Shown in pieces: positions 1 to 64,000 of a stretch of DNA of 64,000 bases. Within the stretch, counting starts at the first letter, position 1. Each line of letters opens with the position of its first letter. This stretch comes from Porticoccaceae bacterium. GTDB taxonomy: Bacteria > Pseudomonadota > Gammaproteobacteria > Pseudomonadales > Porticoccaceae. A program made the position numbers and the translations under genes. The stretch spans positions 48,394 to 112,393 of the forward strand of contig JABJOY010000034.1 of NCBI GenBank assembly GCA_018664075.1, read 5' to 3'. The notes under the pieces were generated by a model. The model did no database searches, was not told the origin of the DNA, and saw nothing but the letters and a program-made list of their open reading frames with translations.

Positions 1-1
1 T

Positions 2-193
2 GAAGGTCAGCCCCAGGTGTTGGAGGTAGATACGGTCATTATCTGTGCCGGTCAGACACCGGCCCGGGGTCTCTATGATGAGCTGGCTAACACTGGTATT
101 GCCATCAGTCTGGTTGGTGGAGCCTATAAGGCTGCTGAACTGGATGCCAAGGCGGCGATTAATCAGGCCAGCTATTTGGCGGCCGCGGTTTAA
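2..193 (+). CDS. fadH: 2,4-dienoyl-CoA reductase, C-terminal fragment (5' truncated by window)
   Basis: Frame 2 reads EGQPQVLEVDTVIICAGQTPARGLYDELANTGIAISLVGGAYKAAELDAKAAINQASYLAAAV*, which resembles the FadH C-terminus. Not in the ORF list because the start lies outside the window. Confidence 0.85.
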   Translation, partial: EGQPQVLEVDTVIICAGQTPARGLYDELANTGIAISLVGGAYKAAELDAKAAINQASYLAAAV

Positions 194-379
194 CCATAGG
201 TATATGGTGGCGAGAAAGGGTGACCGCCCGGTCGTAGCTAAGAGATCCATGCAATGGTCTTATAACCTATTATCTCTTCCTATATAGCACAGGCCGAGTC
301 CGGTAAAAGTACCTGTAACAGAGACAGATACTGGTCTGGAAGGGGTCTCTGGTACGTACAACAGATGGCTTTTTTTATA

Positions 380-408
380 TTGACATAATAAGTGCCATAA
401 CATATGGT
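380..408 (+). promoter_or_regulatory. sigma70-type promoter upstream of acyl-CoA dehydrogenase
   Basis: TTGACA (380-385), 17-bp spacer, TATGGT (403-408), 31 bp before the ATG at 440. Confidence 0.6.
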
Positions 409-439
409 GTGGCCCTAAATTTTTAAGGAGTGAGCGTCC

Positions 440-1624
440 GTGGACATTAAATTTTCAGCAGAGGATCTGGCATTTCGCGATGAGGTGCGGGATTTTTTTA
501 CCCAGGAATACGACAGTTCAATTACTGCCAAATTCAGCAGTGCTGCGGGTACTGACTATAAAGAAGGCATTGTGGCCTGGCAGAAAAAACTTCATGCCAA
601 GGGATGGGTCGCACCTGGCTGGCCTAAAGAATATGGTGGCACTGACTGGTCGGCGACGCAGAAGTTTATCTTTGAGACTGAGCGTGGTTTGGCTGGTATT
701 CCAGATGTGGTTCCCTTTGGTTTGAAAATGGTTGCGCCGGTAATTTACACCTTTGGTAATGAAGAGCAAAAAGCGCGCTTTCTACCGCGTATTCTTGAAA
801 GCGACGACTGGTGGTGTCAGGGTTATTCTGAACCTGGTGCGGGTTCAGATCTAGCCGCGCTAAATACTACGGCTGACTATGCGGGCGATAACTATATAGT
901 TAATGGCCGCAAGATCTGGACCACTTTTGCCCAGTATGCAGACTGGATATTCTGTCTGGTGCGCACCAGCAAAGGTATGCGCAAACAGCAGGGCATCAGC
1001 TTTTTGCTGATCGATATGAATACTCCAGGTATTACGGTTAAGCCAATTGTGACTATTGACGGCAAGCACAGCCTCAACGAGGTTTTGTTTGAAGATGTTG
1101 CAGTGCCCACCGAGAATCTGATTGGTGAGCAGGATAAGGGCTGGACCTATGCCAAGGCGCTGCTGGCCCATGAGCGAACAGGCATGGCCGAGGTGGCGGA
1201 CTCTACCCGTATGCTGGACTCTCTCAAGCAGCGCGCCAGCGTTGAAGTGAATGGCGGCAAGGCGATGATTGATGATCCTATCTTCCAGATGCGTCTCTCG
1301 GATATCGAGATGGAGCTGATGGCTCTTGAGTACACCGAGTTGCGGGTATTTGCCTCTATGGCAGCGGGCGGTATGCCGGGGCCAGAGTCTTCACTATTAA
1401 AAATTAAAGGCACTGAAATCAGTCAGGCGATTCACGAGCTGCAGCTGCAGCTGGCGTCGTTTTATGGCGGTGCATTACCGGAAAATCTAAATGCTGATGA
1501 ATTGGGCCATGACTTTGCTTTCGAGGCCCGAGGTAAATACATGTATGGTCGCGCAGCCACTATTTATGGCGGGTCCAATGAAGTGCAGCGCAATGTGATC
1601 GCCAAAGCGGTACTGGGTTTATAG
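440..1624 (+). CDS. acyl-CoA dehydrogenase (alpha-type, 394 aa)
   Basis: ACAD motifs WCQGYSEPGAGSDLA and IYGGSNEVQRNVIAKAVLGL. Confidence 0.93.
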   Translation: MDIKFSAEDLAFRDEVRDFFTQEYDSSITAKFSSAAGTDYKEGIVAWQKKLHAKGWVAPGWPKEYGGTDWSATQKFIFETERGLAGIPDVVPFGLKMVAPVIYTFGNEEQKARFLPRILESDDWWCQGYSEPGAGSDLAALNTTADYAGDNYIVNGRKIWTTFAQYADWIFCLVRTSKGMRKQQGISFLLIDMNTPGITVKPIVTIDGKHSLNEVLFEDVAVPTENLIGEQDKGWTYAKALLAHERTGMAEVADSTRMLDSLKQRASVEVNGGKAMIDDPIFQMRLSDIEMELMALEYTELRVFASMAAGGMPGPESSLLKIKGTEISQAIHELQLQLASFYGGALPENLNADELGHDFAFEARGKYMYGRAATIYGGSNEVQRNVIAKAVLGL

Positions 1625-1702
1625 GGCTATTTAAAGGTCTTTACGATTACAAGCAGGCTCCCTGCAGGTTGAGCCAAAAACAGATTTCAGGAGTTAATAC
1701 AG

Positions 1703-2845
1703 ATGAATTTTGATTTTACCGAAGAACAAACCATGATCAAGGACAGTGTCTCGCGCTTTGTTCGAGATGAATATGACTTTGATACCAGACGCAAAATTGT
1801 TGAATCAGACGAGGGCATTAGCCGGGAATTCTGGTCCATGTTTGCGGAGCTGGGATGGTTGTCTGTGCCCTTTGCCGAAGAGTACGGCGGGTTTGGTGGC
1901 ACTGTTGACGATATAGCTGCGGTGATGGAAGAGTTGGGTAAGGGTATTGTGGTTGAGCCCTATGCGTCCACTGTTGTGGTGTTTGGTGGCCTGCTGGCGG
2001 CCTCAGATAACGCTGCTCTCAAGGCTGAGGTAATTCCCGGCATTATTGATGGTAGGTGCATGGGTTCACTGGCTTCTACCGAGGCTCAGTCTCGCTATGA
2101 GATGAGTGACGTTGCAACCACAGCAACAGCCACTGATGGTGGTTTCAATATCAACGGAGAGAAGACTGTTGTGGCCAATGGCGGCACAGCGGACAAGTTT
2201 ATTGTTACCGCTCGCCACAGCGGTGAACAGTTTGATCGCGCGGGCATCAGCCTGTTTTTGATCGAAGCTTCTGCCCCTGGGGTTGAGGTTAAAAGCTACA
2301 AGATGATGGATGGCCAGAGTGCAGCCACAGTGACCTTTAAAGATGTGATGGTACCTGCAGGTCAGCTGCTCAACACAGCGGGCGAAGGTATGGACCTGAT
2401 TGATCAGGTGATGCCGCAGATTCTGATGGGTCTCAGTGCTGAAGCTCTGGGTATTATGGCGACGCTGAATACGGCTACGGTTGAATATTCCAAGGTGCGG
2501 CAGCAGTTCGATACGCCGATCAGCTCTTTCCAGGTGCTGCAGCATCGCATGGTAGATACTTTTATGGCCTGCGAGCAGACTAAATCGATGCTTTATCGCG
2601 GACTCTGTCAGGCGGGTGAAGATGATTCTGCGGCGCTGTTAAAAACTGTACATGCCCTTAAGGCCACTGTTGCCCGCTATGGCAAGCTGATTGGTGAAGA
2701 GGCGATTCAGATTCATGGCGGTATTGGCATGACTGATGAGTTAAATATCGGTCATTATGTGAAGCGTCTGATGATGATTAATGTGAGCTTTGGCGATGGC
2801 GATTACCATCAGAAGAAGTTTAACCAACTCAGTTATTCTGCTTGA
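1703..2845 (+). CDS. acyl-CoA dehydrogenase (beta-type partner, 380 aa)
   Basis: N-terminal FTEEQTMIKDSVSRFV and C-terminal EEAIQIHGGIGMTDE are ACAD-like; directly follows the previous ACAD. Confidence 0.92.
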   Translation: MNFDFTEEQTMIKDSVSRFVRDEYDFDTRRKIVESDEGISREFWSMFAELGWLSVPFAEEYGGFGGTVDDIAAVMEELGKGIVVEPYASTVVVFGGLLAASDNAALKAEVIPGIIDGRCMGSLASTEAQSRYEMSDVATTATATDGGFNINGEKTVVANGGTADKFIVTARHSGEQFDRAGISLFLIEASAPGVEVKSYKMMDGQSAATVTFKDVMVPAGQLLNTAGEGMDLIDQVMPQILMGLSAEALGIMATLNTATVEYSKVRQQFDTPISSFQVLQHRMVDTFMACEQTKSMLYRGLCQAGEDDSAALLKTVHALKATVARYGKLIGEEAIQIHGGIGMTDELNIGHYVKRLMMINVSFGDGDYHQKKFNQLSYSA

Positions 2846-3939
2846 TGATGAGTCTGCCCACCCTGGCTGTTGGCCTCAGCGCTGCCGGGCTGACTTGGTG
2901 GGGCTACAGGTTACTGCGCCGAGATCCATTGGCGCAATTTGACCTTCCACTGGGGCACCTGGCTTCGGTGGATAGCCCAGAGGCTAAGCTTCAGTCCAAG
3001 CAGGCGCTAGTGGCGATCACTCAGCGCCTAAAGGCTAGTGCGGCCAGTTCCAGCAAACTTTCCATCAAGCGCCGTGTGCCAATTATGCGGGAGGCCATGG
3101 AGGCTTTTTTTGCCGAGACAGAGAAGCTGGCGGTCAGTACTTTTACCCCTGTGGATGCCGCCGGTGTGCCTGCTGAATGGGTGGTGGCACCTGGGGTTGA
3201 TGCAGATAATAGCCGCCGCCTGATGTATATCCATGGCGGCGCTTTCTTCGCTGGCAGCCCTAAAAGTCATCGGGTGATTACCAGCAAGTTATCAGAAATT
3301 ACTAATAGCTCGGTGCTGGCCATCGACTATAGATTGATGCCTGAATACAGCCGCCGAAACTCCGTTGAAGACTGCCATACTGCCTATGAATGGTTGCTGG
3401 ATAATGGCTCTCAGGGCCCAGGCAAAGCCGCCAATATGCTGGTTGCCGGAGATTCAGCCGGGGGAAACTTAACCCTGGTTCTGCTGGCCCTGTTGCGAGA
3501 TAGTGGAGGCCGGGCTCCCAATGCCGCTGTGTGCCTGTCACCTGTCACTGACTGCCGGTTTAACAGCCCCAGTATTTTTTCCAATCTGAGCTCTGACGTG
3601 ATGCTTAAGCCTCTGGCCAGTCGCATTACCAGAGTACCCAAAATTCTGCTGCGCCTAAGTGCCCGCCATTTGGCCAGGGATAACCCCAGTGATCCGCTGA
3701 TTTCGCCATTGCTTGGGGATCTGTCAAACCTGCCACCCACATTGGTGCTGGCAAGTCATGATGAGATTCTGCGGGATGATGGGCGACGCTATGTGAATAA
3801 AGCAGTAGCCTCAGGGTCAAAAGCTGAGTTTGTCTACTTTATGAAAATGCCCCATGTATGGCCGATTTTTTATCCCGACCTGCCAGAAGCGGAACTGACC
3901 TTCCAGCAGATCAGTGGTTTTCTAGACCGTCATTCTTGA
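2842..3939 (+). CDS. alpha/beta hydrolase, HSL-family esterase
   Basis: HGGAFFAGS oxyanion motif, GDSAGGNL nucleophile elbow, C-terminal HVWPIF; overlaps the previous stop by 4 nt. Confidence 0.9.
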   Translation: MMMSLPTLAVGLSAAGLTWWGYRLLRRDPLAQFDLPLGHLASVDSPEAKLQSKQALVAITQRLKASAASSSKLSIKRRVPIMREAMEAFFAETEKLAVSTFTPVDAAGVPAEWVVAPGVDADNSRRLMYIHGGAFFAGSPKSHRVITSKLSEITNSSVLAIDYRLMPEYSRRNSVEDCHTAYEWLLDNGSQGPGKAANMLVAGDSAGGNLTLVLLALLRDSGGRAPNAAVCLSPVTDCRFNSPSIFSNLSSDVMLKPLASRITRVPKILLRLSARHLARDNPSDPLISPLLGDLSNLPPTLVLASHDEILRDDGRRYVNKAVASGSKAEFVYFMKMPHVWPIFYPDLPEAELTFQQISGFLDRHS

Positions 3940-3942
3940 TAA

Positions 3943-4812
3943 TTAACCCTTGGGCTTGCGCATCATTAGCGCCGGGGTTGATTCTGTGTAAGCAATGAAC
4001 TCCGGGTCCGATCCCCATTTTTTTTGTGCCAGATTTTCCAGCAGTGGAATGCCACTGACTTTAGTCAGTAGCACAAAGACAAATACCGGCGATATCATGG
4101 TGGCCAGTTGCCAGCCACTGAGAACTGGTAGGGCCAGCAGCGCCAGACCCAACCACAATGTTATTTCACCGAAGTAGTTGGGATGCCTGGACCAGGCCCA
4201 CAGGCCAGTGGTGATAAAGCGATCGCGATTGTCCGGGTTCTTTCTAAACTTGGTCTTTTGGCTGTCTGCGATCACTTCAATCAGCAGGCCTGCAATCCAC
4301 AGCGCTATACCTGTGTAGGCCAATGGGCCCAGTGCTACTGTGGTGTTTGAGGTCATGGCGGCCAGTCCTGCTGCCATGGTGACCAGTACCCAGACTCCGC
4401 CTAAGGTCCAGGTCATCAAAAACCAGACAAATTTGGTTTTCATCACTCTAAAGCGCTTGTCCTGGCCGTCTTTCTTGATTCGCCAGAATAAAAATGACCC
4501 CAGCCTCAGGGCCCATATCAGGATCATTGCACCGATAATTAGATCCCGCAAATCAAGATCAGGATTGAGCCAGGCGGCGGCGATTACAGTGCTGATATAA
4601 GAAATAGAGCCGGTCAGATCAAAGTAATGCTCTGTCTGGAAGGCAAAGGAGGGGAGAAATATAATCCAGTGCAGAGCAAGGCCAATGGCACCGCAGAGAA
4701 GAAATAATGGCATTCCATGGACGCTGGTGCTGCCCTGACTACCGGCCAGCAAGATAAGGGCTGCGATACAAAGGGATACGGCAATGCCGATAATACTGTT
4801 AGTTGTTTTCAT
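3943..4812 (-). CDS. DUF1295 / steroid 5-alpha-reductase-like integral membrane protein
   Basis: Multi-TM protein with WAWSRHPNYFGEITLWLGLALLAL, typical of the DUF1295/ICMT-like fold. ATG at 4812 preferred over TTG at 4824. Confidence 0.85.
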   Translation of the reverse strand: MKTTNSIIGIAVSLCIAALILLAGSQGSTSVHGMPLFLLCGAIGLALHWIIFLPSFAFQTEHYFDLTGSISYISTVIAAAWLNPDLDLRDLIIGAMILIWALRLGSFLFWRIKKDGQDKRFRVMKTKFVWFLMTWTLGGVWVLVTMAAGLAAMTSNTTVALGPLAYTGIALWIAGLLIEVIADSQKTKFRKNPDNRDRFITTGLWAWSRHPNYFGEITLWLGLALLALPVLSGWQLATMISPVFVFVLLTKVSGIPLLENLAQKKWGSDPEFIAYTESTPALMMRKPKG

Positions 4813-4892
4813 TATTATTCTCAACTGGTCGTTAACTATTATTTCGATTTATACGGCATTTGGCAGCTGACTAGATTGCTTTGCTGGTACGG

Positions 4893-6812
4893 TTAAAAGG
4901 CATCCATAAACACATAGGGGTCAAATTCCCGGCAGCCGCCTCCGGCCAGATTGCTATAGCGCTCGGGGTCCCAGAAGTCGCTGCTGTGGTAGGAGATTAG
5001 AAAGCTCTCTACAAACAGTTTGCAGCGGTCTTTTTGCTGCTTGAATTCTGTGTCCGATTCAATACGGGTGACCATATCCTCAACACTTGGGCTATAGTTT
5101 TCCATGCGCCAGCCGCCATCTGCGACACTGTCAAAGATCATTGTATTGGGTTTGTTTTCGCCCCAGGGGATCCAGTCTGGTTGCTGTAAGTAGCGCCCCT
5201 TGCCCGGGGAGCCGGTGTGGGCGAACTGACCCCAGTAATTCATCATGGCTTTGGATAGGGCCTCCCGTTCATCTCTGGTTTCTTCGCCGTACAGGAAAGG
5301 CAGTCTCAGGCCACCGGCAAAGTCGCCAAAAATAAAACTTATTTCCAGACCATGGCCGGCACCCACAAGTTCAGGGAGATTGGCTGCCCAGCTTTTGGGC
5401 GATGAGTCCCAGTCAAATCTATAGCTGTAAATATTGTTCTGCTGGGGCGAAGGCTGTGAACCGGTCATCAGTCGCGCCATTTCAGTGCCGCCCAGCACAT
5501 GCCAGCGCTGGGAGTAATATTTTGCATAGCGCTGATAATCGGCGCGATCTTTTATATTGAGCCTGAAGCCCAGTTGCCTGTCGACAAAGCGCGGGTCACT
5601 GGCCATCAGGGATTTCTCTTCATCGCGATTTGAGCCGATAATCATGGGCACTGAATTGTAGGTCTCGGCGTTGCTGAAGACTTCGGCGAAAGGCTGTGAG
5701 GGCAACACATGGCCATCCCGCAGCAGTTGCGGTATGTGCACCCTGTCTCTGTTGCGCGCAGTCTGCAAATTGGCCTTCATCAGTGCTTCGGGGCTCTGCT
5801 TGTAAAGCAGTCCGGCAATGGCAGCGTCGGTCATATTATTGACGTCGCCTATAGCTTCACTGCGATCAGTGGCAATATTCAGATTGATCAGCAGCTGCGC
5901 AACTAGTTCATTGGAGCTGACTGGCCAGCCTGGCTGGGTTTGCTCGTCATGGAAATTTTCAGCACTGGCAAGGCTCTCTGTGCGCGATGAACCGCTCTGG
6001 CTAATCGCTTTGTGAAACAGTCCTGTGGCCAATGGCGATGCCATAAGGGCAAAAACATTGCGCCCCCCTGCGGACTCGCCAAACACTGTGACATTGTCGG
6101 CATCACCGCCAAAGGTATGGATGTTGGCTTGCACCCATCTCAGGGCGGCAATAATATCCAGCAGCCCGTAGTTGCCGGATGCATCCTCTGGGTTGGTGGC
6201 AGTATTGCGAATAGCCCGATGAGTCAGGGAGCCGAGCTGGCCCAGCCGGTAGTTGAGGGAGACAAAGATCACCTGCTGGTCTGCGGCTATATTGTTGCCC
6301 TGATAAAACCGCGCGGAGCCGAGATTATTGCCGCCGCCATGGATCCACAGCATCACTGGTAATTTGGTAGATGGATCTGTGCTGTCGGCACTGAGCTTTT
6401 GTGGTGCCCAGATATTGAGATAGAGGCAGTCTTCGCTACCCACCATATCGCCTTTGCTGCCGCCCTCTGCGGCAAGAAAGGTCCAGGGCTGGGGGCAGGG
6501 ATCAGCATTTTTCAGGGCCAGCAATGGTTGCTGCCAGTTTTGCACTGGCCTCGGTGCTTTCCAGCGCAACTGGTCAACTGGTGGCGCCCCATAGGGTATG
6601 CCCAGCCAGGCGAAGGTGTTTTTGCTCGATGAGAAGCCTATAACCGGGCCATTGGCTGTCTCTCTGGCTGTGACTGGATCTGGGGTATTAATAGCACCTG
6701 TGGTGGTGACTAGGTTATCCAGGTCGATACTGTCTTTGCCCAGATATATCAGCAGGCCTGTAATCAAGCCTATTATTATCGCGGTTATTATCAGTAGATT
6801 TTTCAGCCGCAT
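4893..6812 (-). CDS. type B carboxylesterase, membrane-anchored/exported
   Basis: FGESAGGRNVFALMASP, EDCLYLNIWAP, N-terminal hydrophobic segment LLIITAIIIGLITGLLIYL. Confidence 0.9.
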   Translation of the reverse strand: MRLKNLLIITAIIIGLITGLLIYLGKDSIDLDNLVTTTGAINTPDPVTARETANGPVIGFSSSKNTFAWLGIPYGAPPVDQLRWKAPRPVQNWQQPLLALKNADPCPQPWTFLAAEGGSKGDMVGSEDCLYLNIWAPQKLSADSTDPSTKLPVMLWIHGGGNNLGSARFYQGNNIAADQQVIFVSLNYRLGQLGSLTHRAIRNTATNPEDASGNYGLLDIIAALRWVQANIHTFGGDADNVTVFGESAGGRNVFALMASPLATGLFHKAISQSGSSRTESLASAENFHDEQTQPGWPVSSNELVAQLLINLNIATDRSEAIGDVNNMTDAAIAGLLYKQSPEALMKANLQTARNRDRVHIPQLLRDGHVLPSQPFAEVFSNAETYNSVPMIIGSNRDEEKSLMASDPRFVDRQLGFRLNIKDRADYQRYAKYYSQRWHVLGGTEMARLMTGSQPSPQQNNIYSYRFDWDSSPKSWAANLPELVGAGHGLEISFIFGDFAGGLRLPFLYGEETRDEREALSKAMMNYWGQFAHTGSPGKGRYLQQPDWIPWGENKPNTMIFDSVADGGWRMENYSPSVEDMVTRIESDTEFKQQKDRCKLFVESFLISYHSSDFWDPERYSNLAGGGCREFDPYVFMDAF

Positions 6813-6853
6813 CTAAGCTTGTCTTTAGCCTCGTTTGTTCAATCGATAAATAT

Positions 6854-7987
6854 TTAGTCCAGCAATAACCCTGCCAGATGCAGCCTGTGGTGCTGAGCAT
6901 CCCCATACTGATGCTGTGACCCCAGTGCGCGTCTGAGAAAGAGCTGGGCATCGCAGTCGTAGGTGAAACCCATGCCGCCATGGAACTGAATTGCCCGGTC
7001 ACCGGCAAACAACAGTGCCTCTGTGGCCTGTGCCTTGGCCATGCGGCAGGCAATTTCAGCATCCTGATCCAGGGGCTGCACGGAAATCACTGTGGCAGCA
7101 TGATAGATCAGGCTGCGGGCGGAATCCATCTGTATCAATATATCTACGGTGGGATGTTTAAGGGCCTGGTAGGAGCCTATCAGGCGGCCAAATTGTATTC
7201 TGCTTGTGAGGTAGCTTACCACAGTGTCCAGTGTTGCAGCGCAGGTGCCGGTGCTCTCTGCGGCAATGAGTAGTGCTCCGATCAGTTTAATATCGCGCAG
7301 GGCAGTCTCGCTCTGGGGCAGAATATCATTGGGAGTAACCTCAACGCCGCTGAAATTCACGGTGCAGGCGCGCTTGGTCTCATCGATCAGCACTTTGCGG
7401 CTGAGGGCATCCGGGCTCAGGCTGGATGCGGCCACCAGTACTAGCACCTGGGCACCATTGTGATTGGCTGACACAATAAAGAAGTCGGCAACGGCGGCAT
7501 CACTCACCAACAGTTTGCTGCCTTCTAATATCAGCTTATCTCCGCTCTCGCTGAGGTTGCAACTGGTGGTTATGGCACCCCAGTCCTCATTGTCGAGTAA
7601 TGCCAATGTGCCTATGCTGCCCTCGGCAACCTGGGGCAGCCAATGGGTTTTATGCTGGTCGGAGCCACCCCGCATGATGGCCTGACTGGCTAGGGTGGTG
7701 GCGATATAGGGGGTGCTGAGTAAGTGACGGCCCATGCTTTCGATCAGGGCGACGGTGGAGCCGATGCCCAGTTCCGAGCCGCCGTACTGTTCTGGAATGG
7801 CAATGCCTGTCCAGCCCAGTTCGACCATCTCTGACCATACCTGCTGGTTATAGCCATTGTCGGAGGCGATAAGGCTGCGCACTGTGCCTATATCGGATTT
7901 GTCGGCACAGAAGCTCTTGGCGCTGTCTAATATCATTGCCTGCTCATCGGTAAAGGCAAAGGCCATATTTGCTGTTCTTGAAGTCAT
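6854..7987 (-). CDS. acyl-CoA dehydrogenase (beta-type partner, 377 aa)
   Basis: FTDEQAMILDSAKSF... and GDRAIQFHGGMGFTYDCDAQLFLRRAL. Confidence 0.92.
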   Translation of the reverse strand: MTSRTANMAFAFTDEQAMILDSAKSFCADKSDIGTVRSLIASDNGYNQQVWSEMVELGWTGIAIPEQYGGSELGIGSTVALIESMGRHLLSTPYIATTLASQAIMRGGSDQHKTHWLPQVAEGSIGTLALLDNEDWGAITTSCNLSESGDKLILEGSKLLVSDAAVADFFIVSANHNGAQVLVLVAASSLSPDALSRKVLIDETKRACTVNFSGVEVTPNDILPQSETALRDIKLIGALLIAAESTGTCAATLDTVVSYLTSRIQFGRLIGSYQALKHPTVDILIQMDSARSLIYHAATVISVQPLDQDAEIACRMAKAQATEALLFAGDRAIQFHGGMGFTYDCDAQLFLRRALGSQHQYGDAQHHRLHLAGLLLD

Positions 7988-8001
7988 GGGTTCAGTCCTT
8001 T

Positions 8002-9204
8002 CTAATCTTTGGGCAGGCCGAGCACATGCTCGCCGACGATATTGGCTTGCACCTGGCTGGTGCCGCCACCAATAGTGGTGGAGAAATTGTTCATGTAGGC
8101 ACGCTGCCAGAAGCCACCGTCAACCGCATCTTTATCACCAACATAGAGGGCGCTCTGGGCACCTTGCAGGTTTAGCGCGTACTGGCGCATGCGACGATAG
8201 AACTCAGTGCTTCGCAGCTTGCCCGACAGGGACAGGGAGTTGGGGTAGTCGGCGCACAGGGCAGGGGTCTGTATGCGTTTTTCAGCCAAGTGAAGGGCTT
8301 TTTCTTCAATCAGAAATTTGACCAGGTTATCTCTGGTCAGGGGATCTTTGAGCAGTGGCTGGCCCTCCCGTTCAATCTCTGCGGCCATCTTGAGCAGATC
8401 ATTCATCACGATTGAGAGTATTGAAATACCCCCAGCTGCACCGGCTTCTGCGCCGCGCTCATATTGCAATGTCTGCATGGCAATGCGCCAGCCCTGACCT
8501 TCTTCGCCCATAATGCAGTCGGCTGGAATGCGTGCATCGGTAAAGAAGGTTTCAGTAAAGCCATATTCGCCGGTGAGCTTTTTGATGGGCTGGGTGCTGA
8601 TGCCATCTACATGCATCGGGGCGAGGAAAAATGACAGGCCGTTATATTTGCGCTCAGCCTGACTGTCGGTGCGGGCCAGCAGAATCATATATTTGGCATA
8701 GTTGCCCATGGTGGTCCAGATTTTGCTGCCGTTAACCAGATAGTGGTCGCCATCTCGTTCGGCTCTGGTCTGGATGCTGCCAAGGTCGGAGCCATGGTTG
8801 GGCTCTGAGAAGCCTTGGCACCAGATATCCTCAGCACTAAGAATGCCTTTAAGGTATTTCTCTCGCTCGTAGTCAGTGCCTTTGTCGAGGATTAATGGCC
8901 CGGCCCAGCCAAGCCCAATCACATTGAAGCATATGGGTACTCGGGCTAACTTCATTTCCTCATCGGCAATGTTCTGGTAGCTCGGTGACAGCCCGCGACC
9001 GCCATATTTCTCTGGCCATGCCATGCCCAGATAGCCGGCAGACCAGACTTTGTGCTGCCATTCCCGAAGGAAATCCAGCACCTGTTCGGAGCCAACTTCC
9101 ATAAAGGTCTGGGGCAGCAGAAAGCCGGGGTCAGCTGGTTGGTTGTGTTTTATCCAGTCGGCGACTTCAGCGCGAAATTCCTGCAGGTCTTTGTCGGTAG
9201 CCAT
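8002..9204 (-). CDS. acyl-CoA dehydrogenase (alpha-type, 400 aa)
   Basis: WCQGFSEPNHGSDLGSIQTRAERDGDHYLVNGSKIWTT and GGGTSQVQANIVGEHVLGLPKD. Confidence 0.93.
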   Translation of the reverse strand: MATDKDLQEFRAEVADWIKHNQPADPGFLLPQTFMEVGSEQVLDFLREWQHKVWSAGYLGMAWPEKYGGRGLSPSYQNIADEEMKLARVPICFNVIGLGWAGPLILDKGTDYEREKYLKGILSAEDIWCQGFSEPNHGSDLGSIQTRAERDGDHYLVNGSKIWTTMGNYAKYMILLARTDSQAERKYNGLSFFLAPMHVDGISTQPIKKLTGEYGFTETFFTDARIPADCIMGEEGQGWRIAMQTLQYERGAEAGAAGGISILSIVMNDLLKMAAEIEREGQPLLKDPLTRDNLVKFLIEEKALHLAEKRIQTPALCADYPNSLSLSGKLRSTEFYRRMRQYALNLQGAQSALYVGDKDAVDGGFWQRAYMNNFSTTIGGGTSQVQANIVGEHVLGLPKD

Positions 9205-9249
9205 AGCTGTAGATCTCTCAATTTATTTTTGCTTTGCGCAACCTTAGCC

Positions 9250-9305
9250 CTGGGGGCCCCAAGAGTCTTTTTAATTGGTGCCAATCGATAGAGATTTGGC
9301 GCCAA
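9250..9305. promoter_or_regulatory. putative operator array (dyads) upstream of the minus-strand ACAD operon
   Basis: ATTGGTGCCAAT (9274-9285) and perfect palindrome TTGGCGCCAA (9296-9305), centres 21 bp apart, plus CTGGGGGCCCCAAG (9250-9263, one mismatched pair). Confidence 0.5.
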
Positions 9306-9506
9306 TTGGCTGTATCTAAAAGTCTGCCTGGGGCTGATTGAGTAGGGTTTGCATCTCAATTAATGATTAATGTTATTTATCACAATAGTGCGATAACCAA
9401 TTGATAAATATATGTATATGCCTGTATTTTTTTATTGTTTATATATCCATATCAAGGTCGCTATCTGATAGCTGACCACCGCCCTTTACTGTTATGGGTG
9501 GGCAAA

Positions 9507-9526
9507 TTATTTGCACTTTATTTGCA
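9507..9526. promoter_or_regulatory. direct repeat TTATTTGCA x2, 11-bp period, upstream of waaF
   Basis: TTATTTGCA at 9507-9515 and 9518-9526. Confidence 0.35.
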
Positions 9527-9578
9527 GTAAGCCCCAGCCAAAGGTTATCGTGTTGGTTTTAATCTACACTATTCCTCA

Positions 9579-10640
9579 ATGCCTCCAAGTAATCCCAAAC
9601 AGACAGTCGCAGCGACCGGTTCTGCGCCAAAAATCCTTGTGGTTGGTCCTTCATGGGTCGGCGACATGATGATGGCCCAGGCGCTTTTTATTGCCCTGAA
9701 GCAACAGCAGCCCGGGGCTATTATTGATGTGCTGGCGCTGGGTTGGTGCAGGCCTATTCTTGCGCGGATGCCCCAGGTCAATCGTACTATCCCGATGCCT
9801 CTGGGTCATGGCAAGTTTGATCTCAAGGGACGCAAAGCATTGGGTGTCAGTCTGCGCGATGAACATTATGACCAGGCTATTGTGCTGCCCAACTCCTGGA
9901 AGTCGGCGCTGATTCCATGGTTTGCCAATATTCCTGTACGCACTGGCTGGAAGGGCGAGGCGCGGTACTTTTTGCTCAATGATCTGCGCAAGTTAAATAA
10001 AACCACATTACCGATGATGGTGCAGCGCTATGTAGCACTGGCCTATCCCCGAGCCAGTGCAGAGCGCGAGGCTCTAGGCCATTGCCCACTGCCTGCGCTG
10101 CAAGTAGATCCCCGGCAGTTGCCAACGCTGGCTGAGAAGTTCAATCTGTCGCGGCAACCCATGCTGGCCATCTGCCCCGGAGCTGAATTTGGTCCCGCCA
10201 AGCAATGGCCGGTAGATTACTACGCTAATCTGGCCAGACAGTTTATTGATAAGGACTGGCAGGTGGCGATTATGGGTTCTCCCTCTGATGTTGAGACCGG
10301 TGAGGATATTGCCAGTAGCGTTGACTCTGAGTCTATTGTTAATCTGTGCGGAGAAACCAGCCTTGAGGAGGCTATAGATATTCTGTCTATGGCTGAGAAG
10401 GTGGTGTCCAATGACTCCGGGCTTATGCATATTGCGTCGGCGTTAAATCGGCCGCTGATTGCTCTCTATGGCCCGACCTCTGCCGAATTTACGCCGCCTC
10501 TGTGTCGCGATGCCCGCATACTGTCTGTGAAGGTTGACTGTGGCCCCTGTTTTCAGCGGCAATGTCCCCAGGGGCATCACAAATGTATGACCCAGCTGGG
10601 TGTTGATACTGTGATTAATGAGCTTGATGCTATTGGTTAA
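9579..10640 (+). CDS. waaF: lipopolysaccharide heptosyltransferase II
   Basis: LVVGPSWVGDMMMAQALF, CPGAEFGPAKQWP, SNDSGLMHIASALNRPLIALYGPTS; GT9 heptosyltransferase. Confidence 0.95.
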   Translation: MPPSNPKQTVAATGSAPKILVVGPSWVGDMMMAQALFIALKQQQPGAIIDVLALGWCRPILARMPQVNRTIPMPLGHGKFDLKGRKALGVSLRDEHYDQAIVLPNSWKSALIPWFANIPVRTGWKGEARYFLLNDLRKLNKTTLPMMVQRYVALAYPRASAEREALGHCPLPALQVDPRQLPTLAEKFNLSRQPMLAICPGAEFGPAKQWPVDYYANLARQFIDKDWQVAIMGSPSDVETGEDIASSVDSESIVNLCGETSLEEAIDILSMAEKVVSNDSGLMHIASALNRPLIALYGPTSAEFTPPLCRDARILSVKVDCGPCFQRQCPQGHHKCMTQLGVDTVINELDAIG

Positions 10641-10672
10641 GTCTGTGATTAGGCCGTTCTTCAGGCTGCCAA

Positions 10673-11749
10673 TCAGGGACTGAGCAGTTTTTGATAGAGT
10701 TCGAGGTGCTGGCTAGCCAGATTGTCCCAGCTTAGATTTAAGGGCGTGACCTTCTGCCGTGACTGTAGCAGAGCAGCAGAAGCATCAGCCCAGGCTGCAA
10801 TATCCGGATTATCCCCATTCATTGAATAAACCTCTCCCTGCTGGGGGCCAATAAGCGGTGCGATGCCGCATTTGTCGGAGATCAGCACTGGAATCCCGGC
10901 GGCATTGGCCTCGGCAATCACCATGCCAAATGGCTCGGCTCGGGCCGGGTGCAGCAGCAGGTCAATCTGACTGAGAAAGGGCTCGGTGGAATCCTGCCAG
11001 CCTGATAGCTGATAGGAATCTGCTGGCCAATGTTTAAACATTGGGCCAATCTGTTCTTTATCGCATCCGGCAACAATAAATTTTACATCTGGCAGTCTTT
11101 GGCGGGTGGTCTCCACAATCTGACAGGCGATATCCAGGCCTTTTCTGTGCCATTCCCGACCCATAAAGCCTATCGTCAGGCCTCTGGAGTCTGTTTTGAG
11201 GTTGGTGAGATTGGCATCTACCGCCGGGTGAGCTGGGGCTGCAATCTTTTTTTCTGCTGCCGGGTAGAGGTCTTTAAGATAGCTGGCAATCAGTGCCGAA
11301 TTGGGCAGTATCTGCTGCACCTGATCGGCTAGCAGTTCACGCTTTTCAAGATAGGTCCACATATGGATTCTGGGTGAGAGAAAGTCCAGCAGTCTGCGCC
11401 TGCGCATGGCAAATGGCGGGCCATGAAAGGTTGTTACCTGATGAACTGAGGTTCTTTCATGGCTGTGGATAATCGCTTTTGAGTAGTCAGTGGTTGCGAC
11501 ATGTCTGGCCACCCGCCGGGAAAACACCCATTGCGCCAGCCACCGGGGTCTGAAAATAGGCTGCCCGAGTTCGATAACAGTAATTCCTTCAGCAACAGAA
11601 TCCAGAGGCTGTGCATGCTCACAGAGCACTGTCACTGGTTGCCCCTGTCGGACCAGAGCCAATGTTAGGCTGTGGACATATTTCTCCATGCCCCCACTGG
11701 TGCCATATTGGCGAACAATGTGGACTGAAGCTGTTTTTACTCTGGTCAT
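10673..11749 (-). CDS. glycosyltransferase family 4
   Basis: GFMGREWHRKGLDIACQIV and HPARAEPFGMVIAEANAAGIPVLISDKCG. Confidence 0.88.
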   Translation of the reverse strand: MTRVKTASVHIVRQYGTSGGMEKYVHSLTLALVRQGQPVTVLCEHAQPLDSVAEGITVIELGQPIFRPRWLAQWVFSRRVARHVATTDYSKAIIHSHERTSVHQVTTFHGPPFAMRRRRLLDFLSPRIHMWTYLEKRELLADQVQQILPNSALIASYLKDLYPAAEKKIAAPAHPAVDANLTNLKTDSRGLTIGFMGREWHRKGLDIACQIVETTRQRLPDVKFIVAGCDKEQIGPMFKHWPADSYQLSGWQDSTEPFLSQIDLLLHPARAEPFGMVIAEANAAGIPVLISDKCGIAPLIGPQQGEVYSMNGDNPDIAAWADASAALLQSRQKVTPLNLSWDNLASQHLELYQKLLSP

Positions 11750-11845
11750 TGGCGATTGTCGACGGTTATTGTCACTGTGTTACAGACACTTTCATGGCCT
11801 TGTTGTATTATGCACGCACCTATAGCAATGATGCAAAAACTCGCC

Positions 11846-12619
11846 ATGTCTGCACCAAAAAGAAGCTCAATATCTGCGGTTGTTATCAGTTTAAATGAAA
11901 GTGTGAACATTGGGCGCTGTTTGGCTAGCCTCAGTTTCTGCGATGATATTATGCTGGTGGATTCCGGGAGCACAGATAATACGGTGGCTCTGGCGGAAGC
12001 TGCGGGCGCCAGGGTTATTACTCAGGATTGGCTTGGCTTTGGCAGGCAAAAACAGTTTGCGGTAGATCAGGCCAAACATAACTGGGTGCTCTGTATTGAC
12101 GCAGATGAGGTGGTCAGCGCTGCTCTTCAAACTGAGATACAGAAATTGGATTTTGCCACTGATAAGACAGCGGCTTACAGATTCCCCCGGCGCAATCACT
12201 TTTTGGGCAAGGCTCTTAATTATGGCGAAGGCTACCCGGATTTAAGTCTGCGGCTGTTTAATCGCAGGCAGGCTTATTGGTCGGATGATACTGTCCATGA
12301 AACGGTGGTAGCCGATGGGCCGGTCAGCAGTCTGCGTGGGGATCTGCTGCATTTCTCCGAGGACAGTATTGCCAGTTATCTTGAAAAGCAGGCTGTGTAC
12401 ACTGATCTGCAAGCCGAGGCACTGTTTGCCCGTGGCAAAATGGTTGCGCCATGGAAGTGCTTTACCAGCCCTTTAATACGCTTTATTAAATTCTATATTT
12501 TCCGGCGTGGCTTTCTCGATGGCCTGCCTGGGTTTATTCATATCTCAATCGGTTGTTTTACAGGGTTTTGCAAGTACGCAAAATTGATTGAGCTGCAGCG
12601 CCACCGCGATCAGCAGTAG
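11846..12619 (+). CDS. glycosyltransferase family 2 (WaaE/KdtX-like LPS core)
   Basis: SAVVISLNESVNIGRCLASLSFCDDIMLVDSGSTDNT, LCIDADEVV. Start at MSAPKRSS preferred over the upstream ORF start at 11756. Confidence 0.87.
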   Translation: MSAPKRSSISAVVISLNESVNIGRCLASLSFCDDIMLVDSGSTDNTVALAEAAGARVITQDWLGFGRQKQFAVDQAKHNWVLCIDADEVVSAALQTEIQKLDFATDKTAAYRFPRRNHFLGKALNYGEGYPDLSLRLFNRRQAYWSDDTVHETVVADGPVSSLRGDLLHFSEDSIASYLEKQAVYTDLQAEALFARGKMVAPWKCFTSPLIRFIKFYIFRRGFLDGLPGFIHISIGCFTGFCKYAKLIELQRHRDQQ

Positions 12620-12627
12620 GGATTATT

Positions 12628-13767
12628 GTGACTATTGAAGTTGCCCTGATCAGACAGGAGCAAACCGGCGGTGACGGTGGGGCTCAGGCGATTATTGACC
12701 TTATGTTGCAGGCTTTGCGTCAGCGGCAGGATATCAAACTGTCACTGCTGTGCCGGCAATGGGATTCAGCTGCGGGCTCCGAAGGTAAGGTGATTATTGA
12801 CCCTCCCTTTCGCGGGCGCAGAGACAAGCAGCGGTCTTTTAATCAGGCGGTTAAAGATTATCTGGGCAACCATTCATTCGATATTATTCAATCCCACGAG
12901 CGGCTTAATGGCTGTCATATTTTTAGAGCTGGGGATGGGGTGCACAAGGTCTGGTTACAACAGCGGGCGAAAACAGCTAATCTGTTGCAGCGCTGGTGGC
13001 AGTCAAAGTCCAGTTACCATAGAGATTTGCTGGCTGAAGAAAAGCTTATGTTTGAGAGTGACTCACTGCAAAAAGTGATCTGCAATTCAAATATGGTCAG
13101 GGAGGAGGTTGCCCGTAACTTTGCCATAGATAAGCATAAATTAGCGGTTATCTATAATGCTGTGGATAGCCAGAGCTATAAGCCTGCAGAGGGCCAGGTG
13201 AAGGCGGAACTGCGCCAGGCTGTGGATATTCCCGAGAGCGCGCTGGTGTTTATTTTTGCCGGCTCTGGTTTTGAACGCAAAAACCTGGGTGCTACGCTGC
13301 GGGCTTTTAGTCAGTTGCCAGAAAACTGCTATCTGGTCGTGGTTGGCCGAGACAAAAAACATCGTGCCTATCACAGATTGGCCAATCAATTGAACTGTGG
13401 CAATCGAGTGCGCTTTCTTGGTGCCCAGGAAAAATCTAAAATGCCGACCCTTTATCAGCTTGCCGATGTGCTGGTACTGCCAACCATCTATGATCCATTC
13501 CCCAATGTGATTTTAGAGGCCCTGGCAACTGGGCTGCCCTGCATCACTACGGCAAATTGCGGCGCTGTTGATGTTATTCCCGGTGCAAATTGTGGAGTGA
13601 TTGTTGAGGTGGCTGATGATCAGGGGCTGGCTGATGCAATGGCTGGCTATCAGGATGCTGAACGACTCAATGTAGAGTCTGGCAGGGCGCGGGAACTGGC
13701 ATTGACATTTACCCAGCAGCGAATGCAGACGAGCCTGTTGAGCCTGTATAGGGAGATACTGAATTAA
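12628..13767 (+). CDS. glycosyltransferase family 4
   Basis: FAGSGFERKNLGATLRAF and LPTIYDPFPNVILEALATGLPCITTANCGA; WaaG-like. Confidence 0.87.
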   Translation: MTIEVALIRQEQTGGDGGAQAIIDLMLQALRQRQDIKLSLLCRQWDSAAGSEGKVIIDPPFRGRRDKQRSFNQAVKDYLGNHSFDIIQSHERLNGCHIFRAGDGVHKVWLQQRAKTANLLQRWWQSKSSYHRDLLAEEKLMFESDSLQKVICNSNMVREEVARNFAIDKHKLAVIYNAVDSQSYKPAEGQVKAELRQAVDIPESALVFIFAGSGFERKNLGATLRAFSQLPENCYLVVVGRDKKHRAYHRLANQLNCGNRVRFLGAQEKSKMPTLYQLADVLVLPTIYDPFPNVILEALATGLPCITTANCGAVDVIPGANCGVIVEVADDQGLADAMAGYQDAERLNVESGRARELALTFTQQRMQTSLLSLYREILN

Positions 13768-14888
13768 TGACTGTAGAGAGTCGGTTTTATCATATTGTGC
13801 ACACTGAATCCTCCGGAGGCTGGGGTGGTCAGGAGATCCGTATTCTCAATGAGATACGTGAATTCGTTAAGCTCGGTTTTCCGGTCACTCTGGTCTGTGA
13901 TGCTGGCTCTCCCATAGCGTTGCGGGCGCAGCAATATGGACTCACTACGGTGCAACTGCCTATGGGTAAGAAAACCATTAAAGGCTTGTTTGCCCTGCGG
14001 CGATGGATTGTGCAAAATGATTTTGACCTGATTAATACCCATAGTTCATCGGATAGCTGGATGGTGGCGGTGGCTATGTTGATGACCTTAAAGACCGTAC
14101 CAATCATTCGAACCAGGCATGTGTCGGCGCCGGTTTCGACCAATCGCTCAACCAGCTGGCTATATAAAAAAGCAGCGGCTCATGTTGTCACCACTGGTGA
14201 GAGGCTGCGGCAAACTCTGATTCGTGACAATGGCATCAGTCCGGATAACGTGACCTCTGTTCCCACTGGTATTGACTGTAATATTTTTACTCCGACCAAG
14301 GATGTCGAAGCAGTGCGCAAGGCACTGGATCTGCCGCTGGATAAATGCATTATCGGCATTGTTGCCACTTTGCGGAGTTGGAAAGGGCACAGCTATTTGC
14401 TCGACGCATTTAGTCAAATTGATCTGTCAGACAGCCATTTGCTGGTTGTTGGTGATGGCCCTCAGTGGGACAATATCAATAAGCAAATAGACCGCTTGGG
14501 TCTCAGGGAAAAAGTCACATTGTGCGGCGATCAACAGGATGTGGTGCCCTGGATGCAGGCTATGGATATTTTTACTCTGCCGTCCTATGCCAATGAAGGT
14601 GTTCCCCAGGGCTTGATGCAGGCGATGGCCTGTGGGTTGCCGGTTATCTCAACAGATGTGGGCAGTATTGTTGAAATTATCGATGACAATTACACCGGTA
14701 TTATTGTTGAAAAACAGAGTGCTGCTGCCCTGACTAAAGCTATTACAGCTCTCAGGCAGGATAACAATCTGCGCCAGTCAATCGCTGAGCGAGCATTGCT
14801 GTTTGCGCGGCAAAACTGTGATATCAGTGCTATGAGGGACCGAATGAATTCAGTGTTTTTAACCATTCTTAACAGGAATAACAGATGA
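13767..14888 (+). CDS. glycosyltransferase family 4
   Basis: HTESSGGWGGQEIRIL, LPSYANEGVPQGLMQAMACGLPVISTDVGSIVEII. Confidence 0.88.
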   Translation: MTVESRFYHIVHTESSGGWGGQEIRILNEIREFVKLGFPVTLVCDAGSPIALRAQQYGLTTVQLPMGKKTIKGLFALRRWIVQNDFDLINTHSSSDSWMVAVAMLMTLKTVPIIRTRHVSAPVSTNRSTSWLYKKAAAHVVTTGERLRQTLIRDNGISPDNVTSVPTGIDCNIFTPTKDVEAVRKALDLPLDKCIIGIVATLRSWKGHSYLLDAFSQIDLSDSHLLVVGDGPQWDNINKQIDRLGLREKVTLCGDQQDVVPWMQAMDIFTLPSYANEGVPQGLMQAMACGLPVISTDVGSIVEIIDDNYTGIIVEKQSAAALTKAITALRQDNNLRQSIAERALLFARQNCDISAMRDRMNSVFLTILNRNNR

Positions 14889-16123
14889 AGGATCAACCAG
14901 CTGTATCGGTAAAATGGGAATTCTATTCCCTATGTCTTCTGGCGGCTAGTCTGCCGATTGTTGAGGTCACAAAAAACTTAGCCTGGTTTATGTTGGTGAT
15001 TTTTTTTGCGATCAGGAATATAAAAACCAAACAAGATTTGTTGGCAGATTTTCTTGGTAATATGTTTCTCGGATTTATGCTCCTGAGTGCTGTGGCTGCG
15101 GTGGGAGCCAGTTTCAATGGTTATGACTCGGGCAAGATCAGCGATATTATCAGGTACGGATTGGTGGGCTGGATGCTAATGTATATCCCATTATCCAAAC
15201 AGCAAATTTATACCATTCTGGCACTACTTTTTGTGGCTACCAGTATTGGCGTGATTGTCGCTTATCTTGAGACAGCTTACTGGCAGGGCGGGGCTTTTGA
15301 GTTGCGTTCTGTGGGGCATATCAACCATACGGCGATATTTATTGCATTGACGCTGGGTGCTGTCGTCCCTTTGCTACTCTCTAGAACTAGCGCTTTTCAG
15401 GCTCGTCTGGTGCTTATGCCCATGGCGATTATTCTGACCGCAGGGCTGTTCTTTGCAGATAGCAGGGCGGGGATTGTGGCTCTGGCGATTATCGTTGCAA
15501 TTGCCCTGTTGCATAGCCTGATGTTCCATCTTAAAACAGGTGTTGCTGTATTATTATTGGCTATTGCGGCTGGTGGATATATGGTTTCTGCACCGCCCAA
15601 GGTGGTTGAAGAGCTGGTTGATCGGCCCATGCTGTATATGGGGAATACGCCAGCACCTAGAGAGAAGCTGTGGAACTCTGCTGTGTATGGACTTAAAAAA
15701 GAGCCGGTATTTGGTATTGGTTTTGGCAATTACAGTATTATTGATCCGGAGCAATTAAGCCTCTGGTTCCCTGATGAAGATTTCACTGATAACGAGCAGT
15801 TTTATTACTCCTCCCATGCCCACAATAGATTTCTAAACTCCGCAGTCGAGGGTGGGATATTTGGTTTCGCTGGCTTGATGCTGCTATTGGTGGGGCCGGC
15901 TATTTGTCTGTGGCGCAATCGGAAGTTTATGCTGCATAAAAGCACCTCTGCTGCATTCTGGGTTATACCAGCAACTAGTATGGCTATTGTTACCGTTATC
16001 GGACTGGTCAATACCACCATTCATCATGAGCATGGATTGCTGACAATGATGCTGTTTGGATTGTCATTTAATTTCTTAAATCGTCTGCAGTCATCTCAGG
16101 CTCCAGCGAAAACAGTCGCCTAG
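14885..16123 (+). CDS. O-antigen ligase-like polytopic membrane protein
   Basis: About 10 hydrophobic segments; loop SSHAHNRFLNSAVEGGIFGFAGL typical of the Wzy_C/WaaL ligase domain. Confidence 0.82.
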   Translation: MKDQPAVSVKWEFYSLCLLAASLPIVEVTKNLAWFMLVIFFAIRNIKTKQDLLADFLGNMFLGFMLLSAVAAVGASFNGYDSGKISDIIRYGLVGWMLMYIPLSKQQIYTILALLFVATSIGVIVAYLETAYWQGGAFELRSVGHINHTAIFIALTLGAVVPLLLSRTSAFQARLVLMPMAIILTAGLFFADSRAGIVALAIIVAIALLHSLMFHLKTGVAVLLLAIAAGGYMVSAPPKVVEELVDRPMLYMGNTPAPREKLWNSAVYGLKKEPVFGIGFGNYSIIDPEQLSLWFPDEDFTDNEQFYYSSHAHNRFLNSAVEGGIFGFAGLMLLLVGPAICLWRNRKFMLHKSTSAAFWVIPATSMAIVTVIGLVNTTIHHEHGLLTMMLFGLSFNFLNRLQSSQAPAKTVA

Positions 16124-16129
16124 TCTGCA

Positions 16130-17338
16130 ATGGTTGAGTTAAAGGCGGATATTGTTGTTATAGGCGCGGGCATTGCGGGCCTGTGGCTGCACCGTCGGCT
16201 CAATGATTTAGGCTATTACACAATCTTGCTTGACAGAGCGGGGTTGGGCGGGGGGCAGACTCTAAGCTCACAGGGCATTATCCATGGTGGCAGCAAATAT
16301 ACATTGTCCGGGATGATGACCGCCTCCGCCTCAGCGATCTCTGCTATGCCAGATCGCTGGCAGCGATGCATGGAGGCCGAGGGCGAGATAGATCTATCGG
16401 GACTGAGGGTGCTTAGTGCCAACCAGTTTATGTGGTCCACTACTGCACTATCCTCAAAATTGACTTCTTTTTTTGGCAGCAAAGCTGTCAATGGCAAGAT
16501 TCAGCAGCTCAGCCCTGAGCATTATCCGCTGGCGTTTCAGTCTAAACAAAATAATGGCAGCCTCTACCGATTAAATGAAGCTGTTGTCGATGTGTCATCT
16601 CTGGTGGAGCAGCTGTCCGGCAAATGGCGGCAGCGTATGTTGCAGTTGCCACAGGAATATGAGTTTGAGCGCAATGCTCAGGGTCTTGTGGCTGGCTTAA
16701 AGGTTGCCGATAAGTTGCAGATCAGCGCATCGCAGTTTGTACTGAGCAGCGGTGAAGGCAACCAGTCCCTGTTGACGGAGCTGTCGATGGATAAGCCCAA
16801 AATGCAGCGCCGCCCATTACATATGATTTTAGCCAAGGGTAAAAATCTTCCGTCAATCTATGCCCATTGTATTGGTGCCAGCACTAAACCATTGGCCACC
16901 ATAACCACCCATTATCATTCTGATGGTGATCCAGTTTGGTATATAGGTGGCAAACTGGCGGAAGAGGGCGTGGATGCTGCGGCTGATGATTTGATTGCAG
17001 AGGCTGAAACAACATTGCCCAGATTGCTGCCATGGGTGGATCTGAATAATGTTAGCTGGGCGACCCATAAAATTAATCGGGCTGAGCCCGCCCAGTCTAG
17101 ACTGCTGCGCCCGGATACGGCGTATGTCAACTCAGTGGGTAATGTTCATATTGCCTGGCCAACCAAACTGGCGCTGGCACCGGATCTGGTCGATCGATTT
17201 GAAATAGAGCTGGCGGAGCAGAATATTCAACCAGATTCAGGTTTGAATCATCAGCAAATAGATCAGGCTATGCCGGCAGAATTTGCCGCCACTCAGGCGG
17301 AAAATCTTTGGGAGAGATCATTCCATGGAGTTCGCTAA
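16130..17338 (+). CDS. FAD-dependent oxidoreductase (DAO family)
   Basis: Rossmann ADIVVIGAGIAGLWLHRRLNDLGY; SSQGIIHGGSKYTL. Confidence 0.85.
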   Translation: MVELKADIVVIGAGIAGLWLHRRLNDLGYYTILLDRAGLGGGQTLSSQGIIHGGSKYTLSGMMTASASAISAMPDRWQRCMEAEGEIDLSGLRVLSANQFMWSTTALSSKLTSFFGSKAVNGKIQQLSPEHYPLAFQSKQNNGSLYRLNEAVVDVSSLVEQLSGKWRQRMLQLPQEYEFERNAQGLVAGLKVADKLQISASQFVLSSGEGNQSLLTELSMDKPKMQRRPLHMILAKGKNLPSIYAHCIGASTKPLATITTHYHSDGDPVWYIGGKLAEEGVDAAADDLIAEAETTLPRLLPWVDLNNVSWATHKINRAEPAQSRLLRPDTAYVNSVGNVHIAWPTKLALAPDLVDRFEIELAEQNIQPDSGLNHQQIDQAMPAEFAATQAENLWERSFHGVR

Positions 17339-18137
17339 GCTGGGCAGTACCGGGTTAGAGGTTAGCGTGCTGGGTCTTGGTACCGTCAAGTTTGGGCGCA
17401 GCCTGGGGGTTAAATATCCCGCCCCCTATGCTATTCCCGGTGATCGGCAGCTGTTAAATATTCTCGATTGCGCGGCAGATGTTGGCATAAATTTGCTGGA
17501 CACCGCCCCAGCCTATGGTGCCAGTGAAGAGCGTTTGGGGCAGTTGTTAAAGAGGGCATCTGGCCAGTGGCTGGTCTCTACCAAAGTGGGTGAGATCTTT
17601 GATCCCCGCACTGGGCTATCCAGTTACAACTTTAGCCCGGAATTTATACGAGCTTCCGTAGAGAACAGCTTGCGGCTGCTGGGTCTTGACCATCTGGATA
17701 TAGTGCTGCTGCATTCCAACGGTGATGACGAAGACATTATACTCAAGCAGGGTGGCCTTGACTCGCTGGCGGCACTCAAACAAGAGGGGCTGATACGGGC
17801 AACTGGTATGTCAACCAAGACGGTTGCGGGAGGTATTCTGGCCGCATCGCGATCCGATGTGGTGATGGTGACTCATAATCTTGATTATCGGGATGAAGTT
17901 GCGGTGATCGATTATGCTGGGGACAGGGGAGTCGGGGTCTTTATCAAGAAGGCGCTATCCAGTGGCAATGCACTGTTGGGAGATAATCTGGCTGAGGGAG
18001 ATATCGTGCAGCGAAGTTTTGATTGTATTTATCAGCATCAGGGTGTCAGCAGTATTGTTCTGGGATCAATAAACCCAGCTCATATTGTCGATAATGCCAA
18101 AAAAGCTATCGCCAGTTACTGCAATAATCAGCTTTGA
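17325..18137 (+). CDS. aldo/keto reductase
   Basis: MEFAKLGSTGLEVSVLGLGTVKFGRS, LLDTAPAYGASEERLGQLL; ATG at 17325 overlaps the previous gene by 14 nt. Confidence 0.9.
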   Translation: MEFAKLGSTGLEVSVLGLGTVKFGRSLGVKYPAPYAIPGDRQLLNILDCAADVGINLLDTAPAYGASEERLGQLLKRASGQWLVSTKVGEIFDPRTGLSSYNFSPEFIRASVENSLRLLGLDHLDIVLLHSNGDDEDIILKQGGLDSLAALKQEGLIRATGMSTKTVAGGILAASRSDVVMVTHNLDYRDEVAVIDYAGDRGVGVFIKKALSSGNALLGDNLAEGDIVQRSFDCIYQHQGVSSIVLGSINPAHIVDNAKKAIASYCNNQL

Positions 18138-19543
18138 GCTTTATTTATAATGTCAGTGGTTGAACAGTCTGTCACCATAGACATAACTCGCACTTCACCG
18201 CCGTAACCTTCAACGATCTCTCTGCCCACCACTTGCTCTTCGGTGTAATCACCGCCTTTAACCAGGATGGAAGGTTGGAGCTGGGCGATTAACTCCTCTG
18301 GTGTGTCCCCTTCAAAACAGGATACCCAGTTGACGCTTTGCAGTCCCTCAATAACCGCCAGTCGACGTTCGAGACTGTTGATTGGTCGACCTTCACCTTT
18401 AATTCTGGTGACAGATTCATCACTGTTAATGGCGACAATAAGTCGATCCCCCAGCGCTTTGGCCTGTTGCAGATAGGCGACATGGCCAGCATGCAGAATA
18501 TCAAAGCAGCCGTTGGTAAATACTACTTTCTCACCATTTTTCTTGGCCAGTTCTACGGCCAGACAAAGCTGCTCAACACTGAGCGCTCCATGATTTTGCT
18601 GAGTATTTAAAAATGCCAGTTCCAGCTCTGGCGCGGTAATAGCATTGGTGCCTATTTTGCTCACAACATTGCTGGCGGCAATATTGGACAGACTGACTGC
18701 TGTTTCCATATTAGCTCCAGCGGCGAGTGAGGCCGCCACTGTGGCGATCACTGTGTCGCCAGCACCTGTGACATCGGCGACTTCCTTAGTCAGGGCGGGC
18801 AGATGAAACGGGTTTTCATCGGGGCGAAATAAAGTCATGCCTTTTTCACTGCGAGTGACCAGCAGGCTGTCAATATTTAGCTGCTTGATCAACCGCTGTG
18901 CTTTGATTGCCATATCTTGCTCTGAGTCGACTGGGCCCACAATGGTGATAAATTCTGCCAGATTAGGTGTCAACAGGGTGGCGCCAGCATAGCGGTTAAA
19001 ATCGCTACCCTTGGGGTCAACCACTACGGGGATATTATTTGCGGCACCATAGTTGATCACTGCCTGACAGTTGCTCAATGTCCCTTTGTTGTAATCCGAC
19101 AGCACAATAATGTCTGCATCAACTAGGTTTTGCTGGGCTCGGGCCCACAGAGGAGGCCAGTCGTTGTCACTAAATATTGACTCAAAATCCATGCGCAAAA
19201 ACTGTTGCATGCCGCCCATAATTCTCGATTTAACTGTGGTGGCGGTAGTTGATCGATACAGCTCACAGGCAACATTAATTGAGCTGAGCTGAGCCTGAAG
19301 TTGATCGGCATCGGCATCGTCCCCAACCAGGCCAGACAGGCTGGTGGTGACCCCCAGGGATACCAGATTGACGGCAACATTAGCCGCTCCACCAGGCGAG
19401 GATTCCTCGCATTTAATCTGTACTACCGGAACCGGAGCCTCTGGCGAAATGCGAGTAACATCACCATAGAAATATCGATCCAGCATAATATCGCCAATTA
19501 CCGCGACTTTTGCGGAATGATAATCGGGGAAAATATTGTGCAT
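18128..19543 (-). CDS. hldE: bifunctional D-beta-D-heptose 7-phosphate kinase / heptose 1-phosphate adenylyltransferase
   Basis: PfkB kinase VTGAGDTVIAT plus nucleotidyltransferase VFTNGCFDILHAGHVAYLQQAKALGD. Confidence 0.97.
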   Translation of the reverse strand: MHNIFPDYHSAKVAVIGDIMLDRYFYGDVTRISPEAPVPVVQIKCEESSPGGAANVAVNLVSLGVTTSLSGLVGDDADADQLQAQLSSINVACELYRSTTATTVKSRIMGGMQQFLRMDFESIFSDNDWPPLWARAQQNLVDADIIVLSDYNKGTLSNCQAVINYGAANNIPVVVDPKGSDFNRYAGATLLTPNLAEFITIVGPVDSEQDMAIKAQRLIKQLNIDSLLVTRSEKGMTLFRPDENPFHLPALTKEVADVTGAGDTVIATVAASLAAGANMETAVSLSNIAASNVVSKIGTNAITAPELELAFLNTQQNHGALSVEQLCLAVELAKKNGEKVVFTNGCFDILHAGHVAYLQQAKALGDRLIVAINSDESVTRIKGEGRPINSLERRLAVIEGLQSVNWVSCFEGDTPEELIAQLQPSILVKGGDYTEEQVVGREIVEGYGGEVRVMSMVTDCSTTDIINKAQS

Positions 19544-19560
19544 ATCTTGGGTACTCGTTA

Positions 19561-20541
19561 TTACTCTGTTAGCAAAGGTAAGAATTCGGCCCAGACCCTG
19601 TCTACAGAGATATCTGACATGCTGCCATTGTTGGCGTCTTGAGCGGCGACTATATGCCGTTGATTGTTGCCTACAGTACCAATTAAGCTGGTATCAGTCA
19701 CGGCATACAATGTGATTGCTGGTGTGGCAGCCATTGCAGCGAGATGGGCCAGGCCTGTATCGCTGCAAAGCATTGCTGTGGCTCCCGATATAATTGCCGC
19801 TATATCATCCAAGTTGGTTTTGGAGAGGGCTATTGCCGCAGAGCATCCCTCTGCGATTTTTTGCGCCCGTTTAAACTCTTTGTCGTTGCCGCTCGGTAGT
19901 ACCACTGTATAGCCTAAGTCCGCTGCCCGCTGACTTGCGTCTTGCCAGTAATTCACAGGCCATAGTTTAGTCTCCCAGCTGGCATTGTGCACAAATACCA
20001 CATACTTATTTTTGGGTTTGATGTCCGGGCTGGCAAACTGAGTAAAATTAACATTGTACTCGGGCGCTGTGTTTGGCTCTTGGTAGCCGAAAATCCTGGC
20101 AAATAGCTGTCGTTGTCTAGCTATAGCATGCTGGTTCACCGGGATTGAGTATTGATGTTTATAGCTCAGATGGGCTGGTTTTTCACGGCATGACTGGTGG
20201 TCGTATCCGGACACGGGGCTGCGACGAAGCAGCGACACCAGCGCGCTTTTTAAATTGCTCTGCAGGTCAATAACCAGATCATAGTCCCTGTGATTTAGCT
20301 GCTTGTAAAAGCCTTTGAACTCACCATTGATCCATGCAGCTCTGAGGTTTTTCTTCCAGCGACGATGGGCGCTGACAATCAGTTTCTCCACGGCGGGATG
20401 CCATTTTGGCACCTCGGCAAAGTTCTCATCTACTACCCAGTCAAAGCTGATTCCGGGGACATTATTGACCGCATCAGTCAGTGCCGGCAGGGCATGCATA
20501 AGGTCGCCCATGGAACTCAGTTTAATTATCAGTACGCGCAT
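19561..20541 (-). CDS. waaC: lipopolysaccharide heptosyltransferase I
   Basis: MRVLIIKLSSMGDLMHALPALTDA, FVHNASWETKLWPVNYW, CSDTGLAHLAAMAATPAITLYAVTD. Confidence 0.95.
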   Translation of the reverse strand: MRVLIIKLSSMGDLMHALPALTDAVNNVPGISFDWVVDENFAEVPKWHPAVEKLIVSAHRRWKKNLRAAWINGEFKGFYKQLNHRDYDLVIDLQSNLKSALVSLLRRSPVSGYDHQSCREKPAHLSYKHQYSIPVNQHAIARQRQLFARIFGYQEPNTAPEYNVNFTQFASPDIKPKNKYVVFVHNASWETKLWPVNYWQDASQRAADLGYTVVLPSGNDKEFKRAQKIAEGCSAAIALSKTNLDDIAAIISGATAMLCSDTGLAHLAAMAATPAITLYAVTDTSLIGTVGNNQRHIVAAQDANNGSMSDISVDRVWAEFLPLLTE

Positions 20542-20546
20542 ATTAT

Positions 20547-21182
20547 TTATAGACTGGCGAAAGGTTTGAGGAGTTTTTTGAAAAAGGCACTGACTCTGTG
20601 GCGCACAATATGCTGCCTGCTATATTTGGCATCTGCGAGGTAATTGATTTGCAGTGACTGTCTCTGCCCCTCAAATGGCTTATAGCCATGCCAGCAATTG
20701 TCTGTGACCTTAAAGGCGATCATCTGACCTATAGCGGCTGAATACTCCGTGTCACAATCGTTGACATTGTCCGAGTTCAATATTCTTAAGCGACCTGTTT
20801 TATGTTCCCAGCCATCATTGAAATACAGTAGAACAGTGATAAGTTTGGTTTTGGAGTCTGTATGTGATTTTCCGTCCCGCAGTCGCGAGTTGCCGCGAGC
20901 GGTGACTAAAATAGGCTTAAGAGTTAGATCTACATCGAGCTTTTTCGCTATCAGAGCACGGAATCTGTCACTCTCGATTTCATTGATTAGCTCATTGAGA
21001 GTATCTGAAATGGTAATATCGCTTAGAGAATAGCTGCCGCCACTGGAAATATCGGGGAAGTTGGCGAGTATCTCTCTGTGACGAGAAATATTGAGCGCAT
21101 TATCAACACCAAAGAAAGTGAAAGGCTGCCGCTTTACGCTGGCCTTCTCTATAGCTGTGTAATCAAAAAACTGATATGACAT
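20547..21182 (-). CDS. 2OG-Fe(II) oxygenase family protein (211 aa)
   Basis: HxD in DGKSHTDSKTKLITVLLYFND and distal H...R in NCWHGYKPFEGQRQSLQINY. Confidence 0.78.
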   Translation of the reverse strand: MSYQFFDYTAIEKASVKRQPFTFFGVDNALNISRHREILANFPDISSGGSYSLSDITISDTLNELINEIESDRFRALIAKKLDVDLTLKPILVTARGNSRLRDGKSHTDSKTKLITVLLYFNDGWEHKTGRLRILNSDNVNDCDTEYSAAIGQMIAFKVTDNCWHGYKPFEGQRQSLQINYLADAKYSRQHIVRHRVSAFFKKLLKPFASL

Positions 21183-21203
21183 TCATACTGTCCCTGTTTA
21201 AAC

Positions 21204-22226
21204 CTAGTAATAACCGCGATACCATTCGACGAATTTACCTATACCATTATATATAGATATTGCAGGTTTGTAGCCAATTTCTGCAATTAATTCTTTAGTA
21301 TCAGCAACGGTCTCGGGAAGATCTCCAGGTTGTAGAGGCAGCATTTCTATCTGTGCCGACTTGCCCAGAGCTGACTCAAGTGCACCGATATAATCCATTA
21401 ATGGTACTGGGCTGCCGCAGCCAACATTATAGATCTTCCAGGGGGCTCTACTGCTGCTTGGGTCGGGTTTAATGCCTGACCAGTCCGGGTTTCCGGTAGC
21501 ATTGATATCCAAGACTCGCACAATGGCCTCTACAATATCGTCGATATAGGTAAAGTCCCTGCGGTGATTGCCATAATTGAACACCTTCAGCGGCTTGTCA
21601 TTAAGGATAGCATCGGCAAATAGAAACGGTGACATATCCGGTCGGCCCCATGGGCCATAGACGGTAAAAAACCTCAGTCCTGTAGTAGGCAGCTGATAGA
21701 GATGGCTGTAGGTATGTGCCATTAATTCATTGGCTTTTTTGGTCGCTGCATAGAGTGACAGTGGGTGGTCTACATTGTCTTTTACCGAGAATGGAGTGGC
21801 TTCATTGGCACCGTATACAGAGCTGGATGAAGCATAGACCAGATGCTGGATCTGATTTCGACGGCAAGCTTCAAGGATATTGGTGTAGCCGACAATATTG
21901 CTGTCAATGTAGGCGCGGGGGGCTTCCAGTGAATAGCGCACGCCTGCCTGCGCTGCTAAATGTATAACTTTGTCAAATTTCTCCTGGGTAAAAAGCTGAT
22001 CTATGGCAGTCTGATCGGAGATATCTATCTGCTGGAAGGAAACGCTTCCCTGGCTGGTTGATCGACTGCTGGCCTCAGTAACCCAGTCCAGGCGCGCATA
22101 TTTTAAGCTGGTATCATAATAATCATTGATATTATCTATACCAATGACCTTGTCCCCTCGGGCTGCAAGCGCGAGACTGACATGAGAGCCTATAAAACCG
22201 GCTGCACCGGTGACTAACAGTTTCAT
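21204..22226 (-). CDS. NAD-dependent epimerase, UDP-glucuronate 4-epimerase-like
   Basis: MKLLVTGAAGFIGSHVSLALAARGDKVIGIDNINDYYD; YAATKKANELMAHTYSHLYQLPTTGLRFFTVYGPWGRPDM. Confidence 0.92.
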   Translation of the reverse strand: MKLLVTGAAGFIGSHVSLALAARGDKVIGIDNINDYYDTSLKYARLDWVTEASSRSTSQGSVSFQQIDISDQTAIDQLFTQEKFDKVIHLAAQAGVRYSLEAPRAYIDSNIVGYTNILEACRRNQIQHLVYASSSSVYGANEATPFSVKDNVDHPLSLYAATKKANELMAHTYSHLYQLPTTGLRFFTVYGPWGRPDMSPFLFADAILNDKPLKVFNYGNHRRDFTYIDDIVEAIVRVLDINATGNPDWSGIKPDPSSSRAPWKIYNVGCGSPVPLMDYIGALESALGKSAQIEMLPLQPGDLPETVADTKELIAEIGYKPAISIYNGIGKFVEWYRGYY

Positions 22227-22261
22227 TTAAACATTCTCAATCGGTCTCTAAATATTTGTCG

Positions 22262-22771
22262 TTAAATGATGTTCCGTACACAGTCCAATAGACTAGCGTA
22301 CTGTGGCTGTTTTTTTGTTGATGCGCCGCAGGCTGGTCCTAGCAAATAGCTGTGGCGAATGCCCGCCGCAGTCGCTGCCTCGGCATCTGACTGCTTGTCG
22401 CCGATCATAATAGATGAAGCAAAATCAATATCGTGTTGGGCTGCTGCCTGCAGAAATAATCCGGGGGCAGGTTTGCGGCAATCGCAGAGGGCTTCGGGGG
22501 CATGGGGGCAGTGATAAATGCCCGCTATCGCTATGCCGTGCTGTAATAGTTGTTCGCGATACCAGCTGGTTAACTGTTGATAATCCTGCTCCGAATAATA
22601 ATTGCGGCCTATGCCCGATTGATTGGTGACAATAATCAGGGCAAAGCCTTTTTGCTCAAGTAGTTGCAGCGCTTCAGTGCAGCCCTCCGTAAAGACAAAG
22701 TTTTCTCGGTGATGAACATAACCGTTGTCTACATTAATAACGCCATCTCGATCCAGAAATGCCACTTTCAT
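22262..22771 (-). CDS. gmhB: D-glycero-beta-D-manno-heptose-1,7-bisphosphate 7-phosphatase
   Basis: MKVAFLDRDGVINVDNGYVHHRENF, HCPHAPEALCDCRKPAPG. Start set at 22771, not the ORF start 22888 that would overlap gmhA. Confidence 0.93.
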   Translation of the reverse strand: MKVAFLDRDGVINVDNGYVHHRENFVFTEGCTEALQLLEQKGFALIIVTNQSGIGRNYYSEQDYQQLTSWYREQLLQHGIAIAGIYHCPHAPEALCDCRKPAPGLFLQAAAQHDIDFASSIMIGDKQSDAEAATAAGIRHSYLLGPACGASTKKQPQYASLLDCVRNII

Positions 22772-22781
22772 GATTGCACCT

Positions 22782-23366
22782 CTAGATTGACTCGCGATTA
22801 ATGCCTGCATCAACAAATGCGCACAGCATGTGCCCAATAAAACTATGTACTTCTTGAATTCTAGGAGTGCAGGCTGAGGGCACAGCAATGCAGTTATCTA
22901 CTATTTTTGCCAGCGCGCCGCCAGTTTGGCCAGTCAATGCCAAGGTGCAGCAGCCCTTTGCCTGCGCCACTTTCATTGCCTCGCAGATATTTTGGCTGTT
23001 ACCACTAGTGGAATAGCCCACTACCACATCATCCGGCTGGGCAAGAGCTTCAACCTGTCGTGAAAATATACAGTCGAAGCCATAGTCGTTGCCCACTGCG
23101 GTTAAGATCGATGTATCTGTCGTTAGCGCGATTGCTGGCAGAGCTCTGCGTTCACTGAGGTACCGGCCGACTAATTCTGCTGCTATATGCTGAGCATCTG
23201 CAGCACTGCCGCCATTGCCCATCAGTAAAATTTTGCCGCCATTATCAAGGCTGTCCAACCATTTTTGACCGGCCGAACTCACAGCTGACGCAAGCTCTCT
23301 GGCCATATTAATGACCTCAATATGTTCATTGAGTTGTGAGAGATAAAGGTCCGAAAAGTTGGCCAT
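22782..23366 (-). CDS. gmhA: D-sedoheptulose 7-phosphate isomerase (SIS domain)
   Basis: GGKILLMGNGGSAADAQHIAAELVGRYLSERRALPAIALTTDTS. Confidence 0.94.
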   Translation of the reverse strand: MANFSDLYLSQLNEHIEVINMARELASAVSSAGQKWLDSLDNGGKILLMGNGGSAADAQHIAAELVGRYLSERRALPAIALTTDTSILTAVGNDYGFDCIFSRQVEALAQPDDVVVGYSTSGNSQNICEAMKVAQAKGCCTLALTGQTGGALAKIVDNCIAVPSACTPRIQEVHSFIGHMLCAFVDAGINRESI

Positions 23367-23397
23367 CCATATTCCTTATGTATAGAGATTTTTCAGG

Positions 23398-23427
23398 TAT
23401 AAAAAACGCCGGCAGGCTTATTCTCAA
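23398..23427 (-). promoter_or_regulatory. candidate sigma70 promoter of the gmhA-hldE operon
   Basis: Minus strand TTGAGA (23427-23422), 18-bp spacer, TTTATA (23403-23398), about 32 bp before the gmhA ATG. Confidence 0.45.
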
Positions 23428-23565
23428 ATAGAGAATGGTTGTGACGGCAGCACTGTCAGCAGGTCCAAAAAAAAGATGTCATTCAAGCATAATTTGACAT
23501 ATTAGGGTAGCAAAGATACTTATTTCTTCAGAGCCCCTGCATCCATTGAACGGGAATTTACGCCA

Positions 23566-24447
23566 TTAATAAAATAACAGTGGGTGACTGAGCTCGCCGC
23601 TACAAAATTGTCCCAGATCCAGCCTTTCGTCCTCCGGATAGAGAGTGTTGATATTGATACTGGGCCCCGACAAAAATGCTGAGGGCCCCAATGTACTGAC
23701 GGTGCTGTGGACACTAAAAAACTTCTTCAGCTCGCCATTGAGATTGATCTGCATGCGAAAGCTGGACATAGGCTCCAGTCTGGCCGCGCGCTGGCGCCAG
23801 TCTGCAGGCACATTTTCATGCTTGGCTAAGCGGTCGCGCATATTATGGTCGCTGGGATCGTTACTAAAAAGAGCTCTCTGCTCCAGAGACATCAAAATAA
23901 CCGACAAGGTGTCTTCCCAGCCGCTGATGAAGGTACCAGCACCTTGACGGCTAAACAGAAATTCAAAGTTATTGCTGACGCGGTCAAGGATGGCTTTGTT
24001 AATAGTCTGATTAAACAGCCCGACCCAGCCGCGATTGACCATAAGAATGTCGCTGGATTCATTGAGGACAATGGCCGGGTAGGGGTCCAGAGCCTTGAGT
24101 GACATGGTCATGGTGTTGCGCAGCCACCGCAATTCGGGGGCGTGGAAGTCCAGCTCTGAGTTGCTGGGCAGAAAGCCAGCTGCAATTAACAGATGGTTGG
24201 TATCCCGTTGACCCAGTTGCAGTGCTTCTGCTATGTCGGTGGCTATGGTTTGACTGGGGCGGCTGCTGCCATTTTCCAGGCGGCTGATATGGCGGGGCGA
24301 GCTGTTGATCAGATCGGCAAGCTGTTCCTGGCTGAGGCTGTGTACGCCGCGCCAGAATTTCAGGAAGCGGCCAAACAACTGGCTGGTATCTGCGGTAGTA
24401 ATTTGCTGTTGCTCACAATCCTGTTTGAAGGCCTCTATGGTAGTCAT
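23566..24447 (-). CDS. XRE-family regulator with MmyB-like ligand-binding domain
   Basis: HTH LSQEQLADLINSSPRHISRLENGSSRPS; C-terminal YPAIVLNESSDILMVNRGWVGLFN. Confidence 0.85.
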   Translation of the reverse strand: MTTIEAFKQDCEQQQITTADTSQLFGRFLKFWRGVHSLSQEQLADLINSSPRHISRLENGSSRPSQTIATDIAEALQLGQRDTNHLLIAAGFLPSNSELDFHAPELRWLRNTMTMSLKALDPYPAIVLNESSDILMVNRGWVGLFNQTINKAILDRVSNNFEFLFSRQGAGTFISGWEDTLSVILMSLEQRALFSNDPSDHNMRDRLAKHENVPADWRQRAARLEPMSSFRMQINLNGELKKFFSVHSTVSTLGPSAFLSGPSININTLYPEDERLDLGQFCSGELSHPLLFY

Positions 24448-24633
24448 ACCAAGCTTTCAGCGCAACTGTATAGCCCATGATCACAATTAGTTTCAGTGAT
24501 GGCAGTTAGCCTTAACCGGACATAGAATGTCGTGGTCATCAATGGTTTGGCGGGTCAGACTCCGGCTCGTCTAATGAGCTATACAGGCTATTTCTATTCT
24601 GGCCGAGGGTCAGACCTACAGAGGATAAATGCT

Positions 24634-25095
24634 ATGCCACAAGTGATTAAGAAATCTGAAATTGAACAGTATATCGGCCATGTCTGCGAGCCCACTAATT
24701 GGTTTGAGGTAACTCAGGAGCAGGTCAATGAGTTTGCCGAGTGCACATTGGATCGTCAGTTTATTCATATCGACCCGGAAGCAGCAGCTAAAACTCCCTT
24801 CGGCGGCACTATTGCCCACGGCTTTTTGACTCTGTCGATGCTGTCCTATTTTTCTGAGAGCTATAACTTGCTGATTGAAGGCATCTACATGGGTGTTAAC
24901 AAGGGCTTCGATAAAGTCCGCTTTGTTGCGCCTGTTCGTGTGGGTAGCAAAATACGCTGTCATGCCACTGTGCTTGATATCAGTGAGAAGCGCCCTGGAC
25001 AGTACGATTTTAAGGTTGAGGTTTCAGTGGAAATTGAAGGCGGTGATAAGCCAGCACTGGTTGCTGAGTGGCTCAGCGTGCAGATGGCTAACTAA
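24634..25095 (+). CDS. MaoC-family (R)-specific enoyl-CoA hydratase-like
   Basis: CTLDRQFIHIDPEAAAKTPFGGTIAHGFLTLSMLSYF hot-dog hydratase motif; start at MPQVIKK. Confidence 0.9.
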   Translation: MPQVIKKSEIEQYIGHVCEPTNWFEVTQEQVNEFAECTLDRQFIHIDPEAAAKTPFGGTIAHGFLTLSMLSYFSESYNLLIEGIYMGVNKGFDKVRFVAPVRVGSKIRCHATVLDISEKRPGQYDFKVEVSVEIEGGDKPALVAEWLSVQMAN

Positions 25096-25128
25096 CCCAC
25101 AACTCCAATGTGACTAATGAGGTAAGTG

Positions 25129-26040
25129 ATGAGTATTAATTTTGAAGGACAGGTGGCCATTGTCACAGGCGCGGGCAATGGCCTTGGTCGTTCCCATGCG
25201 CTGGCGCTGGCTGAGCGTGGTGCCAAGGTTGTGGTCAATGATTTGGGTGGCGCAAGGGATGGCACTGGTGCCTCCTCTGATGCAGCGATGGAGGTGGTTG
25301 GCCTGATTGAGGCGGCGGGCGGTGAAGCTTTTGCCCATGGCGCCAATGTGGCTAAGTTTGATGAAGTGCAGGATATGGTTGCCCAGGCCATGGACAAGTG
25401 GGGCCGGGTGGATATTCTGATTAACAATGCGGGTATTCTACGGGACAAGTCTTTTGCCAAGATGGATTTGGCGGATTTTCAGCTGGTAATGGATGTACAC
25501 CTTATGGGCTCGGTCAACTGCACCAAGGCGGTGTGGGACATTATGCGGGAGCAGAACTATGGCCGTATTGTGATGACCACTTCTTCAAGTGGCATGTACG
25601 GTAACTTTGGCCAGACCAATTATGGCGCGGCCAAAATGGCGGTGCTGGGCTTTATGAATACTCTGGTGCTTGAGGGTGGCAAGAATAATATTCATGTAAA
25701 TGCTCTGGCGCCAACGGCTGGTACGCGTATGACTGAAGATCTGATGCCTCCGGAAGTCCTGGGCATGTTGACGGCGGAATCTGTTACTGCGGGAGCTCTT
25801 ATTCTCTGTGATAGGAAGGCACCGACAAGAACGATCCTCTGTGCTGGTGCTGGCGGTTACGCTGTGGCCAGTATGTATGAAACTGACGGTATCTTTATGG
25901 GTAAAGAAGATCAAAATCCTGACAGCATTGTTGCTAAATGGGATGAGCTCAGTGACAACTCCAATCAGCAGCCACTGGAGTCCGGTGGCAAGCAAACCGA
26001 GAAATTTTTGATGAAGGCTATGGCGGCGCTCAAGGCTTAA
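25129..26040 (+). CDS. short-chain dehydrogenase, 17beta-HSD4/MFE-2 dehydrogenase-like
   Basis: VAIVTGAGNGLGRSHALALAERGAKVVVNDLGG; YGAAK active site; long C-terminal extension. Confidence 0.9.
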   Translation: MSINFEGQVAIVTGAGNGLGRSHALALAERGAKVVVNDLGGARDGTGASSDAAMEVVGLIEAAGGEAFAHGANVAKFDEVQDMVAQAMDKWGRVDILINNAGILRDKSFAKMDLADFQLVMDVHLMGSVNCTKAVWDIMREQNYGRIVMTTSSSGMYGNFGQTNYGAAKMAVLGFMNTLVLEGGKNNIHVNALAPTAGTRMTEDLMPPEVLGMLTAESVTAGALILCDRKAPTRTILCAGAGGYAVASMYETDGIFMGKEDQNPDSIVAKWDELSDNSNQQPLESGGKQTEKFLMKAMAALKA

Positions 26041-26086
26041 CCGTCAGAGCTGAACCTATTTTAAAAAAATAACTAAGGATATTATT

Positions 26087-27268
26087 ATGAAAGAAGCAGT
26101 AATCGTTTCAGCAGCTCGCACTCCGATTGGTCGAGCTTTCCGTGGTGCATTCAATAATCTTGAATCACCCTCTATGAGTTCTCATGCTATTAATGCAGCC
26201 GTTGCCCGAGCCGGTGTTGACCCCGCCGAGATTGATGACTGCATTATGGGTGCTGCGATGCAGCAGGGCACTCAGACTATGAATCTAGGTCGCCAGGCGG
26301 CGATCGCTTCTGGTCTGCCTGTTTCTGTTTCCGGTATGACTGTTGACCGTCAGTGCTCTTCTGGCCTGATGGCTATCTCTATCGGCGCCAACAATATTAC
26401 TAACGATGGCTCTCAGGTGATTATTGCCGGTGGTTGTGAGAGCATCAGCTTGATTCAAAACGAGAAGTTTAATGCTCACCGTGTTGCTGATCCGCTAGCC
26501 ATGAAACACTCGCCACTGATTCATATGCCCATGCTGGATACCGCTGAGACTGTAGCTAATCGCTACAGCATTTCACGTGAGGCCCAGGATGAATATTCGG
26601 TTGTTTCTCAGGCGCGCACTGCGGCGGCTCAGGAAGCTGGTCTGTTTGCTGATGAGATTGTTCCTGTGACTGCCACCAAACTTGTGACCAACCGTGAAAC
26701 TGGTGAAGTGACGGAAGAGGAAGTGACTCTTACCAAGGATGAGGGCAACCGCCCTGGCACTAATATGGAGGGCCTGTCCGGTCTGAATGCTGTGCGCAAT
26801 GGCGGCACCATCACCGGCGGTAATGCTTCTCAGTTATCCGATGGCGCTGCTGCCGTTGTTCTTATGGATGGCACTCTGGCTTCTCAGCGTAACCTTGAGC
26901 CTCTGGGTGTTTATCGCGGTATGGCTGTGGCTGGTTGTGAGCCTGATGAGATGGGTATTGGTCCGGTTTTCGCGGTTCCCAAGCTGCTTCAGCGCACTGG
27001 TCTGAAGATGGAAGATATTGGTCTGTGGGAGCTGAACGAGGCGTTTGCGGTGCAGGTTCTGTACTGCCGCGATAAGTTGGGCATTCCTATGGAGCGTTTG
27101 AATGTTAATGGCGGTTCTATTTCTATTGGTCATCCCTTTGGTATGAGTGGTGCACGTATGGTGATGCATGCCTTGATGGAAGGTAAGCGTCGTGGTGAGA
27201 AGTATGTGGTCATCACTATGTGTGTTGGTGGTGGTATGGGTGCTGCTGGGTTGTTTGAGGTTCTGTAA
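26087..27268 (+). CDS. acetyl-CoA C-acyltransferase (thiolase)
   Basis: [51 protein letters not shown]. Confidence 0.95.
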
Positions 27269-27506
27269 AGCTTTACGGTAGTATTTTGTGCTTGGCGCCA
27301 TCGGGTCCTTTTTTGAGGTCGGTGGCGTTTAAGTATGGGGATTCGCGTATATAACAGGCTTTATTTTTAGCGTATCTTCTACAGCAGGTTTGATAGCCAA
27401 GGGGACTAAGTTGTTAACATCATTGTCAAGATAATAGGTGTAAAAATATTTCAGGCATAGGCAAACAATAACGAATGCCAGCACCAATAAATACGTTATT
27501 CCCAGG

Positions 27507-27714
27507 GTTATTCAAGAATCCCCCTGGTTCCTGGATCTACCTCAGGACGCACTGCAAAAGCTAGCTGATGTAGTCTGGAAGTGGGAGAACAATACTCCCA
27601 CCTGTATCGCAATCTATTTGCCCAGAGCAAGGCATTATGGAGATGCAGGCGGACAAATATATGATCTTTGATATTGAGGCATTGCAGCAAGAGCTGAAAG
27701 TCGAAGAGTTCTAA
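27507..27714 (+). pseudogene. possible collapsed Crp/Fnr-family regulator remnant
   Basis: Frame-shifted fragments in family order: VIQESPWFLDLPQDALQKLADV, then YRNLFAQSKALW, then YMIFDIEALQQELKVEEF*. Confidence 0.35.
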
Positions 27715-27750
27715 CAGCAAACAATCATAATAAGAGGCTGAGTTGGAATA

Positions 27751-29745
27751 ATGGATAATAAAGCAGGCTACGCACAGCATAAAATTATTGCACTCCTATT
27801 AGCCGTCGCGGTCGTCTCCGGCTGTGATCAATCACCTAATTCATCGCCACAGAGCGCTAGCTCATCTGCTGCAAGTCAATTTACCATTGCCAGCAATAGA
27901 GCCTTTGTGGAAAACCTGGATCTGGACAACCAGCAGGATTTTGAGGATGCCCGCAGAGGCATGGTTGCCGAGGCCCCCAATGCAGCGCTAACAAGTGAGT
28001 CTGGCGTGCAGGTCTGGGACGCCAGTGCCTATGATTTTATTGTGGGAGAAGCGCCGGATACGGTTAACCCCAGCCTCTGGCGCCAGGCCAAACTTAATAA
28101 TATTCGCGGGCTGTTTAAAGTTGATGAAGGAATCTATCAGCTGCGCGGTTTTGATCTGGCCAACACCAGCCTGATTAAAAGTGACTCCGGCTGGATACTA
28201 GTTGATCCATTGACCACATTGGAAACCACTGAAGCGGCAATGGCCTTTGCCGAACAGCACCTGGGCGAAATAAAGTTGACCGGTGTGATCTTTACCCACA
28301 GTCATATCGACCATTTTGGTGGGGTATTGTCGCTGATTAATGCTCAACAGGCGGCGGATAATACTGTGCCGATTATTGCGCCATCCGGGTTTATGCAAGA
28401 GGCCACCAGCGAAAATGTTATCGCTGGCCCAGCCATGACCCGCCGCGGCACCTATATGTTTGGCAATAGCCTGCCGCGCTCTGCCACCGGCCATGTGGAT
28501 GCTGGGCTGGGCAAGCAGGTGGTTTACGGCAGCACTTCCATTCTTCAGCCAACGGTAGTGATTGATCAACCGGAAATGGCCATGACTGTCGATGGTGTTG
28601 AGTTCGACTTCTACAATATGCCCGGCTCTGAGGCGCCGGCAGAACTGACCTTCTATCTTCCTGAGCACAGGGCTTTTTGTGGTGCCGAGGTGCTGTCCCA
28701 TGTGATGCACAATGTACTCACCCTGCGCGGTGCCAAAGTGCGCGATGCATTGCTGTGGAGTGATTATATCGGCCAGTCCATAGATCGGCTGGATGATGTT
28801 GAGGTGTTTTTTAATAGCCACCACTGGCCAACCTGGGGTCATGATCGAATTATCACCCAGATGGAACAGCAACAGGATATGTACAAATTTACCCATGACC
28901 AGACAGTGCGGCTGGCTAATCTGGGCTATACCCCCAGAGAGATTGCCGAGCGCCTGAAACTGCCCGAGAGCCTGGCGGGGAATTTCCATCTGCGGGGTTA
29001 CTACGGCACCCTGAGCCACAACAGCAAGGCGGTGTATCAGCATTATTTTGGCTGGTATCAGGGTAACCCGGCCCAGCTTAATCCATTGCCGCCGGAGCAG
29101 TCTTCGCTGCGCTATGTGGAGTTTATGGGAGGGGCTGAGGCTATTCTTGAAAAGGCTTCAGAGTCCATGCAGCTAGGTGAATATCGCTGGGTTGCCGAGG
29201 TACTTAATCATCTGGTATTTGCCCAGCCGGATAATGGCCCGGCCAAGCGGATGCTGGCAGAGGCTTATCAACAGCTCGGCTATCAGTCTGAGTCCGGCCC
29301 CTGGCGGGATATCTATCTATCGGGTGCGCTTGAGTTGCTGTCCGGGACACCAGATCAGTATTACGATCCGGTGTTTGCCAAGGCATTTGTGCAACAGGTG
29401 CCGCTGGTGCAATTTATGAAGGCACTGTCTGTCAGGCTGGATGGGGAAAAAGCAGAGGGCGAGCGACTGGTACTCAATGTGTTATTTACCGATCAGCAAC
29501 AGAATTTTGTCCTGACTGTGCGCAATTCAGTGATGCATTACAAGGAGTCACCAGCAGCCGCTAATGCAGACGTGAGCATTGCTCTAAGCAAGAATTTATT
29601 TGTGGATATCTTGTTGGGGCAGGCGGGTATTCAGCAGCTGCTGACAACGGATGAACTGGCGGTTGAGGGTAGTGTGATAAAGCTGCTTAAATTCTTCTCT
29701 CTGCTGGGAGAGAGTAACGATAACTTTAATATGGTAACGCCGTAA
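27751..29745 (+). CDS. alkyl sulfatase, MBL fold, lipoprotein (SdsA1-like)
   Basis: FTHSHIDHFGGV metal motif, N-terminal lipobox VVSGC, C-terminal SCP2-like domain. Confidence 0.9.
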   Translation: MDNKAGYAQHKIIALLLAVAVVSGCDQSPNSSPQSASSSAASQFTIASNRAFVENLDLDNQQDFEDARRGMVAEAPNAALTSESGVQVWDASAYDFIVGEAPDTVNPSLWRQAKLNNIRGLFKVDEGIYQLRGFDLANTSLIKSDSGWILVDPLTTLETTEAAMAFAEQHLGEIKLTGVIFTHSHIDHFGGVLSLINAQQAADNTVPIIAPSGFMQEATSENVIAGPAMTRRGTYMFGNSLPRSATGHVDAGLGKQVVYGSTSILQPTVVIDQPEMAMTVDGVEFDFYNMPGSEAPAELTFYLPEHRAFCGAEVLSHVMHNVLTLRGAKVRDALLWSDYIGQSIDRLDDVEVFFNSHHWPTWGHDRIITQMEQQQDMYKFTHDQTVRLANLGYTPREIAERLKLPESLAGNFHLRGYYGTLSHNSKAVYQHYFGWYQGNPAQLNPLPPEQSSLRYVEFMGGAEAILEKASESMQLGEYRWVAEVLNHLVFAQPDNGPAKRMLAEAYQQLGYQSESGPWRDIYLSGALELLSGTPDQYYDPVFAKAFVQQVPLVQFMKALSVRLDGEKAEGERLVLNVLFTDQQQNFVLTVRNSVMHYKESPAAANADVSIALSKNLFVDILLGQAGIQQLLTTDELAVEGSVIKLLKFFSLLGESNDNFNMVTP

Positions 29746-29761
29746 TTGGTTGGGATTATAG

Positions 29762-30943
29762 ATGATGCCTAGTATTAGAGTGGGAATAAGGGCGCTTGGC
29801 TGGACACTGGCCTGTGTGCTGATGCTGTTTGTGGCCTTGCTGACAGTACTCTGGCCGCAGAATAACTATCTGTCCCCCGAAGCATTGCCCTTTACCGCTC
29901 AGCGGCTGGCTCACAGACCTATAATCACCGTAGATAATAGCCCTCGACTGCAGCAGCTGGCGGAGGCGGAAGGGTATATAAATATCAATGGCCCCAGCAT
30001 GATTCTGGTGCCCGATTGGGTTGAGAATCCCCTGGGTAAATACTATCTGTATTTCTCTCACCATAAAGGGGATTTTATCCGTATGGCCTATGGGGATATG
30101 CCTGAGGGGCCCTGGACTGTTTATGAAGCAGGTGTGTTGTCATTGGAGGGTTCTGGTTTTCCCGTGAACTCCGTGCCCCAGTTGACCCCTGAAGCGGGCT
30201 TTGCCGAGCTGTGGCAAAACTTCTCAATTTATATAGTTCGGGACGCCGTGCTGGCTATTTACAAGGCCTTGGTGACGGATCAGCAGACCCGGCAGGAGCG
30301 GGGCATTGCTCTGAGTCAAGACAAGACCCCCCATATAGCCAGTCCGGAACTGGTGGTGGATCATGACAATCAGCGTATTTTAATGTTTTACCATGGTCAG
30401 CGGGATACCCTGTCCCAGATCACCGGTATTGCCAGTTCTGGGGATGGCATTAGCTTTACCAATACAGGCAAAACCGTGGCTGGTGTCTATATGCGCCACT
30501 TTGAATACCGGAATAAGCAGTATCTGCTGGGGTCCCCCGGTATTTTATTTCGCAGTGATAGTTTGCTTGGCCCTTATCAGCCCAGAGATAGGTCATTATT
30601 TGAACCCAATATTCGCCATGCAGCACTGCTGTTAGAGGAAGACAGCCTGATGGTAGCCTGGTCGCGTGTGGGGGAGGCACCAGAGAAAATACTGCTATCG
30701 CAGATTGATCTCTCGCCAGCTGACTGGGATCGCTGGCGTGCCACTGAGGGTGTCGAGCTGTTGCGGCCTGAGCTGTCCTGGGAGGGGGTGGATATGGAGC
30801 CCTTGCCATCGCTGCGAGGAGAACTGGTGATGGTGGCCAATGAGTTGCGTGACCCCTACCTGTTTAAAGATCAAGATGGCAGCAAATATTTGCTCTATGT
30901 GGGCGCGGGGGAGCAGGCAATTGGCATTGCCAGTCTTGAATAA
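29762..30943 (+). CDS. membrane-anchored beta-propeller / glycoside-hydrolase-like protein
   Basis: N-terminal TM; GKYYLYFSHHKGDFIRMAYGDMPEGPWTVYE; C-terminal DPYLFKDQDGSKYLLYVGAGEQAIGIASLE resembles five-bladed propeller GH repeats. Confidence 0.6.
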   Translation: MMPSIRVGIRALGWTLACVLMLFVALLTVLWPQNNYLSPEALPFTAQRLAHRPIITVDNSPRLQQLAEAEGYININGPSMILVPDWVENPLGKYYLYFSHHKGDFIRMAYGDMPEGPWTVYEAGVLSLEGSGFPVNSVPQLTPEAGFAELWQNFSIYIVRDAVLAIYKALVTDQQTRQERGIALSQDKTPHIASPELVVDHDNQRILMFYHGQRDTLSQITGIASSGDGISFTNTGKTVAGVYMRHFEYRNKQYLLGSPGILFRSDSLLGPYQPRDRSLFEPNIRHAALLLEEDSLMVAWSRVGEAPEKILLSQIDLSPADWDRWRATEGVELLRPELSWEGVDMEPLPSLRGELVMVANELRDPYLFKDQDGSKYLLYVGAGEQAIGIASLE

Positions 30944-31034
30944 ACCGGGCTCTGGTGACAAGTCGCAGATGACAGGACTGTTACATTAGCCGGGTAACAA
31001 TTATTAATAAATCTAACCATAAAAGAGTTATTCA

Positions 31035-31931
31035 GTGTCTATAGAGTCAACCAAATTTCTTCAGTCCAATGGAATTCGTATTGCCTATGAGGAGTTCGGC
31101 AATGCCGATGATCCTGTTATTTTACTGGTAGCAGGCCTCTATAATCAGCTGGTGCGCTGGCCCGTAGAGTTATGTGAGCTGCTGGTAGCAAGGGGCTTTC
31201 GTGTTATTCGCTTTGATAATCGTGATATTGGCCTAACCGATAAGATGGATGGGGTTAAGGCACCGGGCATTCTGCGATTAATGCTCAGGTATTATCTGGG
31301 TATTCCGGTTTCAGCACCCTATAGCCTCAGTGATATGGCCGCAGATACGGTGGGAATTTTGGATGCATTGGAGATTCCCCAGGCCCATATCGTTGGTATG
31401 TCGATGGGGGGGATGATCAGCCAGTTGGTTACTGGTTTGTATCCAGACAGAATTCTGTCCCTGACCTCTATTATGTCGACCAGCGGCGAATGGGGCAAAG
31501 GTGTTGCTTCACTAAAGGTGTCCAGGCAGATGACCAGACCGACCTCAAAAGACCGTACCGCTCTGGATAATGCCGTTGACACCTGGCAGATGATTGGAAG
31601 CCCAGCCTATCCTATGACTGATGGGGCGGTGCGGGCCCTGGTCAAGGCGGAGCATAAGCGCTCAAGCAACCCTGCTGGATATATGCGTCAGATCGCCGCT
31701 ATTCGCACCGCACCCAGCAGATCCAGGCTGCTTAAAACAATCAAAGTACCGGTTTTGATTATCCATGGTGAGCAGGATGTGCTGGTGCCAGTTAGTGGCG
31801 GGATTGATACAGCTAGGCATATTGAGCATGCAGAATTGAGACTATTTGACGGTATGGGACACACATTGCCTCAGGCTCTTTTGCCGACATTCGCCGAACT
31901 TATTGCCAAAAACTGCATAAAAGGGCATTAA
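31035..31931 (+). CDS. alpha/beta hydrolase
   Basis: GMSMGGMISQLV nucleophile elbow; IHGEQDVLVPV; DGMGHTLP; GTG start. Confidence 0.9.
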   Translation: MSIESTKFLQSNGIRIAYEEFGNADDPVILLVAGLYNQLVRWPVELCELLVARGFRVIRFDNRDIGLTDKMDGVKAPGILRLMLRYYLGIPVSAPYSLSDMAADTVGILDALEIPQAHIVGMSMGGMISQLVTGLYPDRILSLTSIMSTSGEWGKGVASLKVSRQMTRPTSKDRTALDNAVDTWQMIGSPAYPMTDGAVRALVKAEHKRSSNPAGYMRQIAAIRTAPSRSRLLKTIKVPVLIIHGEQDVLVPVSGGIDTARHIEHAELRLFDGMGHTLPQALLPTFAELIAKNCIKGH

Positions 31932-31979
31932 TCGACGAAGTTTTAGGCCTAGCATCAGGTGGTGATAAAAGCGGGGATG

Positions 31980-32015
31980 AAAAAAGGGGTCTCACTTGGA
32001 AAAACATGAGACCCC
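31980..32015 (-). terminator. Rho-independent terminator of the minus-strand thiolase gene
   Basis: On minus: GGGGTCTCA - loop - TGAGACCCC then TTTTTT; 9-bp perfect stem. Confidence 0.8.
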
Positions 32016-32044
32016 AGGGGGAGAAAACCGGTTGCTGCTGATTT

Positions 32045-33325
32045 CTATCTCTCAATTATTGCGGTGACACCTTGGCCACCAGCAGCGCATATAGAAATAA
32101 GACCGCGGCCTTCCCCTTTTTGTTCCAATATTTTTGCCAATGTTGCAATTATTCTTGGCCCTGTTGCTGCAAATGGGTGTCCGGTGGCAACACTGGAGCC
32201 TTTTACATTTAATTTCTCTCGATCAATACTGCCCAGAGCCTTGTCCAGGCCGAGCTTGTTTTTACAGAAGTCGTCGTCTTCCCAGGCTTTCATGGTGCAC
32301 AGAGCCTGGGCGGCAAAGGCTTCATGTAGCTCGTAGAAGTCAAAGTCCTGCAGGCTTAGGCCGGCGCGCTGCAACATGCGCGGCACGGCGTAGGCCGGTG
32401 CCATCAGTAGGCCTTCACTCTGTTCACCCTGGGAAAAAAAGTCTACAGCTGCCACTTCGCTAAAACTTAGATAGGCCATAACAGGCAGATTGTGTTCAGC
32501 GGCCCATTCTTCACTGGCCAGCAGCACTGACGCGGCGCCGTCAGTCAATGTGGTTGAGTTAGCCGCGGTTAAAGAGCCGTTTTCACGGTCAAAAGCGGGT
32601 TTTAATTTCGCCAGTTTTTCCATTGGTGTGTCGCGCATAATACCGTCTCGCTCGACGCCATTAAATGGGCTGATCAAATCCTCAAAGAAGCCTTCATCGT
32701 AAGCGGCCAGCAGATTCTGGTGACTGTTCCAGGTTAGCTGGTCCTGGGCTTCACGGCTAATGCCCCACTGTTTAACCATTAGCTCACAGTGCTGGCCCAT
32801 AGACAGGCCTGTGCGCGGTTCCGCATTGGCTGGCAAGGAGGGCAGAATAAAGCTGGGGCGAAAGCGCAACAGAGTCTTGAGTCGCTCGCCCATGGTTTTG
32901 GCCTTGTTCAGATCCAGTATCATGCGGCGATATTTTTCATTCAGGGCAATAGGTGCATCGCTGGCTGTATCTGTGCCTGCAGCAATGCCTGCATCAATCT
33001 GACCAAGAGCAATTTTATTGGCCACCAGAATCGCTGCTTCAAGACCGGTGCCGCAGGCTTGCTGAATATCATAGGCTGGGGTTTCCAGTGCCAGTCCAGA
33101 GTTTAATGTGGCTTCGCGGGCCAGATTAAAATCCCGGGAATGCTTCATAACAGCACCGGCAGAGACTTCACCCAGGCGCTCGCCCTCAAGGCCAAAGCGC
33201 TCGACCAGACCCTGCAAGGTGGCGGAGAGCATATCCATATTGCTGGCATAGCTATAGGCGGTATTGCTGCGCATAAAAGGGATACGGTTTCCGCCAATAA
33301 TGGCAACTCTGCGTATTTCGCTCAT
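32045..33325 (-). CDS. acetyl-CoA acyltransferase (FadI-like thiolase)
   Basis: QQACGTGLEAAILVANKI, NVKGSSVATGHPFAATGPRI, CAAGGQG. Confidence 0.93.
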   Translation of the reverse strand: MSEIRRVAIIGGNRIPFMRSNTAYSYASNMDMLSATLQGLVERFGLEGERLGEVSAGAVMKHSRDFNLAREATLNSGLALETPAYDIQQACGTGLEAAILVANKIALGQIDAGIAAGTDTASDAPIALNEKYRRMILDLNKAKTMGERLKTLLRFRPSFILPSLPANAEPRTGLSMGQHCELMVKQWGISREAQDQLTWNSHQNLLAAYDEGFFEDLISPFNGVERDGIMRDTPMEKLAKLKPAFDRENGSLTAANSTTLTDGAASVLLASEEWAAEHNLPVMAYLSFSEVAAVDFFSQGEQSEGLLMAPAYAVPRMLQRAGLSLQDFDFYELHEAFAAQALCTMKAWEDDDFCKNKLGLDKALGSIDREKLNVKGSSVATGHPFAATGPRIIATLAKILEQKGEGRGLISICAAGGQGVTAIIER

Positions 33326-33420
33326 AATATTTTTCCAGTGTCGATTGTTATATTAATTAAACAGGTATTATTGCTCTAATCTGTTTAATAGCAATAGGCC
33401 GGCAGGTTAACCAAAGACAA

Positions 33421-33478
33421 TGCAGCAACCATTGGCCAATGGGCTATAGAGATTGGCATCTCGGCCAATGGAGTTGCA
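33421..33478. promoter_or_regulatory. putative operator in the thiolase/FabG4-like divergent intergenic region
   Basis: Perfect 14-bp palindrome CCATTGGCCAATGG (33429-33442) and ATTGG-N8-CCAAT (33452-33469); outer arms TGCAGCAACCATTGGCC / GGCCAATGGAGTTGCA are near-inverted repeats. Confidence 0.55.
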
Positions 33479-33533
33479 GGCTCTCGAGGTAAACTTGCCT
33501 CGTTGACCATTAACTGCCCAAAGGATCCAACTG

Positions 33534-34871
33534 ATGACTGATCGCTATCTGGAACTTGCCAATACTAATTTGACCAAATCTCTGTTTGACGGCCTGGGTT
33601 TACCGACACCGGTACGCCTGAAAAGAGAAGACAATGCTGACCCCCACCAGCTGACGGGCAATGTATTGCTGGGCAGTAGCCAGGGTGCGGGTTTTAGCGG
33701 CGAAATCACCTCAATCCTGAGTTCTACGCCCTTGGCTATGGTCAATGCAGGTGATGACAATAAGGTCAGCTTGGTCTTTGATGCATCGGGAATTAGCAGT
33801 GCCGATGAGAGTATTCAGCTGTATGAATTTTTTAATCAGAATCTAAAATTACTGGCCCAATGCGGGCGTGTGATCGTCATTGGCCACCGGCCAGAATCCC
33901 TCAGCAATACTACCCATGCTACTTTGCAGCGTGGCCTGGTGGGCTTTGTTAAATCTGTTGCCAAAGAGATTGGTCGCAAGGGGGCAACCGCTAATTTGAT
34001 CTACGTGGATAAGGGCGGCAAAGCTGCTATAGAAGCACCGTTGCGGTTTTTATTGTCAGCGGGCTCTGCCTTTATGAATGCCCAGGTACTAACTGCAGGC
34101 AAGCCGGTCACTGATGGTGCTGGCGACTGGACAAGGCCATTGGAGGGCAAGATTGCGCTGGTCACTGGGGCCGCCAGAGGCATAGGTTTGGCGATTAGCC
34201 AGGTCTTAGCGCGAGACGGTGCCACTGTGATTGGCGTTGATGTGCCTCAGGCTGAGACTGAGCTTAAAGCCGCCATGGACAGTATTGGAGGGCTTTGCCT
34301 GCCTCTGGATATCACCAGCGATGGGGCGGCCGAGATCCTGGTTAACTTCTGTCAGGAACAGGGTAGTAGTCTCCACAGCATTATTCACAATGCCGGTATT
34401 ACCAGAGATAAAATGCTCAGCCGTATGACCAATGTGCAATGGGACTTGCTGATGCAGGTTAATCTGGGTGCCGCCCAGCGTATTAACGATGCTCTTATGG
34501 CCACCGACCTGCTGGATAATGGCGGCAAAATTATTGGAGTGGCCTCAATTAGTGGCATTGCCGGTAATGTGGGCCAGACCAATTATGGCTTTTCCAAATC
34601 AGCCGTTATTGGCATGGTTGATAGTCTGGCGAAACCCTGTGCCAAGCGCGGCATTACCATTAATGCAGTGGCCCCAGGTTTTATTGAAACCCAGATGACC
34701 GCAGCGATTCCCTTTGTGACCAGACAGATGGGCCGCAGATTATCTTCATTGAGTCAGGGTGGATTGCCGGTGGATGTGGCTGAGGTGATAGGCTTCTTTG
34801 TCAGTCCGCAAGCCGCAGGCATTAATGGCAATACCGTGCGGGTTTGCGGACAGAGTCTGCTGGGCGCATAG
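33534..34871 (+). CDS. high-molecular-weight 3-oxoacyl-ACP/CoA reductase (FabG4-like)
   Basis: Degenerate N-terminal Rossmann-like domain plus KIALVTGAARGIGLAISQVLARDGATVIGVD and YGFSKSAVIGM. Confidence 0.88.
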   Translation: MTDRYLELANTNLTKSLFDGLGLPTPVRLKREDNADPHQLTGNVLLGSSQGAGFSGEITSILSSTPLAMVNAGDDNKVSLVFDASGISSADESIQLYEFFNQNLKLLAQCGRVIVIGHRPESLSNTTHATLQRGLVGFVKSVAKEIGRKGATANLIYVDKGGKAAIEAPLRFLLSAGSAFMNAQVLTAGKPVTDGAGDWTRPLEGKIALVTGAARGIGLAISQVLARDGATVIGVDVPQAETELKAAMDSIGGLCLPLDITSDGAAEILVNFCQEQGSSLHSIIHNAGITRDKMLSRMTNVQWDLLMQVNLGAAQRINDALMATDLLDNGGKIIGVASISGIAGNVGQTNYGFSKSAVIGMVDSLAKPCAKRGITINAVAPGFIETQMTAAIPFVTRQMGRRLSSLSQGGLPVDVAEVIGFFVSPQAAGINGNTVRVCGQSLLGA

Positions 34872-34900
34872 GCCCCTGAGAAGCCGGGGGCGTAGAACCC

Positions 34901-35929
34901 CTAGTTTGAGCTGTGCAACGCCGAATTAAGCTCTACAGCAGTTTGGTTAGTCAGGCACTCAACTGTGCCGGTAACGGAGTTGCGTCTGAACAGCAGATCA
35001 CTTTTGCTGCTCAGATCCCGGGCTTTGACCTTGCCGCTGACCTGCTTCTGATCATCCAGCATGGTGACAACGGTACCGGCAGTAATGTAGAGGCCAGCTT
35101 CCAATGTGCAGCGATCACCCAGGGGAATGCCGAGACCGGCATTGGCCCCGAGCAGACACTTTTCGCCCATGGAAATTACCATGCTGCCGCCACCGGAAAG
35201 GGTGCCCATAATTGAAGCGCCACCGCCAACATCAGAGCCAGCGCCACAGAAAACGCCAGCAGATACTCTGCCTTCGATCATATTTGGACCCTCGGCGCCT
35301 GCATTAAAGTTAATAAAACCTTCATGCATAACCGTGGTGCCTTCACCGACATAGGCGCCGAGGCGCACTCTTGAAGTATCCGCAATACGGACGCCGCTGG
35401 GTACTATGTAATCGACCATCTTGGGAAACTTGTCCACACAGTCCACGGATAGCGGCTGCCCGGCCATGCGCGCCTGCAACATGCGGATTGGTAATTCATT
35501 AATATCAATGGCGCCAACGCTGGTCCAGGCAACATTTTTCAACACGCCAAATATACCGGTCAGATCTGTGCCATGGGGCTTGACGAGTCGGTGAGACAGC
35601 AGATGCAGTTTGAGGTAACCCTGGGGCACAGAACTTGGCGGGCTATCTTCGGTCAGCAGCACTGCAACAACAGGGCGGCTGGATGCGGCCAGCTGTTCAA
35701 CAGCGGCGGCCAATTCAGAATAGCCATTTTGGTTCAGGGCAGTATGCAATGACGTCAGCTGCTTGTTGTCTGGCTCAATATCGCCAGCAGTCAGGCCCAG
35801 GCTGGCGATAAAAATATCGCTCAGGGCCTGCTCTGGGTTTAATATTGGTGCAGGATAGAACACTTCCAGCCATTCGCCGCTGCTGTTTTTGGTGCCGACG
35901 CCTATGGCTAAACTGTACAAATTACTCAT
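34901..35929 (-). CDS. dapD: 2,3,4,5-tetrahydropyridine-2,6-dicarboxylate N-succinyltransferase
   Basis: YVGEGTTVMHEGFINFNAGAEGPNMIEGRVSAGVFCGAGSDVGGGASIMGTLSGGG; ATG at 35929. Confidence 0.93.
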   Translation of the reverse strand: MSNLYSLAIGVGTKNSSGEWLEVFYPAPILNPEQALSDIFIASLGLTAGDIEPDNKQLTSLHTALNQNGYSELAAAVEQLAASSRPVVAVLLTEDSPPSSVPQGYLKLHLLSHRLVKPHGTDLTGIFGVLKNVAWTSVGAIDINELPIRMLQARMAGQPLSVDCVDKFPKMVDYIVPSGVRIADTSRVRLGAYVGEGTTVMHEGFINFNAGAEGPNMIEGRVSAGVFCGAGSDVGGGASIMGTLSGGGSMVISMGEKCLLGANAGLGIPLGDRCTLEAGLYITAGTVVTMLDDQKQVSGKVKARDLSSKSDLLFRRNSVTGTVECLTNQTAVELNSALHSSN

Positions 35930-35951
35930 GTCTTTACTCTTGTGATTTAAA

Positions 35952-36299
35952 TTAATTAAAGATTTTCTGGTACTGATCGGCTTTAAAGCCAATGGTTATC
36001 ACCCCATCCACATCCAGCACTGGCCGTTTGATCATGGCCGGATGTTCCAACAGCAGGGCGTTAACATTGCCTGCATTAGCATTTTCCTGGGTCGCGCTAT
36101 CGAGCTTGCGCCAGGTAGTACCGCGGCGATTTAACACAGTTTCCCAGTCGGCCTGTTGCAACCAGCTGTCTATGGTAGCTGCATCAATGCCATCGGCGCG
36201 CACATCGTGAAATTGGTAGTCGATACCATTGTCTGTCAGCCAGTTGCGGGCCTTTTTAATCGTGTCGCAGTTTTTGATGCCGTAGAGAGTTGTTGTCAC
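35952..36299 (-). CDS. ArsC/Spx family protein (YffB-like)
   Basis: LYGIKNCDTIKKARNWLTDNGIDYQFHDVR; MIKRPVL. Confidence 0.92.
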   Translation of the reverse strand: MTTTLYGIKNCDTIKKARNWLTDNGIDYQFHDVRADGIDAATIDSWLQQADWETVLNRRGTTWRKLDSATQENANAGNVNALLLEHPAMIKRPVLDVDGVITIGFKADQYQKIFN

Positions 36300-36344
36300 T
36301 GTACTACCTTCCTTGATTTTAAGGTCGTAAGCATAGCAAAAGAG

Positions 36345-36998
36345 CTAGGGCTTATGGGCGATAAATGGGTTTTTACGATTGGGATAGCAGGTGGTGCAGA
36401 TATCGCAAACGCGACCATCACAGCCATGGGTAGAACAGTATTCACGGCCATAAAAAATTATCTGCAGATGCAATGCATTCCATTCCTCTCGAGGGAAGAG
36501 CTTTTTTAAATCTCGCTCTGTCTGGATAACGTTCTTGCCTTTGGTCAGTCCCCAGCGCTGGGCCAGGCGATGAATATGGGTATCGACCGGAAAGGCGGGG
36601 TGACCAAAGCCCTGAGACATGACCACGCCAGCGGTTTTATGACCGACACCAGGCAGGGATTCCAATGCCTTCCAGTCATCCGGGACCTCGCCTCCATGTT
36701 GCTCGACCAAAATCTTTGACAGTTTGGAGATGGCGCTGGATTTCTGCGGCGCCAGGCCGCAGGGGCGGACAACATTATAGATTTTGTCGACAGGAACATG
36801 CTGCATATCGAAGGGATTGTCGGCCAGGGCGAAAAGGGCCGGTGTTACCTGATTGACGCGGATATCTGTGCACTGAGCACTGAGAAGCACGGCTACCAGC
36901 AGCTCGAAATTATTGCTGTGATCCAGGGGCACAGGGGTCTCAGGATACAGTTCCTTCAACCGCTGGAGAATAAAAGCCGCACGTTGTTTTTTCAGCAT
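36345..36998 (-). CDS. nth: endonuclease III
   Basis: LLSAQCTDIRVNQVTPALF, LPGVGHKTAGVVM, FPVDTHIHRLAQRWGL, C-terminal 4Fe-4S cysteines. Confidence 0.96.
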   Translation of the reverse strand: MLKKQRAAFILQRLKELYPETPVPLDHSNNFELLVAVLLSAQCTDIRVNQVTPALFALADNPFDMQHVPVDKIYNVVRPCGLAPQKSSAISKLSKILVEQHGGEVPDDWKALESLPGVGHKTAGVVMSQGFGHPAFPVDTHIHRLAQRWGLTKGKNVIQTERDLKKLFPREEWNALHLQIIFYGREYCSTHGCDGRVCDICTTCYPNRKNPFIAHKP

Positions 36999-37034
36999 AC
37001 ACTTTCCTCTAGCTGTGTCCTTTAGCTGCATCCC

Positions 37035-38240
37035 TCAACTGCTAAGGTTCTGCACATATTGTCTGATGCGCAGTGCCGCCTCGATACATTCCTCTGTACT
37101 GGCAACCAGTGCCATGCGCACTCTGTTTTTGCCCGGGTTGCCAGTGGCAGAGTCCCGGGACAGATACTGGCCGGGCAGAATGGTGACATTTTGCTGGGCA
37201 AATAAACCAAGGGCAAATTCGCGATCATCTATGGGCGTTTGTGGCCACAGGTAAAAACTGGCATGGGGCTGGGGAAAGTCTAGAACATCAGCGAGGATAT
37301 CTGTGACGGCGGCAAACTTTTCCCGGTACATCGTGCGGCTGTCGACGACATGCTGTTCGTCATTCCAGGCTGCGGCTGAGGCATCCTGAACCGGCAGTGA
37401 CATGGCGCAGCCATGGTAGGTGCGATAGCTGAGAAAGTCTTTGAGGATAGTTGCATCGCCAGCAATGAATCCTGAGCGCAGACCGGGTAGATTGGAGCGT
37501 TTGGACAGGCTGTGGAACACGACGCAGCGGCTGTAGTCACGGCGACCCATTTGCTCACAGGCTTGCAACAGTCCTGGGGGCGGTGTTTGTTCATCAAAGT
37601 ACACTTCGGAATAGCATTCATCACTGGCGATTATAAAGTCATATTTATCAGCCAGCGCTATGGCTTGCTGCAGTTGCTCTATGGACATTACTGCCCCTGT
37701 GGGATTACCCGGGGTGCAGACTTGCAGTAACTGGCAGCGCTGCCAGATTGCCTCTGGTACTGTAGTTAAATCAGGAATAAACCCCTGCTCTGGAACACAG
37801 TCGAGATAGTAGGGTTCCGCTCCCGCTAATATGGCTGCGCCTTCGTAGATCTGATAAAAAGGGTTGGGCGATACCACTACCGGCGCATCCATGTCGTTAT
37901 TGACCACTGCCTGGGTAAAGGCAAACAGAGCCTCACGAGTGCCGGTGACCGGCAGCACATGTTGGTCTGGATCTATGCTGTCAGTGCCTAGATTAAAGCG
38001 TTTCTCCAGCCAGCGAGCGATAGTCTGCCGCAGTTCAATGCCACCTTTGGTAGTGGGGTACTGGGCAAGTTTGTCGATGGAATTGCTCATCACCTGTTTC
38101 ACAAACTCCGGCGACGGATGTTTGGGCTCGCCAATGGACAGTGGAATATGTTTGAGATGGGCAGGGGGAACAGCACCGGCCTTAAGCTGGTTCAGGCGTT
38201 CAAAGGGGTAGGGATGAAGATGCTTTAAATGAGAATTCAT
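37035..38240 (-). CDS. dapC: succinyldiaminopimelate transaminase
   Basis: PLP motif VVFHSLSKRSNLPGLRSGFIAGD; LQVCTPGNPTGAVMS; adjacent to glnD/dapD as in other proteobacteria. Confidence 0.92.
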   Translation of the reverse strand: MNSHLKHLHPYPFERLNQLKAGAVPPAHLKHIPLSIGEPKHPSPEFVKQVMSNSIDKLAQYPTTKGGIELRQTIARWLEKRFNLGTDSIDPDQHVLPVTGTREALFAFTQAVVNNDMDAPVVVSPNPFYQIYEGAAILAGAEPYYLDCVPEQGFIPDLTTVPEAIWQRCQLLQVCTPGNPTGAVMSIEQLQQAIALADKYDFIIASDECYSEVYFDEQTPPPGLLQACEQMGRRDYSRCVVFHSLSKRSNLPGLRSGFIAGDATILKDFLSYRTYHGCAMSLPVQDASAAAWNDEQHVVDSRTMYREKFAAVTDILADVLDFPQPHASFYLWPQTPIDDREFALGLFAQQNVTILPGQYLSRDSATGNPGKNRVRMALVASTEECIEAALRIRQYVQNLSS

Positions 38241-38245
38241 AACAA

Positions 38246-40984
38246 CTATTGCCACACATTTAATTGCTGCAGTTCTGTGCCTTGGGCATCTTCCTGATTG
38301 CGCTGGTCGAGTTCTGTGCAGATGGTATGTTGAATTTTTTGGCTAAAATCCGGGTCGGTCAGCGGCTGATGGTTGTAGTCGGTAACATAAAATGTATCTT
38401 CTACCCGCTCTCCCAGAGTTGAAATTTTAGCGTTGTAGAGGTTGAGTCCGTAGCGCAAAAAGATGCTGGCCAGATGGGCGAGCAGACCGGGACGATCTGG
38501 AGTAATCACTTCCAGCACTGTGGTGTTGGTCTCCACATCATTACGCAATGAAGCGACAGTTTTCAGGGTAAAGTTTTTAAGCTGTCTGGTGGTGCGTCGA
38601 TGCACGTCAAAGCTGACGGCACTTGGATCCAAAATACCACTGCGCAATGTTTCGACAATGGTGGCGCAAAGCTGTGCGTTATCACCCACTGGCTGGCCCT
38701 GTTCATTGAGTACATAAAATACGTCAAAGGCGAGGTTGTCGTGGGTGGTATGCAGTCGCGCATCCTGTATGTTCAGATGCAGCTTGTCGAGAATGGCCGA
38801 AATAATTGAGAAGATATTTTGGCGATCCTTAGCATGGACAAAAATTTGTGTGGCCACAGGAAATTCACCGCCCACATCGCGGAGTAAAAGTACTGGTGCA
38901 TCGTCGTCTTCGTTGGCGATAATCGCTTTGGTAAAGGTAGCCACATCGTCGGCCCGCTCACGCAAAAAGAACTCTTCATCAACATCGCTCCAGGCTGCAA
39001 GTGCCTGGGCTTCGCTGATGCCGTCGGTCGCCAGCAACCGCAGAGCGGCATCTTTGGCGTCTTTGATCCATTCGTCTTTATCTGCTGGAACTCCAAGCCC
39101 TTCTTGCAATGCGCGCTTGGTTTCAAAATAAAGATTGTGCATCAATGAGCCTTTCCAGTCGGTCCACAGGCGCGGATTGGTGGCGTTAATATCGGCAACG
39201 GTCAGCAAATACAGGTGCTCAAGATGCATCAGGTCTCCAACATGGGCGGCGAATTTGTAGATTACATCTGGGTCTGAGGTGTCCTCTCGCTGCGACACTG
39301 TGGACATCAACAGATGGTTTTCGACCAGCCATTGCAGTAGTTTGACTTCCTGGGATGGAAGACCGTGACGCTCGGCAAACTGTTTGATATCGGCAGAGCC
39401 CAATACTGAGTGGTCACCACCGCGGCCCTTGGCAATATCATGGTACAGCGCTGCGATAATAATCAGCTCTGGCTTGCGCAGGTTTTTAAAAATATGGGAG
39501 GCCACTGGGAATGCGGTTGCAACTTCTGGATTGGCGAAGCGACGAATATTGCGAATCACCTGTAATGTATGTACATCAACAGGATAGATATGGAATAGGT
39601 CATGCTGAGTCTGGCCGACAATCTTGCCAAATTCTGGCAGGTAGCCGCCGAGAATGCCGTAGCGATTCATGCGCGCGAGCTGAATGGATAGTTTATTTGG
39701 CGCCCGCAGCAGGCGCATAAATAGTTCACGATTTTCCGGATCCGCTCTGAATTTGTCGTCAATAAGATTCCTGTGCAATCTGATCTGGCGAATAGCCGAG
39801 GCGCGAATCCCCTCGATCTTGTCGTTCTCGCCAAGAATGGCAAATAGCTCAATCAGGGCGGATGGGCGATTGATAAACACGTCCTCGTGAGCTGTATCGA
39901 GAAAGTTGTCGCGCACTAAAAAGCGTTCGTTGATGACAGTTTCAATCTTGGTTTTATCTTTGCGATAAATCGCCTCATCGAGATACTGCAGCAGTACGTC
40001 GGTGAGCTCTCGAATAGACAGCACCACCTGATAGTAACGCTGCATAAATTTTTCCACCGCCAGTCGACCTGGACTGTCGGTATAACCGAGCATCACCGCC
40101 AGTTTGCGCTGGTAGTCAAACAACAGGCGCTCTTCCGGGCGGCCGGCAATCAGGTGCAGGCCGTAGCGAACTTTCCATAGAAACTCTTCATCCCAGCGCA
40201 GGGTTAAATATTCCTCATCGGATAAAAATCCTGCGTGGACAAGTTGCGAGCGGCGATGAAGATTGAAGTGGCGCTTGGCGGTCCAGTTGATTAACTGAAT
40301 ATCCCGCAGACCCCCTGGGGCTTCTTTAATGTTGGGTTCGAGATTGTATTCGGTGTCATCATGTTTACGGTGGCGGGCGCTCTGTTCATCAATCTTGCCA
40401 CGGTAAAAGTCGGTCGATGACCATATTTTGCTGGGGCCTGTTTTTTTCAGCATATTGTCGCGCAATGTTCTATTGCCGCACAGTAGTCTAGTTTCCATCA
40501 GGTTGGTGGCAATGGTGATATCTGCTTTGGCTTCATCGACACATTGAGACAGGGAACGCACACTGTGGCCGATCTTGAGCTGGATATCCCAAAGAAAGGT
40601 GAGGAGCTGCTCTATGCTTGTGCGATATTTTTCCGGCTTGTTGCGGCGCATTAGTATTAACAGATCGATATCTGAATGTGGGTGCAGTTCACCGCGACCA
40701 TAGCCGCCAACGGCGATCAGGCTTATATCCTTGTCCCATTCAAAACGATGCCAGGCATAGGCGAGGATAACATCGGCAAATTGGGCGCTCTCGTTGACCA
40801 GGGTGTGAACTTCTTCCCCTTCATAAAAGCGGTTGTTGAAATGTTTCTGAGCTGCGCTCAGGGCATTGCGAAATACAGTGACGGGATTTTCGGTCAGCAG
40901 ATTCGCGGCAAAACGCTTTTGATCAAAAAACAGTGGGGCAGCCAATCCTGCAGGTAGTGTTGTGGCATCGAGTTGCGGCGACAT
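38246..40984 (-). CDS. glnD: [protein-PII] uridylyltransferase / uridylyl-removing enzyme
   Basis: AVGGYGRGELHPHSDIDLLIL, HD domain ALYHDIAKGRGGDHS, C-terminal ACT domains. Confidence 0.97.
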   Translation of the reverse strand: MSPQLDATTLPAGLAAPLFFDQKRFAANLLTENPVTVFRNALSAAQKHFNNRFYEGEEVHTLVNESAQFADVILAYAWHRFEWDKDISLIAVGGYGRGELHPHSDIDLLILMRRNKPEKYRTSIEQLLTFLWDIQLKIGHSVRSLSQCVDEAKADITIATNLMETRLLCGNRTLRDNMLKKTGPSKIWSSTDFYRGKIDEQSARHRKHDDTEYNLEPNIKEAPGGLRDIQLINWTAKRHFNLHRRSQLVHAGFLSDEEYLTLRWDEEFLWKVRYGLHLIAGRPEERLLFDYQRKLAVMLGYTDSPGRLAVEKFMQRYYQVVLSIRELTDVLLQYLDEAIYRKDKTKIETVINERFLVRDNFLDTAHEDVFINRPSALIELFAILGENDKIEGIRASAIRQIRLHRNLIDDKFRADPENRELFMRLLRAPNKLSIQLARMNRYGILGGYLPEFGKIVGQTQHDLFHIYPVDVHTLQVIRNIRRFANPEVATAFPVASHIFKNLRKPELIIIAALYHDIAKGRGGDHSVLGSADIKQFAERHGLPSQEVKLLQWLVENHLLMSTVSQREDTSDPDVIYKFAAHVGDLMHLEHLYLLTVADINATNPRLWTDWKGSLMHNLYFETKRALQEGLGVPADKDEWIKDAKDAALRLLATDGISEAQALAAWSDVDEEFFLRERADDVATFTKAIIANEDDDAPVLLLRDVGGEFPVATQIFVHAKDRQNIFSIISAILDKLHLNIQDARLHTTHDNLAFDVFYVLNEQGQPVGDNAQLCATIVETLRSGILDPSAVSFDVHRRTTRQLKNFTLKTVASLRNDVETNTTVLEVITPDRPGLLAHLASIFLRYGLNLYNAKISTLGERVEDTFYVTDYNHQPLTDPDFSQKIQHTICTELDQRNQEDAQGTELQQLNVWQ

Positions 40985-41046
40985 TAAAGGTTTCTCGGGC
41001 AGTTGCTTTTTAAATAGGGTTCTTTGATTTAGCCGGTGAAGGCTTT

Positions 41047-41877
41047 TTAGTTTTGGGCGTTTGAGGCTTCTTCGTCCCGAGCTGTGAAGGCCTCTTCACT
41101 ACGAGCGGTGAAGGCCTCTTCACTACGAGCGGTGAAGACTTCTACGCCATCGGCGGTAACTAGCATCGTGTGTTCCCACTGGGATGACAGTCGGCCATCC
41201 TGGGTTTCCACTGTCCAGCCGTCACGTTTGAGTTTGGTGCCGTGTTTGCCGGCATTGATCATGGGTTCGATGGTAAACGTCATTCCCTCGAGAAGTTCCA
41301 GTCCGGTGCCCGGTCTGCCGTAATGCAGTACCTGTGGCTCCTGGTGAAACTCGTCGCCTATGCCGTGGCCACAGTAATCGCGCACCACCGAGTAGTAGTT
41401 GGCTTCCGCATGAGTTTGTATGGCATGACCTATATCACCCAGACGTACCCCCGGTCGCACCAGCTCTATACCTTTGTACAGGCATTCCTGGGATATCTGT
41501 ATCAGGCGCTGGGCATGACTGGGAACGGCGCCGACACAATACATCTTGCTGGTGTCGCCATACCATCCATCTTTGATAACAGTGACATCAATATTGATAA
41601 TATCTCCGGCCTTAAGGATCTTTTTGTCTGCGGGAATGCCATGGCAGACCACCTGATTTACTGAGGTGCAGATAGATTTGGGGAAGCCGCGGTAGCCGAG
41701 ACAGGCTGGAATCGCTTTCTGGATATTGACTATGTGTTCATGGCAAATTCGGTCTAGTTCTTCAGTGCTGACGCCAGGCACCACATATTCACCAATCAGT
41801 TCCAGTACTTCGGCGGCCATACGGCCTGCAATGCGCATTTTAGCGATCTGATCTGGAGTGCGAAGTTCTACTGTCAT
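41047..41877 (-). CDS. map: methionine aminopeptidase type I with repeat-extended C-terminus
   Basis: CHGIPADKKILKAGDIINIDVTVIKDGWYGDTSKMYCVG, GHGIGDEFHQEPQVLHYG; divergent from rpsB. Confidence 0.96.
   Translation of the reverse strand: MTVELRTPDQIAKMRIAGRMAAEVLELIGEYVVPGVSTEELDRICHEHIVNIQKAIPACLGYRGFPKSICTSVNQVVCHGIPADKKILKAGDIINIDVTVIKDGWYGDTSKMYCVGAVPSHAQRLIQISQECLYKGIELVRPGVRLGDIGHAIQTHAEANYYSVVRDYCGHGIGDEFHQEPQVLHYGRPGTGLELLEGMTFTIEPMINAGKHGTKLKRDGWTVETQDGRLSSQWEHTMLVTADGVEVFTARSEEAFTARSEEAFTARDEEASNAQN
41063..41134 (-). repeat. 24-bp in-frame tandem repeat (two identical units plus one degenerate)
   Basis: aaggcctcttcactacgagcggtg at 41087-41110 and 41111-41134; degenerate gaggcttcttcgtcccgagctgtg at 41063-41086; encodes FTARSEEA/FTARDEEA. 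Confidence 0.95.
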
Positions 41878-42071
41878 TGAGACTCTCAAGGGATTAGTTA
41901 CCATGGCATTGTACCTGTCTATGGGTCGATGAGGGAGTCTTTGGGCGATATTTCATTACTTACATAGTGAATATCTGCGAGATCTTGGCCTCCCCTCGGT
42001 CGGAGCTGGGTTTGCAGGCGGTAATTTGTCGCTGGTTTTGCTTTATATGGCTGTACCATTATGGTATAAAG

Positions 42072-42224
42072 CGCGCCGTTGCGAGGATGTCCTCCCAGCG
42101 GTAATTTAAATTAAACGACACACACATTCCGACACGATGTTCTGGGTGCCTGTTAAGCGCAAGCAAAATGCTTACCGGGTTGATCATTGGGGGATGTGGA
42201 GGCTTAACCCCAAGAGGAAATTTT
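42072..42224 (+). ncRNA. rpsB 5' leader (r-protein autoregulatory leader)
   Basis: Long leader with GTTAAGC (42152-42158) complementary to GCTTAAC (42202-42208) just upstream of SD AAGAGGAAA; position matches the known gammaproteobacterial rpsB leader. Confidence 0.55.
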
Positions 42225-43016
42225 ATGTCTACTGTCAGTATGCGCGATATGTTGCAGGCTGGTGTGCATTTCGGCCACCAAACCCGCTTCTGGAACCCCA
42301 AAATGAGCCAGTATATCTTCGGCTCGCGAAACAAAGTTCATGTTATTAACCTTGAGCACACTGTGCCAGCCTTTAACGAAGCATTAGAAATTTTGCGCGT
42401 TGAAGCCGCCAAAGGTAATCAAATTCTTTTTGTTGGCACCAAGCGTGCCGCGCAGAAAATCGTTAAAGAGCAAGCAGAGCGCTGCGGTATGCCCTATGTC
42501 AGCCATCGCTGGTTGGGCGGCATGCTCACTAACTACAAAACAATCCGTGCTTCTATCCGTCGTTTCCGCGAGCTGGAAACCCAGGAAGCCGATGGCACCT
42601 TTGAGAAGCTGACCAAGAAAGAAGTTCTGATGCGCACGCGCATGAAGGACAAGCTTGAGAACAGCATCGGTGGTATCAAAGATATGAACGGTCTGCCGGA
42701 TATCCTATTTGTTGTGGATGTGGATCACGAGCGCATTGCCATCAATGAAGCCAATAAGCTGGGTATTCCAGTGGTGGGCATTGTTGATACTAACAGCGAT
42801 CCCGATGGCGTTGATTATGTGATTCCTGGCAATGATGACTCCATCCGTGCAATCAAGCTGTATGCAGCATCTGTCGCAGACACTGTTCTTGAGGGCAAGG
42901 CACAGTCAGCCACTGTCACCAGTAAAGACGAGTTTGTTGAAGAAGTAGCTGATGAAGCCGCTCCTGCGGAGGCGCCAGCAGCTGAAGCTGCACCCAAGGA
43001 AGCCGCAGCGGAATAA
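42225..43016 (+). CDS. rpsB: 30S ribosomal protein S2
   Basis: [27 protein letters not shown]; start corrected to 42225. Confidence 0.98.
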
Positions 43017-43060
43017 TTTCCACTGCAGCCGATGGGGCACAGCACAGGTAATAAATTAAA

Positions 43061-43082
43061 GGGGGCCGCTGCCCCCTTTTTT
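43061..43082 (+). terminator. Rho-independent terminator/attenuator between rpsB and tsf
   Basis: GGGGGC-CGCT-GCCCCC followed by TTTTTT. Confidence 0.85.
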
Positions 43083-43114
43083 CCAACTGATTAAATGTTA
43101 TAGAGAGGAATACA

Positions 43115-43978
43115 ATGTCACAGGTAACAGCATCTTTAGTTAAAGAGCTACGAGATCGCACTGGTTTAGGCATGATGGAATGCAAGAGAGCATTGGCTGA
43201 AGCTGGTGCTGATATTGATAAGGCAATTGAAGAGTTGCGCAAGTCCAGTGGGATGAAAGCCGCCAAGAAAGCAGGCCGCACAGCTGCTGATGGAGTTGTT
43301 ATGTTCAAGTCTGAAGGTGGCTATGGACTGCTGCTGGAAGTTAACAGCGAAACTGATTTTGCTGCTCGTGATGAGGGTTTTCAGGGCTTTGCCAATGCTG
43401 TTATGGACGCCGCCTTCAGTGCCAAAGAAACCGATATCGCTGTCCTGATGGCCGCTGGCCTGGAGTCTGACCGTGAAGCTCTGGTGCAGAAGATTGGTGA
43501 GAATATTTCGGCCCGTCGCGCGGCTAGTCTGGAAGCGCCGGTTATCGGTGGCTATGTACACAGCAACAACCGCATTGCTGTGCTGGTTGGCTTGACTGCA
43601 GGTACCGAGGAGTTGGCCCGGGATGTTGCCATGCATGTTGCAGCGGTCAACCCTGCGGTAGTAAGCTCTGATCAAATGCCTGCGGAGCTGATTGCTGCAG
43701 AGAAAGAGATCTACTCTGCCCAGGCGCGCGAGAGTGGCAAGCCTGAAGAGATTATTGAAAAAATGATTGGCGGCCGGGTCAGCAAGTTCTTGAAAGAGAG
43801 CAGCCTGATCGACCAGCCTTTTGTTAAGGACCCAGATACTACAGTGGGCAAGCTGGTTGCAGCCAGTGGTGCTGAAGTGGTCTCATTCGTCCGTTTTGAA
43901 GTGGGCGAGGGTATCGAAGTGGAAGAAGTTGATTTCGCCGCTGAAGTTGCCGCGCAGGTTGCAGGTGCCGGCGAGTAA
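43115..43978 (+). CDS. tsf: elongation factor Ts
   Basis: [39 protein letters not shown]. Confidence 0.98.
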
Positions 43979-43996
43979 TAGATAACAGGAGCATTT

Positions 43997-44743
43997 ATGC
44001 CAACCACCGGTAAAGAGAAAACCTACAAACGTATTCTTCTCAAGCTAAGTGGTGAGGAGTTAATGGGTGAAGAGGGCTTTGGGATTGACCCCAAGGTCCT
44101 GGATCGCATGGCTCTTGAAATTGGTCAGCTTGTGGGCATTGGCGTGCAGGTAGGACTGGTTATCGGTGGTGGCAATCTTTTCCGCGGGGCGGCTCTGAAC
44201 GCTGCAGGTATGGATCGGGTGACGGGCGACCATATGGGTATGCTGGCTACGGTGATGAATGCCCTGGCAATGCGTGATGCGCTTGAGCGCACCAATATTT
44301 CCTCCCATGTTATGTCATCTATTCCTATGAGTGGCGTGGTAGAGCATTATGATCGCCGCCGCGCTATACGCTATATTAAGGATGGCGATGTGGTAATTTT
44401 CGCTGCAGGAACTGGCAATCCATTTTTCACTACAGACTCTGCAGCCTGTCTCCGGGGCATTGAAATCGATGCTGATGTGGTACTCAAAGCCACTAAGGTC
44501 GATGGTGTGTACAGCGCCGATCCAATGTTGGATGCCAATGCTGAGCTATACTCTCATTTGACCTACGATCAGGTGCTCGACAAGAAGCTTGCAGTGATGG
44601 ACCTGACAGCAATCTGTCTCTGTCGCGAACACAATATGCCTCTTCGAGTATTCCGTATGTCCAAGCAGGGTGCATTGTTGAATCTAGTGGTTGGCGGCGC
44701 TGAAGGCACGCTGATCGAAGAGGGAGAAGAGGTTAGTAAATGA
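43997..44743 (+). CDS. pyrH: UMP kinase
   Basis: [29 protein letters not shown]. Confidence 0.98.
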
Positions 44744-45297
44744 TTGAAGAATTAAAGCAGGATGCGCAAGAGCGCATGATCAAGGCTGTGGACGCACTGG
44801 GCGGAGCCTTTAACAAGATTCGCACTGGTCGCGCCCACCCCAGTATTCTGGATGGGCTTTCAGTCGACTATTACGGTGTTGATACGCCTCTGAGCCAGGC
44901 GGCTTCGATTTCCATTGAAGATGCGCGCACATTGTCGGTAACTCCCTGGGAAAAGTCTCTGGTGCCGGAAATCGAAAAAGCAATTATGAAGTCGGATCTG
45001 GGCTTAAACCCCTCCACAGCTGGCGCAGTCATTCGCGTGCCGCTGCCAGCGCTGACCGAGGAGACTCGCAAGCATTACGGTAAGCAGGCCAAGGCTGAAG
45101 CCGAGGGAGCGAGAATTTCAATCCGCAATATCCGCCGCGATGTCATCTCCGATATTAAAGAGCTGCAGAAAGCCAAAGATATCAGCGAAGATGAAGAGCG
45201 CAAGGCACAGGATGATGTGCAAAAAATCACCGATAGTTTTATCGCCAGAGTTGAAGAAGCACTAGCGGCAAAAGAAAAGGATTTGATGGAGATCTGA
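44740..45297 (+). CDS. frr: ribosome recycling factor
   Basis: [34 protein letters not shown]; 4-nt overlap with pyrH. Confidence 0.98.
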
Positions 45298-45317
45298 TCT
45301 CCATAAAGGTGCAGATC

Positions 45318-46097
45318 ATGGTTGATCCTACTCCCCTGACGTCAATGTATCCGCTCAGGCATATTGCCATTATTATGGATGGCAATAACCGCTGGGCGAA
45401 GCAGCGTGGACTGACCGGTATCGCTGGACACGAAGCTGGGGTAGAGCGTATCCGCGACGTTCTGGCGACAGCTCAAAAAGCCCATATTGATACCATGACC
45501 CTGTTCGCATTTAGCAGCGAAAACTGGAAGCGTCCAGAGCTTGAAGTGCGCGGGTTGATGTCGTTGTTTTCCTCCTATTTAAAGCAAGAAGCCAAGACAC
45601 TCCGCGATGATGGTGTGCGGCTCAAAGTGGTTGGCAATCGCAGCCATTTTAGTGATCGTTTAAAGCGCCTTATCAGCGATACAGAGACAAAGACTGCCAG
45701 CGGTAAGTTTACGCTGTATCTTTGTGTTGACTATGGCGGTCGCTGGGATATTGCAAAAACTGCGCAAAAGCTGGCCTCTGAGGTGCAGATGGGACGGGTG
45801 CGATCTTCAGATATCGATGAAGATCTGTTTGGTAAATATTTGCAGCAGGATGGTATTCCAGATCCGGATCTCTGTATCCGCACTGCTGGTGAACAGCGAA
45901 TCAGTAACTTCCTGCTGTGGCAGTTAGCCTATACTGAGCTGTATTTTGCTGACTGCTACTGGCCCGACTTTGATGCCAATGCCCTAGAGCTCGCTATGAC
46001 TGAGTACTATCGTCGGCAACGGCGTTTTGGTCTTCGCACTGATGATGAGCCCGATGCTGAACTGGACCATGATCGAGGGGAGAGCGTCCATGCTTAA
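45318..46097 (+). CDS. uppS: isoprenyl (undecaprenyl) diphosphate synthase
   Basis: HIAIIMDGNNRWAKQRGLTGIAGHEAGVERIRDV. Confidence 0.97.
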   Translation: MVDPTPLTSMYPLRHIAIIMDGNNRWAKQRGLTGIAGHEAGVERIRDVLATAQKAHIDTMTLFAFSSENWKRPELEVRGLMSLFSSYLKQEAKTLRDDGVRLKVVGNRSHFSDRLKRLISDTETKTASGKFTLYLCVDYGGRWDIAKTAQKLASEVQMGRVRSSDIDEDLFGKYLQQDGIPDPDLCIRTAGEQRISNFLLWQLAYTELYFADCYWPDFDANALELAMTEYYRRQRRFGLRTDDEPDAELDHDRGESVHA

Positions 46098-46917
46098 GCA
46101 GCGAGTTTTTACCGCGGTAATCCTGGTCGCTCTGTTTCTGTGGCTCCTGCTAAGTCTGTCTGCCACTGATTTTTCCCTGGTTATTATGCTGTTGGTAATG
46201 GTTGCCGGTTGGGAGTGGACTAATTTATTGAAGCTAGGCAATGTGGCTGCCAGGACAGGTTACCTGACAGCGCTGTTTCTGCTGCTTGGTGCTGCTGGCT
46301 ATAGTCTCGGTCTGTTCGGTGAGTTTGATTTTGCCTTGGGGCAACAGATCAGTCTGATTGCTGTGGGCCTCTGGGCGGTTATTTTTTTATGGCTGCAGGG
46401 CTATCCGTCCAGCGCGATTCTATGGTCGCCGAAACCTGTTTTGGGTTTGATTGGATTGATTTTGCTGGTCGCAACCTGGGTTGCTCTGGCCTCTATCCTG
46501 CATAGGGATTCCGGTCGTTGGTTGCTGTTGCTTGCTATTGTGATTGTGGTGCTGGCAGATGTGGGGGGGTATATAGCAGGCAGACTTTTCGGCAAACACA
46601 AGCTGGCACCTATTGTGAGCCCGGGAAAAACCTGGGAGGGTTTTATCGGCGGTATGTTTTTGCAGCTATTGCTGATTGCGGGTTTGCTCTGGGCAAGGCC
46701 TGAGTTCAGTCCCTTGGCATTATCAATTTTGATTATTCCTGTGGCACTTTATTCTGTGCTGGGGGACCTTTTTGAAAGTATGGTTAAACGCCACAGTGGT
46801 GTTAAAGACAGCAGTCAATTACTGCCTGGCCATGGCGGGGTGCTGGACCGTATTGATGGCATTATGGCGGCGTTGCCTCTGTTCAGCTTGCTGCTCGCGC
46901 AGTCGAGCTTTGTCTGA
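46090..46917 (+). CDS. cdsA: phosphatidate cytidylyltransferase
   Basis: SVLGDLFESMVKRHSGVKDSSQLLPGHGGVLDRIDGIMAALPLF. Confidence 0.96.
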   Translation: MLKQRVFTAVILVALFLWLLLSLSATDFSLVIMLLVMVAGWEWTNLLKLGNVAARTGYLTALFLLLGAAGYSLGLFGEFDFALGQQISLIAVGLWAVIFLWLQGYPSSAILWSPKPVLGLIGLILLVATWVALASILHRDSGRWLLLLAIVIVVLADVGGYIAGRLFGKHKLAPIVSPGKTWEGFIGGMFLQLLLIAGLLWARPEFSPLALSILIIPVALYSVLGDLFESMVKRHSGVKDSSQLLPGHGGVLDRIDGIMAALPLFSLLLAQSSFV

Positions 46918-46920
46918 CCT

Positions 46921-48099
46921 ATGCAATCTATTACCCTGCTTGGTGCGACTGGCTCTATTGGTGAGAGCACCTTGGATGTTATTGCCCGCCACCCGGATAA
47001 ATACTCAGTCTTTGCCTTAACAGGCCATCAACAGCTTGAAAAACTTGCGCTGCAATGCCAGCGTTTTCAGCCTCAGTTTACTGTTGTCAATGATGCCAAA
47101 TCTGCTGCACAGCTGCAGATAATGTTGGCCGCAAACAATACCAAGACCGAAGTGCTTTACGGTACTGAAGCTCTCTGTCAGGTGGCGAGCGCAGCTCAGG
47201 TGGATGGGGTAATGGCCGCCATCGTAGGTGCGGCCGGGCTGGTGCCAACTATGGCTGCAGTTAAGGCAGGTAAAAAAATATTGCTCGCCAATAAGGAGTC
47301 TCTGGTGATGGCCGGCGGCCTGTTTATGGATGCGGTGAAGGCGTCTGGTTCGGAGCTATTGCCCATAGATAGTGAGCACAATGCGATTTTTCAGTGTTTG
47401 CCAGCCAACTACGAGCAGGCCGAAACCAATGGTATCAGCAAGCTTTTGCTGTCTGCTTCCGGCGGTCCATTTCGCGGTTGGTCAGCTGAGCAGATGGCTG
47501 TTGTAACCCCAGATCAGGCCTGTGCCCATCCCAACTGGTCCATGGGCCGCAAGATATCTGTCGATTCCGCTTCACTGATGAATAAAGGTCTTGAGTTGAT
47601 TGAGGCCTGTTGGCTGTTTGCAGTGACGCCCTCTCAGATTGAAGTGGTGGTGCACCCTCAGAGCGTAATCCACTCATTGGTGCAATATGTTGATGGCTCG
47701 GTACTGGCGCAGCTGGGTAACCCGGATATGCGGACACCGATTGCCTACGGCCTGGCCTGGCCAGATCGCATGGACGCCGGGGTGGCTGAGCTTGATTTAT
47801 TCGATATTGCCAGATTGGATTTCGAGCGGGCTGACCTGGTTAACTTCCCCTGTTTGCAGTTAGCATCAGATGCGGCTGCAGCCGGTGGTGATGCTCCGGC
47901 TATTCTCAATGCCGCCAATGAAATTGCTGTTCAAGCGTTCCTCGATGGACGTATTGGCTTTACTCAGATAGCAGAGGTTGTAGATAATACTCTCTCTGGT
48001 CTTGAGCTTGGTGAACCAGATTCACTGGATGCAGTCCAAGAGTCCGACAAAAAAGCGCGCAGTCACAGTGCTGCCTATATAACTGGAATAGAGTCTTAG
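46921..48099 (+). CDS. dxr: 1-deoxy-D-xylulose 5-phosphate reductoisomerase
   Basis: [32 protein letters not shown]. Confidence 0.97.
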
Positions 48100-48102
48100 T
48101 TT

Positions 48103-49461
48103 ATGGAGCTGTTATATACAGTTTTTTATACCTTCATTGCACTGGGTGTGTTGGTAACCTTTCACGAGTTCGGTCATTTTTGGGTGGCGCGGCGCTGCGG
48201 GGTCAAAGTAGAGCGGTTCTCTATTGGTTTTGGAACGCCTCTGGTGCGCTGGCGAGATAAGCAGGATACGGAATTTGTGCTCGCCTTACTGCCTCTGGGT
48301 GGCTATGTTAAAATGGTCGATGAGCGGGAAGGTAATGTAGATTCTGATGATTTGCACCATGCCTTTAATCGCAAATCAGTCTGGCAGCGTATGGCGATCG
48401 TCAGCGCTGGCCCGATTGCTAATTTTCTGCTGGCCCTTGTGGCTTTCTGGTGGGTCTTTTTGGCTGGGGAAAAGGGCCTTGCCCCAGTGGTTGGACTGGT
48501 TGAGGAAAACTCTCTCGGCGCTAACTCTGGCTTTGAAAGCGGTATGGAAATTGTTGCTATCGATGGTGTTGAGACTCCTACCTGGGGCAAAGTGTCCAAG
48601 CAGCTGTTTGGGTTTATTGGCAGCAGCGGCGATATTCCCTTTACTGTTGTCTATGGCGATTCGGATCTTCGCTATGAGGTTAATGTTGCTGTAGACCGCT
48701 GGTTGCGGGAAGCTGAGGAGCCAATGCCCCTGCGTGAACTTGGTATCAGCCCGCCATTTGAATTGGACAGTCTGACCCTGAATGAAGTGTTCGAGGATGG
48801 CGCGGGCTACAGTGCGGGCCTGCGCTCAGGGGATCAGCTGATTAGCATTAATGGGCTGGCGATCGAAGATGTAAACCGGTTTATCAATATTGTGGCCGCC
48901 AGCGCAGGTACGGAAATCACTCTCGAGGTGCTGCGCGACACTGAGTCCCTAACTATTCAGGCTGTGCCTCGGCTGGCCGAACGAGATGGCCGCCAGGTGG
49001 GGCAGTTAGCGGTGCGCCTAGCCTCTACTGGCAAATATCCGGATGAGCTGTTGCGCGACGTGGATTACAGTGTTTTTACTGCTATTCCTCGGAGCATTAA
49101 GGAAACTGCAGATACCAGCATTTTTGTGCTTAATTCCATTGGCAAGTTGATAGTGGGCGACCTTTCGCCAAAGAACCTCAGTGGTCCCATAACAATTGCC
49201 AAGGTCGCTGGTGACAGTGCCCGCTCTGGAAGCGACAATTTTATTCGCTTTGTGGCTATTCTCAGTATAATGCTTGGCGTAATGAATCTGTTGCCAGTTC
49301 CGGTGTTGGATGGTGGTCACCTCATGTATTACTTGATTGAGGTGGTTAAGGGTTCTCCTGTATCTGATCAAATTCAGATTGTGGGATATAAAGTAGGGTT
49401 TGTGATGTTGATTGGGTTGATGATATTTGCCACCTACAACGATGTAACGCGGACATTTTAA
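48103..49461 (+). CDS. rseP: RIP zinc metalloprotease
   Basis: HEFGHFWVARRCGVKVERFSIGFG, PDZ domains, NLLPVPVLDGGHLMYY. Confidence 0.96.
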   Translation: MELLYTVFYTFIALGVLVTFHEFGHFWVARRCGVKVERFSIGFGTPLVRWRDKQDTEFVLALLPLGGYVKMVDEREGNVDSDDLHHAFNRKSVWQRMAIVSAGPIANFLLALVAFWWVFLAGEKGLAPVVGLVEENSLGANSGFESGMEIVAIDGVETPTWGKVSKQLFGFIGSSGDIPFTVVYGDSDLRYEVNVAVDRWLREAEEPMPLRELGISPPFELDSLTLNEVFEDGAGYSAGLRSGDQLISINGLAIEDVNRFINIVAASAGTEITLEVLRDTESLTIQAVPRLAERDGRQVGQLAVRLASTGKYPDELLRDVDYSVFTAIPRSIKETADTSIFVLNSIGKLIVGDLSPKNLSGPITIAKVAGDSARSGSDNFIRFVAILSIMLGVMNLLPVPVLDGGHLMYYLIEVVKGSPVSDQIQIVGYKVGFVMLIGLMIFATYNDVTRTF

Positions 49462-49499
49462 ACCGCAAAATATAACTGACAATCAGGTTTGAATTACAC

Positions 49500-51848
49500 A
49501 TGAAGCGACTTTTAAAAGGCCTACTTGCAGTCCTTTTCTCCTTTACAGTTTCTGCCTATGCTGCAGTCTTTCAGGTTGCGGATATCCGTATTGAGGGCTT
49601 GCAGCGAGTATCCGCTGGTACCGTATTTGCAGCACTACCAATCAGTGTGGGTGATCTGGTGGACGAGCCTGCCATCCGTGAGGCGACCAGATCTCTGTTT
49701 CGAACCGGCTATTTTTCCGATGTGGTGATGGCGAGAGATAATGGTGTTCTGGTGATAGGTCTGGCTGAGCGCCCAGCGGTAACAGAGATTAATCTCGAGG
49801 GTAATAAGGCCATAGAGACGGATCAATTACTCGACGCTCTGCGGGACAATGGCCTTGCTGAAGGTCAAATTTTCCGCCAGGTTGTGCTTGAGGGAATGAC
49901 TCAGGAGCTGCAGCGCCAATATGTGTCACAGGGCCGCTATGGCGCTCTGGTCAAAACAGAGGTTGAACAACTGCCGCGCAATCGGGTGGCGGTCAATATA
50001 GATATTGATGAGGGTGATGTAGCCAAGATTCGCCATATTAATATTGTTGGCAACAAACAGTTTTCCGAGGAAGAGCTGCTTGAAAATTTTGAGCAGAACA
50101 CCACAGGCTGGCTGTCGTGGATTTCCAGTAACGATAAATACAGCAGGGAACAGCTAACCGGAGATCTGGAGTCTCTGGAGACCTGGTACCTGGATCGTGG
50201 CTATCTCAAGTTTGCCGTAGAGAGTACTCAGGTATCTATCAGCCCGGATAAAGAGTCCGTGTATATCACTATCAATATCGATGAAGGTGATGTCTACACA
50301 ATCAGTGCTGTGGAGCTGTCCGGGGAATTGAAGTTGCAGGAGGCGCAGATAAGAGCGCTTATCCTGATGCGTAAAGGTATGATTTTCTCACAGTCCTTGA
50401 TGACTACTTCAAGTGAATATATTACTCGCGCTCTGGGTAACAGTGGTTACACTTTTGCGGAGGTCAATGGTTACCCTGAGGTGGACGAAGATGAAAAGAC
50501 TGCCACAGTGACTTTTATGGTAACTCCCGGCATGCGCGCTTATGTGCGCCGTATTGAGTTCCGGGGTAACACCAAGACTGCCGATGAGGTTCTGCGTCGA
50601 GAGATGCGTCAGATGGAAGGTGGTTCGGCGAACAATGCTCTGATAGAGCACTCCAAGGTGCGGCTCGAGCGTCTTGGCTACTTTAAAGAAGTGAATGTTG
50701 AGAACCTGCCAGTGGCAGGAACCAATGATCAGATTGATGTGGTCTATACAGTTGAAGAGCAGCCCTCCGGGTCTGTGGGTGCCAGTGTGGGTTATGCTCA
50801 GGGTACCGGTCTTATTCTGGGTGCCAATCTCAGCGAAAACAACTTTCTGGGTACAGGTAAGCAAGTGGGGGTCGGTCTCAACAAAAGCACCTATCAGAAG
50901 TCGGTGAACTTTAGTTATACCGAGCCCTATTTCACTGTGGATGGCATCAGTGTTGGTTATAATTTGTACGGTCGAGATACCGACTATGATCGCATCAATG
51001 TTGCCAGCTTCTCTACCAATACATTTGGCGCCAGTGTTAATTGGAGCTACCCGGTGTCGGAGATCGAACGACTTGGCTGGGGTCTGGGTTATGAAAATCT
51101 GGATCTTAAGACTGGCTCTTTCGCCTCTCAGGAAATCAGTGATTTTGTCAGCGAAAATGGCGATAATTTCGATGTTGTCAGCCTCAATGTTAACTGGATA
51201 AAATCGACGCTCAACCGCGGTGTTTTTGCTACCCGTGGTACTTCTCAGCGGGTGGGGCTCGATATAGCTGTTCCTGGTTCAGGGCTGGAGTATTACAAGA
51301 CGACCTATAGCCTTCAGCATCTGCGTGGATTAACCAGGTCACTGACATTGAAGCTTCGTGCGGACCTTGGCTATGGTGAAAGCTATGGCGACACTACCAG
51401 TATGCCGTTTTTCAAAAACTTCTACGGCGGTGGCTTTGGCTCAGTTCGCGGCTTTAAACGCAACACTCTGGGTCCCCAGGACACCCCATGCCATCTGAGG
51501 AATCCACCCTGTAGCACAAGCTTTATCGACGATCCGGATCCCATTGGCGGTAATGTTCAGGTTGAATTGGGCGCCGAAGTAATATTTCCACTGCCGTTTC
51601 TTAAAGATCAGCGGTCAGTGCAGTCCACATTCTTTGTTGATGCGGGCAATATTTTCAACACTAAATGTGGTGAAACTCAGGTTAACTGTTTTAAACCTGA
51701 TGTAGGAGAGTTACGCTACTCTGTAGGTGTAGGTGCAACTTGGTTAAGTGGCTTTGGGCCGATTACGTTTAGTATCGCCAAGCCGCTCAATTCGAACGAT
51801 TTCGATGAAACTGAAGTTTTCCAGTTCTCATTGGGTAATCAATTTTAA
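49500..51848 (+). CDS. bamA: outer membrane protein assembly factor
   Basis: POTRA domains; GGGFGSVRGFKRNTLGP (VRGF loop); C-terminal FQFSLGNQF. Confidence 0.97.
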   Translation: MKRLLKGLLAVLFSFTVSAYAAVFQVADIRIEGLQRVSAGTVFAALPISVGDLVDEPAIREATRSLFRTGYFSDVVMARDNGVLVIGLAERPAVTEINLEGNKAIETDQLLDALRDNGLAEGQIFRQVVLEGMTQELQRQYVSQGRYGALVKTEVEQLPRNRVAVNIDIDEGDVAKIRHINIVGNKQFSEEELLENFEQNTTGWLSWISSNDKYSREQLTGDLESLETWYLDRGYLKFAVESTQVSISPDKESVYITINIDEGDVYTISAVELSGELKLQEAQIRALILMRKGMIFSQSLMTTSSEYITRALGNSGYTFAEVNGYPEVDEDEKTATVTFMVTPGMRAYVRRIEFRGNTKTADEVLRREMRQMEGGSANNALIEHSKVRLERLGYFKEVNVENLPVAGTNDQIDVVYTVEEQPSGSVGASVGYAQGTGLILGANLSENNFLGTGKQVGVGLNKSTYQKSVNFSYTEPYFTVDGISVGYNLYGRDTDYDRINVASFSTNTFGASVNWSYPVSEIERLGWGLGYENLDLKTGSFASQEISDFVSENGDNFDVVSLNVNWIKSTLNRGVFATRGTSQRVGLDIAVPGSGLEYYKTTYSLQHLRGLTRSLTLKLRADLGYGESYGDTTSMPFFKNFYGGGFGSVRGFKRNTLGPQDTPCHLRNPPCSTSFIDDPDPIGGNVQVELGAEVIFPLPFLKDQRSVQSTFFVDAGNIFNTKCGETQVNCFKPDVGELRYSVGVGATWLSGFGPITFSIAKPLNSNDFDETEVFQFSLGNQF

Positions 51849-51869
51849 TAAAATGTAGGGAGAAGTATT

Positions 51870-52394
51870 GTGGGTAATGTAAAAGCACTTGTTTTAGTTT
51901 TGGTAGCCAGCCTGTTTGCGGTTGCACCTTTGAGCGCAGTGGCGGCAGAGAAAATTGCAGTAGTCGATATGGCGAGAGCTATTTTTGGCTCTAATGCAGC
52001 TCAGGCTAAGCTAAAACAGGCAGAGCAGGGAGCTGATTTTGTCAGCCTTAAAGCTAAGTACGAGGGTTCAGCAGCAGACCTGCAGGCATTGGCCAAAGAA
52101 GCAGAGAGCAAGCGTTTGACATGGTCACAGGAACAGGCAGTTGAGCATCAGAAGAAAATGGAATATGCCAAAGCAGATGCTGAGCTAGCCGGTCGCAAGA
52201 TTCAGGCGGAACAGCAACAGCTGCAGCAGAGCATCATGCAAGAGCTTGGCCCCAAGGCCCAGGAAGCTCTGCAGGAAGTTATCGCGGAAGAGGGCGTTAC
52301 TATTCTACTGCGTGCCGAATCTGTAATGGTCGCCAGCCCAGAGAGTAATCTAACGGCTAAGGTTGCTGACCGACTAAACCAAAAAACAAAGTAA
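51870..52394 (+). CDS. skp: periplasmic chaperone Skp/OmpH family
   Basis: Signal peptide then EKIAVVDMARAIFGSNAAQAKLKQ, coiled coil; between bamA and lpxD; GTG start. Confidence 0.9.
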   Translation: MGNVKALVLVLVASLFAVAPLSAVAAEKIAVVDMARAIFGSNAAQAKLKQAEQGADFVSLKAKYEGSAADLQALAKEAESKRLTWSQEQAVEHQKKMEYAKADAELAGRKIQAEQQQLQQSIMQELGPKAQEALQEVIAEEGVTILLRAESVMVASPESNLTAKVADRLNQKTK

Positions 52395-52420
52395 GTTTGT
52401 TCTAGTCAGCCTGCTGCCGG

Positions 52421-53446
52421 ATGAAGCACGATTATTCCCTAGGTGAAATTGCCGCGTTTCTCAATGCTGAGTTGCGCGGTGATGCGGATGTGCGAATCTC
52501 AGGGCTTAACAGTCTGGACAGTGCAGCAGCGGGGGATCTGGCATTTCTTGCCAATCCCAAATATATAAGCCAGTTGACCGATACCAGAGCAGGGGCTGTA
52601 ATCCTTAAGTCAGACCAGGCCGACAGTTTCGCAGGCAACAGCCTGGTATTGGATAACCCTTATTTGGGTTATGCCCGGATTAGTGCCTGGTTTAATCGAG
52701 CGCCAGTTCCCGGTGGCAGTATCCACCCCAGCGCGGTTATTCATCCCAGTGTTGATCTAAAAGATGATGTCTCTATCGGCCCCAATGTTGTGGTTGATGA
52801 GGGTGCGATTATTGGCTCTGGCTGTTCTATTGCCGCCAATAGCTTTATTGGCAGTCGCTCAGTTTTGGGTGCTGACTGCCTGATCGCGGCCAATGTCTCC
52901 GTCTATCATGATGTGGTCATAGGCGGTGGAGTCACTGTACACAGTGGCTCTGTGATCGGGGCAGATGGCTTTGGCTTTGCACCCAATGGCGAGGGTGGCT
53001 GGCAGAAGATTCACCAGCTTGGTGGTGTGCGCATTGGTGACCGGGTGGAGATTGGTGCCTGCAGCACAGTAGACCGCGGTGCTCTTGAAGACACAGTGGT
53101 TGGCAATTCTGTGATTATTGATAATCATGTGCAGATAGCCCACAACTGTGTGGTTGGAGATGGCACTGCTATCGCGGCTTTTTGTGCTCTTGCGGGCAGT
53201 GTAAAGCTTGGTCGCAACTGTGTTCTGGGGGGCTATGCCACTGTGGTAGGCCATTTGTCGATCTGTGACAATGTGATATTGACCGCCCATGCCTATGTGA
53301 CCAAAAGTATTTCGAAGCCTGGATCATACTCTTCGAGCACAACCCCACTGATGGAGTCATTAAAGTGGCGCAAAACTGCGGTGCGCATTGGGCAGCTTGA
53401 AGATATTGTGCAGCGCTTGAAAAGACTGGAAGATAATAAAAATTAA
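52421..53446 (+). CDS. lpxD: UDP-3-O-(3-hydroxyacyl)glucosamine N-acyltransferase
   Basis: [46 protein letters not shown]. Confidence 0.97.
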
Positions 53447-53502
53447 GTAATGGTGGCCGGTTAGGGTTTGACCAGACAACAAATGTAACCTTGGATATTG
53501 TA

Positions 53503-53949
53503 ATGAATATAAATGAAATAATGGATCTATTGCCCCATCGCTACCCGTTTCTGCTGGTTGATCGAGTCACCGATGTGGTGCTCGGCGAGAGCATAGCGGG
53601 TTACAAGAATGTCAGTATCAATGAAGAGGTGTTTAATGGCCATTTCCCTGGTGCGCCTATTTTTCCCGGTGTAATGATTATTGAAGCCATGGCCCAGGTC
53701 TCTGGTATTTTGGGTTTTGCCACCACTGGTGAGACCGCGGACCACGATAAGCTATACCTGTTTGCCGGTGTCGATAAGGTGCGCTTTAAACGCCCGGTGG
53801 TTCCAGGGGACCGACTGGATTTGACCTCTGAGGTTGAGACCGTTAAACGTAATATATGGCGCTTTCGCTGTACTGCCAAGGTTGATGGGCAGACTGCCTG
53901 CGAAGCTACAATTCTTTGCGCCTACAGAGATAAAGGTGAGGTTGCATGA
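53503..53949 (+). CDS. fabZ: 3-hydroxyacyl-ACP dehydratase
   Basis: [38 protein letters not shown]. Confidence 0.97.
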
Positions 53950-54713
53950 TAGATCCCAGGGCCATTGTTGATCCTTCAGCTACTGTTGGCGATAACGTCA
54001 GCATCGGGCCATGGACCATTGTCGGCCCGGATGTCGAGATCGGTGATAACTGTGAAATCGCGTCCCATGTGGTGCTTAAAGGACCTACGGTTCTGGGTCG
54101 CGGCAACAAGATATTCCAGTTTGCCACTATAGGCGATGCTACTCCGGATCTTAAATACAATGGCGAACCAACCAGGCTTGTGGTTGGTGATAACAATGTG
54201 TTCCGCGAAGGGGTCACAGTGCACAGGGGTACTGTGCAGGGTAACTATGAGACGGTAATTGGCAGTGATAATCTGTTTATGCCCTATGTTCATATTGCCC
54301 ATGACTGTGTGATCGGCAGCCATGTTGTTTTTTCCAACAACGCGACTATCGCTGGGCATGTGCATGTGGGGGACTGGGCCATTTTGGCCGGGTACGCGCT
54401 GTCCCATCAATTTGTTCATATTGGTGCCCATTGTTTTATTGCTACAGCTGCCTTCTGTTACCACGATGTACCAGCCTTTGTGACGGCTTCAGGTAATCCT
54501 GCAGAACCTCGCACCATTAATCGAGAGGGGCTAAAGCGGCGTGGCTTTAGCGCCGATGAAATCGCCATGGCCAACAAGGCCTATAAATTACTTTATCGCC
54601 GTGGCCTGCAATTTGATGAGGCACTTAAGGCGATTGCCGAGTTGGGCGACAATAGGGTCACTACCATGTTTTTATCCTCCGTTGAGCACAGTACTCGCGG
54701 CATTATTCGTTAG
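53946..54713 (+). CDS. lpxA: UDP-N-acetylglucosamine acyltransferase
   Basis: [34 protein letters not shown]; hexapeptide repeats. Confidence 0.97.
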
Positions 54714-54716
54714 TCT

Positions 54717-55862
54717 ATGTCTGCGCCAAGCCCAGTCTTCGCCATAGTTGCAGGAGAGGCCTCCGGGGATATTCTCGGCGCAAATCTGATACGGGCACTT
54801 AAACAACTTTTTCCAGACGCTATTTTTGAGGGCATAGGTGGCCCGCAGATGCAGGCTGAGAGTTTTAGGTCCCTGTATGAAATGGACCGTCTCTCAGTAA
54901 TGGGTCTGGTTGAGCCCCTAAAACGGCTGCCTGAGCTTTTGCGCATCAGGCGTAATATTGTCCGGCGCTATAGCAATAACAGGCCAGCGGTCTTTATTGG
55001 TATTGACTCTCCTGACTTTAATTCAGGCATAGAGCAGAGACTTCATCGCGCCGGGGTAAAAACTGTCCATTATGTCAGTCCTTCGGTCTGGGCCTGGCGT
55101 CAGGGTAGAATCAAAAAGATCAAAAAGTCTGTTGACCTTATGCTGACCTTGCTGCCTTTTGAAGCTGATTTCTATCGCCAGCATCAGGTGCCGGTGTGCT
55201 TTGTCGGCCATCCATTGGCTCAGCAGTTTGGCGACAAGCCAGATAAAAATTCAGCCTGTACCGAGCTTGGCCTCGACCCCCAGCGACCAGTGCTGTGTAT
55301 TATGCCCGGCAGCAGATCCAGCGAAGTTGAGTTACTGGCGAATCTGTTTCTCGACGCTGCTGAGGTTGTCCGTCAGACGTGGAACGCAGATATTCAGCTA
55401 GTGATACCTGCGGCCAATCAGGCTCGGTATCAACAGGTTGAGGAGATTCTGGGCCACAGGCCCAATTTAAATATCCTGCTGTTACAGCAGCAATCCCATC
55501 TTGCTATGGAAGCGGCTGATGTGGTGCTGCTTGCCTCAGGCACCACGGCTCTGGAAGCTATGCTACTAAAGAAGCCTATGGTGGTGAGTTATCGTTTTGG
55601 GGCCTGGACCTATAAGCTGTTATCCAGGTTGATTAAGACCCCCTACGCCTCTATTCCCAATTTGCTAGCCAATAAGATGCTGGTGCCAGAGCTGATTCAG
55701 GATGATGCCTCAGTGGACAACTTGTCTGCAGCAGTGATTGATGCATTTGATGCAGACCGGCGTGAGCTGTTGCAGGTAGAGTTTGCCCGATTGCAAGAAC
55801 AGCTGGCTGTGGACTCTGGTGCTGTTGCTGCCCGCGCTATCTCCGAGTTGTTGGCCCAGTGA
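54717..55862 (+). CDS. lpxB: lipid-A-disaccharide synthase
   Basis: IVAGEASGDILGANLIRALKQLFPDAIFEGIGGPQMQAE. Confidence 0.97.
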   Translation: MSAPSPVFAIVAGEASGDILGANLIRALKQLFPDAIFEGIGGPQMQAESFRSLYEMDRLSVMGLVEPLKRLPELLRIRRNIVRRYSNNRPAVFIGIDSPDFNSGIEQRLHRAGVKTVHYVSPSVWAWRQGRIKKIKKSVDLMLTLLPFEADFYRQHQVPVCFVGHPLAQQFGDKPDKNSACTELGLDPQRPVLCIMPGSRSSEVELLANLFLDAAEVVRQTWNADIQLVIPAANQARYQQVEEILGHRPNLNILLLQQQSHLAMEAADVVLLASGTTALEAMLLKKPMVVSYRFGAWTYKLLSRLIKTPYASIPNLLANKMLVPELIQDDASVDNLSAAVIDAFDADRRELLQVEFARLQEQLAVDSGAVAARAISELLAQ

Positions 55863-56470
55863 AGCCCTGGAAGCCTCCGGTAGGGGTTAAATGTTTGGCT
55901 GGTGTGGACGAGGTTGGCCGCGGCCCCCTGGCGGGAGATGTGGTCACTGCTGCTGTAGTACTGCCAGCCAATCACAGAATTGAAGGGTTGGCTGATTCTA
56001 AAACGCTGTCTGCCCGGCAGAGGGAAAACCTATATAGCGATATTATCAGCCATGCGGACTGCTGGGCTGTGGGGCGCGCCTCGGTGGCTGAGATTGATCG
56101 CTTCAATATTTTGCAGGCCACTCTGATGGCCATGCGCCGGGCTGTGATGGGGCTGCGCATGCAGCCAGATTACGTTGCCGTTGATGGCAATCGTGTACCC
56201 CAGTGGGAATACAGTGCCGAGGCCGTGGTGAAAGGCGATGGTAGAGTTGAGGTGATCAGTGCAGCATCCATTATCGCCAAGGTGGTGCGTGATGCCGAGA
56301 TGGCCGAGATGCATATTAAATATCCGGGCTATGGCTTCGACAGCAATAAAGGTTACGGCACGGCTCAGCATCTGGAAGCGCTGGAGCGGCTGGGCCCCAC
56401 GCCTATCCACAGGCGTTCATTTGCCCCGGTGAGAAAGGAAATGGGCCTGGATCAGTCTGATTTGTTTTGA
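55859..56470 (+). CDS. rnhB: ribonuclease HII
   Basis: GVDEVGRGPLAGDVVTAAVVLP; ASIIAKVVRDAEM. Confidence 0.97.
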   Translation: MKPWKPPVGVKCLAGVDEVGRGPLAGDVVTAAVVLPANHRIEGLADSKTLSARQRENLYSDIISHADCWAVGRASVAEIDRFNILQATLMAMRRAVMGLRMQPDYVAVDGNRVPQWEYSAEAVVKGDGRVEVISAASIIAKVVRDAEMAEMHIKYPGYGFDSNKGYGTAQHLEALERLGPTPIHRRSFAPVRKEMGLDQSDLF

Positions 56471-56605
56471 GCTGCATTACTGGGCCGCTAGTTCCGCTGA
56501 TAAATAAAATGCAGGTTTAAGTTTAAAAAGTCAGTTTAGCCTTGAGTTCAGGTGGCACAGGCTTTACATTCGACGGTATAAAAACAACTAATATTTGGGG
56601 TTGAA

Positions 56606-57700
56606 GTGGTGACACACGCACAGATTACAGGTTGGGGCAAATATGCGCCGCCATTACTGATGACCAATGATGATATGGCTAAAATTGTTGATACCAATGA
56701 TGAGTGGATTTTTTCGCGCTCTGGTATTCGCCAGCGGCATTACAGCCATGTCACCACTGGTGAGATGGGCTGGCTGGCAGGAGAGAGAGCTCTGGCCGCC
56801 GCCGGTATTAGCGCTGATGAACTGGATCTGGTGATTCTGGGCTCAACCACGCCGGAAGAGTACTGCCCCAACACCGCAAGTATAATCAAGAATAAGCTGG
56901 GTGCGACAAAGGCCGCGGCCTTTGATCTGAACTCGGCCTGCACCAGCTGGCTCTATGGGCTTAATGCAGCCACCGATATGGTCAAGTCGGGGTCTATTAA
57001 AAAGGCACTGGTTATTGGTGCAGAGCGTATTTCTGTGGCCATGGACTGGAGCAAGCGCGAATCCTGCTTTTTGTTTGGCGATGGTGCAGGTGCGGTTGTG
57101 ATTGAGGCATCGGAAGAAAAGACCGGCCTGCTGAGCGCACATATGAGCTGTGTGCCCGATAGCCGCGAATGCCTGCACATTCCCAAGTGGGGGTTGTCGA
57201 CGATGCACTGGACTGATGATCTCCATGTGTCACTCAATTTTGAGGGCCAGGAAATCTTTAAAAGTGCAGTTAAAGGCATGAGTGAATCCATTGCCGAGGT
57301 GCTTCGACGAGAGGGGTTAACTGCAGATGATATAGATCTGTTTGTCCCCCATCAGGCTAACGTTCGCATTATTCAGGCCTTAGCTAAACGCCTTAATTTC
57401 CCCATGGAGAAGATAATGGTCTGTATTGATAAATACGCCAATACCAGTGCTGCGGCTATTCCTCTGGCCCTCTGTGACGCGCTGGCTGAAGGCAGAGTGA
57501 AACCAGGCATGACTATTTTAACCGCCTCCTTTGGTGCCGGGTTGACCTGTGGTGCAGGAATTATCCGCTGGGGTGACAGGGTTGAGCCACTGCAGCACAG
57601 CGATGCAGATATTGCGCCCTTTGAGGGCACGGTATTTGATTTGATGAAAGACAGCTTTGCCTATTACGGCGTCGATGCGGAGCACCTGTTATCTAAATGA
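56606..57700 (+). CDS. beta-ketoacyl-ACP synthase III-like (FabH family)
   Basis: AFDLNSACTSWLYGLNAA catalytic Cys; VPHQANVRIIQAL; YANTSAAAIPLAL. Confidence 0.92.
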   Translation: MVTHAQITGWGKYAPPLLMTNDDMAKIVDTNDEWIFSRSGIRQRHYSHVTTGEMGWLAGERALAAAGISADELDLVILGSTTPEEYCPNTASIIKNKLGATKAAAFDLNSACTSWLYGLNAATDMVKSGSIKKALVIGAERISVAMDWSKRESCFLFGDGAGAVVIEASEEKTGLLSAHMSCVPDSRECLHIPKWGLSTMHWTDDLHVSLNFEGQEIFKSAVKGMSESIAEVLRREGLTADDIDLFVPHQANVRIIQALAKRLNFPMEKIMVCIDKYANTSAAAIPLALCDALAEGRVKPGMTILTASFGAGLTCGAGIIRWGDRVEPLQHSDADIAPFEGTVFDLMKDSFAYYGVDAEHLLSK

Positions 57701-60700
57701 CCCCATCATTTGTCCATCTTCGACTGCATTCTGAATACTCATTAGTTGATGGGTTGGTACGCATTAAACCTCTGGCGGCCAAGGTTGCCGAGATGGGTAT
57801 GCCAGCAGTCGCTCTGACTGACTTTAATAATTTCTTCGGCCTAGTCAAATTTTATAAAGCCTGCCAGAACAATGGCGTTAAGCCTGTTCTGGGTGCCGAC
57901 ATGCTGATTCAGGACGAGAGCGGTGAAGGTGGGCTTGCTCAGCTGGTGCTATTGGTTGCAGACCAGACTGGCTACCAGAATTTAACCAAACTTGTGTCAA
58001 GAGCCTATCAGGAAGGCCAGCGTCAGGCCGTCCCCACAATTAAACGATCCTGGTTGGAAGGAGCGAGCGATGGGTTGATTGCGCTCTCTGGGGGACGCGC
58101 CGGTGAAGTGGGTGTGGCACTGATCTCTGGTCGCGGGGCGGAGGCAGAGCAGCTATTGTTGGACTATATGCAGCTTTTCCCCAACCGTTTTTATCTCGAG
58201 CTACAGCGTACCGGCCGTGCCGACGAGGAGGATTATCTCCATGCTGCGGTAGGTCTGGCCTCTCAGTACAGCTGCCCTGTGGTGGCCACCAATGATGTGC
58301 GCTTTATACAGGCGGATGAATTTGAAGCCCATGAGGCGCGGGTGTGTATTCATGAGGGGCGTGCACTGGATGATCCCCGCCGCGAGCGACGTTTTTCCGA
58401 GAGTCAGTATCTGCGCAGTGCCGATGAGATGGCTGAGCTATTTGCCGATATTCCCGAGGCGCTGCAAAATACCATAGAGATCGCCAGGCGCTGCACTCTG
58501 GATCTGCGTCTGGGCGAGTACTTCCTGCCGGATTATCCAATCCCTGAAGGCATGACCATCAATGAATTCTTTATCGCCGAGTCCGAGCAGGGTCTGCAGG
58601 AGCGGCTGGCAGTGCTGTTTGATACCCAGGCCCCGGACTTTGCTGAGACTCAGCAGCTGTATGCGGAGCGGCTTAAGTTTGAGCTGGATATTATTATCCA
58701 GATGGGTTTTCCCGGCTACTTCCTAATTGTCATGGACTTTATTCGCTGGGCTAAAAATAACCAGATACCTGTGGGCCCAGGCCGCGGCTCTGGAGCCGGT
58801 TCACTGGTTGCTTATGCATTAAAAATCACTGACCTTGACCCCATTGAATACGATCTGCTGTTTGAGCGCTTTCTAAATCCTGAGCGGGTATCCATGCCGG
58901 ATTTTGATATCGACTTTTGCATGGAGGGTCGCGACCGCGTGATCGCCTATGTGGCGGAGCAGTATGGCCGCGATGCAGTGTCGCAAATTGTGACCTTTGG
59001 CACCATGGCTGCCAAGGCGGTGGTGCGAGATGTGGCCCGCGTGCAGGGCAAGTCTTACGGGCTTGCAGATAAACTGTCAAAGTTGATCCCCTTTGAAGTG
59101 GGCATGACCCTGGAAAAGGCGGTTGAGCAGGAAGAGGAGCTGGAGCAGTTTCTCGCCCAGGACGAAGAGGCCGCAGAAATCTGGAGTATGGCACTGCAGC
59201 TTGAGGGGGTTTCGCGCAACTGTGGCAAGCATGCCGGTGGCGTGGTTATTGCGCCGACACAGATAACCGATTTTTCACCGATCTACTGTGATGATAGTGG
59301 CGGCGGGGTGGTTACACAGTTCGACAAAAATGATGTGGAAGAGGCCGGGCTGGTCAAGTTCGACTTTCTGGGGCTGCGCACATTAACCATTATTGACTGG
59401 GCTGTGCGCATGATTAATCGCACCCGCACAGCTAATGGCGAAGACTGTCTGGATATCGAAAAGATTCCTCTGGATGACAAGGCCACCTATGAGCTGATGC
59501 AGCGGGCTGAAACCACCGCAGTCTTCCAGCTTGAATCTCGCGGCATGAAAGACCTGATTAAAAAACTCGGTCCTGACCGCTTTGAAGATATTGTCGCACT
59601 GGTGGCGCTGTTTCGTCCTGGTCCACTGCAGTCGGGCATGGTTGATGATTTTATCAATCGGAAGAAAGGCCGGGCTGAGGTCAGTTATCCCCATGTGCAG
59701 TACCAGCATGAATCCTTAAAGCCAGCACTGGAACCCACCTACGGCATTATTCTCTATCAGGAACAGGTGATGCAGATTGCTCAGGAAATGGGTGGCTATA
59801 CCCTTGGCGGCGCTGATTTGTTGCGTCGCGCCATGGGTAAGAAAAATGCTGAAGAGATGGCAAAGCAGCGAGAGCTATTTACCCAGGGTGCAGTGGAGAA
59901 AGGGTTTACCCAGGATTTGGCATCGAATATTTTTGACCTGATGGAAAAATTTGCCGGTTACGGCTTTAACAAATCCCACAGTGCTGCCTATGCTTTGGTG
60001 GCCTATCAGACAGGCTGGCTCAAAACCCATTATCCCGCCGAGTTTATGGCGGCGACTATCTCATCTGATATGGATAAAACCGACAAGGTGGTGACCTTTA
60101 TCGATGAATGCCGGGCTATGGGTCTGAATTTGCTGCCCCCGGATGTCAATCATGGGCAGTTTCACTTTAGTGTCGATGGCCCCGGGCGTGTGATTTACGG
60201 CCTTGGCGCTATCAAAGGGCTGGGTGAAGGCCCGGTAGACAATATCATAGCGGCGCGCACTGAGGGTGGGCCGTTTAAAGATCTGTTTGACTTCTGTGCC
60301 CGAGTGGATGGCCGCAAGGTCAATAAGCGCGCCCTTGAGGCGATGATTCGCAGTGGTGCTCTGGATAATATTGGTCCTGAAGGGGAAGTGGGTTATCGCC
60401 GTGCGGTGATGCTGGCGGGAATGGATGAGGCGGTTAAGCTGGCGGAACAGCATGCACGCAATACCAGCAGTGGCATGGGCGATCTCTTTGGCGACTCCAT
60501 TGTAGATAGCGCTGTGGATATTAACTACAACAGCTATAACGGCGCCCGTGTGCTCTCGGTGCGTGAGCGTTTAAATGGTGAAAAAGACACATTGGGCCTG
60601 TATTTGACTGGTCACCCAATCGATGAATATGAGGATGAATTGCGCTCCATGGTACCCAGCCGTATCGCTGATCTGAGACCAGGTAAAGATGGCTCAACCG

Positions 60701-61197
60701 TGTCCGGCATGGTGGTGGGCATGCGGGTGATGAAAAACAAGCGCGGAGACAGCTTTGCATTTTTGACATTGGATGACAAAAGTGGCCGTGTTGAGTTGTC
60801 GGTATGGGCGGAAAAATTTAATGCCTATCGGGATATTCTGACCAAAGATGCGCTGCTTGTGGTGCAGGGTGTGGTGTCTGAGGATAGCTTTACCGGTGGT
60901 TTAAAAATGGTCGCTGAATCTATTCAGTCTATCTATGAAGCACGCTGCAGCAAGCTTAGCAAGCTGCAGTTGACCATCTCTCAGTCTGGGGTTGCCGATG
61001 GTTGGGTGGATCAGTTTCACCGCACCATCAGTGAATATGGCAATGGCAACTGCCCCATTATCCTGGAGTACATTGTGCCCAGCGCGGTGGGTCAACTCTC
61101 TCTGGGTCGACAGTGGCTGGTGCAGCCAAAAGATGAATTGATTGCTCGATTGCGGGAAGATTTTGGTAAAAACAGCGTTCGCTTGCACTATCATTAG
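57697..61197 (+). CDS. dnaE: DNA polymerase III subunit alpha
   Basis: FVHLRLHSEYSLVDGLVRIKPL (PHP), GRGSGAGSLVAYAL, MPDFDIDFC; 1166 aa. Confidence 0.98.
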   Translation: MTPSFVHLRLHSEYSLVDGLVRIKPLAAKVAEMGMPAVALTDFNNFFGLVKFYKACQNNGVKPVLGADMLIQDESGEGGLAQLVLLVADQTGYQNLTKLVSRAYQEGQRQAVPTIKRSWLEGASDGLIALSGGRAGEVGVALISGRGAEAEQLLLDYMQLFPNRFYLELQRTGRADEEDYLHAAVGLASQYSCPVVATNDVRFIQADEFEAHEARVCIHEGRALDDPRRERRFSESQYLRSADEMAELFADIPEALQNTIEIARRCTLDLRLGEYFLPDYPIPEGMTINEFFIAESEQGLQERLAVLFDTQAPDFAETQQLYAERLKFELDIIIQMGFPGYFLIVMDFIRWAKNNQIPVGPGRGSGAGSLVAYALKITDLDPIEYDLLFERFLNPERVSMPDFDIDFCMEGRDRVIAYVAEQYGRDAVSQIVTFGTMAAKAVVRDVARVQGKSYGLADKLSKLIPFEVGMTLEKAVEQEEELEQFLAQDEEAAEIWSMALQLEGVSRNCGKHAGGVVIAPTQITDFSPIYCDDSGGGVVTQFDKNDVEEAGLVKFDFLGLRTLTIIDWAVRMINRTRTANGEDCLDIEKIPLDDKATYELMQRAETTAVFQLESRGMKDLIKKLGPDRFEDIVALVALFRPGPLQSGMVDDFINRKKGRAEVSYPHVQYQHESLKPALEPTYGIILYQEQVMQIAQEMGGYTLGGADLLRRAMGKKNAEEMAKQRELFTQGAVEKGFTQDLASNIFDLMEKFAGYGFNKSHSAAYALVAYQTGWLKTHYPAEFMAATISSDMDKTDKVVTFIDECRAMGLNLLPPDVNHGQFHFSVDGPGRVIYGLGAIKGLGEGPVDNIIAARTEGGPFKDLFDFCARVDGRKVNKRALEAMIRSGALDNIGPEGEVGYRRAVMLAGMDEAVKLAEQHARNTSSGMGDLFGDSIVDSAVDINYNSYNGARVLSVRERLNGEKDTLGLYLTGHPIDEYEDELRSMVPSRIADLRPGKDGSTVSGMVVGMRVMKNKRGDSFAFLTLDDKSGRVELSVWAEKFNAYRDILTKDALLVVQGVVSEDSFTGGLKMVAESIQSIYEARCSKLSKLQLTISQSGVADGWVDQFHRTISEYGNGNCPIILEYIVPSAVGQLSLGRQWLVQPKDELIARLREDFGKNSVRLHYH

Positions 61198-61278
61198 GTA
61201 ATCAAGCCACAACAGGCTGGCAGTCCCGCGCAGAGATGTTAAAATGCGTCCCCGGGCACCCGCAGAGACTTTCTAACC

Positions 61279-62232
61279 ATGAATTTAAACTATCTTTCTT
61301 TTGAGCAACCAATTGCCGAGTTGGAAGCAAAAATTGAAGAATTGCATTTGGTTGGCAATGATAATGAACTTAACATTGCTGAAGAAGTGGCCAAACTTCG
61401 GGACAAGTCACGCAAGCTGACTGAGAGTATTTACGCCAAGCTCAGCCCCTGGCAAGTGGTGCAGGTGGCCCGCCATCCTCAACGCCCCTATAGCCTTGAT
61501 TATATCCAGCGTATCTTTACCGACTGGGAAGAGATGCATGGTGACCGTCACTTCGGTGATGACAGTGCTATTGTCGGTGGTGTTGCTCGACTCAACGGCG
61601 GGCCAGTGATGGTTATTGGCGAAGAGAAGGGTCGCGGCGTCAATGAAAAAGTCATGCGTAATTTTGGTATGCCCAAAGCTGAGGGCTACCGCAAAGCACT
61701 GCGTCTGATGGAGACTGCTGAGCGGTTTAAGTTGCCCGTGATTACCCTGATTGATACCCCAGGAGCCTATCCTGGCATCGACTCGGAGGAGCGCAATATC
61801 TCTGAGGCCATCGCGCGCAATCTGGCAGTTATGTCGCGGCTGAAAACGCCTATTATTTGCACCGTAATTGGTGAGGGTAGCTCTGGTGGCGCTCTGGCTA
61901 TTGGTGTTGGCGATAAACTCAACATGCTGCAGTACAGCACCTACTTTGTGATCTCTCCCGAGGGCTGTGCCAATATTATCTGGAAGACCAGTGACAAGGC
62001 TCCCCAGGCCGCTGAAGCCATGGGTGTTACCTCGGATAATCTGCAGAACCTGGGTATTGTTGATGAGACGATTCCAGAGCCTATGGGTGGCGCTCACAGA
62101 GATATTGAAGCGATGAGTGCGACTATCAAGGAGCATCTCTCGACCCAGCTTGATGAGCTTCAGGCCATCCCTGTAGACGACTTGCTAGAGCGCCGTTACC
62201 AGCGCCTAATGTCCTACGGCAGACCCGACTAA
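61279..62232 (+). CDS. accA: acetyl-CoA carboxylase carboxyltransferase alpha subunit
   Basis: [47 protein letters not shown]. Confidence 0.98.
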
Positions 62233-62248
62233 GGTTTTACTAGCAGGC

Positions 62249-62944
62249 CTAATTCTCTTCCAGCAATGATATAGCTGCTATAGCCTCGGGATCCTGAGAC
62301 TTTAGCTGGTTGGCTATATGGTGCTGGAAAAAATACCTGAAATCCTGGCTTTTGTCTGCGGCGTACAGGCAACTGTCCCCAGGCAGTACTGGTGTATTAA
62401 CTACCTTGTCTTCATCGATCAACATGGCCTCCATGGTGCCATCCTGCAGCAGTCGCCAGCTGATCACTTCTTTAAGGGTAATACTGTGGAAGCCATCGGC
62501 GGACAGTACCGCATGAGTGCCAATGCTATCTGGCACTTCCTGAATGATCTCTCGTCCAGAGTCACACTGATATTCATAATAATCAGCAGCGGTTTCCAGC
62601 TCGACCACCTTATGCAGTGGCGCTGCGAAAAATAACTCATCAACACCCTGATCGTAATAGCCTTGCCACTGACCGTTAAGGGGGTCATTGATCTCATCGC
62701 AGGCAACCAGCTCATCGAGCCAGGGCACTAGTCCAACGACTTCGCCGCTAAGGCGTAGACCCCAGGCCAGTACTTTTACGGAGAATAGTTTTTCCGGATT
62801 CTCGGAATTGCTATAGAGCATTTCGAGACCATCGAGTTCGGGAGCAATACGTATAAGTTTGTTATTGGAAAGTTCTGAGAGGGGTTTGCGTGTGAAGATA
62901 TCAATCACATTATCCAGCTGGTGATCAATCGCCATATTGGGCAT
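62249..62944 (-). CDS. hypothetical protein (about 231 aa)
   Basis: Long ORF starting MPNMAIDHQLDNVIDIFTRKPL with a preceding purine-rich SD-like aaggaga; no family recognised. Confidence 0.6.
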   Translation of the reverse strand: MPNMAIDHQLDNVIDIFTRKPLSELSNNKLIRIAPELDGLEMLYSNSENPEKLFSVKVLAWGLRLSGEVVGLVPWLDELVACDEINDPLNGQWQGYYDQGVDELFFAAPLHKVVELETAADYYEYQCDSGREIIQEVPDSIGTHAVLSADGFHSITLKEVISWRLLQDGTMEAMLIDEDKVVNTPVLPGDSCLYAADKSQDFRYFFQHHIANQLKSQDPEAIAAISLLEEN

Positions 62945-63137
62945 AAATATATCTCCTTGGGACAGATGATAACAAAACGACACTGACACTATATAAGGTA
63001 CTCCAGAATTCCATAAAGCACAACAATTAGTGTTTGATCCTGTCATTGTCTCTTTGATAAAGAGCTGCGGCGAGGTTACTGGAGATGGATTATTTGCTGT
63101 AAACTTACCGTCTTAAATCATTCACAGAGACTTTCCA

Positions 63138-63623
63138 TTGGACAGCAGATCTGCCGCACAATTTTATTTTGCCTATGGCTCGAATATGAATCAGGCCCGC
63201 ATGGTTGGCCGTGATATGAAGATTGTTTCCATGACCGCCGGTTGGCTGGACGGCTTTGGGCTGCGCTTTAACAAGCGCTCACGACGGGATGATAATCTGG
63301 CCTGTGCCAATATGGTCTGGGCAAGATCTGAGCGTATTCAGGGTATTCTCTATGAGCTGGAATCGATTGAGGAGATTATTAAACTCGATCCCCACGAGGG
63401 GTCTCCCTGGCGCTACAGTCGCGAATTGTTCAATGTGCAGACCAGCGGAGCAGTGCAGCCGGCCTGGATCTATGTGGCCAATCCCGCTGTGCTGGACGAC
63501 ACAGTTCTGCCCGGGCGCTGGTATATCGAGCACCTTTTGGCCGGTCGCGACTACCTGACTGAAGACTATTGGCAGCGCATTAATAATACTGAATGTCTGG
63601 CTAACTCGGTGGAGTGGTCTTGA
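63138..63623 (+). CDS. gamma-glutamylcyclotransferase-like protein
   Basis: FYFAYGSNMNQARMVGRDMKI GGCT/AIG2 motif; TTG start. Confidence 0.8.
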   Translation: MDSRSAAQFYFAYGSNMNQARMVGRDMKIVSMTAGWLDGFGLRFNKRSRRDDNLACANMVWARSERIQGILYELESIEEIIKLDPHEGSPWRYSRELFNVQTSGAVQPAWIYVANPAVLDDTVLPGRWYIEHLLAGRDYLTEDYWQRINNTECLANSVEWS

Positions 63624-64000
63624 GCAAACAGGCAGCTCAGCTGGACGCTATTATTGCCCTGTTCGACCAGCTGTTTTTGGGCTCCCACAATACCAGGTTA
63701 ATCTCTGGCGCCGAGGAGCCTGTCTATCTACCTGCAGATATGCCTGACAATAAGCAGTCACAGCAGAATCAAGCTGGAGGCACTGCGTATCATCGTCTAT
63801 GCTTTCGCCAGGATTATCTCTCCAGCGCACTTCATGAAATTGCCCATTGGTGCCTCGCAGGAACACAGCGGCTGCTGCTGGAAGACTTTGGTTACTGGTA
63901 CCAGCCTGATGGCCGCAGTGCCGAGCAACAGCAGGTATTTGAAGCTGTCGAGGTGCGCCCCCAGGCGCTGGAGTGGATGTTCTCCGTCGCCTGTGGTCAA
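63620..64000 (+). CDS. epmC: elongation factor P hydroxylase (EpmC/YfcM-like), 3' truncated by window
   Basis: Reads LSKQAAQLDAIIALFDQLF...SSALHEIAHWCLAGTQRLLLEDFGYWYQPDGRSAEQQQVFEAVEVRPQALEWMFSVACGQ. Missed by the ORF track because it is open at the edge. Confidence 0.85.
   Translation, partial: MSKQAAQLDAIIALFDQLFLGSHNTRLISGAEEPVYLPADMPDNKQSQQNQAGGTAYHRLCFRQDYLSSALHEIAHWCLAGTQRLLLEDFGYWYQPDGRSAEQQQVFEAVEVRPQALEWMFSVACGQ

Follow-up and report, generated by a model that had tools for sequence, protein, structure and literature searches.

What does an oxygenase gene do in the middle of an operon for lipopolysaccharide (LPS) heptose? The question is raised by a stretch of Porticoccaceae DNA of 64 000 nucleotides (the whole of which is called the window here), in which a gene for a 211-amino-acid protein with an HxD...H motif is surrounded by genes of the heptose pathway. 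An initial annotation of this DNA proposed that the protein hydroxylates an inner-core sugar (heptose, Kdo or a uronic acid), and that the modification is coupled to heptose supply.

The oxygenase gene and its protein family

The open reading frame proved to be exactly as first annotated, with an ATG start and with the stop codon included in its coordinates (Table 1). The minus-strand order gmhA-gmhB-epimerase-oxygenase-waaC-hldE, head-to-tail with short gaps, was likewise confirmed, the successive gaps being approximately 10, 35, 21, 5 and 17 bp. However, the candidate promoter placed before gmhA in that annotation was not recovered: in a promoter scan the gap ahead of gmhA contains no sigma-70-like site, and the 12 such sites over the region are what chance would give (9.2 +/- 3.0 in shuffled sequence). 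Among 34 other species of the genus that were searched, only one (G011) has the gene; its copy is 85% identical and lies in the same gene order, which shows that the reading frame is not a chance one. The neighboring epimerase presumably has UDP-glucuronate 4-epimerase activity, as general knowledge of its family suggests. On the plus strand at 14885-18137, an O-antigen-ligase-like gene (PF04932), an FAD-dependent oxidoreductase gene and an aldo/keto reductase gene form a run converging on hldE, and this run is also kept in the second species (L007).

Table 1. Features of the oxygenase operon and of the facing gene run in the window
Feature	Coordinates	Strand	Evidence
2OG/Fe(II) oxygenase (predicted), 211 aa	20547..21182	-	PF13640 above cut-off; H107, D109, H165, R174; basic C-terminal tail; no PF11004
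waaC, heptosyltransferase I; kept downstream partner of the oxygenase	19561..20541	-	TIGR02193, 302.5 bits vs cut-off 185.3; adjacency in 7 families
hldE, heptose-7-P kinase/adenylyltransferase	18128..19543	-	NF008454, 639 bits vs cut-off 521
NAD-dependent UDP-sugar epimerase	21204..22226	-	PF01370, E 1e-57; closest solved chain 5u4q, E 8e-137
gmhB, heptose bisphosphate phosphatase, ATG start	22262..22771	-	NF006506, 183.5 bits vs cut-off 178
gmhA, sedoheptulose-7-P isomerase	22782..23366	-	best NCBIfam PRK13936 (2e-61) and TIGR00441 (2e-58), both under cut-offs; SIS_2 domain
waaF, heptosyltransferase II, within the facing core/O-antigen gene run	9579..10640	+	TIGR02195, 466 bits vs cut-off 134.6

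At an E value of 0.01 the protein has only two Pfam matches, one to PF13640 (2OG-FeII_Oxy_3; E 3e-7, 31.7 bits vs a curated cut-off of 27) and a weak one to PF13661. The HxD...H iron triad and the 2OG-binding arginine (H107, D109, H165 and R174) are invariant in all 59 aligned relatives, and so are K113, T116, G130, L132, R133, G152, F157 and G166. In a narrower set of 31 close relatives, here termed group A, T94, R96, D103, G104, W164, N180, H195 and A199 are also invariant, and the protein ends in a basic tail that may contact the membrane or LPS. The protein has a conserved signature of its own, TxRGxSRxKDGRIHTDSK, KVTDNCWHG and KHxFFHGxSAKxK. An AlphaFold2 model built from a shallow three-sequence alignment has a mean pLDDT of 35, too low a confidence to judge the double-stranded beta-helix fold of the PF13640 superfamily.

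The initial annotation had named the KdoO, PhyH and 2OG-FeII_Oxy families for comparison, and it is the last of these that was found. Neither PhyH (phytanoyl-CoA dioxygenase) nor the LpxO family PF05118 (Asp_Arg_Hydrox) is among the Pfam matches at E 0.01, PF11004 (Kdo_hydroxy) matches neither the protein at this threshold nor anything else in the window's genome, and a PDB sequence search up to E 10 returned no KdoO chain. The PF11004 search works, because the same profile detects members in two of 392 genomes of the order, neither of which has the oxygenase. Orthology to KdoO was rejected on the profile result. As predicted from its profiles and conserved residues, the protein is a 2OG/Fe(II) oxygenase of PF13640 that falls outside the known LPS oxygenase families KdoO and LpxO, and outside PhyH.

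Linkage to waaC and distribution

In 12 genomes, which belong to seven families, waaC directly follows a group-A oxygenase gene on the same strand (four genomes in f31, two each in f1 and f4, and one each in f177, f181, f75 and f124). The two reading frames usually overlap or are separated by a few bases, and are roughly 70 bp apart in f31. The order is hldE-oxygenase-waaC in f181; a GT2-like gene precedes the pair in f75, and ilvE-like and zinc-finger genes (recognized by eye) precede it in f177. In f147 a GT9-family gene is directly upstream of the oxygenase. Between families the waaC proteins are 42–57% identical and the oxygenases only 35–54%, which indicates that the gene order is either old or selected. 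It is clear that the pair was retained across large evolutionary distances. A simple calculation puts the chance of pairing in seven of the eight waaC-bearing families at ~6e-23, a figure that overstates the case because the pair shares descent. Correlated divergence of the oxygenase and waaC across families was not detected (Spearman 0.03), a result that is uninformative at such distances.

In the tree of the oxygenases, the waaC-linkage label requires 5 changes, compared with 11.2 when labels are shuffled. Most deep branches of group A consist of waaC-linked rows, several deep forks being poorly supported, and the unlinked rows of f29, f16, f24 and f49 form one nested clade. We read this pattern as an old linkage to waaC that was probably lost in the latter clade.

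The window's genus and one other family are alone in having heptose-supply genes in the same run, which places the coupling with waaC and not with heptose supply. Thus, the neighborhood survey suggested for waaC and hldE gave a divided answer, adjacency to waaC being conserved and linkage to hldE not. The initial annotation had staked its reading on conservation beside heptose genes and on an intact catalytic triad, and the adjacency to waaC and the invariant residues provide both. The link of the oxygenase to LPS is well supported. Genes for type II secretion (gsp, recognized by eye) occur near the oxygenase in f31 and f9, which we regard as coincidence: waaC separates them from the oxygenase in f31, and in f9 they are at least two genes away.

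Within the window's genus, the oxygenase is an accessory trait, as its rarity there shows. A waaC of the window's type is found in two of 50 genomes of the genus, the window's included (E <= 1e-60), and hldE in seven of 50; the whole heptose module looks like an accessory trait as well. By the same counts, LPS without heptose may be the rule in the genus.

Profile searches of 392 genomes of the order and 369 of the class found relatives of the oxygenase in 31 and 20 of them, respectively. Further genomes outside the class also have relatives. Beyond group A these relatives fall into several branches. Some distant ones adjoin ELM1-type (PF06258), sulfotransferase or O-antigen ligase genes, including in genomes outside the class (L165 and L173), and others are solitary or plasmid-borne. 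The plasmid relatives (Acidiphilium, Acidithiobacillus and Microvirga) stand in non-LPS contexts and on distant branches. The wider family therefore supports a glycan-related theme, but no single substrate for all members. It is a separate branch of the oxygenases that has ELM1-type glycosyltransferase-like genes adjacent or near (L165:6139-7931, L173:6599-8295, L114:8063-9667, L117, L069, L071, L113, L115, L120 and L122). At L166, L168, L169, L171, L072, L073 and L113, a second, divergent open reading frame that weakly matches the same profile (E ~1e-6 to 1e-9) directly follows the oxygenase, forming a recurrent tandem pair of putative 2OG oxygenases.

Two other origins or roles were considered and rejected. 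Relatives of the oxygenase were absent from viral contigs, phage records and PHROGs, which speaks against a viral origin, and the PADLOC match on which a defence role might be based is to a generic '2OG' profile only.

Candidate substrates: Kdo and its competitors

We tentatively favor oxidation of the Kdo part of growing LPS as the function of the oxygenase. It would act once WaaA has done its work and at about the stage of WaaC, and hydroxylation of a Kdo is the most likely reaction. The protein would be either soluble or bound peripherally to the inner membrane, and would work at the cytoplasmic face of that membrane. WaaA would build Kdo-lipid A; the oxygenase, with Fe(II), 2-oxoglutarate and O2, would oxidize this intermediate, most likely at a Kdo carbon; and WaaC would then add heptose, where heptose exists. 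We infer that Kdo, and not lipid A or another sugar, is the substrate, that the reaction is a hydroxylation and that it precedes heptose addition. Oxidation at the Kdo stage has precedent, since KdoO reportedly works between the Kdo transferase (KdtA/WaaA) and WaaC (PMC8533242). The present enzyme is probably an uncharacterized equivalent of KdoO in another family of 2OG oxygenases; we found no paper on this family in the open-access literature, and a subscription journal may already have described it.

The choice among substrates depends largely on genomes that have the oxygenase and lack waaC. In the DISCRIMINATING test, profiles for waaC (TIGR02193), the heptose kinase (TIGR02198) and the Kdo transferase domain (PF04413) were run against the genomes that have the oxygenase, at strict thresholds (1e-40 and 1e-60). 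Highly divergent versions could escape these thresholds, but the members found score ~1e-83 to 1e-125. Fifteen group-A genomes have waaC, and in 12 of them it adjoins the oxygenase, which is located elsewhere in G209, G591 and G793. Thirteen further group-A genomes (eight of f29, three of f16 and two of f24; 93–100% complete) have waaA and no detectable waaC or hldA/hldE kinase. Because these genomes keep the oxygenase even though waaC and the kinase go undetected, heptose is unlikely to be the substrate; if their oxygenases are orthologs sharing one function with the others, heptose is not the substrate, and what is common to all is Kdo-lipid A. The neighbors at these orphan loci (MetK/AhcY-like and MoxR-like genes, partly recognized by eye) appear unrelated to LPS, so another role is possible there.

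Two observations on unlinked oxygenases may be added. Those of G209 (f31) and G359 (f24), at L048 and L050, adjoin one neighbor family, cluster c59, which is ptsP-like by eye, although the two genomes belong to different families. Four genomes of f9 (G042, G148, G175 and G199; L011, L043, L053 and L058; 97–100% complete) have a related oxygenase and no detectable PF04413, waaC or heptose kinase, and possibly have Kdo-free LPS or a divergent pathway.

The proposal of inner-core sugar hydroxylation is thus retained in part: linkage to inner-core assembly recurs in many families and Kdo is favored among the sugars, but heptose is disfavored by the 13 genomes. The coupling to heptose supply is not retained, given these same genomes and a conserved partner that is waaC and not the supply genes.

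Of the other explanations, a rather unlikely one is that the enzyme hydroxylates an acyl chain or sugar of lipid A, an LpxO-like role performed by a different family, and that its pairing with waaC reflects shared regulation of LPS genes. Lipid A is present with or without heptose, so the waaC-less genomes fit this explanation. However, what recurs beside the oxygenase is specifically waaC, whose product acts on Kdo; among the adjacent genes, which were annotated in part, lpx, waaA and acyltransferase genes were not noticed; and the LpxO family profile does not match.

Somewhat less probable again is a protein hydroxylase, for example one acting on prolyl residues of an LPS enzyme or regulator and serving as an oxygen-sensing regulator of core assembly. 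The nearest solved chains found by sequence, 9ei6 and 9blq, carry the annotations prolyl-4-hydroxylase-like and 'putative hydroxylase' and not those of LPS enzymes, which counts against the Kdo model, and EGLN1 is a weak further match. These matches nevertheless span mainly the common catalytic core, and linkage to varied LPS glycosyltransferases (waaC, GT9 and ELM1) better fits a glycan substrate.

Hydroxylation of heptose (HepI) or of ADP-heptose, giving a modified inner-core heptose, is improbable. In the window the gene is indeed part of a heptose operon, and the hldE-oxygenase-waaC order recurs in f181, but group-A relatives persist in the 13 genomes, of three families, without detectable waaC or kinase, and it is linkage to waaC that is conserved, not linkage to gmhA, gmhB or hldE. 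We give as little credence to modification of a different core sugar, or of a sugar nucleotide, for example a uronic acid from the neighboring epimerase, an option of the initial annotation whose one basis is that the epimerase adjoins the oxygenase in both f1 species, an arrangement not seen in other families or anywhere outside the window's genus.

If the Kdo reading is extended beyond the window, it is possible, though we hold this with less confidence than the reading itself, that a second type of Kdo-oxidizing enzyme, from a non-KdoO family and bound to waaC, exists in many families of Gammaproteobacteria and yields Ko or another oxidized Kdo anchor, also in heptose-free lineages. Ko, which is reported to be acid-resistant, replaces Kdo in Acinetobacter, Acetobacter, Granulibacter and some Yersinia and Burkholderia (PMC8036547). 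With PF11004 in so few of the sampled genomes of the order, a wider occurrence of Ko there would need another enzyme. If the extended reading is true, the waaC-coupled oxygenase would offer direct and testable genetic access to a change, dependent on oxygen, in the lipid A-core link, and its gene a marker predicting which marine bacteria carry that change.

Comparison with known 2OG oxygenases

KdoO (Kdo 3-hydroxylase, PF11004), known from Burkholderia and Yersinia, modifies the outer Kdo and resembles the present protein in being an Fe(II)/2OG oxygenase with a link to the assembly of the inner core. Its step in that assembly (PMC8533242) is also the one that gene order suggests for the oxygenase. 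However, the KdoO model has 275 positions, and the oxygenase is shorter, with 211 residues. The profile of the YhhC cyclophane-peptide 2OG oxygenase (NF041706) matches 119 residues weakly (E 1e-4), but the score of 21.8 bits compares with a cut-off of 150, and the gene context is that of LPS and not of peptide modification. With the PF13640 superfamily, including prolyl hydroxylases such as EGLN1 and the PDB entries 9ei6 and 9blq, the oxygenase shares the catalytic core, the HxD...H motif and the 2OG-binding arginine, whereas its own conserved signature and its LPS gene context set it apart.
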